Origin: Sulfuriferula plumbiphila
Lineage (GTDB): Bacteria > Pseudomonadota > Gammaproteobacteria > Burkholderiales > Sulfuriferulaceae
Direction: 5' to 3'
Length of the DNA: 64,000 bases
Assembly (NCBI RefSeq): GCF_009938015.1
Contig: NZ_AP021884.1
Location: 1,165,501-1,229,500, forward strand
Position 1 is the first letter of the stretch, and each line of letters begins with the position of its first letter. This document shows positions 1 to 64,000 of the stretch, piece after piece. Made by a program: the position numbers and the translations under genes. Under the pieces are notes generated by a model. The model did not search any database, was not told the origin of the DNA, and worked only from the letters and a program-made list of their open reading frames with translations.

Positions 1-407
1 TGGCCGGCGAGAACCGCCTTTTCCATTTCATTGTGCGTGCTCGTCGAGCCTGCGGATGCCCTGGCCAGGCCGTCAATCAGTTTTGAGCCCAAAGCCAGGT
101 GGCCTATTGATTCCGTACCGACGATGAGGACCGCTTTCGACACGGTATTGATGTCCTGTCCGAAAACCGAGTACATCGCACTATTGGCGAGTCGCAACAC
201 CTTTTGCGTCAGTGCCGGATCGGACAATACCGTTTTTGTCATGTTGAACTCGCGGTCGTCCTCGCCGCGTATTGCGCTCATGATTGCGCTGACCACATTG
301 GCAAAGCCGGGCAAATCGCCCCGCTGTCTGACGCGCTTCCACAGCAGTTCCAGTGTTTTCTGGGGATTGCGGACCGGCATCGTGCTCATTGAATCGAGGT
401 TTTTCAT
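1..407 (-). CDS. HDOD-domain protein, N-terminal part (cut by window edge)
   Basis: An open frame runs from an ATG at 407 off the left edge with no stop, giving about 135 residues. The segment LSDPALTQKVLRLANSAMY is typical of the HDOD fold, a non-catalytic HD-related helical domain used in bacterial signalling proteins. The stretch around it closely resembles the HDOD protein encoded at 18580-20151, so the two are probably paralogues. The C-terminal part, where an extra domain may lie, is outside the window. It is 12 bp downstream of the GGDEF-EAL gene on the same strand, which suggests co-transcription and a link to c-di-GMP or motility control. The family call is firm; the specific role is unknown. 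Confidence 0.8.
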   Translation of the reverse strand, partial: MKNLDSMSTMPVRNPQKTLELLWKRVRQRGDLPGFANVVSAIMSAIRGEDDREFNMTKTVLSDPALTQKVLRLANSAMYSVFGQDINTVSKAVLIVGTESIGHLALGSKLIDGLARASAGSTSTHNEMEKAVLAG

Positions 408-419
408 AAGGTCGTCAGG

Positions 420-2120
420 TCAAGAATGCCGCTCAGTATTTGCCATCAATGCTTCCATGGCGGTCTCAGGCAGCATGGGACGGCCAGTATGGAATCCCTG
501 GATCAATGTGCAGCCCTGCGCAGCGAGGAATTGCAACTGCTGTTCATCCTCAACGCCTTCGGCGACTGTTGTGAGGTTCAGGTGGTTTGCCAGGCTAATC
601 ACGACGTCGCAGATGGCAGCATCTTTTATCGAGTGTGGCAAATCCTTGACGAAAACCCGGTCGATTTTCAGGGTGTTAATAGGAAAACGCTTCAGATACG
701 CCAGTGAAGAGTAGCCGGTACCAAAATCATCGATCGCGATGCGCACGCCGCGCGCAGCTATCGCGGTCAGTAATGCTTCGGCATGTTCCGGATCCGACAT
801 CAGGATGCCTTCGGTGATCTCCAGAAGCAATCGACTGCCTTGCAGGCCGGACAGCTTCATGGCGTCATCCAGGGTTTCCAGGAACTGGTCGCTTCTGAAC
901 TGTCTTGGGCTTACGTTAACGGATACATAGAGCTGCCGCCCGGCGGCCTCTTCGAAACGCTTGATTTGTACGCAGGCTGCCTTGAGAACCCACGCCCCCA
1001 GCAAATTGATCAGGCCGTTGTTTTCCGCCATCGGGATGAACTGGATCGGAGGCACCCATCCCAGGTCAGGATGCATCCACCGCATGAGCGCCTCAAAACC
1101 CATAATCTGGCGCGTACACGCATCCACCACAGGCTGATAGTGCAGCAAGAATTCGCCATTTTTGACCGCTTCGAACATCGCCGCCTCGATCGAGACATCG
1201 TGTACCGGCTTGGTGAATGTTTGGGGGTTATAGAGCACATAACGGGCCTTGCCTGTCTCTTTTGCGCGGTACAAGGCAGTATCGGCGTGCGCCAGCAGTT
1301 TGACCTCGTTATCGCCATGATCCGGGTAGATTGTCACGCCGATAGAAGTACTCACGTACAAGGCATGGCCTTCAATTTCGAAGGGCTGCTGAATGGCGGC
1401 AATCATGCGGCGCGCGACAATCCGAATCTCCCCCTCTGTCAATGCACTGGGCAGCACGGCAATGAATTCATCACCCCCCACTCGCGCCAAGGTGTCTGTG
1501 TCGCGCAGCGTGCCGCGTAGCCGCACGCCTGCCTCGCGCAGCAAGATGTCGCCAACCGGATGTCCCAGCGCGTCATTGATTTTCTTGAAGCCGTCGAGAT
1601 CAAGGGCGAGGACGGCAAAGCCTTTCCCGGTCCGCCGGGCTTGCGCCATCGCCATATTCAGGCGGTCAGAAAGCAGCGACCGATTGGGCAAGCCGGTTAA
1701 CGCGTCATGGGTGGCCAGGTGGCGCAAGCTTTCTTCAGTTGCCAGCTGTTGTGCAATATTCCTGCCCACGGCGAGCAGTTCCATATTGCCTTCCCCGGTA
1801 GCATAAGCGGTGATCAGAAAGTCAAAGCAGTGCGTCGTAACGCGGGTTTTTATCCGTACCTTCACCTGACTATGCCGGTCCGACTGGATGGCCTGTTGCA
1901 CCGCCGCGCTAATCACACAGCGTTCCCCTGGCACAACCAGGTCGGACAATAATAGGCCGGTGAGCGTGCCGTCCGGTCTGATCAACGCGATCGTGCGCTT
2001 GCTGGCGCAAAGAATTTCTCCTTTGGCATTCAGCTGGAAAACCGCATCTCCCGCAGCTTCCATCAGGTTCTCTAGCTGGATTTCAAGATTGGCACGAGGT
2101 GGAACGGGTATGAGGAACAT
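420..2120 (-). CDS. PAS-GGDEF-EAL c-di-GMP turnover protein
   Basis: The 566-residue protein has an N-terminal PAS-like sensor (about 12-125), a GGDEF domain with intact GGDEF at 215-219 and an inhibitory-site RxxD (RDTD, 206-209), and an EAL domain with E343-A344-L345 and the DDFGTGYSSL loop at 464-473. The signatures for both diguanylate cyclase and c-di-GMP phosphodiesterase activity are therefore present. No transmembrane segment is evident, so it should be cytosolic and its PAS domain probably senses an internal cue. It is divergent from flhDC, and a role in the sessile/motile switch is plausible but inferred. Which activity dominates cannot be told from sequence. Confidence 0.9.
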   Translation of the reverse strand: MFLIPVPPRANLEIQLENLMEAAGDAVFQLNAKGEILCASKRTIALIRPDGTLTGLLLSDLVVPGERCVISAAVQQAIQSDRHSQVKVRIKTRVTTHCFDFLITAYATGEGNMELLAVGRNIAQQLATEESLRHLATHDALTGLPNRSLLSDRLNMAMAQARRTGKGFAVLALDLDGFKKINDALGHPVGDILLREAGVRLRGTLRDTDTLARVGGDEFIAVLPSALTEGEIRIVARRMIAAIQQPFEIEGHALYVSTSIGVTIYPDHGDNEVKLLAHADTALYRAKETGKARYVLYNPQTFTKPVHDVSIEAAMFEAVKNGEFLLHYQPVVDACTRQIMGFEALMRWMHPDLGWVPPIQFIPMAENNGLINLLGAWVLKAACVQIKRFEEAAGRQLYVSVNVSPRQFRSDQFLETLDDAMKLSGLQGSRLLLEITEGILMSDPEHAEALLTAIAARGVRIAIDDFGTGYSSLAYLKRFPINTLKIDRVFVKDLPHSIKDAAICDVVISLANHLNLTTVAEGVEDEQQLQFLAAQGCTLIQGFHTGRPMLPETAMEALMANTERHS

Positions 2121-2638
2121 GATGGGAACCGGTCTCCAATTTAGGGACGTATCAACCGTGGTGCGCTGCGTTACTGTTATCCTATGCCTGTATGGCTGCT
2201 AAAGAAGAGGCCGCGTTTGTGTGCCCGCAATTTTGCTTTAAAGCGGAATTTGCGAATGCGTGGTTTTTGCAAACGGAATCCTGTTTTGCGCTATGGCATC
2301 CACTTATCGAACCGGATGGTAAACCGGTTCGGCGCGGTCTTCCAGTGCCGCATCAGCATCGCCCGTTTGTTGCGGATCCGTGAATATCTGCCACAGGGTT
2401 TGAATCTGTCGCCTGATTGCACTGTCCGGCTGGGTGCGGGATATGCAATATTCTATGGACGCGCCCAGCGCCTGCACGCGTTTGTAAGACAAACACCTAC
2501 AGCCTGTCTGTTGTCGTCTCCTACGAAAAATACCGAACATGGCCTATTTTTCCTCTTTGATCCAGCCTTCAATATAGCTGTCACTAGAATAGCGAATTGC
2601 AAACTGGTTTCCGACGGTTACAGCAAAGGGAAAGAAAA
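2121..2638. other. Divergent intergenic region upstream of flhDC
   Basis: About 520 bp with no convincing gene separates the GGDEF-EAL gene from flhD. Short open frames here have no RBS or recognisable product. It must hold the flhDC promoter and probably binding sites for its regulators. I could not fix a -35/-10 pair with confidence; the AT-rich stretch around 2540-2600 is the likeliest place. An inverted repeat at 2308-2331 is listed separately. Confidence 0.6.
2308..2331. repeat. 8-bp inverted repeat upstream of flhD
   Basis: CGAACCGG (2308-2315) and CCGGTTCG (2324-2331) form a perfect 8-bp inverted repeat with an 8-bp spacer about 310 bp before flhD. It could be a regulator operator or a hairpin. 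No T-run follows, so it is not a typical terminator. Confidence 0.45.
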
Positions 2639-2956
2639 ATGACAGCGAACGATGTAATGACTGAAATCCGTGACGCCAACCTGAGCTACCTGATGCTTGC
2701 GCAGCAGATGATTCGTTCTGACAAGGCCACGGCAATCTTCCGTCTGGGGATCGACAAACACATCGCCGATCTTATTGCGGGTCTGAGCAATGCTCAAATT
2801 CTCAAGCTCGCAGGCACCCACATGATGCTCGCGCGTTTCCGTTTCGACGATAGCGCCATTCTCGGCATGCTGACCAATTACAACAAGGATCGCACGCTGG
2901 CCCAGTCCCACGCGGCAATCCTGATGGCGGGTCAGCCGATTGAAGAAATTGTCTAG
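2639..2956 (+). CDS. flhD: Flagellar master transcriptional activator subunit FlhD
   Basis: This 105-residue protein matches the FlhD family in length and in its core, for example NLSYLMLAQQMIRSDKA, FRLGI and the later ARFRFDD segment. FlhD forms a heteromeric complex with FlhC that activates class 2 flagellar promoters with sigma-70. The ATG at 2639 was chosen because AAAGGGA precedes it at suitable spacing and the family begins here; an in-frame upstream extension has no support. flhC follows after 51 bp, the usual flhDC arrangement. Confidence 0.95.
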   Translation: MTANDVMTEIRDANLSYLMLAQQMIRSDKATAIFRLGIDKHIADLIAGLSNAQILKLAGTHMMLARFRFDDSAILGMLTNYNKDRTLAQSHAAILMAGQPIEEIV

Positions 2957-3007
2957 CCAAGGCGACAATAATATTCAGACTTCAATCGATTAAGCCCGGA
3001 TCGCAAA

Positions 3008-3565
3008 ATGACCAAGAAAAGCGTAGTAACCGAAGCCAACGAAATTCAACTCGCAATCAAACTGATCAATCTCGGCGCGCGCCTGCAGCTGCTTGAATCG
3101 GAAACGTCCTTGTCGCGCGAGCGCCTGTTGAAGCTGTACAAGGAGCTCAGGGGGGTTTCGCCACCGAAAGGCATGCTGCCATTTTCCACCGACTGGTTCC
3201 TGACCTGGCAACCCAATATCCATTCTTCGCTGTTTATCAATATCCATAACTATCTTGTGGAACACGCGGGTGTTCATGGTATTGAAGCCGTGATGAAGGC
3301 TTATCAGCTTTACCTTGAGCAAACCCAGCCCGGCAACAGCGAGGAGCCCGTTCTTTCACTTACGCGAGCCTGGACGCTGGTGCGTTTTGTGAACAGAAAA
3401 ATGCTCACGACTGCTTCTTGTTGCAAGTGTGGCGGGCACTTCGTGGTGAACAGTTTTGATCTGCACCATGACTATGCCTGCGGCCTCTGCCACATGCCTT
3501 CCCGTGCCGGAAAAACCAAAAAAGTCCGTGAAGATGCGGCAGCTGCGCTGGCAATGGCAGCCTGA
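3008..3565 (+). CDS. flhC: Flagellar master transcriptional activator subunit FlhC
   Basis: The 185-residue protein is of normal FlhC length. It carries the zinc-site cysteines C138/C141 and C158/C161 in a CCKC...CGLC arrangement, plus the conserved PSSTDW-like FSTDWFLTWQPN segment. FlhC supplies most of the DNA contacts of the FlhD-FlhC activator of class 2 flagellar operons. The gene lies directly after flhD and before a methyltransferase-like gene and motAB, so one operon for master regulator and stator is likely. The C-terminal alanine-rich tail is not diagnostic. Confidence 0.96.
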   Translation: MTKKSVVTEANEIQLAIKLINLGARLQLLESETSLSRERLLKLYKELRGVSPPKGMLPFSTDWFLTWQPNIHSSLFINIHNYLVEHAGVHGIEAVMKAYQLYLEQTQPGNSEEPVLSLTRAWTLVRFVNRKMLTTASCCKCGGHFVVNSFDLHHDYACGLCHMPSRAGKTKKVREDAAAALAMAA

Positions 3566-3600
3566 TCAACACAAACGCCGCGCCAACAGTACAACAGCTC

Positions 3601-4401
3601 GTGGATCGCGGGATATCGTCAGACAGCAGGGTGCGTACACGCCAATCCGCGTGGCGCACACCGGCAGTGCAGGCGCTGATCATTCAGTGTGCGTCGTTTT
3701 TGCTGACCATTTTGGTCATGCGCGGCATCTGGGTGCTGGCAGGCATGCAAGTGACCATTGTCGTAGCGGCGTTGCTGCAAGGAACAATTGCTGCGGCCGT
3801 ATCGTTTTGGCGCCGTCTTGCACCCTGGTGGCTTCCCATGCAGTTCCTGTTTCCGGGTGCGCTGATAGCGATGCATTCGCTTTCTCTACCGCCGGGAATT
3901 TTCCTCGCCCTATTCGTTTTTCTTCTTGGTTGGTACTGGACTACATTCCGCACCCAGGTTCCGTTTTATCCATCCGGGCTGGCGGTCTGGGAAGCTGTCG
4001 CTGGTCTGCTACCGGTTGACCGGCCGGTACGCTTCATCGACATCGGCAGCGGTTTGGGCGGACTGGTGCTGAATCTTGCCGCGCGCAGACCGGAAAGCAC
4101 TATTTCCGGAATCGAATTGGCGCCACTGCCATGGCTTGCAAGCTGGTTGCGGGCATGGATGGTACGCAGCCGTGGGCGTTTCATCCGTGGCGATTACACG
4201 CATCTGGATTTTGCGCAATACGATGTGGTATTTGCCTATTTGTCGCCTGCGGCCATGCCTGCGCTGGGGGAGAAATCCAGGACCGAAATGCGGCCTGGCA
4301 CATTGCTGCTGAGTTATGAATTTTCCATTCCAGGCGTCGTTGCGGACGTCATCGTCACGCCTCAAACCCACGGCCCCATCCTCTATGCCTGGCGCTTTTG
4401 A
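3601..4401 (+). CDS. Membrane-anchored class I SAM methyltransferase-like protein
   Basis: The 266-residue protein begins with about three hydrophobic helices (roughly 22-48, 49-70, 80-116). A Rossmann-type methyltransferase domain follows, with motif I DIGSGLGG at 147-154, an acidic residue after the second strand (E172 in GIELAP) and a GD at 197-198. The target is unknown; it is not the FliB flagellin-lysine methylase family as far as I can see. The GTG start at 3601 lies 35 bp after flhC and has only a weak RBS, so the true start may be further in. Its place between flhC and motA suggests a flagellum-linked role, but this is inference. Confidence 0.75.
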   Translation: MDRGISSDSRVRTRQSAWRTPAVQALIIQCASFLLTILVMRGIWVLAGMQVTIVVAALLQGTIAAAVSFWRRLAPWWLPMQFLFPGALIAMHSLSLPPGIFLALFVFLLGWYWTTFRTQVPFYPSGLAVWEAVAGLLPVDRPVRFIDIGSGLGGLVLNLAARRPESTISGIELAPLPWLASWLRAWMVRSRGRFIRGDYTHLDFAQYDVVFAYLSPAAMPALGEKSRTEMRPGTLLLSYEFSIPGVVADVIVTPQTHGPILYAWRF

Positions 4402-4443
4402 TTAGCCTGCTGTATGGATGGTTTCCACGCCCGGAGTCGCTGC

Positions 4444-4470
4444 TCAAGTTCCTGTAGCGGGCGTCGTAAA
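4444..4470 (+). promoter_or_regulatory. Weak candidate sigma-28 promoter before motA
   Basis: TCAAGTTC (4444-4451), an 11-bp spacer and GTCGTAAA (4463-4470) resemble TAAAGTTT-N11-GCCGATAA, with a -35 identical to the one before the second MCP gene but a poor -10 (5 of 8). motAB is a late, sigma-28-dependent operon in enterobacteria, which makes the site worth noting. Confidence 0.35.
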
Positions 4471-4596
4471 CCCAAATGAGCCCGGCTTTCAGATACCTGT
4501 TCAGCCATTCAGGCGAGCAGGCAACCAGTTATTCTAAGAGTCATATTACAAACGGGGGGTTAAGCTCCCTCAATCCTGTCAACGGAGTTTGCGTGC

Positions 4597-5457
4597 GTGT
4601 TAGTCATTATTGGATATATCGTTGTTTTGGCTTCCGTGTTTGGCGGTTTCGCGCTTGCCGGCGGACACTTGGCCGCGCTGCTGCAGCCGGTGGAGCTACT
4701 CATGATCAGCGGTGCCGCGACCGGCGCATTCCTGGTTGGTAATAACGCAAAATCCATCAAGGCTACACTCAGGGCGTTGCCCGGCCTTCTGAAGGGATCC
4801 AAGTACACGAAAGCGCTATACATGGAGCTGATGGCGCTGCTGTACGAATTATTGAGCAAAGTGCGCAAGGAGGGCTTGATGTCGATCGAAGGTGACGTCG
4901 ACAAGCCGGATGACAGCCCGATCTTCAGCAAGTATCCGGGCATTCTCGCCGATCATCATATTATGGAGTTCATGACTGATTATCTGCGCCTCATGGTGTC
5001 GGGAAACATGGATGCATTCCAGATCGAGAATCTCATGGACAACGAAATCGAAACCCACCATCACGAAGGTGAAGTGCCGGTGCACGTTATTGCAAGGCTC
5101 GGCGACGGCATGCCGGCGTTCGGCATCGTGGCCGCAGTCATGGGGGTTGTGCACACCATGTCATCGGTGGGTTTGCCGCCGGCGGAACTGGGTATCCTGA
5201 TCGCCAACGCGCTGGTTGGAACTTTCCTCGGCATCCTGCTCGCGTATGGATTTGTGGGGCCGCTTGCCAGCCTGCTGGAACAAAAGCTTCATGAATCCTC
5301 GAAGATGTTCCAGTGCGTCAAAGTGACATTGCTGGCAAGCCTCAACGGTTATGCGCCCGCGCTTGCGGTGGAGTTCGGCAGAAAGGTGCTGTTCTCGACC
5401 GAACGCCCTTCTTTCAGCGAGCTGGAAGATCATGTCAGACAAGCCAAATCCAAGTAA
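4597..5457 (+). CDS. motA: Flagellar motor stator protein MotA
   Basis: The 286-residue protein aligns along its length with the E. coli MotA type: an N-terminal helix starting MLVIIGYIVV, the long cytoplasmic loop with ALYMELMALLYELLSKVRKE, and the last two helices with PAFGIVAAVMGVVHTM and ALVGTFLGILLAYGF. MotA and MotB form the proton channel and torque-generating stator in the inner membrane. The GTG start at 4597 is preceded by GGAG at good spacing. motB follows after 28 bp. This is one of two stator pairs in the window. Confidence 0.96.
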   Translation: MLVIIGYIVVLASVFGGFALAGGHLAALLQPVELLMISGAATGAFLVGNNAKSIKATLRALPGLLKGSKYTKALYMELMALLYELLSKVRKEGLMSIEGDVDKPDDSPIFSKYPGILADHHIMEFMTDYLRLMVSGNMDAFQIENLMDNEIETHHHEGEVPVHVIARLGDGMPAFGIVAAVMGVVHTMSSVGLPPAELGILIANALVGTFLGILLAYGFVGPLASLLEQKLHESSKMFQCVKVTLLASLNGYAPALAVEFGRKVLFSTERPSFSELEDHVRQAKSK

Positions 5458-5485
5458 TCAGATAGCCTACTAGTTAGGAACAGAC

Positions 5486-6433
5486 ATGGCCGAAGCAGCA
5501 CCACGCCCCATAATCGTCAAGCGTGTCAAGAAATCAGGCAGTCGCCATCACAGTGGTACCTGGAAGATCGCCTATGCCGATTTCGTCACGGCGATGATGG
5601 CATTTTTTCTGTTGATGTGGTTATTGGGTTCAACCACAAAAGGCGAACTGCAAGGCATTGCGGAATATTTCCAGACGCCGCTCAGGGTTGCAATGTCGGG
5701 CGGTTCGGGAAGTGGCGATAGCTCCAGCGTCATCAAGGGCGGGGGTACCGACCTGACCAAGCAGATCGGCCAGCTTAATAAAGCCGACAATCCAGTGCAG
5801 AAGAAGACCTACGACCTCAAGGCAGCACAGGCAGACCTGGAGCGTATCGAGGATTCCCGCCTGAAAGCCCTGAAGGGCCGCATTGAAGCGGCTATCGACG
5901 CCAACCCGACGCTTAAGCAATTCAAAAAACAATTATTGCTTGATATCACTACCGAGGGTTTGCGTATCCAGATTGTCGATGAGAAAAACCGTCCCATGTT
6001 TGCCTTGTCCAAGGCGGTACTAGAACCTTATACGAAGGAAATCCTGCACGATATCGGGCATACCCTGAACGATGTTCCCAATAAAATCAGCCTCTCCGGA
6101 CATACCGATGCAACACCGTATTCAGGCGGCGGGGCGGGATATAGCAACTGGGAGCTCTCCGCCGACCGGGCCAATGCGTCGCGCCGCGAGCTGATTGCGG
6201 GCGGCATGGATGAGGGCAAAGTATTGCGCGTGGTGGGACTCGCTTCAGCGGTACCTATCGACAGGCATGATCCTTTCAATCCCATCAACCGGCGTATCAG
6301 CATCATTGTCATGAACAAGAAAACCGAAGAGTCCATTACCAAGGAGGGTGGCGGGACGGCTGAGGTTTCCAGTGCGGGGCAGGTACAACAAAGCCTGCCT
6401 GGGGCGATCCATAAACCTAACAACGGCAGATGA
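5486..6433 (+). CDS. motB: Flagellar motor stator protein MotB
   Basis: The 315-residue protein has a short basic N-terminus and a single transmembrane helix containing the proton-binding aspartate (D32 in YADFVTAMMAFFLLMW). A plug/linker region follows, then a C-terminal OmpA-like peptidoglycan-binding domain with LSGHTDATPY and NRRISIIVM. It anchors the MotA-MotB stator to the cell wall. It directly follows motA and is followed by an intergenic repeat. Confidence 0.96.
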   Translation: MAEAAPRPIIVKRVKKSGSRHHSGTWKIAYADFVTAMMAFFLLMWLLGSTTKGELQGIAEYFQTPLRVAMSGGSGSGDSSSVIKGGGTDLTKQIGQLNKADNPVQKKTYDLKAAQADLERIEDSRLKALKGRIEAAIDANPTLKQFKKQLLLDITTEGLRIQIVDEKNRPMFALSKAVLEPYTKEILHDIGHTLNDVPNKISLSGHTDATPYSGGGAGYSNWELSADRANASRRELIAGGMDEGKVLRVVGLASAVPIDRHDPFNPINRRISIIVMNKKTEESITKEGGGTAEVSSAGQVQQSLPGAIHKPNNGR

Positions 6434-6537
6434 AACGGAAACAAGAAGGCAAAAGGCAAGCCCGGGGGCGTGTCCTGGATTTTGCCTTCATTGTTTTCCC
6501 GGTGTTCTCCGTGCGCTCCGTGTTTAATCGCTTTTTC
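6426..6537. repeat. Intergenic repeat copy A (core type 1)
   Basis: Between motB and the convergent HDOD gene lies a GAAGGCAAAA...TTTTGCCTT core enclosing CGGGGGCGTGTCCTGG. It is followed by a right arm reading GTTCTCCGTGCGCTCCGTG and then TTTAATCGCTTTTT. The same core and arm recur at 44066-44216 and 51146-51309. It overlaps the ends of both flanking genes slightly. Confidence 0.75.
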
Positions 6538-7382
6538 TACACGACTAAAATCTGGCACATTTCGTCAAACTGCTGTTCTGTTTCGTCAAACACCTGCAAG
6601 AATGCTTCCTGACCTATGCCCAGGCTGTTCCATGCGGCTGTGGAAACCGGGGGAACCAGTTCCTCCTCGTCCAGCGCAAGATCCAGTGCGTGAACGATCG
6701 CATCGGCGACATGCACGAGGGAGATCAAGGCGTTGTGCCCCGATTGCCCGGGCGCATGGTGGCTGCCTATGGCCAGCTGCATCGCCAGTGGAAATTTCCA
6801 GTGTTCGGCAAGCGCCTGACCAACCATGGCGTGGTCAATATCCAGGACTGCCTGTTCTGCCTGGAATAGGGTGCAATCATGCGCTGTCCGATGTGTAAGT
6901 GTCGCCTGGTACTGCAGCGGAAAATACACCGCCAGGATCAGCCTTCCAATATCATGCAACAGGCCCACTGTAAACGCGAGTTCCTGGTCAAGATGGAGCT
7001 GACGCGCCAGCGCTTTGGCGCAAACAGCCACGGCAATGGAATGGCGCCAGTTTTTCTCGATCTCGCCAGCGCTGTCGCGGTTGGCGATAAAGCCGTTAGT
7101 CACTGCCGCTGCGGTAATCAGGGTACGCATACCCTTCAGGCCAAGAATCGCGAAGGCCTCCCGAATGCGGGTCACTCTGTGTGGCATTCCGTAAAACGAG
7201 GAATTGGCCAGGCGCAATGTCATTGCCACCAATGCCTGATCATGGGACAGTTTTTCGGCCAGCGTATCGATATCGATATTTTCCTGCCTCATGCTGCAGA
7301 GCAAATCGGCCACAATTTCAGGCAGGTGCGGCAGACGGCCATGGATCGTTCTGACAGCTTCGCTCATGGTCAGCTTATTCAT
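6537..7382 (-). CDS. HDOD-domain signalling protein
   Basis: The 281-residue protein is a single HDOD domain. It has LPHLPEIVADLL at the start, LSHDQALVAMTLRLANSSFYG, then TVGLLHDIGRLILAVYFP, in which an HD pair is kept, and IGSHHAPGQS. HDOD proteins usually act through protein-protein contacts rather than hydrolysis. The ATG at 7382 was chosen over longer frames because GGTGA precedes it. This start overlaps the stop of the 107-residue gene by 8 bp, implying translational coupling within a three-gene unit headed by the GGDEF-EAL-receiver protein. Confidence 0.85.
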   Translation of the reverse strand: MNKLTMSEAVRTIHGRLPHLPEIVADLLCSMRQENIDIDTLAEKLSHDQALVAMTLRLANSSFYGMPHRVTRIREAFAILGLKGMRTLITAAAVTNGFIANRDSAGEIEKNWRHSIAVAVCAKALARQLHLDQELAFTVGLLHDIGRLILAVYFPLQYQATLTHRTAHDCTLFQAEQAVLDIDHAMVGQALAEHWKFPLAMQLAIGSHHAPGQSGHNALISLVHVADAIVHALDLALDEEELVPPVSTAAWNSLGIGQEAFLQVFDETEQQFDEMCQILVV

Positions 7383-7698
7383 GATTTTCACCAAGGCGAT
7401 ATTGCATGATGTGCTGCAGTAACAAACCATTTGCGCCCGCATTGCCGGCTGCCCGGAATAATTTGGCAAGACGGTGGCGCTGGAATCCGTGCGTGGCTTC
7501 CATATCCGCTGCGCAATATGCAGCAGCTAACACGCGCAGGTATTCGACCTTGCGGCGACGTAGGGTAATAAGTGCGGCTTCGGTCAGTACCGTCCCCCGT
7601 GACAGCAGCATGTTACCTTCGGCATCACGTAAATTGTCCGTCAGGATCATGCCCGCAACGGCGTTATCCAAACCAATCTGTTCGTGAATGGGATTCAT
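7375..7698 (-). CDS. Small protein of unknown function in c-di-GMP/HDOD operon
   Basis: This 107-residue protein matches no family I can name. Its N-terminal half (VAGMILTDNLRDAEGNMLLSR, GTVLTEAALITLRRRKVEYLRV) resembles the short barrel-like prelude seen at the N-terminus of some HD-GYP and HDOD proteins. Three cysteines or histidines occur later without a clear motif. Its start overlaps the stop of the upstream 874-codon class gene by 4 bp (ATGA) and its stop overlaps the next start by 8 bp. It is therefore almost certainly translated with its neighbours. It might be an adaptor between the c-di-GMP protein and the HDOD protein, which is inference only. Confidence 0.75.
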   Translation of the reverse strand: MNPIHEQIGLDNAVAGMILTDNLRDAEGNMLLSRGTVLTEAALITLRRRKVEYLRVLAAAYCAADMEATHGFQRHRLAKLFRAAGNAGANGLLLQHIMQYRLGENHE

Positions 7699-10322
7699 GC
7701 GTTTGCCTCCTGTTTCACCAGGGCCAACAGGCTGCCGCGGGAGAGCGAGTGCATCCCCATTCGCTGGCAAATGATGCGGTAATGCTGATGGCCGATCCGG
7801 ACTGGCAGCTTGCTGTCCGCGCCAGTGCTGTCTGCAGCATCGCAAAGCGCGGGCAGCAGCTCGCGCGAATCGCGACCAAGGATCGGCCCATGAGACGCAA
7901 ACAGCGCTTCGGCTGCGGCGTTGACAAAGACAATGACGCAGTCGTCGTCCAAACCTATCATGGGTAGCGGAATGTGCTCCAGCATTTCGCGCATGATGTC
8001 GAGTTGGACTTTATCGCGCATGCCCCGCTGTTGTTGCTGGTCAAGCGCCCTTTCCAGCTTCAGGTTGGCGCTTGCCAGTGCCTGGCTCAGTGCTTTTGTC
8101 CTGAGGCCGAGACGCTGGTTTTCCTCCTTGAATTCCTTGTGAAATTCAAGATTATGGCGCTGGTTTGCATCCGCCAACGCCTTATGCCGAAAAGCATCAT
8201 CAAGGTGGCTACGCAATTGTTGGTCATCCCACGGTTTGATGAGGATTTTATGGATCAGGCCGTTGCTGTCGCTATCGGCAACGCATTGCCATTCGATGGG
8301 ATTGGACAAGATGATCCGTATCACGTCGGGATACATTTTCATTGTCCGGCGTAGCAGCTCAATTACGGTCATGCCGGGCATCGTCAGGCCGGATACCATG
8401 ATGTCGACTTCGTGCTGCGCGAGCACCCCCAACGCTTCCTCTGCGCTACATGCGGTCATGATTCGATAATTGTCCTGGCGCAGCAATTGTTGCAGTGCGG
8501 CCAGGATGTCCGGATCAACGTCCACCAGCAGCAGAGTGCGCGGCGCTTTCTGCAGCATTAGAATACTTTCTGGAAGATGCTTCTTTTCAACCAGCAGCAT
8601 GGTTATTTCCATGGGCGGAAGCGGCCGGCTGAAGTAGTATCCCTGCATTTCGTCACATCGGTGGCGGCGCAGGAATTGGCACTGGGCTTCTGTCTCGACC
8701 CCCTCGGCGACGACCCGGATACCGAGGCTGTGGGCCATGGAGATGATCGCTTTCGATATCGCTGCGTCATCGCTATCGGTAATGATGTCCCTGACGAAGG
8801 AGCGATCAATCTTGACCCGGTCAAACGGGAAGCGCTTCAAATAGCTTAATGAGGAATAACCCGTGCCGAAGTCATCCAGCGCCAGATCTACTCCCAGCCC
8901 CTTGAGTTGCCGAAGTGTGGCTTCGCTCGATGCCGTGTCCTGCATCAACACCGTTTCGGTGATTTCCAGAGACAGCATGCGTGGCTCAATGCGGTGCTCG
9001 GCGAGTACATGCTCAATCCGGTCTGCCAGCCTGGGATCGCGGAATTGTCTGGGCGAAACGTTAACGGCAACCTGGAAGCCGGTCAGGCCACTGTCAATCC
9101 AGGCGCGCATATCCTGGCAGGCTTTGCGTAATACCCATTCACCAATACTGGCGATCAGGGCAGATTCTTCGGCAATGGGTATAAACCGCGTAGGCGATAC
9201 CATGCCGAGCTCGGGGTGCTGCCATCGCACCAGCGTCTCCAGTCCCACTAACTGGCCTGTGCTCAGGCTAACCAGTGGCTGGTAATGCAGGAGCAGCTCG
9301 TCGTTTGCAATGGCCGAACGCAAGGCTTCATCCAGCGTGACGCGCTCCAGCATGCGCTCGTTCATTTCGCGGGAAAAGAATTGGTAGTGGTTGCGTCCCT
9401 GGTCTTTCGCCTGGTACAGGGCCATGTCGGCGTATTTGAAGAGTGTCGCCGTATCCTGGCCATCCTGCGGGTAAAGCGCGATGCCGATGCTGCAGGTGAC
9501 GTGGAAGCTATGACCTTGTATGAAAAATGGGTCAGCGATGGTCTGGAATATCTTTTCGCAAATCGCCGCCACATGATGCGACTGGTCAATTTCCCTCAAC
9601 ACCAGTACGAATTCATCGCCGCCATGCCTGGATACGGTATCGCCTTCTCTTACGCAGGCGCGCAGCCGTTCAGCCACGCCGAGGAGCATCCGGTCTCCTG
9701 CGGCATGGCCAAGGCTGTCATTAATCAACTTGAAATGGTCAAGGTCGAGGAACAGCAGTGCCACACTATCTTCACTGCGGTCCGTTTGCGCTATCGCCTG
9801 TTGCAAGCGATCCTTGAGCAGGTTGCGGTTGGGAAGTCCGGTGAGCGCGTCATGGGTTGACTGGTGAGCAAGCCGCTCCTCATCGCGCTTGTGCTCGGTG
9901 ATGTCGGTCTGCACACCAATGAAATACGTAATCCTGTCAGTGTCATCGGGTACCGGGGAAATGAGCAGTTTGCTCCAGATTTCAGCGCCGTCCTGGTGGC
10001 GCTTGCGCAGCACCAGATTGGCTTCATTATTGTTGGCGAGTGCGCTGTAGACTGCGGCAATTTCCTGTTGATCGTGGTGCTTGCTGAGCAAAAAAGAAAA
10101 ATCGCGTCCCAGTACCTCTTCGATTGCATGGCCGGTCATGCGACAAAATGCGTCGTTGGCAAAGACGATCGGATTGGATGCCGTAGTTGCATCCATGATG
10201 ATGATCCCGCTTCCGGAAGACGCCAGTGCGCGGTTGCTTATCTGCAACATGTGGTCAAGCTGCGGGTATCTGGTCTGATTGAGCGTCATATGCGAATGCT
10301 CGGGCAGTCGGGTAGTGCACAT
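7695..10322 (-). CDS. PAS-GGDEF-EAL-pseudoreceiver-PAS protein
   Basis: The 875-residue multidomain protein has PAS (about 25-145), GGDEF with intact motif at 234-238 and an RxxD site (REGD, 225-228), and EAL with the signature changed to ETL at 362-364 but DDFGTGYSSL kept at 483-492. A receiver-like domain (about 595-705), a coiled coil (about 710-775) and a second PAS (about 778-870) follow. In the receiver the phospho-acceptor position is G645 (VSGLTMPG), and the upstream acidic pair is split by valine (DVD, 601-603). It is probably not phosphorylated in the usual way. The start may be 10322 or an ATG at 10289; neither has a clear RBS. It heads a coupled operon with two downstream genes. 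Confidence 0.88.
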   Translation of the reverse strand: MCTTRLPEHSHMTLNQTRYPQLDHMLQISNRALASSGSGIIIMDATTASNPIVFANDAFCRMTGHAIEEVLGRDFSFLLSKHHDQQEIAAVYSALANNNEANLVLRKRHQDGAEIWSKLLISPVPDDTDRITYFIGVQTDITEHKRDEERLAHQSTHDALTGLPNRNLLKDRLQQAIAQTDRSEDSVALLFLDLDHFKLINDSLGHAAGDRMLLGVAERLRACVREGDTVSRHGGDEFVLVLREIDQSHHVAAICEKIFQTIADPFFIQGHSFHVTCSIGIALYPQDGQDTATLFKYADMALYQAKDQGRNHYQFFSREMNERMLERVTLDEALRSAIANDELLLHYQPLVSLSTGQLVGLETLVRWQHPELGMVSPTRFIPIAEESALIASIGEWVLRKACQDMRAWIDSGLTGFQVAVNVSPRQFRDPRLADRIEHVLAEHRIEPRMLSLEITETVLMQDTASSEATLRQLKGLGVDLALDDFGTGYSSLSYLKRFPFDRVKIDRSFVRDIITDSDDAAISKAIISMAHSLGIRVVAEGVETEAQCQFLRRHRCDEMQGYYFSRPLPPMEITMLLVEKKHLPESILMLQKAPRTLLLVDVDPDILAALQQLLRQDNYRIMTACSAEEALGVLAQHEVDIMVSGLTMPGMTVIELLRRTMKMYPDVIRIILSNPIEWQCVADSDSNGLIHKILIKPWDDQQLRSHLDDAFRHKALADANQRHNLEFHKEFKEENQRLGLRTKALSQALASANLKLERALDQQQQRGMRDKVQLDIMREMLEHIPLPMIGLDDDCVIVFVNAAAEALFASHGPILGRDSRELLPALCDAADSTGADSKLPVRIGHQHYRIICQRMGMHSLSRGSLLALVKQEANA

Positions 10323-10771
10323 TCGGCATTGAAGCCAGGCATGTCTTCGGGTCTGTCGCGCATATACGGCCTATCATTGTTGGGTCAGGCTGACTGTACT
10401 CAGCGAATCCATTCACTCATGCAAAATCAAACCCCGTCTGCTCTGATTCGGAGCCATGGCTTTTATACATCGGCATAAGTTGATGAAGTCTTGAGGCGTA
10501 TTTGCGCGGCTGGTCTCATTGCCTTGTGCGGAATGCCATTGCACGGGATACGGCCCCGTTGCGGCCCGCACCGGCCAGATCAGTTGCGGTCCGTGACCCC
10601 CGTGGCTAACTGCTTTTCCAGGTTCAATCAATTGTCTTCAGTGAAATACGGGGGATTTTATGTACTTATTCCTCCGATGACCCGCGCGCTTTCTCGCCAA
10701 TAATCGCAGCTGTGCGAGCCGTCAATGCGTCATGTTGAAAGCAAGACGGTGGCGCGCAAGAGGAACAGGCG
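10323..10771. other. Divergent intergenic region before flhB
   Basis: About 450 bp without a gene. It should contain divergent promoters for the GGDEF-EAL-receiver operon and for flhB. A poor sigma-70-like pair (TTGTCT 10632-10637, TTTTAT 10656-10661, 18-bp spacer) faces flhB but is not convincing. A decayed copy of the intergenic repeat sits at 10540-10630. Confidence 0.5.
10540..10630. repeat. Intergenic repeat copy B (decayed)
   Basis: The right end reads CCCCGTGGCTAACTGCTTTT followed by CCAGGTTCAAT (10598-10629). This matches the right ends at 25991, 26981 and 51270. A degenerate left arm GCACGGGATACGG lies near 10540-10553. Confidence 0.55.
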
Positions 10772-11944
10772 ATGGCTGAAGACAGCGACCTCGAAAAAAC
10801 CGAATCACCATCACCCCAGCGACTTGAAAAGGCGCGCGAGGATGGCGATGTCCCTCGTTCGCGCGAGCTCGCCACTTTCACCGTGTTGCTGGCGGCAGGT
10901 GGCGGTATCTGGTTTTCGGGCGACAGGCTGATCCGTCAGCTGGAAAGCATGCTGGTCTCCGGCCTTGGCTTTGGGCGTGTCCTGGCGTTTGATTCTTCCG
11001 CGCTTTTCGCCCGCCTGGGCGCGAGTCTGGGCGAGCTGTTGGCGGTGTTCGTGCCCATCGCACTGCTGCTGATTATTGTCGCTTTGGTTTCCCCCGCCGT
11101 GATTGGCGGATGGCTGTTCAGCACCAAGGCCTTGCAACCGAATTTTGGACGGATGAATCCAGTCAGGGGGCTGGGTAATCTGGTCTCTTCCAACGCGGCC
11201 ATGGAGTTCGGCAAAACGATAGCCAAAACCATGCTGGTGGGTGTGGTGGCCGGACTGGTGATCTGGCAGCAAAAAGACGCGGTGCTGGCCCTCAGCGTGG
11301 AATCCCTGCATGAGGCCGGCGCCCATCTTGCCAGCCTGCTGTGGATCAGTTTCATTACCATTGCCGGTGCTTTGGGCGTAATCGTCCTGATTGATGCGCC
11401 TTACCAGGTATGGCATCACGCCAATAAACTTAAGATGACGCGCCAGGAAGTTCGCCAGGAGGCCAAGGAATCGGATGGTGATCCACAAATCAAGGCCAAA
11501 ATTCGCGCGCAACAGCGCGAGATGGCACGCCGCCGCATGATGTCCGAAGTGCCGACGGCGGACGTGGTAGTGACCAATCCGACGCACTACGCAGTGGCGC
11601 TCAAATATGCAGATGGTGCGATGCGCGCCCCCAAAGTGGTCGCCAAAGGTGCCGACGAGGTAGCCGCGAAGATCCGTGAGCTGGCGGGCGCGCACCATGT
11701 ACCGATGCTGGAGGCGGCGCCACTTGCGCGGGCCCTTTACCGGCACGCAGAACTGGGCGATGAGATTCCGGAAGCGCTGTATACCGCAGTTGCGGAAGTG
11801 CTCGCTTACGTATTCCAGTTGCGCGCTTATCGCCAGCATGGCGGTGTTCCTCCGGAGATCCCGGGTGAGCTTGACGTGCCGCCGCAGCTTGATCCGCTAA
11901 ACGCAGCGGCACAGGCCACGAACAATAATGGAGGCATGCAATGA
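10772..11944 (+). CDS. flhB: Flagellar export switch protein FlhB
   Basis: The 390-residue protein has four transmembrane helices and a cytoplasmic C-terminal domain with the autocleavage motif N269-P270-T271-H272, at the same numbering as in enterobacteria. FlhB belongs to the flagellar type III export gate; self-cleavage switches secretion from rod/hook to filament substrates together with FliK. AGAGGAA precedes the ATG. The stop overlaps the flhA start by 4 bp. A separate 96-residue copy of the FlhB C-terminal domain is encoded at 59363-59653. Confidence 0.97.
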   Translation: MAEDSDLEKTESPSPQRLEKAREDGDVPRSRELATFTVLLAAGGGIWFSGDRLIRQLESMLVSGLGFGRVLAFDSSALFARLGASLGELLAVFVPIALLLIIVALVSPAVIGGWLFSTKALQPNFGRMNPVRGLGNLVSSNAAMEFGKTIAKTMLVGVVAGLVIWQQKDAVLALSVESLHEAGAHLASLLWISFITIAGALGVIVLIDAPYQVWHHANKLKMTRQEVRQEAKESDGDPQIKAKIRAQQREMARRRMMSEVPTADVVVTNPTHYAVALKYADGAMRAPKVVAKGADEVAAKIRELAGAHHVPMLEAAPLARALYRHAELGDEIPEALYTAVAEVLAYVFQLRAYRQHGGVPPEIPGELDVPPQLDPLNAAAQATNNNGGMQ

Positions 11945-14022
11945 ATGGCCTGAAACTCCCTGCCTGGTTGACCACTCCAGGTGGCGCTACTCTGGTTGCT
12001 CCGGTGATCATTATCATCATGCTGGCAATGATGATGTTGCCGCTGCCGGCTTTTGTGCTCGACATCTTTTTCAGTTTCAACATCACGCTTGCCATTATCG
12101 TGCTGCTGACCAGTCTGTATACGGTAAAACCACTTGATTTCATGGTTTTCCCTACGGTTCTGCTGGTCAGCACCATGCTCCGGCTCTCCCTCAACGTTGC
12201 CTCAACCCGGGTGGTACTCACCGAAGGGCACACCGGACCTGACGCTGCGGGCAAGGTGATCGAGGCTTTCGGGCACTTCCTGATCGGCGGCAATTACACG
12301 GTCGGTATCGTGGTATTCATCATTCTGACCATCATCAACTTCATGGTCGTCACCAAGGGCGCCGGGCGCATCGCGGAAGTCGGCGCGCGCTTCACTCTGG
12401 ATGCCATGCCCGGCAAGCAGATGGCGATTGACGCCGATCTGAATGCCGGCCTGATCGGCGAGCAGGAAGCGCGCCGCCGCCGTACCGAAGTCGCCCAGGA
12501 AGCCGAGTTTTACGGCGCAATGGACGGCGCCAGCAAGTATGTGCGCGGCGATGCGGTAGCCGGCATCATGGTCACAGTGATTAACATTATCGGCGGCCTC
12601 ATCGTTGGCATGGTTCAGCATGATCTGGATTTTTCCGTCGCCATCAAGAATTACACCTTGCTGGCGATTGGCGATGGCCTGGTCGCGCAGATTCCCTCGC
12701 TCCTTATCTCCACGGCAGCAGGCATCGTGGTTTCCCGTGTTGCCAGCGATCAGGATATCGGCGGGCAACTGCTTGACCAGCTTTTTGCAAAGCCGCAGGT
12801 GCTCTATATTGCCGCCGGGATCATCGGCGGCATGGGCCTGATTCCCGGCATGCCACACCTTGCTTTCGTCCTGTTGGCTGCAGTGCTGGGCGGCGGCGCT
12901 TACCTGCTCACGCAGCGCGCACTCAAGGCAGACATCGAGCCGGAATCCGCACTGGTGGCCGCTCCCGCCGAGCTGGAAGAAGCTACCTGGCAGGACATTG
13001 TCCCGGTAGACACACTGGGTCTGGAAGTGGGTTACCGCCTCATTCCGCTGGTGGATAAAGGGCAGGGCGGTGAACTGTTGCGCCGCATCAAGGGTATCCG
13101 CAAAAAATTTGCCCAGGAAGTCGGTTTTCTGTCCCCGCCGGTGCATATCCGTGACAACCTTGAATTAAGGCCATCGGCGTATCGCATCAGCCTGAAAGGC
13201 GTCGAGGTGGGCAGTGGCGAAGCCCATGCCGGCCAGTATCTGGCCATTAATCCCGGCATGGTAACCGGCACGCTACCCGGTGCATTGACCAGCGACCCGG
13301 CGTTTGGACTGCCGGCAACGTGGATTGACGCCGGGCTGCGCGAACAGGCGCAGACCATGGGCTATACCGTAGTGGACGCCGGCACGGTGGTGGCGACCCA
13401 CCTCAACCACTTGATCACACTGCATGCCGCAGAACTGCTGGGACGGCAGGAGGTGCAGCAGTTGCTTGACCATCTGGGTACGGAATCGCCCAAGCTGGTG
13501 GAAGACCTGGTGCCGAAACTGATACCGCTTTCCACGCTGCAAAAGGTGTTGCAGAACCTGCTGATTGAAGGCGTGCATATCCGTGACATGCGCACCATCA
13601 TCGAAACCCTGGCGGAACATGCAGCGCGCATCCAGGATCCGAATGAACTCACCGCCCTGGTGCGCATCGCACTGGGTCGCGCGATTGTCCAGCAGCTATT
13701 TCCATCGGCCAGCGAACTCTCGGTGATGACGCTGGATAGCCGCCTGGAACGCCTGCTGATGCAGGCTTTGCAGGCGAACGGGCCAGAGGGAGCCGGTATT
13801 GAACCTGGTCTTGCCGATATGCTGGCCACCCAGGCCGAACTGGCGACCCGGCAACAGGAGCAGCTGGGCTTCACGCCGGTGCTGCTGGTGCCGGGGCCGT
13901 TACGTGCGCTGCTCGCCCGATTTCTGCGCCGCGCACTTCCGCAACTCAAGGTGTTGTCGCACGCCGAACTTCCCGATTCAAAAACCATTAGGGTTACCAG
14001 CCTAGTTGGAGGCCAAGCATGA
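11941..14022 (+). CDS. flhA: Flagellar export gate protein FlhA
   Basis: This 693-residue protein has the usual FlhA length, about eight N-terminal transmembrane helices and a large cytoplasmic domain that docks chaperone-substrate complexes. The family signature is seen around RRRTEVAQEAEFYGAMDGAS and KYVRGDAVAG. FlhA forms the nonameric ring of the type III export gate and contributes to proton-driven export. Its start overlaps flhB and its stop overlaps flhF by 4 bp, so flhB-flhA-flhF are translationally coupled. Confidence 0.97.
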   Translation: MNGLKLPAWLTTPGGATLVAPVIIIIMLAMMMLPLPAFVLDIFFSFNITLAIIVLLTSLYTVKPLDFMVFPTVLLVSTMLRLSLNVASTRVVLTEGHTGPDAAGKVIEAFGHFLIGGNYTVGIVVFIILTIINFMVVTKGAGRIAEVGARFTLDAMPGKQMAIDADLNAGLIGEQEARRRRTEVAQEAEFYGAMDGASKYVRGDAVAGIMVTVINIIGGLIVGMVQHDLDFSVAIKNYTLLAIGDGLVAQIPSLLISTAAGIVVSRVASDQDIGGQLLDQLFAKPQVLYIAAGIIGGMGLIPGMPHLAFVLLAAVLGGGAYLLTQRALKADIEPESALVAAPAELEEATWQDIVPVDTLGLEVGYRLIPLVDKGQGGELLRRIKGIRKKFAQEVGFLSPPVHIRDNLELRPSAYRISLKGVEVGSGEAHAGQYLAINPGMVTGTLPGALTSDPAFGLPATWIDAGLREQAQTMGYTVVDAGTVVATHLNHLITLHAAELLGRQEVQQLLDHLGTESPKLVEDLVPKLIPLSTLQKVLQNLLIEGVHIRDMRTIIETLAEHAARIQDPNELTALVRIALGRAIVQQLFPSASELSVMTLDSRLERLLMQALQANGPEGAGIEPGLADMLATQAELATRQQEQLGFTPVLLVPGPLRALLARFLRRALPQLKVLSHAELPDSKTIRVTSLVGGQA

Positions 14023-15293
14023 ACGTTAAAAAGTTTTCTGCGAGCAATTCCCGTGACGCGTTGCGCAAGGTACGCGATGCACTCGGTCCGGATGCGATGA
14101 TTCTGTCTAATCGCAGTGTCGATGGCGGCGTTGAGATCATGGCACTGGCGAATGAGGATATCGCTGCGCTGATGGCCCCGTCGGTTGAGCGGGAAGCCGC
14201 ATCGCAGCCGGTACTCGCAGCATTGCCGCCAAAGCGTCGTGTGGACAGCAACCAGGCGGCCAGCCTTGCGGGTGCGCTCGAAACCGCGCGCACTGCGTCG
14301 ACTGCGAAAGAAGCCGCCGCCAGCGAACTCACCGAAGTGATGAGCGAAATACGTTCGATGCGCGGCATGCTGGAAGCGCAACTCGCCGAGATATCATGGG
14401 GGGCATCCCAGAATCGGCAGCCGCATCGGACGGTCGTCCTGCGCGAATTGCTGGCGGCAGGGTTCAGCGCCAGCCTGGCGCGTCATCTGGCGCAAAACTT
14501 GCCGGCTGTGACCACAGCGGAAGAGGGGACGGGCTGGGTCAAGTCTGTTCTGGTGCGCAATTTACTGGCCATTAACAACGAAAACGAGATACTGGAAAAA
14601 GGCGGTGTGTTTGCCCTGGTCGGCCCCACCGGCGTAGGCAAGACGACCACCACCGCAAAGCTTGCCGCGCGCTGCGTGATGCGCCACGGCACCGGCAAGC
14701 TGGCACTGATTACCACCGACGGTTATCGTATCGGTGGCCATGAGCAATTGCGTATTTACGGCAAGATACTGGGTGTCATGGTGCATTCAGTGAAGGATGA
14801 AGCGGACCTGCGCATCGCGCTGGACGAACTGAAGAACAAGCACACGATCCTGATCGATACGGTGGGCATGAACCAGCGCGACCACATGGTGGCCGAGCAG
14901 ATTGCCATGTTGTCGGGCGCGGGCACCGAGGTGAAACGCCTACTCTGCCTCAACGCCACTTCCACCGGCGAGACGCTCAACGAGGTTGTACGCGCCTACC
15001 AGGGCGCTGGTCTGGCGGGTTGCATCATCACCAAGCTCGACGAAGCGGCGACCATCGGCAACGTGCTCGACGTGGTCATTCGCCAGAAACTGAGTCTCTA
15101 CTACACGGCCAACGGCCAGCGTGTGCCGGAAGATCTGCACGTCATCAAGCGTGAATATCTGATTGACCGCGCGTTCAAATTAAAACGCGAAACCTCGCCG
15201 TTCCAGTTTAAGGATGATGAGTTGCCGCTGGTGATCGCCAATACGGTGTGTGCGATGAAAGATAAATCACTGCGCGAGGTGAATCTTGGCTAA
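14019..15293 (+). CDS. flhF: Flagellar placement GTPase FlhF
   Basis: The 424-residue protein has an N-terminal basic region (MNVKKFSA), a variable linker, then an SRP-type NG domain. The P-loop GPTGVGKTTTTAKLA begins near residue 202, TTDGYRIGGHEQL follows and DTVGM serves as the G3 motif. FlhF is an SRP-family GTPase that guides flagellar assembly to the cell pole in polar flagellates. It overlaps flhA by 4 bp and flhG by 8 bp. All GTP-binding motifs look intact, unlike the partner FlhG. Confidence 0.95.
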   Translation: MNVKKFSASNSRDALRKVRDALGPDAMILSNRSVDGGVEIMALANEDIAALMAPSVEREAASQPVLAALPPKRRVDSNQAASLAGALETARTASTAKEAAASELTEVMSEIRSMRGMLEAQLAEISWGASQNRQPHRTVVLRELLAAGFSASLARHLAQNLPAVTTAEEGTGWVKSVLVRNLLAINNENEILEKGGVFALVGPTGVGKTTTTAKLAARCVMRHGTGKLALITTDGYRIGGHEQLRIYGKILGVMVHSVKDEADLRIALDELKNKHTILIDTVGMNQRDHMVAEQIAMLSGAGTEVKRLLCLNATSTGETLNEVVRAYQGAGLAGCIITKLDEAATIGNVLDVVIRQKLSLYYTANGQRVPEDLHVIKREYLIDRAFKLKRETSPFQFKDDELPLVIANTVCAMKDKSLREVNLG

Positions 15294-16071
15294 TTTCGAT
15301 TTCGATCAGGCAGAAGGCCTGCGGCGCATGCTTGCCGGGCCCAGGCCGCGCATCGTGACCTTTCTGTCCGTGCTGCGCGATGAGGAAAAAAGCGCGATGC
15401 TCGCCAATCTTGGCGCATCGCTGGTACAGGCGGGAAGCGACGTGCTGCTGGTCGATGCGCGCTCGGTAGCGGGTGGTGTCGCTTCGCGGTTGGGGACGGC
15501 ACGCCGCGCGACCTTGCTCGATGTATCGCGTCGGGAAAGTGTGCTGGACGAGGCGATCCAGCCGGTATCGCAAGGTCTGGGCCTGGTCACCTTGGGGTGC
15601 ATGCAGAAGCGTTCAGGGAATGATGCGGAGGCTCAGCATCTTGCCAATACTTTTGATTTGCTCGCCCGGCAGACCGGCGTGGTCATGGTGGACGGCGAAC
15701 TCGACGCGAACGATGCGTTGCCTGTCCCGGCCATGGCCGATGGTCAGATTGTGATTCAGATGTCTTCCGGCGCAGAGTCGATCAAATCTGCATACTGCCT
15801 GATCAAGCGCTTGAACGCCTGTCTGGGACGACGCTCGTTCGGGGTGCTGGTGACTGGCGCCTCCGAAGCGGAAGCGGGACGGGTTTACGAGAATATGGCG
15901 CTCACGGCGAAGCGCTATCTCGCTATCCAGCTGAACTCCATGGGCTCTGTACCGGCGGATGAACACCTCAATCGCGCGGCGCGCCTGGGTCGTTCGGTGA
16001 TCGATGCATTCCCGCTGGCCGGTGCTTCAGTCGCATTCAGGCGTCTCGCCGGACAATTCAGTCTGTCCTGA
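15286..16071 (+). CDS. flhG: FlhG/FleN-like MinD-family protein with degenerate P-loop
   Basis: The 261-residue protein occupies the flhG position and retains the MinD/ParA frame, with VLLVDARS near 53-60 and later strands such as VVMVDGELDAN. The deviant Walker A motif (normally GKGGVGKT) is replaced by SVLRDEEKS (28-36); only a terminal K-S pair is kept. ATP binding is therefore doubtful. FlhG normally limits flagellar number and stimulates FlhF GTPase through its N-terminus, where a DQAEGLRRM-type segment (7-15) is present. The TTG start at 15286 is supported by GAGGTGA just upstream. Confidence 0.85.
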   Translation: MANFDFDQAEGLRRMLAGPRPRIVTFLSVLRDEEKSAMLANLGASLVQAGSDVLLVDARSVAGGVASRLGTARRATLLDVSRRESVLDEAIQPVSQGLGLVTLGCMQKRSGNDAEAQHLANTFDLLARQTGVVMVDGELDANDALPVPAMADGQIVIQMSSGAESIKSAYCLIKRLNACLGRRSFGVLVTGASEAEAGRVYENMALTAKRYLAIQLNSMGSVPADEHLNRAARLGRSVIDAFPLAGASVAFRRLAGQFSLS

Positions 16072-16073
16072 AT

Positions 16074-16805
16074 ATGTATACCGTCAACGGAAAGTCAGAC
16101 AAGAATTATCTCCTGACCCAGCATGCACCTCTGGTAAAGCGGCTCGCTTACCATCTGAAAGCCAGGCTGCCGCCCAGTGTGGAAGTGGACGACCTGGTGC
16201 AGGCGGGGATGATAGGTTTGCTTGATGCGATTAATCGCTATGAAGAAACCCACGGCGCACAGTTCGAGACTTATGCCGTGCAGCGTATCCGTGGCGCGAT
16301 GCTCGACGAGCTGCGCAGTACCGACTGGCTGCCGCGCAGTATCCGCCAGAACATGCGCAAGGTTGAGGGGGCGATGAGCGCCCTGCAGCAACGCCTGGGC
16401 CATGAGCCCACGGAATCCGAAATTGCCAAGGAGCTCAAACTCTCATTGACTGATTATCAGGAATTGCTGGGTAGCGGCGCGGGGCATCAACTGGTTTACT
16501 ACGAAGACTTTCATGATGCCGAGGATAACGACCATTTCCTTGACCATCACGCCATGAACGACTCGAGTGATCCCCTGAAAGGCCTGCTTGACAGCGGTTT
16601 TCGCGGGGCAGTCACGCAGGCGATCGAAGCCTTGCCGGAGCGCGAAAAAATCCTGATGGGGCTCTACTATGAAGAAGAAATGAATCTCAAGGAGATCGGC
16701 GCGGTCATGGGGGTTTCGGAATCGCGCGTATGCCAGTTGCATAGCCAGGCCGTTGCCCGGCTCCGATCAACACTCAGGGGACATGCGTGGACTGGGGAAG
16801 CCTAG
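16074..16805 (+). CDS. fliA: RNA polymerase sigma-28 factor FliA
   Basis: The 243-residue protein has sigma regions 2 (LVKRLAYHLKARLPPSVEVD, DLVQAGMIGLLDAINRYE, YAVQRIRGAMLDELRSTDWL), 3 and 4 (MNLKEIGAVMGVSESRVCQL). It directs late flagellar transcription and is held by FlgM until the hook is finished. It starts 2 bp after flhG and overlaps motC by 19 bp. Matching promoters are present in the window, the best being before flgM, flgK and cheY2. Confidence 0.97.
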   Translation: MYTVNGKSDKNYLLTQHAPLVKRLAYHLKARLPPSVEVDDLVQAGMIGLLDAINRYEETHGAQFETYAVQRIRGAMLDELRSTDWLPRSIRQNMRKVEGAMSALQQRLGHEPTESEIAKELKLSLTDYQELLGSGAGHQLVYYEDFHDAEDNDHFLDHHAMNDSSDPLKGLLDSGFRGAVTQAIEALPEREKILMGLYYEEEMNLKEIGAVMGVSESRVCQLHSQAVARLRSTLRGHAWTGEA

Positions 16806-17527
16806 CAGGCGTTGCCCTCGCACTGACGGCTGTCCTGGTTGCCCATCTGCTGGACGGCGGCCATATCGGTTCGCTGGTGCAACCGGCTGCGTTTGTTGTC
16901 GTGGTTATAGGAACAATTGGCGCCGTCCTTTTGCAAAATCGTATGCCGGTTTTTGTGCGCGGTGTGCGTATGGCTCGCTGGGTATTCGCTCCTCCGCCAG
17001 ACAATCGCCAGACCATGGCTAACGAGATCAGTAGCTGGAGCCACACCGCGCGCCGGGAAGGCCTGCTCAGTCTGGAACCCTTCATGCAGGCGACGCGTGA
17101 CCCCTTCATCGCCAAGGGCCTGCGGCTGATAATTGATGGGACTGAGCCCGGCAAACTCAGGGAAATTCTTGATCTTGAGATCGGCGCTTATGAGATGGAA
17201 CAGCGCCAGGCTGCAAAGATATGGGAAGCCGCCGGTGGCTATTCCCCGACCATCGGTATTCTGGGGGCGGTGCTGGGACTGATTCACGTGATGGAGAATC
17301 TCTCCGACCCGACCAAGCTCGGTGGCGGCATCGCGGTGGCTTTCGTCGCCACCATTTACGGCGTCGGCCTGGCCAACCTGGTCTTTCTGCCCATCGGCAA
17401 CCGGCTCAAGGCGACGGTCATGCATGAAGTCAACAAGCGCGAAATGCTCGCGGATGCATTTCTGGGGATTGCCACGGGCGATAACCCGCGTGCCATCGAA
17501 GAGCGTGTGGCCGTCTACCTCAGATAG
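16787..17527 (+). CDS. motC: MotC-type flagellar stator protein
   Basis: The 246-residue protein is a short MotA/PomA/ExbB-family channel subunit. It has four helices, the GGHIGSLVQP segment near the N-terminus and GYSPTIGILGAVLGLIHVM plus AVAFVATIYGVGLANLVFLP in the last helices. Together with the next gene it should make a second stator, as MotCD does beside MotAB in Pseudomonas. The GTG at 16787 has GGGGA upstream and overlaps the end of fliA by 19 bp. Confidence 0.92.
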   Translation: MDWGSLAGVALALTAVLVAHLLDGGHIGSLVQPAAFVVVVIGTIGAVLLQNRMPVFVRGVRMARWVFAPPPDNRQTMANEISSWSHTARREGLLSLEPFMQATRDPFIAKGLRLIIDGTEPGKLREILDLEIGAYEMEQRQAAKIWEAAGGYSPTIGILGAVLGLIHVMENLSDPTKLGGGIAVAFVATIYGVGLANLVFLPIGNRLKATVMHEVNKREMLADAFLGIATGDNPRAIEERVAVYLR

Positions 17528-17540
17528 GATGGTTTAAATA

Positions 17541-17657
17541 AAATCAAAAGGCAAAAGGCAAAAATTAAAAGGCAAAATTAAAGACAAATCAAAACCCGGC
17601 GCAAGGCGCGGGTTTGCTTCTAATTTTTAACTTTTGCCTTTTAATTTTTGCCTTTTT
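17541..17657. repeat. Long AT-rich inverted repeat between motC and motD (copy C)
   Basis: A left arm of repeated AAAAGGCAAAA/ATTAAA units (17541-17585) pairs with its complement at 17620-17657. Between them is a GC-rich hairpin, AAACCCG (17592-17598) with CGGGTTT (17609-17615). The GGCAAAAGGCAAAAAT unit also appears in repeat copies A, G and H, so this may be a relative without the outer arms. It lies inside the motC-motD transcript and would fold as RNA. Confidence 0.8.
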
Positions 17658-17677
17658 CCTTCTTACAAGAGAGCATC

Positions 17678-18454
17678 ATGGCCCGCAAAAAATACGCAGA
17701 AGAGCATGACAATCACGAGCGCTGGCTGGTCTCCTATGCGGATTTTATTACGCTTCTGTTTGCATTTTTCGTAGTGATGTATGCGATTTCGTCGGTGAAC
17801 GAGAGTAAATATCGCGTGCTTTCAGATTCCCTCGGCAGCGCTTTTGGTCAGACGCGACCCCCCCAGACAAAATCCTGGCAAGAGCAGCCGACATTGCCGC
17901 TGCCAGGGAAGTTGCTGGTGCCCAGGCCGCGTATCAGTGAAGCGGTAAGGCGTGAAAGGGAGCAGATGACCGGGATTGCCCGGGACATCCTCAAGGTGCT
18001 CGCGCCGCTGGTCAGTGAGGGTAAGGTTCGCGTTACCCAGACCGCGCGTGGGGTGAGCGTGGAGATCAATGCCAGTCTTCTGTTTGCGCCTGGCGAAGCA
18101 AAACTGACCGAGGAATCCAGCCAGGCATTAAAAGCCGTAGCGGCGGTGCTGAACAACGATCAACATGCCATACGGGTTGAAGGCTATACGGACAACCTGC
18201 CGATCAGCAATGCGTTTTTCCCTTCCAACTGGGAATTGTCTGCCATGCGTGCAAGCAGCGTGGTCAGGCTGTTTGGCGAGAGCGGCATTAGCGAGAATCG
18301 CCTGACGGCGGTTGGACACGGATCGAACCAGCCCGTCGATTCCAACACCACTGCTGTGGGCCGGGCACGCAACCGCCGCGTGACGGTGACCATCCTGTCG
18401 GCACTCCCGGAAGTGGTCACGGAAGTGCCGGTCAAAGCAAGCTCCCACAATTAG
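17678..18454 (+). CDS. motD: MotD-type flagellar stator protein
   Basis: The 258-residue MotB-family protein has a basic N-terminus, one transmembrane helix with the proton-site aspartate in SYADFITLLFAFFVVMY, and an OmpA-like domain with VEGYTDNLPI and GRARNRRVTVTIL. It is the partner of the upstream MotC-type protein. The ATG at 17678 with AGAGAG upstream was preferred to a longer frame that would start inside the inverted repeat. Confidence 0.93.
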   Translation: MARKKYAEEHDNHERWLVSYADFITLLFAFFVVMYAISSVNESKYRVLSDSLGSAFGQTRPPQTKSWQEQPTLPLPGKLLVPRPRISEAVRREREQMTGIARDILKVLAPLVSEGKVRVTQTARGVSVEINASLLFAPGEAKLTEESSQALKAVAAVLNNDQHAIRVEGYTDNLPISNAFFPSNWELSAMRASSVVRLFGESGISENRLTAVGHGSNQPVDSNTTAVGRARNRRVTVTILSALPEVVTEVPVKASSHN

Positions 18455-18455
18455 C

Positions 18456-18489
18456 CCGGCTGCTCAGTGCGGACGCGTAGTTGAGCCGG
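18456..18489. repeat. Inverted repeat between convergent motD and HDOD genes
   Basis: CCGGCT (18456-18461) and AGCCGG (18484-18489) can pair just after the motD stop. There is no T-run, so a terminator role is uncertain. The rest of 18455-18579 holds nothing recognisable. Confidence 0.3.
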
Positions 18490-18579
18490 CCATAGTCGCG
18501 CAGACCTGGGCAGGCAGACCTTAGGGCACCCGAAAGACGGAAAACGGCCAGCACAGCAGCAGACATCCGGGCGCCTGCA

Positions 18580-20151
18580 TCAACGCGAATTGAGTGTCGC
18601 CAATAACAAGCTTTTCAATGTCTTGATCAGCGCGGTTTCATCCGCCGAGACACCTTCCGGCGCTAGCCGGGAGCGGTCTGCATAGAGCAGACCAAGCGGC
18701 TTTTCCTGTATTACCAGCGGCAGGACAACAAAACTGCGCGTATCCGGCAACAATTCGCGGTGCCAGACTGGGATGAGCTGGTGAATTTTGGTGGCAGCGG
18801 CATCCGCAATCATCAGGTCGGCGTTGTTCTTGATCGCCAGATGAAATATATCGTGCGTGGTGGTGGCGGAGAATCTGAAACCCGCCTGGCGTGCGGCATG
18901 GTGCTCACCAATCGCAACACGCGCCCGAAACTGGTTGCTTTTCAGATCCTTCATGCAAACCGTCGCGAATCGAAAGCCCATGCCCTGGTACAGGGTTTCC
19001 AGCACCTGCATGATCAGCTCGTTGAGCTTGCCATGGCCGGAGCCCATCATCTGCGTCACGTCCTGTACCCCTGCCAGCAGCAACGCATGTGCATTGATGG
19101 GTTTTCCACTGGCATGACACGCTATGGATGGCTTGCTGTCAGGCCCGGCTGTGGTCAGCAGGAAATCATTCAGCAGATTTTGCGCACTGGTGCCGGTTTC
19201 AATTTCGCCCGGCAGTTCAGCCGGTTTGTCGGGCAGGGAGAGCAGCCCCATGCTGTCCAGCAGGATGTGGGCTTCTTCGATCGCCAGTGCAAACAGCTGG
19301 TCGATTTTTCCCTTGTCCAGGCTGAGCGCGGCGCCGAAACGCGCCAGCAGTATCTGGTTATCAGCGTGTTGTTTTGCGTCATTCAAATGCGGCATCAGTC
19401 TGGCTGCTTCCGAACTGAAAGATGCCACCAGGGACATCCATTCCTGGCGACTCTCGGGCGCTTTCTGTGCGCGGGCGGAAAGTGGGCTGAGGGCATGAAT
19501 GAGCGTATCGGAGATTTTCCAGTCATGCAGCACGGTGGCGCCGAGCTGGTCGAAGCTGCAGCCCAGCACCTGCATGGACGCCCTGGCGGGGGTGAGATCG
19601 GCGCTATGGGTCAGTTCGGTTATTTCGCTGTACAAACCGTGATCATGTGAAGCAACCAATAGCTGGCCCAGATTCTTGAACAGGGCGGCGATGGCGGCTT
19701 CTTCAGAATCATGGAAGTGGCTGCGTCGCGCCAGTTGCCGCCCGATGACGCTGGCACGCAAGGCCTGCGCCAGTTCAAAACGTACGCTCTGCGCATGGTT
19801 GTTGTCGGGCAGGCGGTCAACCAGCAGCATGGCTAATGCACAGGTCTTGACCGTGTCAAAACCAAGCAGGAAAATTGCGCTTGAGATGGTGGTGATCGTT
19901 CTGCCTGAGGCGGTACGGTACGACACCGTATTGGATAGCCGCAGTATTTTCTGGGTAAGCGCGACATCGGACAAGACGAAATTGGTGAGTTCCTGCAAGG
20001 CTTCGTCATCGGACGAAGCGAGCTGCACCACACGTGACACGGCGCTGCCCAGCGCAGGCAGGTTGGCATCATCGCTGAATTTTTGCAAAAGCGCAGCGCG
20101 CCTTGCGGCCGTGCTGGCAGGTTGCGACATGGAAGTAAGGTCAGCACGCAT
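18580..20151 (-). CDS. HDOD-GAF signalling protein
   Basis: The 523-residue protein has an HDOD domain at about 20-225 (LPALGSAVSRVVQLA, LSDVALTQKILRLSNTVSYR), a helical middle part and a C-terminal GAF-like domain at about 370-515 (GMGFRFATVCMKDLK, FVVLPLVIQEKPLGLLYAD). It is cytosolic and may sense a small ligand through GAF. The HDOD part closely resembles the truncated protein at the left window edge. It lies convergent with motD and 128 bp downstream of flgN; its own promoter is not evident. The start may be at 20151 or 20130. Confidence 0.88.
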   Translation of the reverse strand: MRADLTSMSQPASTAARRAALLQKFSDDANLPALGSAVSRVVQLASSDDEALQELTNFVLSDVALTQKILRLSNTVSYRTASGRTITTISSAIFLLGFDTVKTCALAMLLVDRLPDNNHAQSVRFELAQALRASVIGRQLARRSHFHDSEEAAIAALFKNLGQLLVASHDHGLYSEITELTHSADLTPARASMQVLGCSFDQLGATVLHDWKISDTLIHALSPLSARAQKAPESRQEWMSLVASFSSEAARLMPHLNDAKQHADNQILLARFGAALSLDKGKIDQLFALAIEEAHILLDSMGLLSLPDKPAELPGEIETGTSAQNLLNDFLLTTAGPDSKPSIACHASGKPINAHALLLAGVQDVTQMMGSGHGKLNELIMQVLETLYQGMGFRFATVCMKDLKSNQFRARVAIGEHHAARQAGFRFSATTTHDIFHLAIKNNADLMIADAAATKIHQLIPVWHRELLPDTRSFVVLPLVIQEKPLGLLYADRSRLAPEGVSADETALIKTLKSLLLATLNSR

Positions 20152-20214
20152 GGAATTTGAGCGGTGGAGTAGCCGGGTGTATTTCTGGTCTTATGCGCCA
20201 GGCTGCTTGCAGTT

Positions 20215-20236
20215 ATGCCCTGGGTGACCCGGGGCA
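20215..20236 (-). terminator. Hairpin downstream of flgN
   Basis: ATGCCC (20215-20220) and GGGCAT (20231-20236) enclose a further GGGT/ACCC pairing, giving a strong stem about 45 bp after flgN on the minus strand. No clear U-tract follows, so it may stop transcription poorly or merely protect the mRNA end. Confidence 0.35.
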
Positions 20237-20279
20237 TGTGTGGACACGGCCTGTCAGCTTTAGGCTGGGTTGGTACAAA

Positions 20280-20744
20280 TTAGCCGATGACCAGATTGCG
20301 TGCCGCTACTGAAATCTTCGATTGCCCATCCGGGCCATAGAAACCGCTGCGCTGATCCGCGCCATGCAGCACGTTCAGGGCGACCTGGTTGCGCGTCAAA
20401 TGGGTATTGATCAGCAAGCCATTGACGCGGTTCATTTCTTTTGCGGATTGTGTCAGCGCCAGCAGTTCTGCCCAGGTTTCTGCGGCGCTGCCGGCTGTTT
20501 GACTGGCCAGCCATGCCTGCATGCCCGCTTCGCTCTGCGGGTATCCGGCTGTCGCCAGGGCGTGCAGGCGGGTGTTGGCCAGTTCCGTCATGCGTGCCAC
20601 GGTTCTGGCTTTTTCATCGGTTACGGCACTCAGCCGGTCGATGTCTGCTTCGAGCAATAAGGCCTGTTCCTGCTGGATAAGGCCAAGCAGGCAGTGCATT
20701 GCATCGCGTTCTTCGTTGAGTGTATCCATCAGGCGGGTATCCAT
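20280..20744 (-). CDS. flgN: Flagellar hook-filament chaperone FlgN
   Basis: The 154-residue, mostly helical acidic protein has the FlgN pattern: ALLLEADIDRLSAVTDEKA near the N-terminus and ALTQSAKEMNRVNGLLI in the C-terminal half. FlgN is the export chaperone of the hook-filament junction proteins FlgK and FlgL. It follows flgM by 11 bp in the flgA-flgM-flgN unit. Sequence conservation in this family is low, so the call rests largely on position. Confidence 0.88.
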   Translation of the reverse strand: MDTRLMDTLNEERDAMHCLLGLIQQEQALLLEADIDRLSAVTDEKARTVARMTELANTRLHALATAGYPQSEAGMQAWLASQTAGSAAETWAELLALTQSAKEMNRVNGLLINTHLTRNQVALNVLHGADQRSGFYGPDGQSKISVAARNLVIG

Positions 20745-20755
20745 GAAATGCAGGT

Positions 20756-21064
20756 TCAGTTCCGGCGTGCTTGCAGCAGGTTTTTCACGGTTGCCAGCAG
20801 CCCGTCCGCAACTTTCTCGGGATTGACCTGGAACTTCCCATCGGCAATGGCGAGCTTGATGGCTTCCACTTTGTTCGCATCGAATACATTACTGGCGGCC
20901 ATTGCGCCTTGCAAAGATTGTAATTGCGCAGACATGGGCGAGGATTTGAGCGTATCCGCTGGTGGGACGGCATCCGTTCCGGTTTTGTCGACACGTTTTC
21001 CTGCATTTGCTTGAGTTTGCCCGATCGGTAGGCTGGTGGACTTTTTCGAGTCATGGATTTTCAT
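20756..21064 (-). CDS. flgM: Anti-sigma-28 factor FlgM
   Basis: The 102-residue protein has a disordered N-terminal half and a C-terminal sigma-binding region (VFDANKVEAIKLAIADGKFQ, VNPEKVADGLL) typical of FlgM. It inhibits FliA until exported through the finished hook. The ATG at 21064 begins MKIHDSKKST; a longer frame would run into the promoter region. A near-perfect sigma-28 promoter lies 53-79 bp upstream, implying the usual autoregulatory loop, while read-through from flgA is also likely. Confidence 0.95.
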   Translation of the reverse strand: MKIHDSKKSTSLPIGQTQANAGKRVDKTGTDAVPPADTLKSSPMSAQLQSLQGAMAASNVFDANKVEAIKLAIADGKFQVNPEKVADGLLATVKNLLQARRN

Positions 21065-21116
21065 TGTGTGATCTCTATCTGATTTGGGTTCAAGTAAGCC
21101 GGAACCGGTGAGCATT

Positions 21117-21143
21117 ATATCGGCGAGGCTTTTGCAAACTTTA
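21117..21143 (-). promoter_or_regulatory. Sigma-28 promoter of flgM
   Basis: On the minus strand TAAAGTTT (21143-21136), an 11-bp spacer and GCCGATAT (21124-21117) match the FliA consensus TAAAGTTT-N11-GCCGATAA at all but the last base. It lies in the gap between flgA and flgM. Confidence 0.9.
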
Positions 21144-21175
21144 ACACCCAATCAGAAGATGACGCGACACCCCCG

Positions 21176-21868
21176 TCAATAGCTTACTTCAACCACGCCA
21201 CCGGCTTTGGCCACCCCTCTGATCATTTGCCCGGACTGTGTCCTGGCCTGGACGAGCTGGCCTTCACCGGCACTGGTCAGCGCCTGGGCTTCGGCAGAAA
21301 CCTGGAACCCCGGGCCAGCGGATACCAGGCGTACCGTTTGCCCTTGCTGTACGGCAGGCTGGCTGCGCAAACTGTCCTGGCGCAGTGCGGTTCCCGCTTG
21401 CAGGGACAGGGTGACCGTGCGGCCTATGGCCTGTGCGGCATCGGTAATAATGCCGGTTGGCAGGGTGGTCAGATCGCCTTGCATTGTGGCGAGATCGCTC
21501 GCGCCGACGATTTGACCCTGGGCCAGCGGTGCGGCGGCGACGATGTAATCGGCCACCACGGTTACTTTGGCCTGGATGTAGACAGTCCATGGCGTAGGTA
21601 CGGTGCAACGGATGCCTACCGTGGTTTTCCCCCATACCCGGCTACCCGTTGGCATGAACGCCTGTGGCGCGGCGCAGGACGCCAGATCCAGACGCGGGTC
21701 GAGTTTGCCGACAGTGATGCTGACCCGGCCGGGAAGCCCGCGTGCCTGCGCATTCAAAAACTGTTCGGCGACCTGGCGAATCAGCGCCGGATCCTGACGC
21801 AGGGCGCTGGTTTGCGCGGCGGTAATTTGCACGAACGACAACAGCAGCAGGGCAAGCAAGGTTTTCAT
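21176..21868 (-). CDS. flgA: P-ring assembly chaperone FlgA
   Basis: The 230-residue protein begins with a signal peptide (MKTLLALLLLSFVQITAAQT) and ends with an SAF-type domain (VVADYIVAAAPLAQGQIVGA, TVTLSLQAGTALRQDSL, GQMIRGVAKAGGVVEVSY). FlgA works in the periplasm to assemble FlgI into the P-ring. It is transcribed away from flgB; flgM and flgN follow, the order seen in many betaproteobacteria. Confidence 0.94.
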   Translation of the reverse strand: MKTLLALLLLSFVQITAAQTSALRQDPALIRQVAEQFLNAQARGLPGRVSITVGKLDPRLDLASCAAPQAFMPTGSRVWGKTTVGIRCTVPTPWTVYIQAKVTVVADYIVAAAPLAQGQIVGASDLATMQGDLTTLPTGIITDAAQAIGRTVTLSLQAGTALRQDSLRSQPAVQQGQTVRLVSAGPGFQVSAEAQALTSAGEGQLVQARTQSGQMIRGVAKAGGVVEVSY

Positions 21869-22055
21869 GGATTGATGGCCGATGGATTGATTCCACGCTT
21901 ATCTTAGAGGATCAACGTTTACTCAAAGCAGCGAACAGCCTGCAGTTATGGGTGCTTATCAATCAATTGCGGACGCATCTGCAGTCGTAAGATCAGGGCT
22001 GTAAAAATGTAATGGCGGCATGCATACACGTTTTCGTTTATTTTCGGAGATTGCC
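21869..22055. promoter_or_regulatory. Divergent flgA/flgB promoter region
   Basis: This 187-bp gap between divergent flgAMN and flgBCDEFGHIJ must hold both class 2 promoters and presumably the FlhD-FlhC site. No sigma-28 sequence was found. I could not place individual boxes reliably. Confidence 0.5.
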
Positions 22056-22463
22056 ATGATCGGAAAGCTCGACGACTACCTGCGTTTTCAGGAAACTGCG
22101 CTCAGCCTGCGTGCGCAGCGCCAGCAATTGCTCGCATCCAATATAGCCAATGCGGATACGCCTGATTACAAGGCGCGCGATATCGACTTCAGCAGCGCCT
22201 TGCAGAGTGCGCTGGCACCTGCCGGGCAGGCGCCATCTGAACTTGCCAAAACTTCTGCCGCACACCTCGACGCTCCAGGCACAGCGCGCCCCGGCGGCGC
22301 GCCGCTGCTTTACCGCAGCGTCCAGCAGGGGAGTGTCGATGGCAACACGGTGGATATGGATACCGAGCGCAATCAGTTTGCCGACAACGCAATTCGCTAT
22401 GAGGCGAGTCTTACCATGATCAGCGGGCAGATCAAGAGTCTGCTGGCAGCAATACAGGGGTAA
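22056..22463 (+). CDS. flgB: Flagellar proximal rod protein FlgB
   Basis: The 135-residue protein has the rod/hook family N-terminal motif ([23 protein letters not shown]) and the C-terminal ETNxFA-like region with [21 protein letters not shown]. FlgB builds the proximal rod with FlgC, FlgF and FliE. The ATG at 22056 has GGAG upstream; a longer in-frame extension is unlikely. It heads the flgBCDEFGHIJ operon. Confidence 0.95.
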
Positions 22464-22468
22464 TCACC

Positions 22469-22873
22469 ATGTCGCTATTCGATGTTTTCAATGTCGCCGG
22501 TTCCGCCATGAGCGCGCAGGCGCAGCGCCTTAATACAGTAGCCAGCAATCTCGCCAATGCCGACAGCACCACCAGTTCCACCGGCCAGCCCTATCGGGCC
22601 AAGCAAGTCGTATTCAGCGCGGTGCCTGTCGCCGGTTCGCAGGCGAGCGGGGTGAAGGTGCTGGAGGTAGTCGAGGACGCATCGCCGCCCAGAATGGTTT
22701 ACGACCCGAAAAATCCCGTTGCCGACGAAAAAGGCTACGTCGCCATGCCTAACGTCAATGTGGTGGAAGAAATGGTCAACATGATTTCCGCGTCGCGCTC
22801 CTATCAGACCAACGTGGAAACCATGAATGCAGCCAAAACGATGCTCCTGAAAACACTCACCATCGGCCAGTAG
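22469..22873 (+). CDS. flgC: Flagellar proximal rod protein FlgC
   Basis: The 134-residue protein has [18 protein letters not shown] at the N-terminus and the C-terminal [28 protein letters not shown] segment typical of FlgC. It is exported by the type III apparatus and forms part of the proximal rod. The gene follows flgB after 5 bp with GGGG upstream of the start. Confidence 0.96.
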
Positions 22874-22887
22874 CAGAGGAGATTTCC

Positions 22888-23559
22888 ATGAACACCGTGC
22901 AAAACAATACCGTATCCCCCAGCTTGCTGGCAGCCATGAATCCAGCCGGCGCAGCGACCCAGAGTAGCGCTGCCGCCGCGCAGGATACGTTCATGAAGCT
23001 GCTGGTTACCCAAATGAAGAATCAGGATCCGCTCAACCCGCTCGATAACGCGCAGGTGACCAGCCAGCTCGCGCAGCTGTCCACCGTCACCGGCATCGAG
23101 AAAATGAATACGACGCTGCAGTCGCTGATTGGCAGCTATCAGTCCAGCCAGGCCCTGCAGGCAGCAGGCATGATCGGCCACGGGGTGCTGGTGGTGGGTT
23201 CCAGCTTGAATCTGAGCAATGGTCGGGCGCCATTCGGTATTGATCTCGCGGGGGCGGCTGACAATGTGAAGGTCACCATTCTGGATGCCAGCGGGCGACC
23301 TGTTCGCAGCATGAATCTGGGCTCGCAACCAGCGGGCATGCTGCCGCTGCAATGGGATGGCAGGACCGATAGCGGTGCTGCTGCCGCCGGCGGCCAATAC
23401 AGTTTTACCGTCAGCGCGACCCAGGCTGGGCAGAAAGTGAGCGCAGACAGTTTGGCCTTTGGCCAGGTTGCGAGTGTCGCAAGCGGTAGCCAAGGCGTGG
23501 TGCTCAACGTGCCCGGTCTTGGCCCGGTCAATCTGATCGACATCCGGCAGATTCTTTGA
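22888..23559 (+). CDS. flgD: Hook cap / hook assembly protein FlgD
   Basis: The 223-residue protein has the FlgD N-terminal export segment (DTFMKLLVTQMKNQDPLNPL) and the C-terminal Ig/tudor-like hybrid domain with PAGMLPLQWDGRTDSG. FlgD caps the growing hook and helps FlgE subunits fold in place. GAGGAGA precedes the start. It lies between flgC and flgE as usual. Confidence 0.96.
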   Translation: MNTVQNNTVSPSLLAAMNPAGAATQSSAAAAQDTFMKLLVTQMKNQDPLNPLDNAQVTSQLAQLSTVTGIEKMNTTLQSLIGSYQSSQALQAAGMIGHGVLVVGSSLNLSNGRAPFGIDLAGAADNVKVTILDASGRPVRSMNLGSQPAGMLPLQWDGRTDSGAAAAGGQYSFTVSATQAGQKVSADSLAFGQVASVASGSQGVVLNVPGLGPVNLIDIRQIL

Positions 23560-23591
23560 ACCGGCGTCAAGTACATATTTAGGAGAACGAA

Positions 23592-24824
23592 ATGGGTTTT
23601 CAGCAAGGTTTAAGCGGCTTGAATGCTGCGTCAAAGAGTCTGGACGTGATTGGTAATAACGTGGCCAACGCCAACACGGTCGGTTTCAAGGAGTCGCAGG
23701 CACAGTTTGCCGACGTTTATGCCAACTCCCTGACCGGCGCGGGCGCTTCCCAGGTGGGTATCGGCACCAAGGTCGCCCAGGTTGCCCAGCGGTTCACCCA
23801 GGGCAACATCACCGCCTCCAATAATCCTCTGGATGTTGCCATCAACGGCGGGGGGTTTTTCCGCATGAACAATAACGGCACGACTGCCTATGCGCGCAAT
23901 GGCCAGTTTCAGCTCGACAAAGCCGGCTATGTCGTCAACGCCACCGGTTCCCGCCTGACGGGTTATACAGCGAATGCCAGTGGGGTGATCTCGACTGGCG
24001 CGCCGGCCGATTTGAACATCAATACTGCAGACCTCACACCCAAAACCACCACTAAAGTGAATGCGCTGTTGAATCTGAATTCGGGTAGTGCGGTGCCGGC
24101 CACCACGCCATTCAATATGGCGGATCCGACGACTTATAATAATTCGACAGCAGTTTCCGTGTATGACAGCCTGGGTAACGCGCACACCCTGCAGACTTTC
24201 TACGTCAAGACCTCCGCCAACAACTGGGATGTGTATGCCGCCAACGATGGAGTGCCTATCGGTTATGTACCGCCTGCTGCGCCGGTCAAGGTGGGTTCGC
24301 TTGCTTTCGCCAGCGACGGCTCGCTTATCCCCGCAGCGCCATTCGCAGTGCCGGTGGCGGTTACCACCGGGGCGACCACGCCGTTTACGGTAAAACTCGA
24401 TTACACGGGAACCTCGCAGTATGGCTCGTCATTCAGTGTCAATGCGCTGAAGCAGGATGGCTATACCTCAGGCCGGTTGTCCGGCTTCAACATCAGTGCG
24501 GACGGCACCATCGTCGGGCGTTATACCAATGGCCAGTCGGCAACACTGGGGCAGGTGGTGCTGGCGAATTTCACCAATCCCAACGGCTTGCAGTCGCTTG
24601 GCAACAATCTCTGGACGGAAACGGCGGTCTCAGGTCCGGCGCTGGTGGGTACGCCCAACTCAGGCAGCCTGGGTGTATTGCAATCGTCTGCCGTTGAAGA
24701 CTCGAACGTCGATCTCACCGCCGAACTGGTGAACATGATTACCGCCCAGCGCACCTATCAGGCGAATGCGCAGACCATCAAGACACAGGATCAGGTTCTG
24801 CAGACCCTGGTGAACCTGCGTTAA
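23592..24824 (+). CDS. flgE: Flagellar hook protein FlgE
   Basis: The 410-residue protein carries the axial-protein motifs at both ends: GLNAASKSLDVIGNNVANAN near the N-terminus and VDLTAELVNMITAQRTYQAN near the C-terminus, with a variable surface domain between. FlgE polymerises into the hook. AGGAGAACGAA stands before the ATG. An inverted repeat follows the gene and separates it from flgF. Confidence 0.96.
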   Translation: MGFQQGLSGLNAASKSLDVIGNNVANANTVGFKESQAQFADVYANSLTGAGASQVGIGTKVAQVAQRFTQGNITASNNPLDVAINGGGFFRMNNNGTTAYARNGQFQLDKAGYVVNATGSRLTGYTANASGVISTGAPADLNINTADLTPKTTTKVNALLNLNSGSAVPATTPFNMADPTTYNNSTAVSVYDSLGNAHTLQTFYVKTSANNWDVYAANDGVPIGYVPPAAPVKVGSLAFASDGSLIPAAPFAVPVAVTTGATTPFTVKLDYTGTSQYGSSFSVNALKQDGYTSGRLSGFNISADGTIVGRYTNGQSATLGQVVLANFTNPNGLQSLGNNLWTETAVSGPALVGTPNSGSLGVLQSSAVEDSNVDLTAELVNMITAQRTYQANAQTIKTQDQVLQTLVNLR

Positions 24825-24862
24825 CCTGCATTTGGCCGCGGCTACCAGTATCTGAACCCAAT

Positions 24863-24993
24863 AATGACGAAACTTGAACATGGACAGGATTAACAGGATT
24901 TTTTACGGGATTGACAGGAATACCCGCCTAAATGCTGACTTTGCTTCGATTCTGGGAAATCCTGTTAATCCTGTCCCATGTGTTTCGTCATTT
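24863..24993. repeat. Intergenic inverted repeat copy D (GACAGGATTAACAGGAT type)
   Basis: The left arm (24863-24901) contains AATGACGAAAC and GACAGGATTAACAGGATTT; the right arm (24955-24993) is its near-complete complement. About 50 bp of unrelated sequence lies between them. The arms differ from the CACGGGGAACACGG arms of the other copies, so this is a second repeat type. It sits within the flgE-flgF transcript. Confidence 0.85.
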
Positions 24994-25019
24994 GCGATTT
25001 GTAATACCAGGAGACCAGC

Positions 25020-25760
25020 ATGGACCGCCTGATCTACACCGCCATGACCGGCGCGAAGCACATTCTGGAACAGCAGGCCACGACTGCGCACAATCTGGCC
25101 AATGCCACCACGACCGGTTTTCGTGCCCAACTGGATTCGTTCCGGGCGGTGCCGGTTATCAGCGATGGGTTGCCGACGCGTGCGTTTGTGGTGGACTCAA
25201 CGGTGGGCAGCGATTTCACTCCCGGCGCAATCCAGCAAACCGGGCGCGATCTCGACGTGGCGGTGCAGGGCCAGGGCTGGATTGCCGTCGAGCCGGAAGG
25301 TGGCGCAGAAGCCTACACGCGCAACGGCAGCCTGAAGCTCAGCGAAAATGGCGTATTGCAGACACAGAACGGACTGAATGTGCTGGGAGAGGGCGGCCCC
25401 ATCAGCATTCCGCCGGATGTGACGATCGCAATCGCCAAAGATGGCACCGTGTCGGCTATCCCGAAAACCGGCTCGCCTGCTGCGGTGAGCGTATTGGGGC
25501 GTATCAAGCTGGTCAATCCGCCGGAAGCCTCTCTGGTACGCGGCGATGACGGTTACTTCCGTACCCGGGACGGCAGCCCGGCCGCCGCGGATCCGAATGT
25601 GACCCTGGTGGCTGGTGCGCTGGAAGGCAGTAACGTCAGCGTGGTTGAGGCGATGGTCAACATGATCAGCCTGGGCCGCCAGTTTGAAATGCAGATGAAA
25701 TTGTTGCAGAACGCCGAGAATAACGCCAATAAAGCGAGTCAGCTTCTCAGTTTGAGCTAG
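25020..25760 (+). CDS. flgF: Flagellar proximal rod protein FlgF
   Basis: The 246-residue protein has the rod/hook N-terminal motif (HNLANATTTGFRAQLDSFRA), the central VQGQGWIAVEPEGG segment and a C-terminal VSVVEAMVNMISLGRQFEMQ. FlgF forms the rod with FlgB, FlgC and FliE. AGGAG precedes the ATG. It is unusual in being flanked by long inverted repeats on both sides (24863-24993 and 25836-26010), which separates it from flgE and flgG. Confidence 0.96.
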   Translation: MDRLIYTAMTGAKHILEQQATTAHNLANATTTGFRAQLDSFRAVPVISDGLPTRAFVVDSTVGSDFTPGAIQQTGRDLDVAVQGQGWIAVEPEGGAEAYTRNGSLKLSENGVLQTQNGLNVLGEGGPISIPPDVTIAIAKDGTVSAIPKTGSPAAVSVLGRIKLVNPPEASLVRGDDGYFRTRDGSPAAADPNVTLVAGALEGSNVSVVEAMVNMISLGRQFEMQMKLLQNAENNANKASQLLSLS

Positions 25761-25835
25761 TGCTGCACGGCGCAGAATGGTAATTGGCTGCCGGTGGGCA
25801 GGGCTGGTTCCGGGCATCGGCGATAAACCTGACAA

Positions 25836-26010
25836 CGGAGCACGGGGAAATGGGGTGCGCAGGGATGGGCGACTCGTCGCGCTGCCCGCAAAGCCAGGGA
25901 ACTGGAAACTCCCTCGTCCGCCAGATGATCTGAGAAAGCCATTCAACACCATGATTTTAATATTTATTCCCCGTGCTCTCTGTGCCCTTCGTGGCTAACT
26001 GCTGTTTTGG
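25836..26010. repeat. Intergenic repeat copy E
   Basis: GAGCACGGGGAA (25839-25850) pairs with TTCCCCGTGCTC (25967-25978). The right end continues CTGTGCCCTTCGTGGCTAAC then TGCTGTTTT, as in copies B, F and H. The enclosed sequence (about 115 bp) is not shared with the other copies. It lies in the flgF-flgG gap. Confidence 0.78.
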
Positions 26011-26034
26011 ATGAAATGTTTTTGGGAGAAAAAA

Positions 26035-26817
26035 ATGATCCGTTCACTTTGGATAGCCAAGACCGGTCTGGATGCACAGCAGACACAAATGGATGTAATC
26101 GCCAACAACCTGGCCAACGTCAGTACCAGCGGCTTCAAGCGCTCGCGCGCGGTATTTGAAGACCTGCTCTACCAGACCATGCGTCAGCCCGGTGCGCAGT
26201 CGTCCCAGCAAACCCAGCTGCCATCCGGTTTGCAGCTTGGCACCGGCGTGCGCCCGGTCGCCACCGAACGCATCTTCACCCAGGGGAACCTGCAGCAGAC
26301 CGGCAACGATAAGGATGTCGCGATCCAGGGTGCCGGGTTTTTCCAGGTGCTGCTGCCGGATGGCACGACGGCCTATACCCGCGACGGTTCATTCCAGAGT
26401 GACAACCAGGGGCAACTGGTGACTTCCAGCGGTTATGTCATACAGCCTGCCATCACCATCCCGGCCAATGCGCAGAGCATTACCATCGGCCGTGATGGCA
26501 CGGTATCGGTGACCCAGGCCGGAAGCGTGGCACCGGTGCAGGTGGGCGCGCTGCAACTGGCCACGTTCATCAATCCGGCCGGACTGGAAGCCAAAGGCGA
26601 AAATCTTTATGTCGAAACCGCCGCCTCGGGCACAGCCAATACCAATACCCCGGGTAGCAACGGCGCTGGCCTGCTAAACCAGGGCTATGTGGAAACCTCG
26701 AACGTGAACGTGGCCGAGGAGCTGGTCAACATGATCCAGACCCAGCGTGCCTACGAGATTAACAGCAAGGCCATCACCACCTCTGACCAGATGTTGCAGA
26801 AACTGACCCAGCTTTGA
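26035..26817 (+). CDS. flgG: Flagellar distal rod protein FlgG
   Basis: The 260-residue protein starts [20 protein letters not shown] and has [20 protein letters not shown], the central [14 protein letters not shown] and the C-terminal [20 protein letters not shown]. These match FlgG at its usual length. It forms the distal rod. The ATG at 26035 was chosen for the family start and a GGGAG upstream. Repeats lie on both sides of the gene. Confidence 0.97.
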
Positions 26818-26854
26818 GTGTTTCCTTCACCGGTTTGATTGGCGAATCTGAAAA

Positions 26855-27010
26855 CAGTATCTGAACCACGGGGAACACGGGGTGCATGGAGAAAACCAGG
26901 AGTTTCGGAATTCGGGTCCTCTCACCCACTGGACGACATGGTGTGGCGACGCAATATATGCATATATGGATCCCCTATGTCCCCGTGGTTAAGTGCTTTT
27001 TAAAGATTCA
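26855..27010. repeat. Intergenic repeat copy F (core type 2)
   Basis: The left arm contains AACCACGGGGAACACGGGG (from 26864) and the right arm TCCCCGTGGTTAAGTGCTTT (from 26980). The interior has GTTTCGGAATTC and GACGACATGG...GCAATATATG, and close versions of these recur in copy J (58393-58535), so F and J form one subtype. It lies between flgG and flgH. Confidence 0.82.
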
Positions 27011-27027
27011 ATATTAACGGAGCAGAA

Positions 27028-27696
27028 ATGAATAATCGTGCCGCTGCCGTGATGGTTTTCTCGATTTTGGAACTCGCCGGCTGCGCCGTGGTACCCGATA
27101 CCATTGTGCGGCAGCCGACCAGCATCAAGCCACCGCAGGCCGCACCGGCTGCGCCAGCCAATGGCGGGATTTTTCAGGCAACGGCGTATCGCCCGTTGTT
27201 CGAAGACCGCCGTGCGCGCCTGGTGGGTGACGTGCTTACCATTGCCATCAACGAGAAAACCAATGCCGGCAAGCAGGCCGGGAGTTCCGGCAGCAAGACC
27301 GGCAGTGTGGCGGCCAGTATCCCGACCGTGCTGGGCCTGCCACTTAAAATGTTGCAGGGTACGTCGGTGTCGGCGCAATCCGCGAACAAATACGAGGATA
27401 AGGGCGCAGAAAATTCCAGCAATATTTTCACCGGCACGATCACGGTAACGGTTGCCGAGGTGCTCCCGAACGGCAATCTGGTGGTCAGCGGCGAAAAGCA
27501 GGTGGCGCTGGACAAAGGCGTCGAATACATCCGTTTTTCCGGCGTGGTGAACCCGGACACGATTGCCACGGGCAATGTGGTGTCTTCCACCCAGGTTGCC
27601 GACGCGCGGGTCGAATACCGTACCAACAGCCGCATTGATGCTGCGCAAGTGATGACCTTGATGACGCGGTTTTTCCTGAGCGTGCTGCCGCTATGA
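27028..27696 (+). CDS. flgH: Flagellar L-ring lipoprotein FlgH
   Basis: The 222-residue protein has a short signal sequence with lipobox L-A-G-C ending at C19, then the FlgH body with RARLVGDVLTIAINEKTNA, GNLVVSGEKQVALDKGVEYI and VVNPDTIATGNVV. It forms the L-ring in the outer membrane. The stop overlaps an in-frame ATG of flgI, giving tight coupling. GGAG precedes the start. Confidence 0.96.
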   Translation: MNNRAAAVMVFSILELAGCAVVPDTIVRQPTSIKPPQAAPAAPANGGIFQATAYRPLFEDRRARLVGDVLTIAINEKTNAGKQAGSSGSKTGSVAASIPTVLGLPLKMLQGTSVSAQSANKYEDKGAENSSNIFTGTITVTVAEVLPNGNLVVSGEKQVALDKGVEYIRFSGVVNPDTIATGNVVSSTQVADARVEYRTNSRIDAAQVMTLMTRFFLSVLPL

Positions 27697-27713
27697 GGAT
27701 CAGGAGTCTGGGC

Positions 27714-28826
27714 ATGTCAAAATCGAGCAGGATTTTAGCGGTGCTGTTTGCGCTGCTGGGCATGCTGGTCTCTGGCGTGCCGCATGCCGAGCGCCTCAAG
27801 GATCTCGCCAGCATTCAGGGCGTCAGGCAGAACCAGCTGATCGGCTATGGTCTGGTGGTGGGCCTTGACGGCAGCGGCGACCAGACTACGCAAACCCCCT
27901 TTACCGTACAAAGCGTGGCCAGCATGCTGCAGCAAATGGGCGTGAACCTGCCGCCCGGAACCACGTTGCAGCTCAAGAATGTGGCGGCGGTGATGGTGAC
28001 GGCATCGCTGCCGGCTTTCGCGCAGCCCGGGCAGACACTTGATGTCACGGTATCCTCGATGGGCAATGCCAAGAGCCTGCGCGGCGGAACCCTGCTGATG
28101 ACGCCGCTGAAAGGGGCCGATAACCAGATCTACGCCATGGCCCAGGGCAACTTGCTGGTGGGCGGTGTGGGCGCTTCTGCCAGCGGCAGTAAGGTACAGG
28201 TCAATCATCTTAGTGTGGGTCTCATCTCAGCCGGTGCAACCGTTGAGCGGGCGGTACCCAGCTCGCTGAGCCAGGGTAATGTCGTTCGGCTGGAACTCAA
28301 CGACACCGATTTTTCCACTGCCAGCCGCGTGGTAAATGCGGTCAACCAGCATTTCGGCAAGAATACTGCGGCAGCGCTTGATGGCCGTGTGATCCAGGTG
28401 CAGGCGCCGACCAGCAGCGATGAACGGGTTGCGTTCCTGGGTGCGCTGGAAAGCCTCAATGTGACGCCCGCGCAGACCGCCGCCAAAGTGATTCTCAACG
28501 CACGTACCGGGTCCGTGGTAATGAATCAGGCGGTCACGCTGGATAGCTGTGCGGTTTCCCACGGCAACCTCTCCGTGATGATCGACACTGAGCCTGTCAT
28601 CAGTCAGCCTGCGCCGTTTTCCAAGGGCCAGACGGTGGTGACACAGCGTTCCCAGATCGAGATCAAGAAGGCGCCGGGCAAGGTATTGATGCTAAAAGGC
28701 GGCGCTTCATTGGCCGATGTGGTCAGGGCGCTCAACGCCATCGGTGCCACGCCTCAGGATTTGCTGGCCATTTTGCAGGCGATGAAGGCGGCAGGTTCGT
28801 TGCACGCCGAACTCGAAATTATTTGA
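27714..28826 (+). CDS. flgI: Flagellar P-ring protein FlgI
   Basis: The 370-residue protein has a signal peptide ending near PHA and the FlgI core ERLKDLASIQGVRQNQLIGY and GLVVGLDGSGDQT, with IEIKKAPGKVLMLKGGASLA near the C-terminus. It forms the periplasmic P-ring with FlgA's help. ATG 27714 has AGGAG at 7-bp spacing; an alternative ATG at 27693 overlaps flgH by 4 bp and would add seven residues. Confidence 0.96.
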   Translation: MSKSSRILAVLFALLGMLVSGVPHAERLKDLASIQGVRQNQLIGYGLVVGLDGSGDQTTQTPFTVQSVASMLQQMGVNLPPGTTLQLKNVAAVMVTASLPAFAQPGQTLDVTVSSMGNAKSLRGGTLLMTPLKGADNQIYAMAQGNLLVGGVGASASGSKVQVNHLSVGLISAGATVERAVPSSLSQGNVVRLELNDTDFSTASRVVNAVNQHFGKNTAAALDGRVIQVQAPTSSDERVAFLGALESLNVTPAQTAAKVILNARTGSVVMNQAVTLDSCAVSHGNLSVMIDTEPVISQPAPFSKGQTVVTQRSQIEIKKAPGKVLMLKGGASLADVVRALNAIGATPQDLLAILQAMKAAGSLHAELEII

Positions 28827-28838
28827 GGATCGCCCACC

Positions 28839-29699
28839 ATGATCAATCCGTCTGAGCTTTCCGCAAAACTTGCTCTCGACACCCAGAGTGTGGAGGCGTT
28901 ACGCCAGTCGGCCAGGCAGAATTCGCCCGAGGGATTGAAGACCGTCGCCAGGCAGTTCGAAGCCTTGTTCATGAACATGATGCTCAAGAGCATGCGCGAG
29001 GCCAGCCCGCAGGACGGGGCGTTCGACAACGAACAAAGCCGGATGTACACCTCGATGCTGGATCAGCAGTTAAGCCAGAATCTCGCCGCGCGTGGGGTGG
29101 GGCTGGCAGACGTATTGATACGGCAGCTCTCCAGCAGCGTGACCGCTCCCGCGCCGGGAAAGCAGGCTGGACCGGCAATACCGGCGCTTATCCCTCCCGC
29201 CCCAGGCACCGGCGCCGGCAAGACCGATGCATTGCAACCGGCGCATGTGCAGGCGTTCCAGACACGTCTCGGGCCGCATGCAGAAGAAGCCAGCCGCACT
29301 ACCGGCATTCCGGCCAAATTCATGCTCGGTCAGGCCGCACTGGAAAGCGGCTGGGGGCGGCGCGAGATTGTCGCGGCGGATGGCACGCCCAGCCACAACC
29401 TGTTCGGTATCAAGGCTGGCGGTGGCTGGGATGGCAAGGTGGTGGAGCACATCACCACCGAATACGTGCACGGTGTGGCGCAGAAAAAAGTGCAGAAATT
29501 CCGTGCCTATGACAACTACGCCGATGCCTTCCGCGATTACGCCCATCTGTTGCGCAGTAACCCGCGCTACCAACAGGTGCTGGCCAATGCGCAGGATGTA
29601 ACGGGATTCGCCCAGGGGCTGCAGCGTGCCGGCTATGCAACTGACCCGCACTACGCGGACAAACTGACGCGCATCATCACGCAGTCGCTGTCTGCCTAA
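28839..29699 (+). CDS. flgJ: Rod cap / peptidoglycan hydrolase FlgJ
   Basis: The 286-residue protein has two parts: an N-terminal rod-capping domain (RQFEALFMNMMLKSMREASP, QLSQNLAARGVGLAD) and a C-terminal glucosaminidase domain with FMLGQAALESGWGRREIV and SHNLFGIKAGGGW. The E in ALESGWG is the likely catalytic acid. It caps the growing rod and opens the cell wall. It ends the flgBCDEFGHIJ run; flgK then has its own late promoter. Confidence 0.96.
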   Translation: MINPSELSAKLALDTQSVEALRQSARQNSPEGLKTVARQFEALFMNMMLKSMREASPQDGAFDNEQSRMYTSMLDQQLSQNLAARGVGLADVLIRQLSSSVTAPAPGKQAGPAIPALIPPAPGTGAGKTDALQPAHVQAFQTRLGPHAEEASRTTGIPAKFMLGQAALESGWGRREIVAADGTPSHNLFGIKAGGGWDGKVVEHITTEYVHGVAQKKVQKFRAYDNYADAFRDYAHLLRSNPRYQQVLANAQDVTGFAQGLQRAGYATDPHYADKLTRIITQSLSA

Positions 29700-29722
29700 G
29701 CAGCTGCGCTGCGGGCTGTCGT

Positions 29723-29749
29723 TAAAGTTTTGCGGCAGCATGCCGAAAA
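29723..29749 (+). promoter_or_regulatory. Sigma-28 promoter of flgKL
   Basis: TAAAGTTT (29723-29730), an 11-bp spacer and GCCGAAAA (29742-29749) match the FliA consensus at 15 of 16 positions. It lies 29 bp before flgK, so hook-filament junction genes can be expressed late, independent of flgB-J. Confidence 0.9.
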
Positions 29750-29778
29750 CCCACTCATACCAGTAGATCAAACACACC

Positions 29779-31680
29779 ATGGCTTCCAATATCCTCAGTA
29801 TCGGTCAAAGTGCACTCGCCGCAGCCCAGGCAGGGATCAGCACAACCGGAAATAACATCGCGAACGCGGCAACGCCGGGCTATAGCCGCCAGGTGGTCGT
29901 GCAGAGTGCCGCCCTCCCGCAAAATTTCGGCTATGGTTTTCTCGGTCAGGGCACTCAAATTGACACGGTCAAACGCATCTACAGCGATTTTCAGGCCACC
30001 CAGATACGCGCCACGCAGTCGGCAAAAAGCGGCCTGAACAGCTACTATGCGCAAATTCAGCAAGTCGACAACATGCTGGCCGACCCGTCCGCCGGGCTGT
30101 CGCCGGCGTTACAGGATTTTTTCAAGGGAGTGCAGGACCTGGCCGCAAATCCTGCTTCCGTGCCCTCGCGCCAGGCCGCGCTGTCTTCAGGCCAGTCGCT
30201 TGCCACACGCTTTCAGGGTCTGAACGACCAGCTCAATGAGATGAACCAGGGCGTGAACAGCCAGATCGCATCGAGCGTCGACGTCATCAATACCTATGCG
30301 CAGAAAATCGCGCAGCTGAATGATTCGATCACCCAGGCGCAAGGTGCCGCCAACGGCCAGCCACCGAACGATTTGCTCGACCAGCGCGACCAGCTGATGA
30401 TGGATTTGAGCAAGGAAATCAAAACCACGGTGGTCAAGCAGGACGATGGCAAATATAACGTCTTTATCGGCAGCGGCCAGCCGCTGGTAATCGGCAATCA
30501 GACATTCGCGCTCAAGACGGCGCTTTCGCCGACCGATCCAGGCCGTACCGAGGTGGCTTATGCGACTAACGGCAATACCATCATCATGGGTGAAAGCAGT
30601 CTGACCGGCGGCAAGCTGGGTGGACTTGTCGATTTTCGCAGCCAGTCTCTTGATCCCGCGCAGAATGCGCTGGGACGGGTTGCGATCGGCCTGGCCAGCA
30701 CTTTCAACGCACAGCACCAACTGGGGCAGGACCTCAACGGCAAGCTGGGTGGAAATTTCTTTACCGTGGCGACCCCGCGGGTGAGTGCCAGCAGCGCCAA
30801 TACCGGAACCGGAACGCTCACTGCCAGTATCAGTAATGCGAGTGCGTTGACTGCCAGCGATTATCGGCTGAATTTCGATGGTACCAGTTACAAGCTCACG
30901 CGCGCTACGGATGGTGCTGTCACCACGTTTAGCACCTTGCCGCAAACTATCGATGGCGTGAACCTGAATCTTGCCGGCACACCGGCGGCGGGAGACAGTT
31001 TTCTGATCCGTCCCACGGTGGATGGTGCCAAGGCGTTCAGCGTGGCCATTAGCGACACGTCCCTGATTGCTGCTGCGGCACCGATTCGTTCTGCGGCCGC
31101 CTCGACTAATACGGGTGGGGGGAATATCAGCGCCGGCAGCGTGAACGCTCCGCCGCCCCCTAATGCCAATTTACAACAGCCTGTCACGATTACCTTTACG
31201 TCCGCGACGACATTCGATGTGAGCGGAACGGGAACGGGAAACCCGACGGGCGTTACCTATACGCCTGGTGCAAACATTACTTATAACGGCTGGAGTGTCC
31301 AAATCACCGGCGCGCCTGCCAGCGGTGATAAATTTACCATCAGCTCTAACACCGGCGGCGTAGGCGACAACCGCAATGCGCTCCTGCTGGGCGCATTGCA
31401 AACCAGCAATACCATGGCTGGCGGTACCACGACCTACCAGGGCGCCTATTCGCAACTGGTCAGCAGCGTGGGCAACAAAACCAACGAACTCAATGTATCG
31501 AGTACCGCAACGGGTAATTTATTGACGGGCCTGGTACAGGTTCAGCAGTCAGAATCCGGGGTCAATCTCGACGAAGAGGCGACCAACCTGCTGCGTTACC
31601 AGCAGGCCTACCAGGCCGCCGGTAAAGTCATGCAGATAGCCAGCCAACTGTTCAATACCCTGCTCACATTGGGTAATTAA
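29779..31680 (+). CDS. flgK: Hook-filament junction protein FlgK (HAP1)
   Basis: The 633-residue protein starts with LSIGQSALAAAQAGISTTGN and NIANAATPGYSRQ and ends with a D0 helix LLRYQQAYQAAGKVMQIASQ. The body carries SLDPAQNALGRVAIGLASTF. FlgK is the first junction protein between hook and filament, exported with FlgN. It is longer than the enterobacterial protein (about 550) because of an expanded central surface domain. Confidence 0.96.
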   Translation: MASNILSIGQSALAAAQAGISTTGNNIANAATPGYSRQVVVQSAALPQNFGYGFLGQGTQIDTVKRIYSDFQATQIRATQSAKSGLNSYYAQIQQVDNMLADPSAGLSPALQDFFKGVQDLAANPASVPSRQAALSSGQSLATRFQGLNDQLNEMNQGVNSQIASSVDVINTYAQKIAQLNDSITQAQGAANGQPPNDLLDQRDQLMMDLSKEIKTTVVKQDDGKYNVFIGSGQPLVIGNQTFALKTALSPTDPGRTEVAYATNGNTIIMGESSLTGGKLGGLVDFRSQSLDPAQNALGRVAIGLASTFNAQHQLGQDLNGKLGGNFFTVATPRVSASSANTGTGTLTASISNASALTASDYRLNFDGTSYKLTRATDGAVTTFSTLPQTIDGVNLNLAGTPAAGDSFLIRPTVDGAKAFSVAISDTSLIAAAAPIRSAAASTNTGGGNISAGSVNAPPPPNANLQQPVTITFTSATTFDVSGTGTGNPTGVTYTPGANITYNGWSVQITGAPASGDKFTISSNTGGVGDNRNALLLGALQTSNTMAGGTTTYQGAYSQLVSSVGNKTNELNVSSTATGNLLTGLVQVQQSESGVNLDEEATNLLRYQQAYQAAGKVMQIASQLFNTLLTLGN

Positions 31681-31694
31681 GAGGTCCACCAATC

Positions 31695-32618
31695 ATGCGT
31701 ATCAGCACCAGCACCATTTATCAACAAGGCGCGGCCAGAATCAGCGACCTGCAATCCAGCCTGGTGAAGACGCAACAACAGCTGTCCACCGGGCGCCGCA
31801 TATTGACGCCTGCGGATGATCCGGTCGCCGCGGCACGCGCGCTTGATGTCACCCAGTCGCAGTCGGTCAATGCCCAGTACGCCACCAACCGTCAGACTGC
31901 GGTAAGTTCGCTCACTGCGGTTGAGGGCAGTTTAACCAGTGTCACTTCACTGCTGCAGGATGTGAGAACGCTGGTTATCAGTGCCGGAAATGGCGCCTTG
32001 TCCGATGCTGACCGGGGCTATATTGCTGCTAGCATTCGTGGCCGTTTCGATGACCTGCTGGCACTTGCCAATGCCAGCGATGGCGCTGGCAATTATTTGT
32101 TTTCGGGCTATCAGACGGCAGCACCGCCTTTTAATAAAACTTCAGTCACGACTGGTGGGGTCACAGTGACGGGCGCCCAATATGTGGGGGACCAGGGGCA
32201 GCGCATGTTGCAGGTTGATAGCTCGCGCCAGCTCGCGATCAGTGCCTCCGGGCAGGCGATTTTTCAGCCTGCCGGCAAGGACATTTTCAAAACGCTGAAT
32301 GATCTGGCCACGTTATTGGAAACCCCGGGCACGACCAATTTGGCCAGCGGTTTGTCTACGGCGAATGGCGATATTACCCAGGCATTGGACAATGTGCTGA
32401 AAGTGCGCGCTTCCGTCGGCTCGCGCCTCAAAGAGCTGGACTCCCTGGACAGTGCCGGCTCAAGCCGGGACATACAGTATAGCCAGACACTGTCTTGGCT
32501 TCAGGACGTCGATTATGCCAAGGCCATCAGCCAGCTTTCGCAGCAGCAAACCACGCTGCAGGCGGCGCAGCAGTCCTTTGTGAAAATCGCAGGTTTGTCG
32601 CTGTTCAATTATCTTTGA
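31695..32618 (+). CDS. flgL: Hook-filament junction protein FlgL (HAP3)
   Basis: The 307-residue protein is flagellin-like at its ends: MRISTSTIYQQGAARISDLQ with QQQLSTGRRILTPADDPVAA, and a C-terminal TLQAAQQSFVKIAGLSLFNY. FlgL joins FlgK to the filament. GAGG lies before the ATG. It is the last clearly flagellar-structure gene before the chemotaxis run. Confidence 0.95.
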   Translation: MRISTSTIYQQGAARISDLQSSLVKTQQQLSTGRRILTPADDPVAAARALDVTQSQSVNAQYATNRQTAVSSLTAVEGSLTSVTSLLQDVRTLVISAGNGALSDADRGYIAASIRGRFDDLLALANASDGAGNYLFSGYQTAAPPFNKTSVTTGGVTVTGAQYVGDQGQRMLQVDSSRQLAISASGQAIFQPAGKDIFKTLNDLATLLETPGTTNLASGLSTANGDITQALDNVLKVRASVGSRLKELDSLDSAGSSRDIQYSQTLSWLQDVDYAKAISQLSQQQTTLQAAQQSFVKIAGLSLFNYL

Positions 32619-32626
32619 GTTCGGCC

Positions 32627-33175
32627 ATGGATCCCACTGAAATGATGGGCTCACAGGTCAAGTGCCTGCTATCCGGTGTGTCGGATCACGGGGATCGGCA
32701 TTTGGCGGAAGTCGAAACGGATCTGGTGCAGATGAATATTCTGCTTGGCGAAGCAATTAAAAAGCTGGGTGCGAGTTTCATGGCGATTCATGGCGCGCTC
32801 TGTATCCAGCAGGAGACGGTGAACCTGCTGCTGTCCGGCAGAACCCCTGCGGCTGAATGTGCCACCAGGCTGGAGGCCATTCATGGCGAGATAGGCCAGC
32901 ACGTGAATGCTGCCGTTACCGGCCTGCAGTTCCAGGATATGACCAGCCAGTTGATTGGCAGGATGGTGACGCATCTGGCAGGGCTGCGCGATGTGTTCGG
33001 CGCGCTCGACACAGGAAGCTCAAACGTGTTGCCGGAAAGCGGTCACGAAGACATCGTCACCTTGTTGAACAGCATCAACCAGATGCTCGCGGAGCGAAGC
33101 GTTGCGCTCGAAGGCGCTGTGCGCAAGGCGGTTAGCCAGAGGCACATGGAAAGCGGAGACATCGAGCTGTTTTAA
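32627..33175 (+). CDS. Putative CheZ-like chemotaxis protein
   Basis: This 182-residue, mainly helical protein lies 8 bp after flgL and leads into cheY1. It contains LQFQDMTSQLIGRM (100-113), closely similar to the CheZ active-site helix FQDLTGQVI, with D104 and Q108 at the catalytic D-x-x-x-Q positions. It ends in GDIELF, a tail shared with CheD and the diguanylate cyclase of this cluster. CheZ also ends in a CheY-binding peptide. It may therefore be a second CheY-P phosphatase or a CheY-binding helper; this is inference, since overall similarity to CheZ is low. The true cheZ is at 43375. Confidence 0.7.
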   Translation: MDPTEMMGSQVKCLLSGVSDHGDRHLAEVETDLVQMNILLGEAIKKLGASFMAIHGALCIQQETVNLLLSGRTPAAECATRLEAIHGEIGQHVNAAVTGLQFQDMTSQLIGRMVTHLAGLRDVFGALDTGSSNVLPESGHEDIVTLLNSINQMLAERSVALEGAVRKAVSQRHMESGDIELF

Positions 33176-33198
33176 CCAACAGCAGGAAACAATACGAG

Positions 33199-33213
33199 CG
33201 GGCATCCAGCCCG
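33199..33213. repeat. Small hairpin before cheY1
   Basis: CGGGC (33199-33203) and GCCCG (33209-33213) form a 5-bp stem with a 5-nt loop about 25 bp before the cheY1 start. No function is clear. Confidence 0.3.
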
Positions 33214-33237
33214 GAAACGAGAACAGCAGGAGCAAAG

Positions 33238-33603
33238 ATGGCCAAGACGATACTTGCAGTAGATGACTCCGGTTCACTGCGCCAGATGGTGGCGTTCAGC
33301 CTGAAGGCGGCTGGCTACGAGGTGATTGAGGCGGTGGATGGACAGGATGGCCTGGACAAGGCGAAGAAACAGACCGTTGATCTGGTGCTGACGGATCAGA
33401 ACATGCCGCGCATGGACGGCCTGAGCCTGATCAAGGCGCTGCGTGGAATGACGAGTTACCAGCGCGTGCCGATTCTGATGTTGACCACTGAATCCGGCGA
33501 CGATATGAAAGCACAGGGCAAAGCTGCGGGCGCCAATGGATGGCTGGTCAAGCCATTCGATCCGCAGCGCCTGACCGAGGTTGTGAAAAAAGTAATCGGC
33601 TGA
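33238..33603 (+). CDS. cheY: CheY-type single-domain response regulator (first copy)
   Basis: The 121-residue protein is a lone receiver domain with acidic pocket D9-D10, phospho-acceptor D53 in LTDQNMPRMDG, switch T in LMLTTES and the conserved K in WLVKPF. It differs clearly from CheY2 (42975-43373) and resembles the CheY paralogues encoded next to cheA in many beta- and gammaproteobacteria. Whether it binds FliM or acts as a phosphate sink is not decidable here. It starts the cheY1-cheA-cheW run. Confidence 0.93.
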   Translation: MAKTILAVDDSGSLRQMVAFSLKAAGYEVIEAVDGQDGLDKAKKQTVDLVLTDQNMPRMDGLSLIKALRGMTSYQRVPILMLTTESGDDMKAQGKAAGANGWLVKPFDPQRLTEVVKKVIG

Positions 33604-33649
33604 TGGAACCACAAGAAATCATGCAGTACGTAAATGACGGAGTCCGGCA

Positions 33650-35779
33650 ATGACCATTGATATGAGTCAGTTCTACCAGGTGTTCTTTGACGAGGCAGAG
33701 GAGCTGCTTGCCGAAAAGGAGAAACTGCTGCTGGCTGTCGATGTATCTGCACCGGATACGGAAGACCTCAACGCGATCTTCCGTACAGCACACTCGATCA
33801 AGGGTGGAGCAGCCACCTTCGGTTTCACTGACATCACCGAAGTGACGCACATGCTGGAGTCCTTGCTGGACAGAATTCGCAAAGGCGAGATGGCACTGAC
33901 GGCGGAGCATGTAGACGCATTCCTTGCCGCCAAGGACATTCTGAAAATGCAAATGGATGGTCACCGTCATGGTGCGAGCGTCGATCAGGATGCGGTTAAC
34001 AGTGTATGCCAGCGGTTACACGCACTGTCACAGGACTCCGCCCCACATGCAGGCGTTGCGGCGTCGCCTGTCTCCCAGCCGGAAAAGCGTGAACCCGAAG
34101 CCGAATCCACACAAATTCAAGCCGCGGCGACTACCCGCCGCTTCCGCATCGAACTGCCAGAGGTGCCCCAGCGGGACGTAGACGCGCTGGCTGCAGAACT
34201 GGGCTTGCTGGGCGCAATCAGCCAGACAGCACTTGACGACAAGCGTTTCGTTTTCACGCTGGCCACCAGCGAGAAGCGGGACGATATCATCGCCATCTGC
34301 TCATTCGTGCTGGATCCGGACGATCTCAGAATCACCGAGGAAGCTGCCCCGCCAGCAGCGCAGCCAGAGGTTGAAACCGCAGCAGCGTTGGCAGTGCGGG
34401 GGACAGAGTCAGGCTACGGGTTCTTCGAACCGATGAAGTCGGAAATCGCGAAAAAGGATATTTCCGCAACCGGGCAGGCCGCAACTGCAGCCGCGCTTCA
34501 CACAGACCATCCGGCAGAAGCCGAAACCACGGTATCCGCCGAAGGCAAGCCATTTGGCAGGCGTGCCACAGATAAACTACCCGCAACCCAGGAATCGTCA
34601 TCGATCCGCGTCGGCATTGAAAAGGTGGACCAGCTTATCAACCTGGTCGGCGAGCTGGTCATTACCCAGGCCATGATCGAGCAGCGCACCGGATCGCTCG
34701 ATCCCATCATCCATGAGCGCCTGTTGAACAGTGTCGGTCAGCTGACCCGGAATACGCGTGACTTGCAGGAAGCGGTGATGTCCATCCGCATGATGCCGAT
34801 GGATTATGTGTTCTCGCGCTTTCCGCGCATGGTGCGCGATCTGGCTGCCAAGCTCGGCAAAAAAGTTGAATTCATCACGCGCGGCGCTGCTACAGAACTC
34901 GACAAGGGTCTGATCGAGCGCATCGTTGATCCGCTCACGCACCTGGTGCGCAATAGCATTGATCACGGTATCGAAATGCCCGACGTGCGCCGGGCCACAG
35001 GCAAAGACGAAGCCGGCAAACTCACCCTTTCCGCGGCGCATCAGGGCGGCAACATCGTGATCGAGGTGAGTGACGATGGCGCTGGCCTGAATCGCGAAAG
35101 AATTCTTGCCAAGGCAGAACAGCAGGGTTTGCCGGTTTCAGACGGGATGCCGGACGCAGAAGTCTGGCAGCTTATCTTCGCGCCGGGCTTCTCCACCGCT
35201 GAAACGGTGACAGACGTTTCCGGTCGCGGTGTCGGCATGGATGTGGTCAAGCGCAATATCATGGCAATGGGGGGCACCGTGGAAATCCGCTCCGCCAAAG
35301 GCTTCGGCACCACCATGGCGATCTCCCTGCCACTGACGCTGGCGATTCTGGACGGCATGTCGGTCAAGGTCGGCGAGGAGGTGTACATCCTGCCGCTGGG
35401 TTACGTCATCGAATCACTGCAGCCCGCACCCGCAGACGTCAAGGAAATTGCCGGTCAGGGGCGGGTGGTCAAAGTCCGCGAAGAATATTTGCCGCTGATC
35501 CCGCTGCATCAGATTTTCGCGATCGAACCGCGTTTCACCGAGCCGTCGCTGGGTATTGTCGTGATCCTCGAATCCGATGGCAAAAAGGCGGCGCTGCTGG
35601 TCGATGCGCTGGTTGGCCAGCAGCAGGTGGTGGTGAAAAACCTCGAGTCGAATTTCCGCAAAGTGGCAGGCATTTCCGGCGCCACCATTCTGGGTGACGG
35701 CGGCGTTTCCCTGATTCTCGACGTCTCTGCGCTATTGCGCTCAAGTCGCCAGCTTAACGCTGCTCCCATTTTCTCCTGA
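33650..35779 (+). CDS. cheA: Chemotaxis histidine kinase CheA
   Basis: The 709-residue protein has a P1 phosphotransfer domain with H48 in [14 protein letters not shown] and a P2-like region near 160-230. A dimerisation helix pair, an HATPase domain with [20 protein letters not shown] and GRGVGMDVV, and a CheW-like P5 domain at the C-terminus follow. It phosphorylates CheY and CheB in response to receptor signals. GGAG precedes the ATG. It is a complete kinase with all catalytic boxes. Confidence 0.97.
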
Positions 35780-35793
35780 TAAGGACCAAGATC

Positions 35794-36312
35794 ATGTCGC
35801 AAACCGCACACACGCAAACCAACACTGCTGTAAACAAGGCGCAATCCGCCGTGGAAGTATCCGGAAACGAATTTCTTGCCTTCACATTGGGCAAGGAAGA
35901 ATACGGCATCGACATTCTCAAGGTGCAGGAGATTCGCGGTTACGAGCCGGTTACCCGGATCGCCAACGCCCCCGATTTCATCAAGGGGGTGGTGAACCTG
36001 CGCGGCATCATCGTGCCTATCGTCGACATGCGCATCAAGTTCAACCTGGGGGAGCCGACCTACGACCAGTTTACAGTGGTGATCATCCTCAACATCGCCG
36101 GCCGTGTAATGGGTATGGTGGTGGACAGCGTCTCTGACGTAACAACGCTCTCCGCGGGGCAGATAAAAGCGGCACCCGAGATGGGGACGACTTTTGACAC
36201 CGATTATCTGATCGGCCTCGGTACCCTCGAGGAGCGCATGCTGATCCTGGTGGATATCGACAAGCTCATGTCCAGCGCCGAGATGGGGCTGATTGAGAAG
36301 GCTGCGGCATAA
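35794..36312 (+). CDS. cheW: Chemotaxis coupling protein CheW
   Basis: The 172-residue single CheW domain has [54 protein letters not shown] and [10 protein letters not shown]. It couples receptors to CheA in the membrane-attached array. AAGGA stands before the start, 14 bp after cheA. Two receptor genes follow. Confidence 0.97.
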
Positions 36313-36391
36313 CGCAGGAAATCTGACCAGGGACGTCAAGCGCTTTCCGGCAAATTTTCGACCCCGGCATAAGAATGTGGAGGATGGGACA

Positions 36392-38092
36392 ATGTTAAGG
36401 AATCTGAGCATCAAATCGCGGCTGGTCTTTGTGATCGGCTTTCTTTCCCTGCTGCTGACGGGGATCGGCATCATGGGCCTGATCAGCCTGAATTCCGCCA
36501 ACAATTCATTGAAGACCGTATATGAGAATCGGCTGGTCACCATGGGGCGTCTGGATGAACTGGTCAGGCTGATCAACAAAAACCAGTTGGCCGTTGCCGA
36601 ATCCATCGTCGGTCAGTTATCTGCTTTCTCTGACGGGCCTGCGGTCATCGGAAAACAGATGGATAACGCGGAAAAAACCATCAAGGATATTGACCGGCTC
36701 TGGAACGCCTACATGGCGACCAGCCTGACTCCGGAAGAGAAAAAGCTCGCGGACAACTTTGTCGCCAGCCGCAAGAAATACGGCGGCGAAGGCATGCGCC
36801 CGGCGATGGCAGCGTTGCGTGCCGCAGATTTCCAGCAGGCCGGGGAAATTGTTCAGGGCCCGATGAAAGATGGTTATATGCAGGTGCGCAAGAATATTGA
36901 TGCGCTCATCCAGTACCAGATGGATCAGGCCAAAAGCGAGTTTGAAAAAACCCAGGGCATGTATGCCACGGTGCGCAATATTTCGATCGTCGCTATTCTG
37001 GCCGGTGTGCTGCTGGCCGCCTTTATCGGTGTCTGGCTTATCCGCGCCATTTCCGGGCCATTGAATGAGGCGGTACGGATTGCGAGAAGCGTTGCGGCGG
37101 GAGATTTAACCGAGACAATCGAAGTCCACTCCAAAGACGAAACCGGCCAGCTGATGCAGGCCATGAAAGACATGAACGACAGTCTGGCGCATATTGTCGG
37201 CCAGGTGCGCACCGGCACCGAAACCATTGCCGTGGCCTCGCACCAGATTGCCTCGGGCAACGCCGATCTGTCAGGCCGTACCGAATCGCAGGCGAGCTCG
37301 CTGGAAGAGACCGCCAGCTCCATGGAAGAACTCACCAGCACGGTGAAGCAGAATGCCGAACACGCGCGTCATGCCAACCAGCTGGTTGTGTCGACAGCCG
37401 AATTTGCAGTAAAGGGCGGCCAGGTTGTGGGTCAAGTGGTCGACACCATGGCTTCCATCAAGGCCAGCTCACGCAAGATATCCGACATCATCGGCGTGAT
37501 CGATGGCATTGCCTTCCAGACCAACATCCTGGCCTTGAACGCGGCGGTGGAAGCGGCGCGCGCCGGCGAACAGGGACGCGGCTTTGCCGTGGTGGCGGCG
37601 GAAGTGCGCAACCTGGCGCAACGTTCGGCGGGTGCCGCCAAGGAAATCAAGACCCTGATTGGCGACTCGGTGGAAAAGGTCGACGTGGGTAGCAAGCTGG
37701 TGGATGAAGCCGGCCAGACCATGGATGACATTGTCACCTCGGTGGAACTGGTGACTGAAATCATGAGCGGAATCGCTACTGCGAGCCAGGAACAGAGCGC
37801 CGGCATTGAGCAGATCAACCAGGCAGTGGGTCAGATGGACGAAGCCACGCAGCAGAACGCCGCGCTGGTGGAACAGGCCGCGGCGGCGGCGGAGAGCCTG
37901 CAGGAACAGGCCGGCAAACTGGCGCAGGCAGTGAGTATATTCAAGCTGGGTGAGGGAAGCCCATCCCATAGCCTGCAGATGGACATCCCGGTACTGCACG
38001 ACCAGGTGAAACCCAAGGCAGCATCCGCCAGAATGGCTGCCAAGCCGAAAAAACTGGCTGCCGGGGGCGGCGAGGATTGGGAAGAATTCTGA
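36392..38092 (+). CDS. Methyl-accepting chemotaxis protein (first copy)
   Basis: The 566-residue chemoreceptor has TM1 at about 9-32, a four-helix-bundle type periplasmic sensor (about 33-190), TM2 at about 193-215, HAMP, and a signalling domain whose hairpin tip reads [20 protein letters not shown]. It ends in the pentapeptide WEEF type (GGGEDWEEF), the tether for CheR/CheB. The ATG at 36392 has GGAG upstream. From about 37240 its coding sequence is nearly identical to the next receptor gene, whereas the sensor halves differ. The ligand is unknown. Confidence 0.95.
   Translation: MLRNLSIKSRLVFVIGFLSLLLTGIGIMGLISLNSANNSLKTVYENRLVTMGRLDELVRLINKNQLAVAESIVGQLSAFSDGPAVIGKQMDNAEKTIKDIDRLWNAYMATSLTPEEKKLADNFVASRKKYGGEGMRPAMAALRAADFQQAGEIVQGPMKDGYMQVRKNIDALIQYQMDQAKSEFEKTQGMYATVRNISIVAILAGVLLAAFIGVWLIRAISGPLNEAVRIARSVAAGDLTETIEVHSKDETGQLMQAMKDMNDSLAHIVGQVRTGTETIAVASHQIASGNADLSGRTESQASSLEETASSMEELTSTVKQNAEHARHANQLVVSTAEFAVKGGQVVGQVVDTMASIKASSRKISDIIGVIDGIAFQTNILALNAAVEAARAGEQGRGFAVVAAEVRNLAQRSAGAAKEIKTLIGDSVEKVDVGSKLVDEAGQTMDDIVTSVELVTEIMSGIATASQEQSAGIEQINQAVGQMDEATQQNAALVEQAAAAAESLQEQAGKLAQAVSIFKLGEGSPSHSLQMDIPVLHDQVKPKAASARMAAKPKKLAAGGGEDWEEF
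37240..37930 (+). repeat. Near-identical signalling-domain segment, copy in first MCP
   Basis: This stretch matches 39276-39966 in the second MCP gene almost base for base. For example 37471-37650 and the matching part from 39508 differ at about one position, including silent sites. Confidence 0.85.
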
Positions 38093-38203
38093 GCGCCTGC
38101 CGCCGGCCAGCGTCGTACCTAAGACGTTCCCCGGAAAGAGCGCGATTTCAATTGGCGTTGAGATTTTCCATCCTGCTATATTCCGTGGCCAAACCTAACC
38201 TGG

Positions 38204-38247
38204 ATGGTTCATAAATTCGCGTGATGTCACGCGAATTTATGAACCAT
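38204..38247. repeat. Perfect 21-bp inverted repeat between the two MCP genes
   Basis: Positions 38204-38224 are exactly complementary to 38227-38247, with a 2-bp centre. The left arm begins ATGGTTCATAAATTCGCG. No T-run follows on either strand. It could be a DNA cruciform, a protein-binding site or a strong mRNA hairpin ending the first MCP transcript. Confidence 0.9.
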
Positions 38248-38310
38248 ACGGACCAGCCCGAATCCATGCTGCCAGCCTGAATACGGCGACATAATATTCT
38301 CGCCCTGCAC

Positions 38311-38338
38311 TCAAGTTCCGACTCTGCTGTGTCGATAA
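38311..38338 (+). promoter_or_regulatory. Candidate sigma-28 promoter of second MCP gene
   Basis: TCAAGTTC (38311-38318), a 12-bp spacer and GTCGATAA (38331-38338) resemble the FliA consensus; the -10 matches 7 of 8 but the spacing is one base long. It lies about 115 bp before the second MCP start. The rest of the 360-bp gap 38093-38454 shows only the inverted repeat. Confidence 0.5.
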
Positions 38339-38454
38339 AAAAGCAAGCCCCACTGGGCAAGCGGGACGATTTCGGAGAAAGTGTCAGGCAATATGCGCCG
38401 ACCGTAAATCCCGGTAACAGTAGATTAAATTTGGATGAAAAGGGATTTGCAAAC

Positions 38455-40143
38455 ATGAATATGAAGTTAAAAACAAAGATCATTTTGAGCATGGGGCTGG
38501 TGTTCCTGCTTTTCAGCGTTGCGATCGGCGTGGCGCTGACGGGAATGCAGAGCACCAAGAACCGGTTCGAGGGCTTCCTGGAACACGATCTCGCGCTCTC
38601 GCAGGCTGCAACCAACCTGTATGCCCAAGGGCTGCAAATCGGGCAGGCGGTGCGCAACATTGTCATAGATCCGGCCAACAAGATGGCCTACCAGAATCTG
38701 GACATGGCGGGCAAAGAGTTCAAGGAAACCAATCAAAAGGCCCTGTCCATCGATAAACTGGATCCACCCGACCAGAAAGTCCTGGAAGACGTGGCGGCAC
38801 TGCGCGAGCAGCAAATTCCGATTCAGGCCAAAATCCTTTCCCTCGCAGGTGTGAACCAGGCTGCGGCCATTGAGGCAGTCAGCAAGGAAGAAACCCCGGT
38901 GTGGCGCAATATCCGGATACGTTTACGGGATTACATCAAGGCCAAGAACGCTGCTGTAGAAAACACCAAGGCGCAGATGGCCGCATTTAGCCAGCGCATG
39001 CTGGTCATCGCGCTGGTGCTGATGCTGGCAGCGGTGATCGTGGGCGCGGGGATCGTGTTCTGGCTGATCCGTCACATCATGAAGCAGCTGGGCGGTGAAC
39101 CCGTATATGCAGTCGAAGTTGCACGCGCGATATCTGCCGGAGACTTTTCCCGGGAAATTGCCGTTGCGAGAGGTGACAATAGCAGCCTGCTGTTTGCCAT
39201 GAATGCGATGCGTGAGAACCTGACCGCGACGATCGGCGGCATCAGGCAGTCAACCGAGACCATCGCGGTGGCTTCGCGCCAGATTGCCTCGGGCAACGCC
39301 GATCTGTCAGGCCGTACCGAATCGCAGGCGAGCTCGCTGGAAGAGACCGCCAGCTCGATGGAAGAACTCACCAGCACGGTGAAGCAGAACGCCGAGAACG
39401 CGCGTCAGGCCAATCAGCTCGTGGTCTCTGCCGCCGATGTAGCGGTCAAGGGCGGCCAGGTTGTGGACAAAGTGGTCGACACCATGGCTTCCATCAAAGA
39501 CAGCTCACGCAAGATATCCGACATCATCGGCGTGATCGACGGCATTGCCTTCCAGACCAACATCCTGGCCTTGAACGCGGCGGTGGAAGCGGCGCGCGCC
39601 GGCGAACAGGGACGCGGCTTTGCCGTGGTGGCGGCGGAAGTGCGCAACCTGGCGCAACGTTCGGCGGGTGCCGCCAAGGAAATCAAATCCCTGATCGAAG
39701 ACTCCGTCGACAAAGTCGACATTGGCGGCAAACTGGTGGACGAAGCCGGCAAGACCATGGAAGAGATCGTCAACTCAGTGAAGCGGGTCACCGACATCAT
39801 GGGCGAGATTGCCGCAGCGAGCCAGGAACAGAGCGCCGGCATCGAGCAGGTCAACCAGGCAGTGGGTCAGATGGACGAAGCCACGCAGCAGAACGCCGCG
39901 CTGGTGGAGCAGGCCGCGGCGGCGGCGGAGAGCCTGCAGGAACAGGCCGGCAAGCTGGCGCAGGCAGTGAGCGTGTTTAATCTGGGAGGAGGAAGCCAGC
40001 CGGCCCGTAGCGCCCAGATGGACATCCCGGTCCTGCACAGCCAAATGCGGCCAAAGCCCAAGGCAGCGCCAGCCCGAATGGCCGTCAAGCCTAAAAAACT
40101 GGCTGTCGGCGGGAGCAGCAGCGAGGAGTGGGAAGAGTTTTAA
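38455..40143 (+). CDS. Methyl-accepting chemotaxis protein (second copy)
   Basis: The 562-residue receptor has TM1 at about 9-31 ([19 protein letters not shown]), a different four-helix-bundle sensor, TM2 around 185-208, HAMP, and the same signalling domain as the upstream receptor. It ends SSSEEWEEF, again a CheR-tether type tail. The ATG at 38455 follows AAGGGA; a longer frame would include the promoter. The gene is downstream of its own candidate late promoter. The ligand is unknown. Confidence 0.95.
39276..39966 (+). repeat. Near-identical signalling-domain segment, copy in second MCP
   Basis: Partner of 37240-37930. The identity starts after HAMP, runs through the hairpin tip and fades near the C-terminal linker. 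Confidence 0.85.
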
Positions 40144-40274
40144 CCGGAACACGATGTCTGGACCATGGTTGGCGGTTCTCATGCATAAGTTGATATCAGA
40201 CCCGCGTTCGCGCTCGGTCGGATTCCCTGATAAATGATCGTTCGGTGCAACCGGGCGTTAAGGAAAATCTCAGC

Positions 40275-41147
40275 ATGAAGGCTGCGCAGAATAAATCGGA
40301 TCCCGACAAGGTATTCGAATTCACGCCTCGCGATTTTGCCAGAGTGCGTGCCATGATTTACCGGCAAGCCGGGATTTCGCTTGGCGAAAGCAAGCAGGAA
40401 ATGGTCTACAGCCGTCTGGCGCGACGCCTGCGGGCAAAGGGAATGACCTCTTTCACGGAATATCTCGATGCGCTGGAAAGCGGGCGCGGCGGCGACGAAT
40501 GGGAGGCATTCACCAATGCCTTGACCACCAATCTGACATCATTCTTTCGCGAGGCACACCATTTCCCGATTCTGGCGGAGCACATGCGCAAGATGAAAGA
40601 GCCGCTGGCGGTCTGGTGTTCGGCCAGCTCGACCGGGGAAGAGCCCTACTCGATCGCCATGACGCTATGCGAAGCGTTTGATACACTCACCCCCCCCGTG
40701 ACCATCGTGGCAACGGATATCGATACAAACGTGCTCGAGACCGCGGCCAATGGCGTTTATGCAATCGACAGGCTGGACAAGATGCCGAAGGATCGCGCCA
40801 AGCGCTTTTTCCTGAAAGGCAAGGGCGAGCGGGCAGGCCTGGTGCGGGTACGCCCTGAACTTCGCCAGCTGGTATCATTCAAACAGCTTAACCTGTTGGG
40901 AAACGACTGGCCGATTGCGGGCCCATTCGATGCCATATTCTGCCGCAACGTAATGATCTATTTCGATAAGCCTACCCAGGGTAAAATTCTGTCCCGGTTT
41001 GCACCTCTGATGAAGCCGCAGGGCTTGTTGTTTGCCGGGCACTCCGAAAATTTCCTGTACGCATCCGATGCGTTCAGGCTGCGCGGCAAGACAGTGTACG
41101 AGCTGGACCAGCGTCGCAGCGCAGCTGGCATGAGAAGCGACACATGA
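40275..41147 (+). CDS. cheR: Chemoreceptor methyltransferase CheR
   Basis: The 290-residue protein has the CheR N-terminal helical domain ([20 protein letters not shown]) and the SAM-binding domain with [29 protein letters not shown] and [15 protein letters not shown]. It methylates receptor glutamates; both MCPs here carry a WEEF tail it could bind. The ATG at 40275 has AAGGA upstream and is preferred to a GTG at 40245. The stop overlaps cheD by 4 bp. Confidence 0.96.
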
Positions 41148-41752
41148 ACCCTGCAATCGAAGAGCATTTTGCGACCAATATTTACTATGACCGGACGTTC
41201 GCTTGTGATGCGGCGAAGATACTGCCAGGTGAATACTACTTTACCGGCAAGGAGATGCTCATTGTCACCGTGCTGGGATCCTGTGTGGCGGCGTGCATTC
41301 GTGATCGTGTCTCGGGTGTGGGTGGCATGAACCACTTCATGCTGCCGGACAGCGGGAATGACGCCGACAGTCCGTTGTCCGCATCGATGCGTTATGGCGC
41401 CTATGCCATGGAGGTGTTGATCAACGAGCTGCTCAAGGCGGGTGCGCGACGTGAAAACCTGGAGGCGAAGGTGTTTGGCGGCGGCAATGTGCTGCGCGGT
41501 TTTACCACCATCAACGTGGGTGAACGCAATGCCCTGTTCGTGCGCGACTACCTGCGCGCCGAGAATGTGCGCATCACGGCCGAGGATCTGAACGATATCC
41601 ATCCGCGCAAAGTGTATTTCTTTCCGCGCACCGGCAAGGTACTGGTCAAGAAACTCAAGCAACTCAACAACTACACGCTGGTGAAGCGGGAGCAGGACTA
41701 CGCAATCCGGTTAAGAACCAGCCAGGTGAGCGGCGATATCGATCTTTTTTGA
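41144..41752 (+). CDS. cheD: Chemoreceptor glutamine deamidase CheD
   Basis: The 202-residue protein has the CheD catalytic cysteine C47 in LGSCVAACI and H64 in GGMNHFMLP, plus KVFGGGNVL. It deamidates receptor glutamines and in some bacteria works with CheC-type phosphatases. The extreme C-terminus SGDIDLF is an add-on shared with the CheZ-like protein and the diguanylate cyclase in this cluster. The start overlaps cheR by 4 bp. Confidence 0.95.
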
Positions 41753-41798
41753 TCGCCAGGCCTCAACGTACGAGGGCGATGCCCGGAAAGCAGGCTGC

Positions 41799-42872
41799 AT
41801 GAAAATAAAAGTTCTGATTGTGGATGATTCGGCGCTGATCCGCGGCGTGATGAGCGAGATCATCAATAGCCAGTGGGACATGGAAGTGGTGGGCGTGGCG
41901 CCTGACCCCATTGTTGCGCGCGAACTGATAAAACAGACCAATCCTGATGTGCTCACGCTTGACGTGGAAATGCCGAAAATGGACGGCCTGGATTTCCTCG
42001 AGAAACTCATGCGGCTGCGGCCGATGCCAGTGGTCATGGTGTCGTCGCTGACCGAGAACGGGTCGGAAATCACCCTGCGCGCGCTGGAACTGGGCGCCGT
42101 GGATTTCGTGACCAAACCGAAGCTATCCATCCAGAGCGGTATGCGCGAGTATACGAACTTGATTGCAGAGAAAATCCGCATCGCATCGAGGGCAAACATC
42201 AAACCACGCATGCTTGTTGCGGGAGCACATGGCACTCATGGCGAGGCGCTGGCTCCAATCCGCAATCCGCTCACCAGCAGTGAAAAACTGATCATCATCG
42301 GCGCCTCCACCGGCGGCACCGAGGCCATCAAGGAATTCCTCATGCAGATGCCCTCGGACTGTCCCGGCATCCTGGTCACCCAGCATATGCCGGAGGGATT
42401 CACCCGGTCATTTGCAAACCGGCTCGACAAACTGTGCAAAATATCCGTCAAAGAAGCCGAAGAGGGCGAACGGGTGCTGCCGGGTCATGCCTACATCGCA
42501 CCGGGGCATTCCCATTTACTGCTTGTGCGCAGCGGCGCAAACTACATGACCAAACTCGATCAGGGACCGCCGGTGAACCGTCATCGCCCCTCGGTGGATG
42601 TGCTGTTCAGTTCCGCAGCAGTCAGCGCCGGCAAGAACGCGGTTGGGGTCATCCTCACCGGCATGGGCAAGGATGGCGCAGCAGGGATGCTGGAAATGAA
42701 AAATGCCGGCGCGTATAACTTTGCCCAGGATGAGTCCACATGTGTCGTATTTGGCATGCCACGGGAAGCAATTGCTGTTGGCGCCACGCATGAGGTTGGA
42801 CCGCTGAATGAGTTGCCAGGCAGAATGCTGGCTTATTTTGCAGCGCATTCCAGCCGCGCATTGCGGGTCTGA
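41799..42872 (+). CDS. cheB: Chemoreceptor methylesterase/deamidase CheB
   Basis: The 357-residue protein has a receiver domain with D55 in [12 protein letters not shown] and a C-terminal esterase with the triad S170 (GASTGGTEA), H196 (TQHMPEGF) and D292 (GMGKDGA). It removes receptor methyl groups after phosphorylation by CheA. It follows cheD by 46 bp. A weak hairpin and a sigma-28 promoter follow, so cheYZ can be transcribed separately. Confidence 0.97.
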
Positions 42873-42875
42873 TCC

Positions 42876-42894
42876 ACCCCAACACCGGGGTTTT
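42876..42894 (+). terminator. Weak terminator-like hairpin after cheB
   Basis: ACCCC (42876-42880) and GGGGT (42887-42891) flank a 6-nt loop and are followed by TTT. The stem is short, so termination is probably partial. Confidence 0.4.
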
Positions 42895-42910
42895 CCGTTC
42901 GGTTTTTCGC

Positions 42911-42937
42911 TTAAGTTCGGTGCGCAGCTGCCGATAA
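42911..42937 (+). promoter_or_regulatory. Sigma-28 promoter of cheY2-cheZ
   Basis: TTAAGTTC (42911-42918), an 11-bp spacer and GCCGATAA (42930-42937) give a perfect FliA -10 and a 6-of-8 -35. It lies 38 bp before the cheY2 ATG. Confidence 0.88.
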
Positions 42938-42974
42938 CCGATTAACCAAGTTAATAGAATCAATGGAGCAATTC

Positions 42975-43373
42975 ATGGCTGATCCGAATACCAAATTCCT
43001 GGTTGTTGACGATTTTTCAACCATGCGCCGCATCGTGCGCAACCTGCTCAAAGAGCTTGGCTATTCCAACGTCGAAGAGGCGGAAGACGGGGTCGATGGG
43101 CTGGCCAAACTGAGGGCAGGCAATTTTGATTTCGTCGTGTCCGACTGGAACATGCCCAACATGGATGGACTCACCATGCTGAAGGAAATCCGCGCAGATG
43201 CGGCGCTGGCAAAGCTCCCGGTGCTGATGGTCACCGCAGAAGCAAAAAAGGAAAACATTATCGCAGCGGCGCAGGCCGGTGCCAGTGGCTACGTGGTCAA
43301 ACCATTCACAGCCGTTACACTCGACGAGAAACTCGCCAAGATTTTCGAGAAACTTGAAAAAGTGGGAGCCTGA
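42975..43373 (+). CDS. cheY: Chemotaxis response regulator CheY (second copy, E. coli-like)
   Basis: The 132-residue protein is strikingly like E. coli CheY, including [20 protein letters not shown] and [12 protein letters not shown]12-D13, D57, T87 and K109 fall at the classical positions. It binds FliM when phosphorylated and reverses the motor. The ATG at 42975 was chosen because GGAG sits 6 bp upstream, overlapping an earlier in-frame ATG at 42963. cheZ follows after 1 bp. Confidence 0.97.
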
Positions 43374-43374
43374 T

Positions 43375-44055
43375 GTGAATACACTACTCCCGCATGTGAC
43401 GCTGGATGCTGTCGCTTACCAAGCCAAGGGTTCCGAGCCCGGCCAGCATGACGAGGTCATGGCGCGCATTGGCCAGATGACGCGGAGCCTGCACGAGAGC
43501 CTGCGTGAACTGGGTTTCGACAAGGTTCTGGAAAAGGCGACGCATGACATTCCCGATGTCAGGGAACGTCTGAACTATGTCGCACGCATGACCGAACAGG
43601 CTGCTCAGCGGGTGCTGAACGCCACCGATACCGCAATACCCTTGCAGGAGAGGATAGATGCGGGTGCCGGCGAAGTTCTGAATGGCTGGCACACGGTTCT
43701 GAAAGCACCCTTTTCGGAGGCGGATTACCGCGACATGGCCACGCTTACCATGCAGTGCCTGGCTGACATGCGCCACGACACCAGCGCAACCAAGCAGCAG
43801 CTTCTGGATATCATGATGGCGCAGGATTTCCAGGACCTTACCGGTCAGGTTATCCGCAGAGTGACTGAACTTGCGCACCACCTGGAGCAGCAACTCGTGC
43901 AGCTGCTCATTGACTATGCGCCTGCCTCTGCGGAGGTGCGACGGGATGCTGGCAACGGACTGCTCAATGGCCCGCAGATTAATCCTGCTGGCAATAGCGA
44001 TGTGGTTGCTGACCAGGGGCAGGTGGACGACCTGCTGGACAGTCTCGGTTTTTGA
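43375..44055 (+). CDS. cheZ: CheY-P phosphatase CheZ
   Basis: The 226-residue protein has the CheZ active-site helix MMAQDFQDLTGQVIRRV with D154 and Q158, and ends QVDDLLDSLGF, the CheY-binding peptide also found in enterobacteria. It speeds dephosphorylation of CheY. The GTG start at 43375 has GGGAG 6 bp upstream and starts one base after the cheY2 stop; a longer frame would overlap cheY2 heavily. Confidence 0.95.
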   Translation: MNTLLPHVTLDAVAYQAKGSEPGQHDEVMARIGQMTRSLHESLRELGFDKVLEKATHDIPDVRERLNYVARMTEQAAQRVLNATDTAIPLQERIDAGAGEVLNGWHTVLKAPFSEADYRDMATLTMQCLADMRHDTSATKQQLLDIMMAQDFQDLTGQVIRRVTELAHHLEQQLVQLLIDYAPASAEVRRDAGNGLLNGPQINPAGNSDVVADQGQVDDLLDSLGF

Positions 44056-44065
44056 ATAAACTCAA

Positions 44066-44216
44066 AAATCCCATTTGGCCACGGCGGTCACGGCGAGCAC
44101 GGGGGAAACAATGAAGGCGAAAGGCAAAAATGGAAAGGTGGCAATCACGCCCCGGGAGGTATCTTGGATTTTGCCTTTTGCTTTTTTGTTTCCCCATGGT
44201 TAAATTGTCGTTTTTA
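44066..44216. repeat. Intergenic repeat copy G (core type 1)
   Basis: It contains CACGGCGAGCACGGGGGAAA, then GAAGGCGAAAGGCAAAAATG, CCCCGGGAGGTATCTTGG, ATTTTGCCTTTTGC and the right end TTTCCCCATGGTTAAATTG. The core matches copies A and H. It fills most of the cheZ to EAL/HDOD gap. Confidence 0.82.
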
Positions 44217-44284
44217 GCAAAGGTCGGAACGGGGTTGCGCCGCGCCGGAGTCATTCCCCTACCCAATACAATGTTGACTAGCCC

Positions 44285-45499
44285 ATGCCTGAAATGAATG
44301 TCGTCGTGCGCGAGCCGCTGCTGGATGCGCAGCAGCGCATTATCGGATACGCGCTTGCCTGGCAACAGGCCGAGATTGATGCTTGCAGGTCAGCTGCAAT
44401 GAACCCCACAACGCTGGCTGGCCTGGTTGCCGCCGCAATCAATAATGAGCAGGCTGGCTGGCGCCTCGGTGATCATGTCTTGTTCCTGGAAGCCGCGCCA
44501 GCACTTCTTTTGGCCGATGTGCTCACAGCCCTGCCGGCCAACAACATTGTGCTTGTGATAAACGCGAGCGATTGTGCGGATGTCGGCACCGTAGCCGCGC
44601 TGCGGGCACTGCGTAAGCGGGGTTTTGGTATCTCACTGCGCTGGACGGGGTTGGCAGAACCGGACAAGGCGCTCTTTTCTCTGGTTACCCATATCGAGAT
44701 ATCTGTCAGCAAGACCGATTTCGCCGTGCAAGCCAAGCAATATGCCTTGATCAAACACCTGCCAGTGCACAAGGTGGCGCGGCACATCGCTGGCTGGCAT
44801 GACTACGACGCCTGCGTATCGCTTGGCTTTGATTTGCTGGCTGGCCCTTTCCATCTGATGCCCCGGCCAGATAGCGCGTCCAAAGGCTTGAACACCTCAC
44901 AAGTGTTGATTGTGGAGCTGCTGGAGATGGTCAGAAAGAACGCGGACGTGCGCCAGATCGAGCTTGTGCTGAAACGCGACCCCGTCGTTTCCTACAAATT
45001 ATTGCGCTTTATCAACTCGGCGGGATTCGGTCTTGGTTGTGAGATAGAGTCACTGCGTCACGCAGTTCAGGTACTTGGCTACACCCCGCTTTATCGCTGG
45101 CTATCATTGTTGCTGGCGACCGCCGGCACCAGCAAGACTGCTCAGCTGCTGATGCAGACAGCAATTATCCGTGGTCGGCTGGCTGAGCTGCTTGGCGATA
45201 CTTTTCTGCCCAAGGCCGAGACGGATAATCTCTTTGTCGCAGGTTTGTTTTCCCTGCTGGACCGGCTGCTAGGCATGTCGATGGGAGAGGTGCTGGACAA
45301 GATTCAGCTGCCCGAAGCGATGTCGCAGGCTTTACTGACCCGTGAAGGGATATATGGCGACTTTCTGGCCCTTGCCGAAGCCTGTGAACGGGGTACCGGT
45401 TGTGCAGGAAGGCTGGCTGCCTCTCTACAGATTGATGCCGCCCAGGTCAGCCAGAAACATCTGTCGGCACTCGCGTGGGCGCAAAATATGGACGTGTAA
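44285..45499 (+). CDS. Degenerate EAL-HDOD protein (YuxH-like)
   Basis: The 404-residue protein has an N-terminal EAL-like domain (about 5-190) that begins VVREPLLDAQQRIIGYALAW and lacks the EAL motif and catalytic acids. A C-terminal HDOD domain (about 195-395) follows with LKRDPVVSYKLLRFINSAGF and AGLFSLLDRLLGMSM. This is the YuxH-type arrangement, in which neither domain is expected to be catalytic. It is probably a c-di-GMP-linked protein-interaction module. It lies after cheZ and before a diguanylate cyclase gene. Confidence 0.88.
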   Translation: MPEMNVVVREPLLDAQQRIIGYALAWQQAEIDACRSAAMNPTTLAGLVAAAINNEQAGWRLGDHVLFLEAAPALLLADVLTALPANNIVLVINASDCADVGTVAALRALRKRGFGISLRWTGLAEPDKALFSLVTHIEISVSKTDFAVQAKQYALIKHLPVHKVARHIAGWHDYDACVSLGFDLLAGPFHLMPRPDSASKGLNTSQVLIVELLEMVRKNADVRQIELVLKRDPVVSYKLLRFINSAGFGLGCEIESLRHAVQVLGYTPLYRWLSLLLATAGTSKTAQLLMQTAIIRGRLAELLGDTFLPKAETDNLFVAGLFSLLDRLLGMSMGEVLDKIQLPEAMSQALLTREGIYGDFLALAEACERGTGCAGRLAASLQIDAAQVSQKHLSALAWAQNMDV

Positions 45500-45685
45500 T
45501 CAGGGCCAGCTCCACCACCAGTGGTCACGCTTGATGAATTTGTCATGCAATCCAGCGAGTGCAGGCTTGCTGGTTGGATAGCCAAACAATGGATTAATTG
45601 CCCAAAAAGTTACCAATATAAGGAATAATCAGGGAAAATTTTGGACGATTTCCAGTAATTCCAGGTGGCTCATGGAGTGCGGCGC
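45500..45685. other. AT-rich gap before diguanylate cyclase
   Basis: About 185 bp with no gene. The second half is AT-rich (near 45590-45660) and may hold a promoter for the GGDEF gene. No sigma-28 site was found. Confidence 0.4.
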
Positions 45686-46717
45686 ATGACAAAATATAAT
45701 ACTTCGCATCTACTTGAATCCGTAGTCAGGTTGACTTCACTGCGCGACCAGCATTCGCTGGAAATATGCCTGATCAAGACCTTGCAAGGGCTTATTCCAG
45801 CAAGTCAGATCATGTTGTTTGAAATATCCGGGGAATCCGGCAAGCAAATGCTCAGGCTGCTTGTTGATGCTGACTCCGCTCATCGAGGCCGTGTGCCGGA
45901 AGCAGAAAAGCACATCATTCCGCGTTGTGTCGAGGACGACCCCGACTTGATGCAATGCTTCACCACGGGACAACAACTTGTATCCACTGAGGATGATGGG
46001 AGCGGCGTGAGAGTGATCCATCCGATAGCCGGCGTGAACGGCATCGCCGGGTTTTTGACCGTCAGGAGTGGCGCTTTTGTGGAAAAAGACCAGGAAGTGG
46101 CGGCCAGCTTCTTGCATATTTATCAAAATTATCTGCAGCTGATCAATGATAGCGAGCACGATACCCTGACCGGCCTGTTGAACCGGAAAACCTTTGACGA
46201 GCGCATCATGGCGATCATGGCAGCGCACCGTGCCGGCCAGCGTCGCGCGGCGGATAATAAAGCAATGCAATGTTGTCTGGCCATCCTGGATATCGATCAC
46301 TTCAAGAAAGTAAATGACCAGTTCGGCCATCTATACGGCGATGAAGTGTTGCTGCTGTTTGCGCAAATCATGAGCCGCACCTTTCGCGATGACGATCAGC
46401 TTTTCCGCTACGGTGGGGAGGAGTTTGTGGTTGTCCTCAAAGAAGTCGATTTGACCACGGGGCTGGCCGTCCTGGAACGCTTCAGAAAGGCGGTAGAGGC
46501 CTATCATTTTCCCCAGGTAGGCAATATCACGGCCAGTGTCGGCGCGGTAACCATAAGTGAACAGGACTTGCCGACCACCATTATCGGGCAGGCGGACCAG
46601 GCGCTGTACTATGCAAAGGAAAACGGACGCAACCAGGTATGCGCCTATGAAAGGCTGCTGCAGGAAGGCAAGCTGACCGGCATGGTGCCTTCCCAGGGCG
46701 ACATCGAATTGTTTTAA
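45686..46717 (+). CDS. Diguanylate cyclase with N-terminal GAF-like domain
   Basis: The 343-residue protein has a GAF-like sensor (about 10-150) and a GGDEF domain with active-site GGEEF at 243-247 and inhibitory-site RxxD (RDDD, 234-237). Active synthesis of c-di-GMP is therefore likely. It ends SQGDIELF, the same tail as the CheZ-like protein and nearly that of CheD. The ATG at 45686 has GGAG upstream and is preferred to GTG 45665. The context suggests a motility-linked cyclase. Confidence 0.9.
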   Translation: MTKYNTSHLLESVVRLTSLRDQHSLEICLIKTLQGLIPASQIMLFEISGESGKQMLRLLVDADSAHRGRVPEAEKHIIPRCVEDDPDLMQCFTTGQQLVSTEDDGSGVRVIHPIAGVNGIAGFLTVRSGAFVEKDQEVAASFLHIYQNYLQLINDSEHDTLTGLLNRKTFDERIMAIMAAHRAGQRRAADNKAMQCCLAILDIDHFKKVNDQFGHLYGDEVLLLFAQIMSRTFRDDDQLFRYGGEEFVVVLKEVDLTTGLAVLERFRKAVEAYHFPQVGNITASVGAVTISEQDLPTTIIGQADQALYYAKENGRNQVCAYERLLQEGKLTGMVPSQGDIELF

Positions 46718-46733
46718 TCCGGACGGGGGCCGG

Positions 46734-47525
46734 TCAGCGCGTCCCGGATGCAACTGCCACCATCTGCCCGGCCATCTCGATGCCTTGCTGAAACAGGCGC
46801 TCCAGCGGGGTGGCCAGATAGGGCAGGGTGAGACCGATGACGACAAAGCCGACAGTCAGCGTGACCGGGAATCCGATACCGAACAGATTGAGCTGGGGTG
46901 CAGCGCGCGACAGTATGCCCAGCGCGATATTGGTGATGAGCAAAGCCGCTACCATGGGCAGTGATAGCTGGATACCTGCGCTGAAGATTATTCCTCCCCA
47001 GTCCGCAATCTGTCTGAACATCTGACCCCCCAGGGGTGAAGCAGAAATGGGCAGGGTGGAGAAGCTGTGTGCCAGCGCTGCCAGCAGCAGCAGGTGACCG
47101 TTAACAGCCAGAAAAGCCAGTGTTGCCAATAGCACCAGGAATTGGCTGATGGAGTTTGATTGCCCCTGCGATTGCGGGTCGAAAAAGCTTGCAAAGCTCA
47201 GACCCATGGTCATGCCGGTGATTGTCCCGGCCATTTCCACCGCGGCAAAGATGATGCGCATCGCGAAACCCATGCCGAGACCGATAATGAGCTGCTGCAC
47301 CAGAATCAGCAGGCCCGGGAGGGACATCGGATCAGTGGCGGGCAACGCCGGGAGGGTCGGTGCCACGATCAGCGCGAGCATGACGCCGAGACCGATTTTG
47401 ATCTGCACCGGCACACTGGTATTGCCAAACACAGGGGCCACGGCAATCAGCCCGAGAATTCGGGTAAGCGGCCACAGCAGTGCGGCAATCCAGGTATTCA
47501 GCTCGGCGCTGGTAAGGGTAATCAT
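46734..47525 (-). CDS. fliR: Flagellar export gate protein FliR
   Basis: The 263-residue protein has about five to six hydrophobic helices and family features such as WPLTRILGLIAVAPVFGNTS, VPVQIKIGLG and the FFDPQSQGQSNSISQF loop. FliR belongs to the FliPQR core of the export gate. It is the last gene of fliLMNOPQR, 44 bp after fliQ, and converges on the diguanylate cyclase gene. No clear RBS precedes the ATG. Confidence 0.96.
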   Translation of the reverse strand: MITLTSAELNTWIAALLWPLTRILGLIAVAPVFGNTSVPVQIKIGLGVMLALIVAPTLPALPATDPMSLPGLLILVQQLIIGLGMGFAMRIIFAAVEMAGTITGMTMGLSFASFFDPQSQGQSNSISQFLVLLATLAFLAVNGHLLLLAALAHSFSTLPISASPLGGQMFRQIADWGGIIFSAGIQLSLPMVAALLITNIALGILSRAAPQLNLFGIGFPVTLTVGFVVIGLTLPYLATPLERLFQQGIEMAGQMVAVASGTR

Positions 47526-47569
47526 TGGAGCAAGAATCAGCCTGGAAAAAAGCCTTTAACAACGAATAT

Positions 47570-47839
47570 CTAGCCCGCCAGGGCTGGTATGCTGGTGAAT
47601 ATTTCGCGCATGTAATCGAGCATGACGGACAGCATCCACGGCCCCGCCACCACCAGGGCCACGAAAATGCCCACCAGTTTGGGAATGAACGACAGGGTCA
47701 TTTCGTTGATCTGCGTCGCTGCCTGGAAAATGCTCACGATCAGACCGATGATCAGTGCCACCAGCAGCATGGGGGCGGCTACCATCAGGGTGACTTCCAC
47801 GGCGCGGTGGCCAAGGGTCATGACGCTTTCCGGGGTCAT
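47570..47839 (-). CDS. fliQ: Flagellar export gate protein FliQ
   Basis: The 89-residue protein has two transmembrane helices and the family start TPESVMTLGHRAVEVTLMVA, followed by VSIFQAATQINEMTLSFIPK. It is the small FliPQR subunit. The ATG at 47839 has GAGGAAAG upstream. It sits 10 bp after fliP. Confidence 0.96.
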   Translation of the reverse strand: MTPESVMTLGHRAVEVTLMVAAPMLLVALIIGLIVSIFQAATQINEMTLSFIPKLVGIFVALVVAGPWMLSVMLDYMREIFTSIPALAG

Positions 47840-47849
47840 AATACTTTCC

Positions 47850-48653
47850 TCAGTAAAAACTTTGGGCGAGTGAGCCGAGCAGCAGCTGCCAGCCATCCAC
47901 CAGGACGAACAGCATCAGCTTGAACGGGAGTGCGACAATCGCGGGCGACACCATCATCATGCCCATGGACATGAGCACGCTGGCCACCACCATGTCGATG
48001 ATCAGGAACGGGATGAAGATGGCGAAGCCAATCTGGAAAGCGGTTTTCAATTCGCTGGTGATGAAAGCGGGGATGAGCACGCGCAGCGGCACGTCTTCCG
48101 GCCCCTGCAAAGCCGGGCCATTGGAAAGTTTCACGAACAATGCCAGATCAGCCTGACGGGTCTGCTTCAGCATGAAAGTTTTCAGAGGTGCAACGCCTTT
48201 GTCCAGCGCCTGGGTCATGGAGATTTTGTTCTCCGACAATGGCTGGTAAGCATCCACGTAAATCTTGTCAAAAACCGGGCTCATCACGAACAGGGTGAGA
48301 AACAGCGCCAGGCCGATCATCACCTGGTTGGGTGGCGCCGACTGTGTGCCCAGTGCCTGGCGCAGCAAAGACAGTACAATGATGATGCGCGTGAAGCTGG
48401 TCATCATCAGCAGGGCGGCCGGCAGGAAAGAAAGCGCTGTCAGCAGCAGCAGGGTTTGCAGGCTCAGCGTGTAGGCCTGTCCGCCCCCGGGGGTGGGGGT
48501 GCTGGTGAATGCCTGCAGGCCAGCCGGCTCTGCTGCGGCCAGCATGGGTACGCCCAGCAAGGCCAGTGGCAGCAGGAATCTCAGCACCCGCAAGGCTGTT
48601 CTGGCCAGATGTTGCAAAGCATTGTTGCGGGCACCCGGGCAGTTAATGGGCAT
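47850..48653 (-). CDS. fliP: Flagellar export gate protein FliP
   Basis: The 267-residue protein has a signal-sequence-like N-terminus ([19 protein letters not shown]), then [57 protein letters not shown] and later [20 protein letters not shown]. It forms the pentameric ring of the export gate. The ATG at 48653 overlaps fliO by 11 bp. Longer frames would run deep into fliO. Confidence 0.96.
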
Positions 48654-49056
48654 TGCGTTTTTCCACAGTCTGTTTGAGCCAGGTGGAAAAGTTTTTCGCG
48701 ACAGGTGCCGCCATGGGTGCGGCATGCTCCTGGCGTGGCATGGTTGCGAGTGCATTGACGCGTCCGGGAGCCACGCCAACGACGATCCACTGATCCGCCG
48801 CCTCGATGATGAGCACCCGCTCGCGCCCGCCCACGCTGACGCCGCCAACGATCCTGATGGCAGCATCGCCAGCCGCCCGCGTTGCGCCGAAGCGCTTGAG
48901 CGTCCAGGCCAGGGCGGCCATCAATCCGAGTACCAGAATCAGTCCCAGCAATACCTGGAACAGACCGCCAGTCGAGGCCGCATCGGGTTGCACGGCGGCG
49001 CTGGCGGTGGAGGAGAACCACAGCCATGCGGCCGGAATGACGGCGATGTGTTTCAT
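48643..49056 (-). CDS. fliO: Flagellar export assembly protein FliO
   Basis: The 137-residue protein has an N-terminal signal-like segment, a transmembrane helix ([20 protein letters not shown]) and a short cytoplasmic domain with [20 protein letters not shown]. FliO helps assemble FliP. Its start overlaps the fliN stop by 4 bp (ATGA) and its end overlaps fliP by 11 bp. Confidence 0.93.
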
Positions 49057-49520
49057 TTGTTGAGTTTGCGAATGCGCTCAGCCGGCGTGATGATGTCGGT
49101 CAGGCGGATGCCGAATTTGTCGTTCACCACCACCACTTCACCCTGTGCGATCAGGCAGCCGTTGACGAGCACGTCCATCGGTTCTCCGGCGAGACCGTCA
49201 AGCTCGACCACTGAACCTTGCGCCAGTTGCAGCAGGTTTTTAATTGCAATCTTGGTGCGTCCCAGCTCTACTGTGAGCTGCACTGGAATATCGAGAATGA
49301 AGTCGATGTCGTTGTGGGTTTCGCCCTTGGTGCCTTTGCTGGCAAATTCCTTAAAAATGGTCGGACTCGCAGCCTGAGGCTGCAATGTGGCTGCTTCTGT
49401 TTCGGCCACGGCCTGTTCGGCCATGGCGGCACCCCAATCGTCTTCGGCAATTGTCTGGGTATCTGCATTTTGCGAGTTGGGCGGCACGCCGCCCATCCCT
49501 GCTTGCTCCATTTCAGCCAT
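49053..49520 (-). CDS. fliN: Flagellar motor switch protein FliN
   Basis: The 155-residue protein has a disordered N-terminus and the C-terminal SpoA domain with DFILDIPVQLTVELGRTKIA, QGSVVELDGLAGEPMDVLVN and EVVVVNDKFGIRLTDI. It forms the bottom of the C-ring. The ATG at 49520 has AGGAGAACAAC directly upstream and overlaps fliM by 8 bp. Confidence 0.96.
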   Translation of the reverse strand: MAEMEQAGMGGVPPNSQNADTQTIAEDDWGAAMAEQAVAETEAATLQPQAASPTIFKEFASKGTKGETHNDIDFILDIPVQLTVELGRTKIAIKNLLQLAQGSVVELDGLAGEPMDVLVNGCLIAQGEVVVVNDKFGIRLTDIITPAERIRKLNK

Positions 49521-50514
49521 GTTGTTCTCCTTGAATGGATTCATTGGGGCTCTGGGTCAGAAGCTTCTCGACACGTAACGCATACTGGCCATTGAGTATG
49601 CCGTAACTGCAATCCATCACCGGAACGCCGTCGACTTTCGCGGTTACGGTTTCCGGGATGGCGAAAGGAATCACGTCGCCCACCTGCATGTTCAGAATGT
49701 CGCCCAGCGTCACCCTCGAGGTGCCCAGGTCAGTGACGATCTCGACTTCCGCGCTTTGAATCTGTTGCGTCATCAGGCGCGTCCAGCGTTTGTCTACCTC
49801 CATCGTCTCGCCCTGCAAGCTGCTGGTGAGGATGTCGCGGATGGGCTCGATCATCGAGTAGGGTGTGCAAAAATGCATCTCGCCGCTGGCAGAACCAAGC
49901 TCTACCGTGAAGGTGGTTGCCACCACCACTTCGTTGGGGGTGGCGATATTGGCAAACTGGGTATTCATTTCCGAGCGGATGAATTCGAATTCAACCGGAT
50001 ACACAAACTCCCAGGATTTCGCATAAGTTTCAAAAACGATATCCAGGATGCGCTGGATGATGCGCTGCTCTGTCTGGGTAAAATCCCGGCCCTCGACACG
50101 CGTGTGAAAACGTCCATCACCGCCAAAAAGATTGTCTACCAGCAGAAACACCAGGCCCGGATCAAACACCATCAAGGCAGTACCGCGCAATGGTTTCATC
50201 TGCACCAGATTAAGGTTGGTGGGCACCATCAGGTTGCGGATGAATTCGCTGTACTTGGAAACGCGTACCGGACCCACCGACACTTCGGCGCTGCGCCGCA
50301 GGAAGCCGAACAGGCCGATCCGGAACAGCCGGGCAAAGCGCTCGTTGATGATTTCGAGCGTCGGCATCCTGCCGCGCACGATACGTTCCTGGGTGGCCAG
50401 GTTGTAGGGACGCACTGCCGAAGTGTCTACCGGTACCTGGACCTCATCCGGCTCGCCGGTGACGCCCTTGAGCAGGGCATCCACCTCTTCCTGGGAAAGA
50501 AAGCTGTCCGACAT
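49513..50514 (-). CDS. fliM: Flagellar motor switch protein FliM
   Basis: The 333-residue protein begins with the CheY-P binding peptide SFLSQEEVDALLKG. It continues with the middle domain (RFARLFRIGLFGFLRRSAEV) and ends with a SpoA domain (ILNMQVGDVIPFAIPETVTA). It is the C-ring protein contacted by CheY. It overlaps fliN and follows fliL by 4 bp. Confidence 0.97.
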   Translation of the reverse strand: MSDSFLSQEEVDALLKGVTGEPDEVQVPVDTSAVRPYNLATQERIVRGRMPTLEIINERFARLFRIGLFGFLRRSAEVSVGPVRVSKYSEFIRNLMVPTNLNLVQMKPLRGTALMVFDPGLVFLLVDNLFGGDGRFHTRVEGRDFTQTEQRIIQRILDIVFETYAKSWEFVYPVEFEFIRSEMNTQFANIATPNEVVVATTFTVELGSASGEMHFCTPYSMIEPIRDILTSSLQGETMEVDKRWTRLMTQQIQSAEVEIVTDLGTSRVTLGDILNMQVGDVIPFAIPETVTAKVDGVPVMDCSYGILNGQYALRVEKLLTQSPNESIQGEQHG

Positions 50515-50518
50515 GGTG

Positions 50519-51013
50519 CTACTGGATCACGAACGATGTGAAGAACACGCCGGTAACACTCTGTGATGCGGCTTTGGGTTCGAAGGGTTTGTTGGCCTGT
50601 GCGATGATTTCCCGGGCAAGTTTATTCTTGCCTTCCGGGGTCAGGATTTCCGCTGCTTTCTGGCTGGAAAGCAGCATCAGCAGGCGGCTGCGCACTTGTG
50701 GCATATGCAGTTTGATGAGCTCCACCTGGGCATCATCCTTTACCTGCAGGGTAAAGGCAGTCTGCAGAAATTTGTCGGAGTCTTCCGACTGCAGGTTGAC
50801 GGTGAACGGCTCCATGTTGATGAACACCGGCGGTTTGGGCAGCTCGGCATTGGCCCGGGAATGGGCGCTTTGCGGCTGGATGAAATACCAGCCAGCGGTG
50901 CCTGCGCCGCCCAGCACGAGCACGGCGACGCCCAGTATCAGGAACAGCGGTTTTTTCGATTTGACCGCGGGAACTTGGGCTTTTGGCTCGGGTTTGGGTG
51001 GCGCTTTTGCCAT
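50519..51013 (-). CDS. fliL: Flagellar stator-supporting protein FliL
   Basis: The 164-residue protein has one N-terminal transmembrane helix (PLFLILGVAVLVLGGAGTAG) and a periplasmic domain with PVFINMEPFTVNLQSEDSDK, ending GVFFTSFVIQ. FliL rings surround stator units. It is the first gene of fliLMNOPQR, downstream of a long repeat, so that operon may have its own promoter there. Confidence 0.94.
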   Translation of the reverse strand: MAKAPPKPEPKAQVPAVKSKKPLFLILGVAVLVLGGAGTAGWYFIQPQSAHSRANAELPKPPVFINMEPFTVNLQSEDSDKFLQTAFTLQVKDDAQVELIKLHMPQVRSRLLMLLSSQKAAEILTPEGKNKLAREIIAQANKPFEPKAASQSVTGVFFTSFVIQ

Positions 51014-51322
51014 TTTTATTCCTCTAGTCCTGCATGAATATATCGGGTGTGTTCATTATTGAGAAAAAATGCAAATCTGGATGCGGGGAAAAGAGGGGGG
51101 AAGTGGGCGTATATCCGTGTCTTTGGCTTTCTTGGCGCCTGGATTCAACTAAAACACGGCTTTTGAAGCACGGATCACGGGGAACACAAAGAAGGCAAAA
51201 AGCAAAAATGGAAAGGTAAAAATCAAGCCCAGGGAAGTGTCTTGGATTTCGCCTTCCCCAGTGTTCCCCGTGCGCTCCGTAATGGTTAACTGCTTTTCCG
51301 GGGTTCAATGCCTTCCTGCGCG
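51014..51322. other. Gap between fliK and fliL
   Basis: About 310 bp, mostly taken by repeat copy H (51146-51309). The AT-rich 51035-51085 segment just upstream of fliL could hold its promoter on the minus strand, but no clear box pair was found. Confidence 0.5.
51146..51309. repeat. Intergenic repeat copy H (core type 1)
   Basis: The left arm is CACGGATCACGGGGAACACA, the core GAAGGCAAAAAGCAAAAATG...CAAGCCCAGGGAAGTGTCTT, GGATTTCGCCTTCCCC, and the right arm GTGTTCCCCGTGCGCTCCGT followed by GGTTAACTGCTTTTCC. It is the most complete type 1 copy, with core shared with A and G. Confidence 0.85.
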
Positions 51323-52453
51323 TTACGCGAAGGTATCGACCATGCCCAGGCCCGTCATCCGTATCTGACTGTGTCCAACCCGGGTGGCACTGTCTATTGT
51401 GCCGTCTGCTTCGCGCAAACCCGGAGACGCATGCCGAGACGATCCGCCGGAGGCATCGTGCTGGTTGGGGGTGCCCGCGCTCACCGTGCTTTGGCCTAAC
51501 TGGATGCCTGCGTCGCCCATCATTTCGCGCAGTTTTGGCAGGGCGGCTTCGAGTGCCTGACGCACTTCGGGTTGTGCCGAAATGAAAGTCGCATTGGCCT
51601 GATCGTTGGATACGTGCAACACCACTTGCAGCGGCCCGAGGTCGGGCGGATTGAGGGTCAGTGACGCGCTCTGCTGGGCGCCCCCCGCCATCCAGACGAT
51701 TTTTTGGCCGAGTGCCTGATCCCATGCCGCTGTCCCCACACTTGGCGTCAATTTTTCGCTGGGATGTCCGGCTGCCGCCTGCGCAATATTGAGAGAAGCT
51801 TGCTGTAACGGTGACAGTGCTGCAGGTGCAGTACCCAGCGGAATATCCTGTATTTTGGCCGCGTCGAGTTTTATTGCAGCCTGACCGAGTGCCGGCTTTA
51901 ATTCACCCGCCTGTTTGATCAGCGAAGTGAAAGCAGGCTCCGGCTTGAGGGATGCCGTTTTTTCAGACGAGCCATCCGGCTGCACGGCGATCTGGGATTT
52001 CTGCGCCCCGGAACGGGCAGACAACACGCCTTTGCCGATGCCAACGGCAGGAGCGGTGCCCAGTACAGGAGAGGATGTGCCGGGTTCAGCCGATTTTGTT
52101 GCTGCCTGGTTGAGATTGGCCACCAGCGCCAGTAATTCAGCCGATGCGGAAGGTGCGGCATTACTGTCCGTGCCGTTCTTGCTGTCTTTGAGCTGAGCGT
52201 CGGCTGCTTCTGCCGGTTTTGCCTCCTTGGCGCTTGAATTCCCGGTTGGGGGTGCGGTCTGCTGATCCTGACGATTTCCGCTGTCGGCTCCCTTATCCGG
52301 AGTTTTGTCAGCCGTGGCGGAATTTTGACGGCTCGTTATCTCGCCCGACAGCACCTGGTTGAACGGTACTTCCGCTGGCGTGGCATTCGCCTGCTTGTCC
52401 ATAGGGGCCGGGCTGGACTGGGCTTGCACGGAATTTGTCGGGGTCATGGTCAT
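51323..52453 (-). CDS. fliK: Hook-length control protein FliK
   Basis: The 376-residue protein has a long, low-complexity ruler region rich in S, T, A, Q and P and a C-terminal Flg_hook domain with SLTLNPPDLGPLQVVLHVSN, DQANATFISAQPEVRQALEA and ALPKLREMMGDAGIQLGQ. It measures the hook and triggers FlhB switching. It follows fliJ by 6 bp. A second FliK-type protein is encoded at 59640-60626. Confidence 0.92.
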   Translation of the reverse strand: MTMTPTNSVQAQSSPAPMDKQANATPAEVPFNQVLSGEITSRQNSATADKTPDKGADSGNRQDQQTAPPTGNSSAKEAKPAEAADAQLKDSKNGTDSNAAPSASAELLALVANLNQAATKSAEPGTSSPVLGTAPAVGIGKGVLSARSGAQKSQIAVQPDGSSEKTASLKPEPAFTSLIKQAGELKPALGQAAIKLDAAKIQDIPLGTAPAALSPLQQASLNIAQAAAGHPSEKLTPSVGTAAWDQALGQKIVWMAGGAQQSASLTLNPPDLGPLQVVLHVSNDQANATFISAQPEVRQALEAALPKLREMMGDAGIQLGQSTVSAGTPNQHDASGGSSRHASPGLREADGTIDSATRVGHSQIRMTGLGMVDTFA

Positions 52454-52459
52454 CGTGGC

Positions 52460-52900
52460 TTACCGTTTGTAAAGTGTTTGCCGGGTGGCATGTTCGTCCG
52501 TGAGTTTCTGGTCGCGCCGTGTTTCGTGCTGCCGGGCCTGCTTTTTGGCACGCGTTGCCAGCGTACCGAATGACATGCGCTTGCGTTCATTTTCCTGCCA
52601 GACCCTGCGTGCCGCGTCGACCAGCTTTTGTGCCTCACGTACCACTTCGCGCTGCCCGGCGATGGCATTGTCGAGCTTTTCCAGAAACACGCGGAAGTTG
52701 AGGTATCCCGTCGCTGTCAGCCCCGAAGCCAGGTCAGCCTGGCAGCGGGCGGCGTAATCGTCGCGGTATTGCAGCAGCAGCGAGAGCTTCTGCCCGGTTT
52801 CCTCGCTGGCACGAAGCGCCGCACCAAGCCGCTTGGCGGCCTCATCGGCGTCTTTCGTCGCCAGCTCAATGAGGGTGTGGATTGCGGAATGGGTAGTCAT
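52460..52900 (-). CDS. fliJ: Flagellar export protein FliJ
   Basis: The 146-residue protein is a long helical hairpin with many charged residues, for example QKLSLLLQYRDDYAARCQAD and FRVFLEKLDNAIAGQREVV. FliJ is the stalk of the FliI ATPase and activates the export gate. It lies between fliI and fliK as usual. Confidence 0.93.
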   Translation of the reverse strand: MTTHSAIHTLIELATKDADEAAKRLGAALRASEETGQKLSLLLQYRDDYAARCQADLASGLTATGYLNFRVFLEKLDNAIAGQREVVREAQKLVDAARRVWQENERKRMSFGTLATRAKKQARQHETRRDQKLTDEHATRQTLYKR

Positions 52901-52935
52901 GGTGGTTGATTATATTTTTGACGGTATTCAGTCAA

Positions 52936-54339
52936 TCACTCGAATAGAGCCGCAAGTTGCCCCAAGCTCTCGGTAATGCCGGCGCGTTCGGGAATATTTT
53001 GCTGGAGAAATGATTCGATCCGGGTGTGCAGCGCAATAGCCTCGTCCAGCACCGGATCGGTGCCCGCGGTATAGGCACCCACGCTGATCAGATCGCGGCT
53101 GCGTTCATAGCGCGAGTAGAGCTGCTTCAGCCGGCGTGTGAGTTGCAGGTGTTCCGGCGTGGTGATGGTGTGCATCGCACGGCTGATGGACTGCTCGATA
53201 TCGATGGCGGGGTAGTGTCCGCCTTCAGCCAGGGTGCGGCTGAGCACGATATGTCCATCGAGTATCGCGCGTGCGGCATCGGCAATGGGGTCTTGCTGGT
53301 CGTCGCCTTCGGTGAGCACGGTATAGAAGGCAGTAATCGAACCGCCGCCGTCTTTGCCATTGCCGGCGCGTTCTACCAGTGCCGGCAGCCTGGCGAATAC
53401 GGACGGCGGGTAGCCCTTGGTGGCGGGAGGTTCGCCGATAGCCAGCGCGATCTCGCGCTGGGCCATGGCATAGCGTGTGAGTGAATCCATAATCAGCAAC
53501 ACGTGCCTGCCCTGATCGCGAAAATGTTCGGCAATGGCAGTGGCGTAGGCTGCGCCCTGCAGGCGCATCAGCGGCGGCGTGTCGGCGGGTGCGGCCACGA
53601 CTACCGCGCGCGCCATCCCTTCTGCGCCCAGAATCTGCTCGATGAATTCCTTGACCTCGCGACCGCGTTCGCCAATCAGGCCGACCACAATCACATCTGC
53701 GCTGGTATAGCGTGCCATCATCCCCAGCAGCACGCTCTTGCCCACGCCTGATCCGGCAAACAGCCCCATGCGTTGACCGCGTCCGACGGTCAGCATGCTG
53801 TTGATGGCGCGTACGCCGACATCGAGTATGTCGGTAATGGGTGCGCGTGACAGCGGGTTGGCGGCGCGCACATTGAGCGGCGCGGTGTGCTGGGCGCGCA
53901 GCGGCCCGAGGCTGTCGAGCGGGCGGCCGGCGCCGTCCAGAACACGGCCCAGCAGCTCCTCGCCAACCGGCAGGTGACGCGTACGGTCGCTGGGACGCCG
54001 GCGCGGGTGGGTAACCTGGCCGGGGCGGGGCAGGGTTTGCACGACCTCCACGGGAAATACACGCGTGCCGGGAACCAGGCCCTCAACATCGCTTTGCGGC
54101 ATCAGAAACAGCCGCTCTCCCTCGAATCCCACGACTTCCGCTTCCAGCCTGGAGCCATTGGGTAACGGCACAGTACAGGCACTGCCCACCGCCAACTTCA
54201 GGCCCACCGCTTCCATAACCAGCCCGGCTACACGGGTGACGCGTCCCGATACCTGCATCGGTTCTGCGATCGCCAGCAGCTCGCCGCAGTCGCGCAGATA
54301 GGCTTTCCAGCGCTGACTGTGCGGCTGGGGGGAAGTCAT
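52936..54339 (-). CDS. fliI: Flagellar export ATPase FliI
   Basis: The 467-residue protein is F1-beta-like with Walker A GSGVGKS (196-202), the Walker B strand [20 protein letters not shown] and the [12 protein letters not shown] box. It powers and orders type III export. It overlaps fliH by 4 bp. All ATPase motifs are intact. Confidence 0.97.
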
Positions 54340-54986
54340 GACGCAAGCCAGTCCGATTCCTTGCCCAGGGCAGCGGCAATCCGTTGCCAGCGCGTCGAGA
54401 GCGAGGCGTCGATCTGGTTGTGGGCGGTTTCCACGCGGCAGCCCCCAGGCTCCAGTTGCGCGTCTTCGGCCAAATGCCAGCCGGTTTTGTCGAGCTCGTC
54501 CCCCATCTGGTTTTTGACCAGCAGCAGGTCGTTCGGATTGAGATAGAGCCGTGCTGGCTGGTGCAGGGCAGGCAGGTAGTGAATGGCTTCGCTGACAATG
54601 GCGTTAATGAGTTCCGGGCGCACGTCCAGCGCGGTCTTGAGCATTGCCTTGGCGAGATCAAGCGCCAGATCCAGTACCTCATTTGCGATCAGCTCATCTG
54701 CCTGCGCGACCTCGGTGGCAAAGCTTGCGGCGATGGTCAGCAAGCGCGCCCTTTCTTCGGTGGCCTCGCTGCGGCCTGCGGCGAGTCCGGCAGTGCGGCC
54801 TTCCGCAACACCCGCTGCATAACCTTCAATCCGGGCCTGTTCGCGAATTGTTAAAATTTCATCGACGGTAGGCAGGGAAACGGCGGATAAATTTGCTGCT
54901 TGCGGCGTGACCCGGGCATCGTCGAAAGATGCCATTTCCCAGCGCTGGTAAGCGGATTGCTGCTCCTTGGGGACGACGTTAGACAT
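54336..54986 (-). CDS. fliH: Flagellar export ATPase regulator FliH
   Basis: The 216-residue protein has a helical middle with G-xxx-G type repeats ([20 protein letters not shown]) and the C-terminal FliH domain with [20 protein letters not shown] and [20 protein letters not shown]. It binds FliI and links it to the C-ring. It overlaps fliG by 8 bp and fliI by 4 bp. Confidence 0.95.
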
Positions 54987-55977
54987 AGGTGTCCTCGCCT
55001 TTTGCGCCGAGCATCAGCTGGCCTTCGTCGGCCAGGCGACGCACGATCTGCAGGATTTCTTTTTGCTGGGCCTCGACCTCCGACAAACGCACCGGCCCCT
55101 TGGCTTCGAGGTCTTCACGCATCATTTCGGCTGCGCGCTGCGACATGTTCTTGAATATCTTGTCGCGCAGTTCCGGCGCCGCGCCCTTGAGCGCAACGAT
55201 CAGCGCGTCAGACTGCACTTCGCGCAACAGGAGCTGGATGCCGCGATCATCGATGTCCATGATGTTGTCGAACACGAACATCTCGTCCATGATCTTTTGC
55301 GCCATGTCATCGTCGTAGTTTTTCAGACTTTCCATGACGGAGGTTTCGGTATCACCGCTCATGAAGTTGAGGATTTCCGCAGCGACGCGGATGCCTCCCA
55401 TCGGTTTTTTCTTGAGGTTTTCGTTGCCGGAGAGCAGTTTGGTGAGCACGTCGTTAAGCTCGCGCAGCGCTGCCGGTTGTACGCCATCCAGCGTCGCGAT
55501 ACGCAGCATCACATCGTTGCGCAGGCGTTCGGTGAAATTCTTTAATATATCGGAGGACTGATCCCGCTCCAGATGCACCAGGATAGTAGCAATGATCTGC
55601 GGATGTTCATTGTGGATGAGCTCCGCCACCGATGGCGCATCCATCCACTTCAGGCTCTCTATGCCGCTGGCATCCCTGGCGCCGAGGATGCGGTTGAGCA
55701 GCGAGGCGGCCTTGTCATCGCCCAGGGCTTTGGTCAGCACGGTGCGGATGTAGTCGTCCGAGTCGATGCCCAGCGATGAACTGCGCCCTACTTCCTGGCA
55801 AAAATCGTTGAGCACCGAGGCGACCTGATCGTGTGCGATGGTTTTCATCACGGACATGGCCTGCCCCAGTTTCTGCACTTCACGCGGGCCGAGGTATTTC
55901 ATCACTTCCGCAGCCTCGTCCTGGCCCAGCGCGAGCATCAGGATAGCACCCTTCTCTATGCCGATATCATTGCTCAT
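54979..55977 (-). CDS. fliG: Flagellar motor switch protein FliG
   Basis: The 332-residue protein has the FliG order: N-domain (KGAILMLALGQDEAAEVMKY), middle domain with the EHPQ motif (HNEHPQIIATILVHLERDQS), and C-domain with the charged torque helix (MFVFDNIMDIDDRGIQLLLR). It transmits stator torque to the rotor. It overlaps fliF by 11 bp. Confidence 0.97.
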   Translation of the reverse strand: MSNDIGIEKGAILMLALGQDEAAEVMKYLGPREVQKLGQAMSVMKTIAHDQVASVLNDFCQEVGRSSSLGIDSDDYIRTVLTKALGDDKAASLLNRILGARDASGIESLKWMDAPSVAELIHNEHPQIIATILVHLERDQSSDILKNFTERLRNDVMLRIATLDGVQPAALRELNDVLTKLLSGNENLKKKPMGGIRVAAEILNFMSGDTETSVMESLKNYDDDMAQKIMDEMFVFDNIMDIDDRGIQLLLREVQSDALIVALKGAAPELRDKIFKNMSQRAAEMMREDLEAKGPVRLSEVEAQQKEILQIVRRLADEGQLMLGAKGEDTYV

Positions 55978-57637
55978 TGCCGTTTACCCAGGTCTTTACC
56001 ACGTTCGCTACTATTTTCGGATCTTGCTTGGCCAGTTGCTTGGCCACTTCCAGGTTCTGCTGGTAGCCCAGCACGCCGTGCGTGGTCAGATCCATGAGTT
56101 CACCGTCGGCAGGCATGTGAGATATGTGAACCACATCGTCATCGCCGGGAGCTGGCAGTGCAGCATGGGCGTCCGCATCTCCGGATAATCTGTGCAGCAT
56201 CGGCTTGAGCACACGGAAAAACAGGTAGAGCAGCACCGCGATGGCGATCAGGTATTTGCCGGCATCCTTGGCGAGTTGAATGTTTTCAGGTTGCTTCCAT
56301 AGCGGCACTTCGGGAATGGCTTCTTTTTCAGCCCCGGCAAATGGACTGTTGACCACGTTCAGCGTATCCCCGCGTTGCTGGTTGTAGCCCATTGCCTCCT
56401 TTACCAGGTCCGTGATCTGTGTCTTTTCTGCAGCAGTGAGCGGCCGGCTGATGACCTTGCCCGATTTGTCGATGGTGTTTCTATAGTTGACGACGACCGC
56501 CACCGAGAGGCGCTTCAGGCCACCCATGGGTTGCTGTACGTAACGGATGGTTTTGTCGAGCTCGTAATTAACCGTGGATTCCTTTTGTGTGCTGGTGGGC
56601 GGATTGGTGGAGGCGGGCGCGGGTGCCGTATTCTTGGCAGCCGGCGCGTTGATAGGGGCCGTTGCAGGCGCGGGTGGCTGATTGGACAGTGCGCCCGGCA
56701 CGCCCGTTGCATTGGCACTGCCCGCGTTGATCGTTTCACTGGTTTGCTGGCTGCGTACCGAAGCCGCGTCGGGTGTCTGGTTGGGCTTGTAGGTTTCAGC
56801 AGCCTGCTCGCTATGGGAAAAATCCACGTCGGCGGTGGCCTCGGCGTGCACATTGTTGGCACCTACAATCGGGGTAATGATGGATTCAACGCGTTTGACG
56901 ATGCTGCGCTGGAGTTCATGGATGTATTTGAGCTGGCTGGGATCGAGGCCGTTGGCGCCGGCGCTCGAGCTGGTATCGGAGAGCAAGTTGCCATTCTGGT
57001 CAACAATGGTCACGTTTTTTGTCGGCAGCTCCGCTACGCTGCTGGCAACAAGGTGCACGATCGCGCTGACTTGTTGTTGATCCAGTACCCGGCCGGGTTG
57101 CAGATTCAGCAAAACCGATGCCGTGGGTTTCTGCTGTTCGCGTACGAATACCGACGCTTTCGGCAGGGCGAGAAGCACGCGTGCCGACTGTACCGCCGAG
57201 ATTGACTCGATCGAACGCGCGAGTTCACCTTCCAGCGCGCGCTGGAAATTCACCTGTTCAAGGAATTGGGACACCCCCAGTTTCTGGTTTTCCATCAACT
57301 CGAAACCGACATTGCCGCCTTTTGGCAGGCCTTGCGAGGCAAGCTTGAGACGCGCCTCATATACCTGGTTTGCCGGTACCAGGATGGCCCCGCCGCCTTC
57401 GGCAAATTTGTAGGGCACATTCATCTGCTGCAAGGAAGCGACGATGGCGCCGCCATCGCGGTCGCTGAAATTGGAGAACAGGACGCGATAATCCGGCTGC
57501 TGGCTCCACATCCACACACCGGCCATGATGGCGATGACGGCTGCAATGCCCAGCATCTGCAAAAACTTGCGTCCGCCCGGCCCCTGCGCCAGGCCCATGA
57601 TCTTGGGAGGGAGAGCGGCTTCGCCTGCTACAGGCAT
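55967..57637 (-). CDS. fliF: Flagellar MS-ring protein FliF
   Basis: The 556-residue protein has an N-terminal transmembrane helix (MLGIAAVIAIMAGVWMWS), ring-building domains with FQRALEGELARSIESISAVQ and SARVLLALPKASVFVREQ, a low-complexity P/A/T loop, a second transmembrane helix (YLIAIAVLLYLFF) and a FliG-binding C-terminus. The ATG at 57637 has CGGAG upstream and is better than a TTG at 57652. It heads fliFGHIJK. Confidence 0.96.
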   Translation of the reverse strand: MPVAGEAALPPKIMGLAQGPGGRKFLQMLGIAAVIAIMAGVWMWSQQPDYRVLFSNFSDRDGGAIVASLQQMNVPYKFAEGGGAILVPANQVYEARLKLASQGLPKGGNVGFELMENQKLGVSQFLEQVNFQRALEGELARSIESISAVQSARVLLALPKASVFVREQQKPTASVLLNLQPGRVLDQQQVSAIVHLVASSVAELPTKNVTIVDQNGNLLSDTSSSAGANGLDPSQLKYIHELQRSIVKRVESIITPIVGANNVHAEATADVDFSHSEQAAETYKPNQTPDAASVRSQQTSETINAGSANATGVPGALSNQPPAPATAPINAPAAKNTAPAPASTNPPTSTQKESTVNYELDKTIRYVQQPMGGLKRLSVAVVVNYRNTIDKSGKVISRPLTAAEKTQITDLVKEAMGYNQQRGDTLNVVNSPFAGAEKEAIPEVPLWKQPENIQLAKDAGKYLIAIAVLLYLFFRVLKPMLHRLSGDADAHAALPAPGDDDVVHISHMPADGELMDLTTHGVLGYQQNLEVAKQLAKQDPKIVANVVKTWVNGNEQ

Positions 57638-58051
57638 GATGTAGCTCCGCAATCGTTGCAGTTATGGATTGTTCGGCTGCTCTTGATGTTTTGATTCATA
57701 TTGTTTCCTCACCCATTCGGGGTGCTCGCCTCAGCATCGATTATCAGCATGGCGCGGCATTTCAATTGATTGAATAGAGGACTGTTTCCGGCGCTTATCC
57801 GGCTGAGGCTGCGGCGACTGCGTGATAATGTGGCGTTGTAGAAACCCGTAATCCTGGAAAAAGCAGTTGAAGCCACAGGGAACACAGCGTGCGACGCAGG
57901 TTTTGGGGAGAGTTATTTTTCCTGACGGGCGAGTCTGGAAAATCCGCCAATACGTTGTTTTTACTCTGTGCTCTCTGTGGCAAACTGCCCCGCTTCTAGG
58001 ATAAACCCGGTGCACTGCCGGGCAGCGGTTGTGACTTGTATGGAGCCAGCT
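57638..58051. other. Divergent fliF/fliE intergenic region
   Basis: About 415 bp. The half next to fliF (57650-57780) is the likely fliF promoter region; no sigma-28 site was found. The half next to fliE is occupied by repeat copy I (57855-57997). Confidence 0.55.
57855..57997. repeat. Intergenic repeat copy I
   Basis: The left arm AAAAAGCAGTTGAAGCCACA then GGGAACACAG pairs with the right arm CTGTGCTCTCTGTGGCAAAC then TGCC. The interior is not shared with other copies. It lies just upstream of fliE. Confidence 0.78.
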
Positions 58052-58393
58052 ATGAAGACCGGGATGATCGATACCAGCAGGATAGAAGCGATGATGGCGC
58101 AGTTGAAGGCTGCTGCAGTACGTGCCGAGGGCGCGCAAAGCCCTCTTCAGGCCGGAAAGACTGCGCACAGGGCGGATTTCGCGGATGCGCTGAAGTCGTC
58201 GCTCGATCAGGTCAACAATGTGCAGCACCAATCAGCGCAACTGGGCCAGCGTTTCGCCATGGGTGACGACAAGGTGAACCTGTCGGATGTGATGATTTCC
58301 ATGCAGAAAGCCAATATCTCTTTCCAGGCGACTGTCCAGGTGCGGAATAAGCTGGTCGCCGCTTATAATGAGATAATGAATATGCAGATTTGA
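58052..58393 (+). CDS. fliE: Flagellar MS-ring/rod junction protein FliE
   Basis: The 113-residue protein has the FliE C-terminus NLSDVMISMQKANISFQATV and QVRNKLVAAYNEIMNMQI, closely matching the family. FliE joins the MS-ring to the rod. ATG 58052 has GGAG at 7 bp. It is transcribed opposite to fliF and is flanked by repeat copies I and J, so it is a single-gene unit here. Confidence 0.95.
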   Translation: MKTGMIDTSRIEAMMAQLKAAAVRAEGAQSPLQAGKTAHRADFADALKSSLDQVNNVQHQSAQLGQRFAMGDDKVNLSDVMISMQKANISFQATVQVRNKLVAAYNEIMNMQI

Positions 58394-58535
58394 CCGATTT
58401 GACCATGGGTACATGGGGAAACCCCCGGGGTTTCGGAACTCAAAAACGTTATATGCCGGAGACGGCATGTCAAACTGCGCAATATAATACATTGGTTCCC
58501 GTGTGTCCCGTGCCTTCCGGGGTTAACCGCTTTTC
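58393..58535. repeat. Intergenic repeat copy J (core type 2)
   Basis: The outer parts are ACCATGGGTACATGGGGAAA and TTCCCGTGTGTCCCGTGCCT followed by GGGGTTAACCGCTTTTCAG. The interior GTTTCGGAACTC and GACGGCATGTCAAACTGCGC, AATATAATAC match copy F. It separates convergent fliE and ycgR. Confidence 0.8.
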
Positions 58536-58540
58536 AGAGA

Positions 58541-59302
58541 TCACCCCAACCCGGTAATTTTCGCGTTGCGTTCCCGCTCCAGGTGCATGATATAGCGTTG
58601 CACTGCGGCCAGCATGGCCTTTGACAGATCGACGAACAGGCATCCCAGGCGGCGATTGGTTTTGCCGTTGAATAGCGTCAATTCCTGCGAATTCCTGATT
58701 TGCAGGGTGACCGTGATCACACCGAGGCCGGGCAGCTCGATACGACAGTTCTTGTATTCACGCCCGATCGTGGTATCCAGTATTTTCTTGTCATCAAGCA
58801 GGGCAATCCCGCCACAGCTGATGTCTACCAGCGGTGTCGCGTAGCTGCCCCCGCCGACATCGGCGGGAAGCGGAATCATGCAAAGTATGGGATTGCTGAT
58901 GGGCGTGTTGACGCGGTAGTACTCGCGCCGCTGCAGCCGAATGAGACTGTGAGGAATGGGAATGCGCAGGGCAGGGCGGTTGTCATGGAGCGCACTGTCT
59001 GCGCCCGCAACGGAAAACAGGATGCGCACCTTGTCAAGCGATGCCTCGAAGGCGATGTCGTCCGATTGTGTAATGCGCTGATTCAGCAATGCGCTGGGCG
59101 CACAGTCGATAATCACAGCATCGTTGGCCTCGTCTACTTCCAGTATCGAGGTGACGACAGCATCCGCCCCGCCATTGACCAGCATGGTGATGAGTTGATG
59201 ATGTTCACCAATGGCGCGTAGCAAGGCAACGATTTCACGGCGTGAATGCACCAGATAAGGGCTCTGATTTTCAGTGCCGAAGTCGGGGTAGTCATTGGGC
59301 AT
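58541..59302 (-). CDS. ycgR: Flagellar brake protein YcgR (PilZ domain)
   Basis: The 253-residue protein has a YcgR-type N-domain and a C-terminal PilZ domain with c-di-GMP motifs RxxxR (126-130, in RREYYRV) and DxSxxG (160-165, in VDISCGGIAL). c-di-GMP-bound YcgR slows the motor by contacting FliG or MotA. ATG 59302 is chosen; a TTG at 59341 would add 13 residues and neither has a strong RBS. It is downstream of the FlhB-like gene. Confidence 0.92.
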   Translation of the reverse strand: MPNDYPDFGTENQSPYLVHSRREIVALLRAIGEHHQLITMLVNGGADAVVTSILEVDEANDAVIIDCAPSALLNQRITQSDDIAFEASLDKVRILFSVAGADSALHDNRPALRIPIPHSLIRLQRREYYRVNTPISNPILCMIPLPADVGGGSYATPLVDISCGGIALLDDKKILDTTIGREYKNCRIELPGLGVITVTLQIRNSQELTLFNGKTNRRLGCLFVDLSKAMLAAVQRYIMHLERERNAKITGLG

Positions 59303-59362
59303 GTTGATGAGCGGTCTGGAGGAATAAAAAAATGCGCCCAAGCGGATAACGCAGTATGTCCA

Positions 59363-59653
59363 TCAATGTGACGCATCGCTATTTTGATGCTCCGTCTCAA
59401 TACGGTATAGCCAGGCGAGTAACTCTGCAACGGCCCGATACAGGGCGGGCGGAATGTGCTGGTCGAGCTCAACCTGCATCAACAGGGCAACCAGTTCCTT
59501 GGACTCATGCACGAAAACGCCATGCTCTTTGGCGCGGGCGATGATTGCCTGTGCGACCAGCCCATTACCCTTGGCGACGACTTTGGGTGCGGCAGCGCCG
59601 GTCTGGTAGGCGAGTGCAACAGCACTCTGTAACGGTGCGCTAGGCTCGTTCAT
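59363..59653 (-). CDS. FlhB C-terminal-domain homologue (FhlB/YlqH-like)
   Basis: The 96-residue protein aligns with the part of FlhB just after the NPTH cleavage site. AVALAYQTGAAAPKVVAKGN here corresponds to AVALKYADGAMRAPKVVAKG in FlhB, followed by IPPALYRAVAELLAWLYRIE. It lacks the NPTH motif and the membrane part. Similar stand-alone proteins are known beside FliK-type genes. A role in the export-specificity switch is plausible. It overlaps the fliK-like gene by 14 bp. Confidence 0.88.
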   Translation of the reverse strand: MNEPSAPLQSAVALAYQTGAAAPKVVAKGNGLVAQAIIARAKEHGVFVHESKELVALLMQVELDQHIPPALYRAVAELLAWLYRIETEHQNSDASH

Positions 59654-60626
59654 GCTGTTTCACAATCAGGGAATCAAGTGGAATACCGGCAGCATCCAGG
59701 GCATCGGAAAGCTGTGCGCCATGTGCGCGCAGCGAAGATGCCGAGGCTTCCGTGTCGGCATGAATCTGAATGTGCAGGTGTTCTCCTGTCAGGCGTATGG
59801 TCGCCGCTACCGTCCCCAGAGTCGGCAGCTCAAAACGTACCTCGCTGTGCCAGGACGGCTGCATATCGCGGCTGCTGCCTTCGGGCGTGTCTTCGCCAAC
59901 TTCCCACTCCATGGCTTGACCGGGCCAGGCCTCACCACGCCACAGCACCCGTTGTTGTTCCAGCGTATTCAATTGCTGGCTGATCAATTGCGTCAATGCC
60001 GTGTTGTTTGCGTCGGGACGTGGCAGGGCAGTGGCGGGATCTGCTTGCAGGGCGTGTCCAGCCTGTGCCTGCGGTTCACGCATCAGCTCAGGTAAGGAGC
60101 GGTTACCATTGGCCCATTCCCGGACGTGCGCCTCATAGAACAGACCGCTGAAGCTGAGCGTGTCGCGCAAAGCAACAGCGATTTGCGCAGTACTCATGGC
60201 CGGTGAAGCGACCAGCACCGCCTTGCCGGCCACCGTGTCAGGCGCGCCATTCTGCTGCGCGGCATGCAGCAGGTTGTCGATGAGCCGGCCGGTGCTGCTG
60301 AGCGAAGTCATGGCAGCCCCAGGCTGGGCCCCCAGCAGGAAAGCGAGCTGAGGTTCCCGGCTCATCAGTGTCAGCGGCAGTAAATCGCCAGTGCGTGTGC
60401 CGGCGGGCAGTAGCATGCGTACCACCGCATCGGCGATGCGTACCAGAAAGCTGCCATCATCAAAACGCGACACAACCTTGCCCTGGAATTGCTGGCCCAA
60501 CGCGCCTGGTGTGAACTGGCGAGATGCCTCCTCACGTGCATCAGCAAGCGGCAATACAGGCATGAGTGCCTCGATCGGGGTGATCAGCCGCGCACCTGCC
60601 GCCATTTCCGGTCGCACGGGGGTCAT
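59640..60626 (-). CDS. FliK-like protein with Flg_hook-type C-terminus
   Basis: The 328-residue protein has a variable N-terminal part and a C-terminal region FELPTLGTVAATIRLTGEHL, HIQIHADTEASASSLRAHGA, QLSDALDAAGIPLDSLIV resembling the FliK hook-length domain. It is paired with the FlhB-C homologue, echoing the FliK-FlhB partnership. The start at 60626 is 2 bp after the fliT stop. It may tune hook length or export order, which is inference. Confidence 0.75.
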   Translation of the reverse strand: MTPVRPEMAAGARLITPIEALMPVLPLADAREEASRQFTPGALGQQFQGKVVSRFDDGSFLVRIADAVVRMLLPAGTRTGDLLPLTLMSREPQLAFLLGAQPGAAMTSLSSTGRLIDNLLHAAQQNGAPDTVAGKAVLVASPAMSTAQIAVALRDTLSFSGLFYEAHVREWANGNRSLPELMREPQAQAGHALQADPATALPRPDANNTALTQLISQQLNTLEQQRVLWRGEAWPGQAMEWEVGEDTPEGSSRDMQPSWHSEVRFELPTLGTVAATIRLTGEHLHIQIHADTEASASSLRAHGAQLSDALDAAGIPLDSLIVKQHERA

Positions 60627-60628
60627 GC

Positions 60629-60967
60629 TCAGCCTGCCTGATTCCTGCCGTAAGCCATGGAAAGCTTGCGCTCGGTGCTGGCGTTGCTCAGCAACGACGA
60701 CAATTGTGCCATCCACGGCTCGGTAATGTTGCGTATCTCGCGGTCATCCGCGAGGATCTTTTGAATGATCGTAAGCTTGCGTTCACGCATAACCGCGGTC
60801 AGCGCCAGGCGCGGTTCGCCTTTTTCAAGCGTGCGTACATGGCTGGCGCAGCGCGATTCCAGTGCCGCCAGGCGTTCCCAGTTGCTGCTGCGCGCGGCGG
60901 CCAGCATCTGTTCAGTGATGTCCGCCACAGACTCATACAGGGAGATGATTTCTTCACTATTCATCAT
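60629..60967 (-). CDS. fliT: Flagellar export chaperone FliT
   Basis: The 112-residue helical protein follows fliS by 6 bp and has a FliT-like size and layout (EEIISLYESVADITEQMLAA, AARSSNWERLAALESRCASH). FliT is the FliD chaperone and can bind FlhDC in enterobacteria. Sequence conservation is weak, so position carries the call. Confidence 0.82.
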   Translation of the reverse strand: MMNSEEIISLYESVADITEQMLAAARSSNWERLAALESRCASHVRTLEKGEPRLALTAVMRERKLTIIQKILADDREIRNITEPWMAQLSSLLSNASTERKLSMAYGRNQAG

Positions 60968-60973
60968 TAGAGG

Positions 60974-61441
60974 TCACGCTCTCACAAAGGAATCAACACG
61001 CGGCATGATGGGGTCTTGCACCGATACTGTCGGCACTGCTTCAGTGGTGACGGTGGTGCCGATTGCCTCCCAGGCTTCGCGCAGCTGGCTGAGCAGGCTG
61101 CCCACTTCCTCCAGTACTGCAGGTTCATTGTTGAGGTTGGCCATCAGCAGGCGATTGCTCATGTACTCGTACAGGGCATCCAGGCTGGCCGCGATTTCCC
61201 CGCCGGCAGCCTTGTCCAGGCTTGCCCGCAAGCCGCTGTTGATAATCATGATCGCCTGGGAAATGGCCTGGCCCTTGGCTTCGGTTTCACCGCTCTTCAT
61301 CTGTTGCATGGCGTTGGTTACGGCAGTTTTTGCGCCGTCAAACAGCATGACAATGAGCTTGTGCGGGTTTGCCGCCGCTACGCCGGTTTCCATGCCGACT
61401 GTTGCATAAGTGTTTGCACCGTTGCGTGCTGTTCCAAACAT
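60974..61441 (-). CDS. fliS: Flagellin export chaperone FliS
   Basis: The 155-residue protein has the FliS core ANPHKLIVMLFDGAKTAVTN, SQAIMIINSGLRASLDKAAG, GEIAASLDALYEYMSNRLL. It keeps flagellin unfolded before export. It follows fliD by 14 bp. Confidence 0.96.
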   Translation of the reverse strand: MFGTARNGANTYATVGMETGVAAANPHKLIVMLFDGAKTAVTNAMQQMKSGETEAKGQAISQAIMIINSGLRASLDKAAGGEIAASLDALYEYMSNRLLMANLNNEPAVLEEVGSLLSQLREAWEAIGTTVTTEAVPTVSVQDPIMPRVDSFVRA

Positions 61442-61455
61442 TTTAGGTTTCTCCC

Positions 61456-63471
61456 TCAGGCGATCTTAGGTAAATTCGCGAGCTGTTGCGTTAAAAAGCT
61501 GCTGGTGGTGTTCATGCTGCTGATCATGGTGTCAAGCGCAGTGAATTGCGCGCGATAGCGTGCCTCTATGTTGACCAGTTGAGCGTTCAAGTCCAGTTGG
61601 TCTTTGGCAAGACTCTTGAGCGAGGCATTGATGCCATCGGTACTCGCTGAAATTAAGCCGCCCGTGCCGAGCAGTGAATTCGCGAGCGTATTAAACTGAT
61701 AGGCGTAGCCTTGCGAGTAATTAACCGTGCCACGCGCGCCCAGGCTGCCGCCAGTGACTTGTATTTTCAGTCCTTCGGAAGCATCGCCGGTGGCACCGGT
61801 GAGGTACTGTCCACTACCCGCTGCGGCTACGCCGTTGATGGTGCCGGCGGTATCCACGCCGGTTGTGACCACCGCACTGCCGCCAAAATTGAGGTTGGCC
61901 TGGCCATTGCCGCCGGTAATATTGGCAGCGGACGATGATCCATAACGATTGGAAATGATCTTGAGCACGCCGGCTGATTGCGTCACCGTTACCGCGGAGC
62001 CGGCTGCCACAAAAGCGCTTGCACCGTTGATTTGCGACTGTACAGCCGTGGCCAGGGCCGCAGCGGTGGCGTAGCTCCCTGGCGGCAGCGTCACGCTGGC
62101 AGATACGCCATCGACCAATACCTGCAGGGTGTCGTTTGCACCGGCCGTGATAGTGAGTCCAGCGGCGGCCGAGGCCGTGGCGCTGCCTTGTGTGGCGAGC
62201 TGCGTGACTTTGATGCTGTATGCGCCTGAAGCGGTTTTGGTGCTCGCGCTGGAATAGGCAACGAGACTGTCCGAGGATTTGCCCACGGCAGCGAAGAGCC
62301 CGGCAATATCACTGAAATTACTGGTGACCGCACTCTGCAGCTTGGTGCTGTCAACAGCAAGCGAGCCATCCTTCTGAAATGTGACGCCGAGTTGAGGCAG
62401 TAGCGTGAAAGCACTGGCGCCTCCTGCAACCGGCGTGGATAGCACACGGCGGATCTGGTTCTGGATCAGGGATACCGAGGGATCGCCATTCAGTATCGCG
62501 GCCTGCTTGGTCGTGGCGTTGTAGGCCGATGCATCGGATAACGTCTGGTTGATGCTATTGTAAGCTGCGACAAAGGCATTCACTGCTTTCGTGACCGAAC
62601 CGGTGTCGCGTGCTACCGTGATATTGGTGGGACTGCCGACATTGGTCTTGGTCAGATTGAGAGTGACACCCTGTATCGCGTCGCTGATGGTGTTGGTGGT
62701 TTTGGTGACAGCGACGCCATCTATCTTGAAATTGGCATTTTGAGCAGTGACGGTTTCAGAAAGCGCCTGGCCGGTGTTGTTGGCCGGATCCTGGCTTAAC
62801 AGGCTGGAAATAGTGGCATCGCCGGACACCGAAATTTTCATGCTGTTGGTTTTGCCGGTGGTGTTATCCGTCAGCACCAGGCGATAAGGTGAAGCACTGC
62901 CATCATTCACGATGGTGGCCGATACGCCGATATTGGCGCTGTTGATGGCATCGCGTATACCGGAAAGAGAGTTGTTGCTGGCATTGATGGTCACGGTTTT
63001 GGTGCCGGAACCATTGCTGGTGAAGCTGGCGCCGGTATAGGTGCCATTACTGAATGTACCGCCGGAAATGGTGCCGAAATCAAAGGTCAGCGTGGTGGTG
63101 GCGCCGCTTCCTATGGCAGTGCTGGCGCTGGTCTGGCCTGCGGCAACCAGTTTTTGCGCCTGGGCGAGACTGGATACTTCCAGCGCATAGGTACCGGGTG
63201 TGGCACTGGAACTGGCGCTGGCAGAAGCAATCGTGGCATCCGCAAGGGTTGCGCTTACAGCCTGAAACTGGCCGATAGCGGATAAACCCTGCATCGCACT
63301 CTGGAACTGGGAAAGTGCGCTCTTCAACATGCCAAAACCGGAAAGCTTCGCCTGATAGCTCGCTACTTTATTGTTAAGCGCAATGAGCGGCTGTTGTTCG
63401 ACGGACATCAATTTTGAGATGATGCCGTTAACGTCAAGTCCCGAGCCTATGCCTGGTGTTGAGATTCCCAT
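61456..63471 (-). CDS. fliD: Filament cap protein FliD (HAP2)
   Basis: The 671-residue protein starts GIGSGLDVNGIISKLMSVEQ, QPLIALNNKVASYQAKLSGF and ends with LNAQLVNIEARYRAQFTALD, TMISSMNTTSSFLTQQLA. It caps the filament and folds flagellin subunits. It is longer than the enterobacterial protein because of an enlarged middle domain. It follows flaG by 28 bp. Confidence 0.96.
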   Translation of the reverse strand: MGISTPGIGSGLDVNGIISKLMSVEQQPLIALNNKVASYQAKLSGFGMLKSALSQFQSAMQGLSAIGQFQAVSATLADATIASASASSSATPGTYALEVSSLAQAQKLVAAGQTSASTAIGSGATTTLTFDFGTISGGTFSNGTYTGASFTSNGSGTKTVTINASNNSLSGIRDAINSANIGVSATIVNDGSASPYRLVLTDNTTGKTNSMKISVSGDATISSLLSQDPANNTGQALSETVTAQNANFKIDGVAVTKTTNTISDAIQGVTLNLTKTNVGSPTNITVARDTGSVTKAVNAFVAAYNSINQTLSDASAYNATTKQAAILNGDPSVSLIQNQIRRVLSTPVAGGASAFTLLPQLGVTFQKDGSLAVDSTKLQSAVTSNFSDIAGLFAAVGKSSDSLVAYSSASTKTASGAYSIKVTQLATQGSATASAAAGLTITAGANDTLQVLVDGVSASVTLPPGSYATAAALATAVQSQINGASAFVAAGSAVTVTQSAGVLKIISNRYGSSSAANITGGNGQANLNFGGSAVVTTGVDTAGTINGVAAAGSGQYLTGATGDASEGLKIQVTGGSLGARGTVNYSQGYAYQFNTLANSLLGTGGLISASTDGINASLKSLAKDQLDLNAQLVNIEARYRAQFTALDTMISSMNTTSSFLTQQLANLPKIA

Positions 63472-63499
63472 GATCTGTTTCCTTGTGTGAGCCTGGCGC

Positions 63500-63883
63500 T
63501 CAGGCCTTTTCCCGGATCAGGAGGCCCTGCAGCTTGTCCAGTTCTTTGGCAATGGCGAGCACTTCCTTGGAAGGCGTTTGCCGTATTACGGTATTGGTTT
63601 CGGTATCGACTATCTTGACCAGGGTTCTGCCGCTGTCCGGGTCAATGCTGAATTCAATATTGCTGGTGATCGGTTTCAGGAACTTGTTAATTGCGTCGAG
63701 CGCGTGTTTCAACTCGGCTGCATCGACAGGTGCTGGTTTGGACGGCTCCTGTGCTGGGACGCGGACGCCATTGTTTGGTAGAGCGGGCACAATCAAGGGT
63801 GCGGCGGTCGGAACCGTTTCGGGCGTTGCTTGCCGTTTTGACGCGGGCGTATTCGGGGCCTGTGATATTCGACTGATTTCCAT
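63500..63883 (-). CDS. flaG: FlaG-family protein
   Basis: The 127-residue protein has a disordered N-terminal half and the FlaG C-terminal region ALDAINKFLKPITSNIEFSI, SGRTLVKIVDTETNTVIRQT and PSKEVLAIAKELDKLQGLLI. FlaG affects filament length in polar flagellates. ATG 63883 has AAGGGA at 7 bp; an ATG two codons earlier is too close to the RBS. It lies between the flagellin gene and fliD. Confidence 0.93.
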   Translation of the reverse strand: MEISRISQAPNTPASKRQATPETVPTAAPLIVPALPNNGVRVPAQEPSKPAPVDAAELKHALDAINKFLKPITSNIEFSIDPDSGRTLVKIVDTETNTVIRQTPSKEVLAIAKELDKLQGLLIREKA

Positions 63884-63942
63884 GACCATTTCCCTTGCAG
63901 TGGGAAGATGGAAAGCGGTTTCCCGCCTTCCATCCGGTTACA

Positions 63943-63960
63943 GCAACCCGACAGGGTTGC
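63943..63960 (-). terminator. Hairpin between flagellin gene and flaG
   Basis: GCAACCC (63943-63949) and GGGTTGC (63954-63960) form a perfect 7-bp stem with a 4-nt loop, 11 bp after the flagellin stop on the minus strand. No U-tract follows, so it may attenuate read-through or protect the flagellin mRNA. Confidence 0.5.
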
Positions 63961-63970
63961 CTGGTGCTGA

Positions 63971-64000
63971 TTAACGCAACAGTGCCAGCACGCCGTTCGG
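63971..64000 (-). CDS. fliC: Flagellin, last nine codons (cut by window edge)
   Basis: The minus strand reads P-N-G-V-L-A-L-L-R-stop up to 63971. This is the typical C-terminus of flagellins (VLxLLR), and the position before flaG-fliD-fliS fits. The rest lies outside the window. Confidence 0.78.
   Translation of the reverse strand, partial: PNGVLALLR

Follow-up and report, generated by a model that had tools for sequence, protein, structure and literature searches.

Unrelated chemotaxis proteins of Sulfuriferula plumbiphila share a C-terminal tail, a probable docking peptide for a single partner, most likely an F7-class CheY

We analysed a 64,000-nucleotide stretch of the Sulfuriferula plumbiphila genome (contig NZ_AP021884.1, positions 1,165,501 to 1,229,500; hereafter the window), which contains a chemotaxis cluster with the following genes and features, given in window coordinates.

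32627..33175, + strand: CZL, a CheZ-like protein of 182 aa, by hhalign an McpA-like relative without the MCP hairpin; no Pfam match
32930..32950, + strand: FQDMTSQ, residues 102-108 of CZL, a CheZ-type DxxxQ motif (from alignment)
33155..33172, + strand: GDIELF tail of CZL (pattern search; orthologue C-termini)
33238..33603, + strand: cheY1, an F7-type CheY with GWLVKPFDP, the proposed partner (linkage; residues)
33650..35779, + strand: cheA, a reference gene in the locus comparison
35794..36312, + strand: cheW, a reference gene in the locus comparison
36392..38092, + strand: MCP ending DWEEF, of the CheR tether type, without a GDIELF tail
38455..40143, + strand: MCP ending EWEEF
41144..41752, + strand: cheD (Pfam CheD PF03975, E 2.3e-34)
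41732..41749, + strand: GDIDLF tail of CheD (pattern search; orthologue C-termini)
42975..43373, + strand: cheY2, an F6-type CheY paired with cheZ
43375..44055, + strand: cheZ, ending LDSLGF, start codon provisional (Pfam CheZ, E 1.3e-73)
45686..46717, + strand: GGDEF protein, a presumed diguanylate cyclase (Pfam GGDEF, E 3.6e-38)
46697..46714, + strand: GDIELF tail of the GGDEF protein (pattern search; homologues)

The original prediction, made from this DNA alone, held that three unrelated proteins of the cluster share a C-terminal tail. Translation bore this out, with GDIELF at the end of 32627-33175, GDIDLF at the end of 41144-41752 and GDIELF at the end of 45686-46717, and the contrasting ends that it gave for CheZ (LDSLGF) and for both MCPs (WEEF) were also correct. 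As it had further stated, no other protein in the window carries the tail: the DNA pattern D[IV][ED]LF-stop occurred at these three places only, against 0.01 expected from shuffled sequence. Across the whole 3.45 Mb genome GD[IV][ED]LF-stop gave three matches, all on the named genes (reversed control, 0), and the looser [DE][IVM][DE]LF-stop returned the same three only (control matches, 2). The pattern used in the window, in the strict whole-genome search and in the 399-genome search described below misses Val encoded by GTG, so that these counts are lower bounds; it also accepts TGG or Phe at position 5, and such matches were removed by inspecting reading frames. The codons differ among the three window tails, which are therefore not a recent copy. 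Pfam assigns CheD and the GGDEF protein to different families, and CZL to neither.

Among 399 genomes of the order, at least 115 contained a tail match, at 149 sites compared with one for the reversed control. Tail-ending frames were read at the order, class and phylum levels, and 245 of the 248 could be assigned to signalling families, the carriers being CheD, GGDEF proteins, McpA-like receptors, CheZ-like proteins and a few others. The tail is nearly restricted to signalling proteins, and the concern that it might be common on random proteins was not realised, either in this genome, where every match lay on a named gene, or across the order, where control matches were few. Among these frames McpA/CZL was the most frequent and phylogenetically broadest carrier. 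Some genomes have the tail on CheD or on a GGDEF protein yet gave no strict-tail match for McpA/CZL, although a variant-tailed McpA/CZL may be present in these. A likeness to the sliding-clamp motif QL[SD]LF was considered and dropped, since the carriers are signalling proteins.

The tail is kept among homologues of all three genes, if only loosely for the cyclase. CZL orthologues in the named loci end G[DE][IV]ELF without exception (45/45). CheD, which also scores above the cut-off for NCBIfam PRK13487, retains G[DEAS][IV][ED]LF in 77 of 80 named orthologues, nine of these with one additional residue. The tail of the GGDEF protein is the loosest of the three: only three of 30 homologues, the window's included, match strictly, while 29 of 30 end [LF]F. 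The translation of this protein reads GGEEF, and the GAF domain once attributed to it found no support, as Pfam at E 0.001 returned GGDEF only.

CZL had been described as CheZ-like, a label that stands for its FQDxxxQ motif of CheZ type and fails for its kinship. In profile comparison by hhalign it aligned over nearly its full length with the McpA-like receptor family (E 4e-27, probability 99.7), the MCP hairpin of the receptors appearing as an insertion; neither Pfam nor hhalign found an MCP signalling domain in CZL. Sequence comparison thus identifies CZL as a relative of McpA-like receptors that appears to have lost the MCP hairpin and is not itself a receptor. Against Pfam CheZ (PF04344) it produced no match, nor against any other Pfam family; the score of a relative, L170, fell short of the cut-off (E 0.012). 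The CZL motif FQDMTSQ aligns with FQDLTGQ of CheZ, but the likeness spans only about 20 residues (hhalign probability 20%), and for McpA compared with CheZ the probability was 3%. By sequence, CheZ of 1kmi matched CZL at E 0.17, ranked behind unrelated coiled coils. On these profile probabilities the idea that CZL is a true CheZ was dropped; its tail is GDIELF and not of the LDSLGF type. F102, D104, T106 and Q108 were invariant in all 27 CZL sequences; in the receptor alignment A5, by contrast, 31 of the 32 receptors (all but the first) had been chosen by the DxxxQ motif, which makes invariance there uninformative. Among the McpA/CZL-type tail frames 134 of 150 contained [FY][QE]DxxxQ and three more FHDxxxQ. 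Eleven full-length McpA/CZL-type tail proteins lacked a motif of the DxxxQ type, including five distant CZL-type relatives (L175-L179) that nevertheless have cheY downstream; the idea that DxxxQ always accompanies the tail was accordingly rejected.

Directly downstream of CZL lies cheY1. Its assignment to the F7 class is based on the gene order cheY1-cheA-cheW, with a separate cheY2-cheZ pair, and on class-specific residues; the same layout, F7 order plus separate cheY/cheZ pair, is shown by the stage 4 clusters of PMC7184735 (consulted in part). Unlike in F6 CheY, the region from helix 4 to helix 5 is strongly conserved in F7 CheY, with K95, G98, W106, D112, P113 and V119 at 97-99%. The best PDB match of the CheY1 orthologue in locus L107 was V. 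cholerae CheY4 (47%). According to the available part of PMC3774744, CheY4, a protein of the same type, lacks FliM binding and is expected not to interact with CheZ, and an F7-type CheY would therefore need another set of partners.

Within the order, 72 of 84 McpA/CZL genes with the tail are followed by a cheY within 450 nt, and 71 of these cheY genes show the F7 signature. This adjacency is not a general rule: in other families of the class it was seen in only 4 of 29 cases, and outside the class it was absent throughout L307-L327 (0 of 21 McpA-like genes with the tail). The F7-CheY signature was present in 107 of the 110 genomes of the order whose tail proved genuine and in 60 of the 289 others (Fisher p 6e-49, a value that ignores kinship). 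Of 16 comparison genomes of our own choosing, 15 had the signature, and in all 15 a CZL gene with the tail lies immediately upstream of that cheY. Beyond the class the signature was missing from 26 of 35 genomes with the tail, including all 25 outside one family, and the tail frames of these 26 were nearly all McpA-like.

Loss of the tail was also informative. In a Thiobacillus-type clade the CheD tail has decayed: the genomes of the three CheD proteins without a tail had neither the F7-CheY signature nor any tail-pattern match. At one such locus (L091) flgL adjoins cheA, and CZL and cheY1 are absent, while cheA, cheW, MCPs, cheR, cheB, cheY2 and cheZ are retained. In the other 45 named loci in which the region is visible, F7 cheY and the CheD tail are both there (45/45). 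The tailless CheDs form one clade (support 1.0), and the co-loss therefore counts as one event; since CZL was lost together with cheY1, it cannot tell the two apart. In three genomes (G1044 and the order members G249 and G339) the CheD tail is kept and F7 CheY was not detected. As tail partner, the co-loss makes CheY1 or CZL itself a better candidate than the array. The original prediction had named a CheY or the CheA array; the F7-type CheY1 is now the favoured part of that guess, whereas CheA, like CheW, CheR, CheB and CheY2, is disfavoured by this one-clade event.

Taken together, these results suggest that the tail probably docks several unrelated chemotaxis proteins onto one partner, with the old F7-class CheY as the likeliest candidate. 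In the model that we put forward, with belief and doubt in about equal measure, GDIELF serves the F7 system as a C-terminal docking peptide, CheY1 is its receptor, probably in the phosphorylated form, and CZL is the candidate phosphatase of CheY1. The DxxxQ helix would provide the chemistry and the tail would grip the substrate, much as CheZ serves the F6-type CheY2 through another tail. CheD and the GGDEF protein, with looser versions of the tail, would be further clients, such that CheY1~P may gather, or be competed for by, both the deamidase that feeds back on receptor adaptation and an enzyme that makes c-di-GMP. Binding of the tail to CheY1, phosphatase activity of CZL and control of the activity or place of the cyclase are the inferred elements of this model. 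Since conservation of the tail is weakest among the cyclase homologues, the proposed coupling of chemotaxis to c-di-GMP is the element of which we are least sure.

Structure prediction did not reproduce the docking. In an AlphaFold read-through of CZL and CheY1 the tail was left undocked, in blocks of mean pLDDT 26-39, and the positive control was itself weak, the CheY2-CheZ read-through giving 59-69 around the CheZ tail helix, higher but still below 70. The pair is weak evidence that leans against tail-CheY1 docking. CZL was modelled with helices at 3-71 and 78-134; in a fold search with the CZL-CheY1 model the matches listed were receiver-domain structures covering the CheY part only, CheZ not being among them.

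An alternative that we consider unlikely places CZL/McpA at the hub, with the CheD and cyclase tails binding the helical body of its dimer and the CZL tail swapping between subunits. It would account for McpA/CZL being the commonest and phylogenetically widest carrier, for the disappearance of CZL along with cheY1 at L091, and for the McpA-like tails in the 26 genomes outside the class that lack the F7-CheY signature. Yet the C-terminus of CheZ, the nearest analogue, is a CheY-binding domain (reference cited in PMC7750401, consulted in part), and the genomes with a tail on CheD or a GGDEF protein but no strict-tail McpA/CZL match fit poorly, unless a variant-tailed one is present. Binding of the tail to the core array (CheA, CheW or a receptor) as a localisation signal seems improbable. 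The carriers are array-related, and in S. oneidensis McpA is found in clusters with CheA3 (PMC9855816, section 3.4, in part); according to the same source, however, this clustering needs CheA3 and CheW3 of the F6 array and not CheA1. A receptor can achieve this through its MCP tip with no tail required, and at L091 the CheD tail was lost although cheA, cheW and MCPs stayed.

That the tail represents a degenerate form of the CheR/CheB pentapeptide, x-[HFYW]-x2-[HFYW], is very improbable. DIELF does resemble DWEEF, and both are C-terminal within the window, but position 2 is not aromatic: the three window tails have Ile there, and in other genomes the search pattern by design admits only Ile or Val. 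Moreover, the Val found there in McpA of P. aeruginosa is reported to block interaction with each of the four CheR proteins (PMC7184735, section 11, in part), cheR and cheB persist at L091, and none of CheD, CZL and the cyclase is a receptor that becomes methylated. Protease tags can be hydrophobic C-termini, which would allow a degradation signal or another general C-terminal tag; such a tag would not be so limited to signalling families, and we regard this reading as highly improbable. Chance or shared DNA ancestry, for which nothing spoke, is a negligible prospect, contradicted by the window, genome and 399-genome pattern counts and by the differing codons and protein families.

The available parts of PMC7184735 describe the C-terminus of F7-cluster McpA as highly conserved, without an aromatic CheR pentapeptide and with Val at position 2 in P. 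aeruginosa, and call its role 'important yet unclear'; we infer that this conserved motif is GD[IV]ELF. Many of the tail-bearing receptors of about 400 aa found here sit at the place of mcpA, beside cheB or directly before cheY. That study has mcpA lost from stage 3 on, while here the hairpin-less, tail-bearing CZL precedes F7 cheY, and its available parts say nothing of DxxxQ or of such a tail in CheD, in CheZ-like proteins or in cyclases. GDIELF did not occur in the main texts of the papers searched, fragments such as DVELF and DIELF gave only noise among the best 40 of 385 matches, and our literature search found no report of a tail shared among these proteins, conservation of the McpA C-terminus having already been published. 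A broader proposal, which we offer tentatively and think more apt to fail than to hold, is that GDIELF marks the missing F7 output: tail proteins would be clients of F7 CheY, McpA-like/CZL proteins its dedicated phosphatase, and CheY1~P would control adaptation through the CheD tail and local c-di-GMP synthesis through that of the cyclase. If true, chemotaxis and c-di-GMP would be physically linked, and a receptor would have become a small phosphatase-like protein through loss of its signalling hairpin. Because one peptide is common to a deamidase, a GGDEF protein and a protein resembling a phosphatase, questions about F7 CheY become accessible to direct binding and tail-deletion experiments.

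Known systems offer partial parallels. In CheZ, as in the model of CZL, DxxxQ sits on a long helix and a short peptide closes the C-terminus, and CZL adjoins a cheY of its own; the peptides differ (LDSLGF and GDIELF), profile likeness is confined to the active-site stretch, and a true CheZ is also encoded in the window. The WEEF/NWETF tethers of CheR/CheB are likewise short C-terminal docking tags within chemotaxis, but differ in sequence, and GDIELF is also found on non-receptor proteins. In B. subtilis CheY-P strengthens the CheC-CheD interaction (PMC3513319, in part), which, as in our model, ties CheD to the state of CheY and to a phosphatase acting on it; the chemotaxis genes named in the window do not include a CheC, and the link there would instead be the tail common to CheD and CZL.

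Translation of the window gave the C-termini of three proteins exactly as the original prediction had stated them, each ending in GD[IV][ED]LF:

32627-33175, forward strand, CZL, a CheZ-like protein encoded directly before cheY1 (33238-33603)
41144-41752, forward strand, CheD
45686-46717, forward strand, GGDEF protein, the presumed cyclase

The pattern D[IV][ED]LF-stop matched three times in the window against 0.01 expected. A search of C-termini across the genome (3,452,774 bases) confined the GD[IV][ED]LF-stop tail to these three genes, with no match in the reversed control; the looser [DE][IVM][DE]LF-stop found nothing further (two control matches). The codons of the three tails differ from one another, and their likeness is therefore maintained at the protein level. 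The tail is very probably a genuine shared docking peptide. While short C-terminal docking peptides in chemotaxis and the conservation of the McpA C-terminus are already known, we found no account in the main texts searched of one tail common to CheD, CZL and the cyclase.

To survey tail carriers, genomes were sampled from the order, the class and the phylum (own class included), using a pattern blind to valine encoded as GTG, such that all census counts are lower bounds. Matches occurred in 115/399 order genomes (149 sites; reversed control 1), 60/369 class genomes (control 1) and 45/299 phylum genomes (control 4). Frames were read at all 149 order sites, where 144 had at least 50 residues and ended in the tail and five were rejected (TGG, phenylalanine at position 5, or frame too short). 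In the class 65 of 69 read sites ended in the tail (4 further sites were left out), and 42 of the 43 phylum sites new relative to the earlier samples were read.

Carriers among tail-ending frames, by sample
Order (n=144): 53 McpA-like, 38 CheD, 31 CZL-type, 13 GGDEF, 5 QFYD family, 2 other MCP, 1 REC protein, 1 unassigned
Class (n=65): 27 McpA-like, 26 CheD, 4 other MCP, 3 GGDEF, 3 QFYD family, 2 CZL-type
Phylum (n=39): 37 McpA-like (two, L302 and L303, still within the class), 2 unassigned

Signalling families account for 245 of the 248 tail-ending frames, two of them fragments classed from the tail side alone (L181 and L232, 59 and 54 residues). The classes depend on score cut-offs that we set and on profiles built from tail-bearing proteins, so that borderline CZL, McpA and QFYD assignments could shift, and CheD and GGDEF assignments would not. 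Two frames of 576 and 112 residues ending GDIELF (L375:1291-3021 and L301:1183-1521) matched nothing in the reference set and are either new carriers or chance. The other MCPs (L129, L136, L244, L248, L249 and L285) end in the tail and have no detected CheZ-like part, and a receiver-domain protein of 385 residues (L144:2864-4021) ends GDIDLF, a response regulator bearing the tail itself. The QFYD family (L146:3458-4021, L148:3443-4021, L149, L221:4001-4579, L039, L245, L259 and L260) comprises proteins mostly of 185-192 residues, without a Pfam match in the three members scanned, that combine the tail with an FQFYD[KR][LM][TSG]Q-like DxxxQ spacing in 7/8. In the loci seen they lie mostly outside che clusters, and they are possibly a second CheZ-like carrier.

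Conservation of the tail differed between the three genes. Among 45 CZL proteins in named CheD loci, all retained it (GDIELF 40, GDVELF 4, GEIELF 1). CheD, in 80 such loci, ended in GD[IV][ED]LF in 16, GE[IV][ED]LF in 41 and G[AS][IV][ED]LF in 11, with one extra residue in 9 and the tail lost in 3. Because some CheD tails carry this extra residue, the sequences suggest that a free carboxylate is not strictly required. Homologues of the GGDEF protein (34 matches in 31/150 order genomes at E 1e-40) held the tail only loosely: of 30 loci read, three had the strict form, the window's own included, six a relaxed form by our own pattern and 21 neither, although 29/30 ended in [LF]F. By these counts, the motif is tight on CZL and McpA, looser on CheD and loosest on the cyclase.

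The window's gene order, cheY1-cheA-cheW ... cheR-cheD-cheB followed by cheY2-cheZ, matches the stage-4 F7 arrangement in sections 10 and 12 of PMC7184735, in which the second cheY/cheZ pair derives from an F6 system. CheY1 is unlike CheY2 across helices 4 and 5, and K95, G98, W106, D112, P113 and V119 are each conserved at 97-99% among the CheY proteins adjoining tail genes (110 distinct sequences). The closest solved relative of the CheY1 of L107 is V. cholerae CheY4 (47%), which, according to PMC3774744, does not bind FliM and is expected not to bind CheZ. GW[x][VI]KPF[DN]P served as the F7-CheY signature.

CZL had no match in Pfam and none close to cut-off in NCBIfam. Its profile aligned nearly end to end with tail-bearing MCPs of ~400 residues (E 4e-27, probability 99.7), the MCP signalling hairpin forming an insertion. 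Many of these MCPs sit after cheB or directly before cheY, the position of mcpA in section 10 of PMC7184735; section 11 describes the McpA C-terminus as strikingly conserved, its role unclear. In the F7 stages of that source mcpA is lost from stage 3 on, whereas here a hairpin-less mcpA relative precedes the F7 cheY. The ~101-residue gene often following such MCPs encodes STAS in the one case checked (L252), as does the gene after cheB in L143. FQDLTGQ of CheZ aligns with FQDMTSQ of CZL, but similarity outside this stretch was not significant in profile and sequence comparisons. Of 150 McpA/CZL-type tail frames, 134 contain [FY][QE]DxxxQ and 3 FHDxxxQ; no motif was visible in 11 others, and the remaining 2 are fragments. 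None of the 27 aligned CZL sequences departs from this D and Q, and their final 14 residues approximate VxQxxMxSGDIELF. From motif and context, CZL may work like a CheZ.

Five CZL-type proteins (L175-L179), among the 11 frames, keep the tail and precede cheY without DxxxQ by the patterns used; their immediate upstream neighbours include HDOD and GGDEF-like genes. One family outside the class supplied ten carriers (L365-L374, 322-359 residues). They can be aligned with both CZL and McpA-like proteins, their best match in the window being CZL, and they retain FEDIxxQ and MDEGD[IV]DLF. A Pfam search of L369 found no MCP; this family has apparently lost its MCP tip to decay while keeping motif and tail. 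The F7-CheY signature is present in nine of these ten genomes.

The original prediction suggested that the tail may bring the three proteins to one partner, perhaps a CheY or the CheA array. In three Thiobacillus-type loci (L084, L091 and L104), CheD is 78-80% identical to the window's but ends DLN. These genomes contain neither the F7-CheY signature nor a match to G[DE][IV][ED]LF-stop, an imperfect pattern that gives no hit in G1048, although GDVELF and GEVDLF, written with GTG, are present in its frames. The signature is present in 15 of 16 comparison genomes of our choosing, in every case with a CZL frame bearing the tail immediately before it, and F7 cheY and the CheD tail are both present in 45/45 other CheD loci where that region is visible. 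Of the three loci, L091 is the one whose upstream region could be viewed: no frame of 90 residues lies between flgL and the following cheA, and cheA, cheW, MCPs, cheR, cheB, cheY2 and cheZ are retained. All three group in a single clade (support 1.0), and the loss therefore counts as one event. This co-loss argues against every retained protein as partner, the CheA/CheW array included, and would leave CheY1 or CZL.

The signature occurs in 167/399 order genomes: 107 of the 110 with a genuine tail (five matches that were no real tails excluded) versus 60/289 others, uncorrected for kinship. General presence of chemotaxis also contributes to this association. G231, one of the three exceptions, has GWLVKPFEP beside its tail gene. 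Against CheY1 as receptor, the signature is absent from 26/35 tail genomes outside the class, where cheY lies within 450 nt downstream in 0/21 tail-bearing McpA-like genes checked (L302, with a downstream cheY, belongs to the class and is not counted). Fold prediction of CZL with CheY1 also left the tail undocked (pLDDT blocks 26-39 over the tail), although the positive control, CheZ with CheY2, itself reached no more than 59-69 around its tail helix, so that the test is weak and leans against docking. On balance, CheY1 has about an even chance of being the receptor.

In our favoured reading, CheY1~P would be the hub: CZL would clear it, and CheD and the cyclase would be recruited by it or compete for it. 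Control of cyclase output through the tail is a more doubtful proposal. In S. oneidensis, McpA forms clusters together with CheA3, the kinase of the F6 system, and not with CheA1 (PMC9855816, section 3.4), which would fit a receptor tail reaching across to another system. An HDOD protein (44285-45499) lies between cheZ and the cyclase gene in the window, and in many relatives with collected CheD loci a gene matching it comes after cheZ or cheY2.
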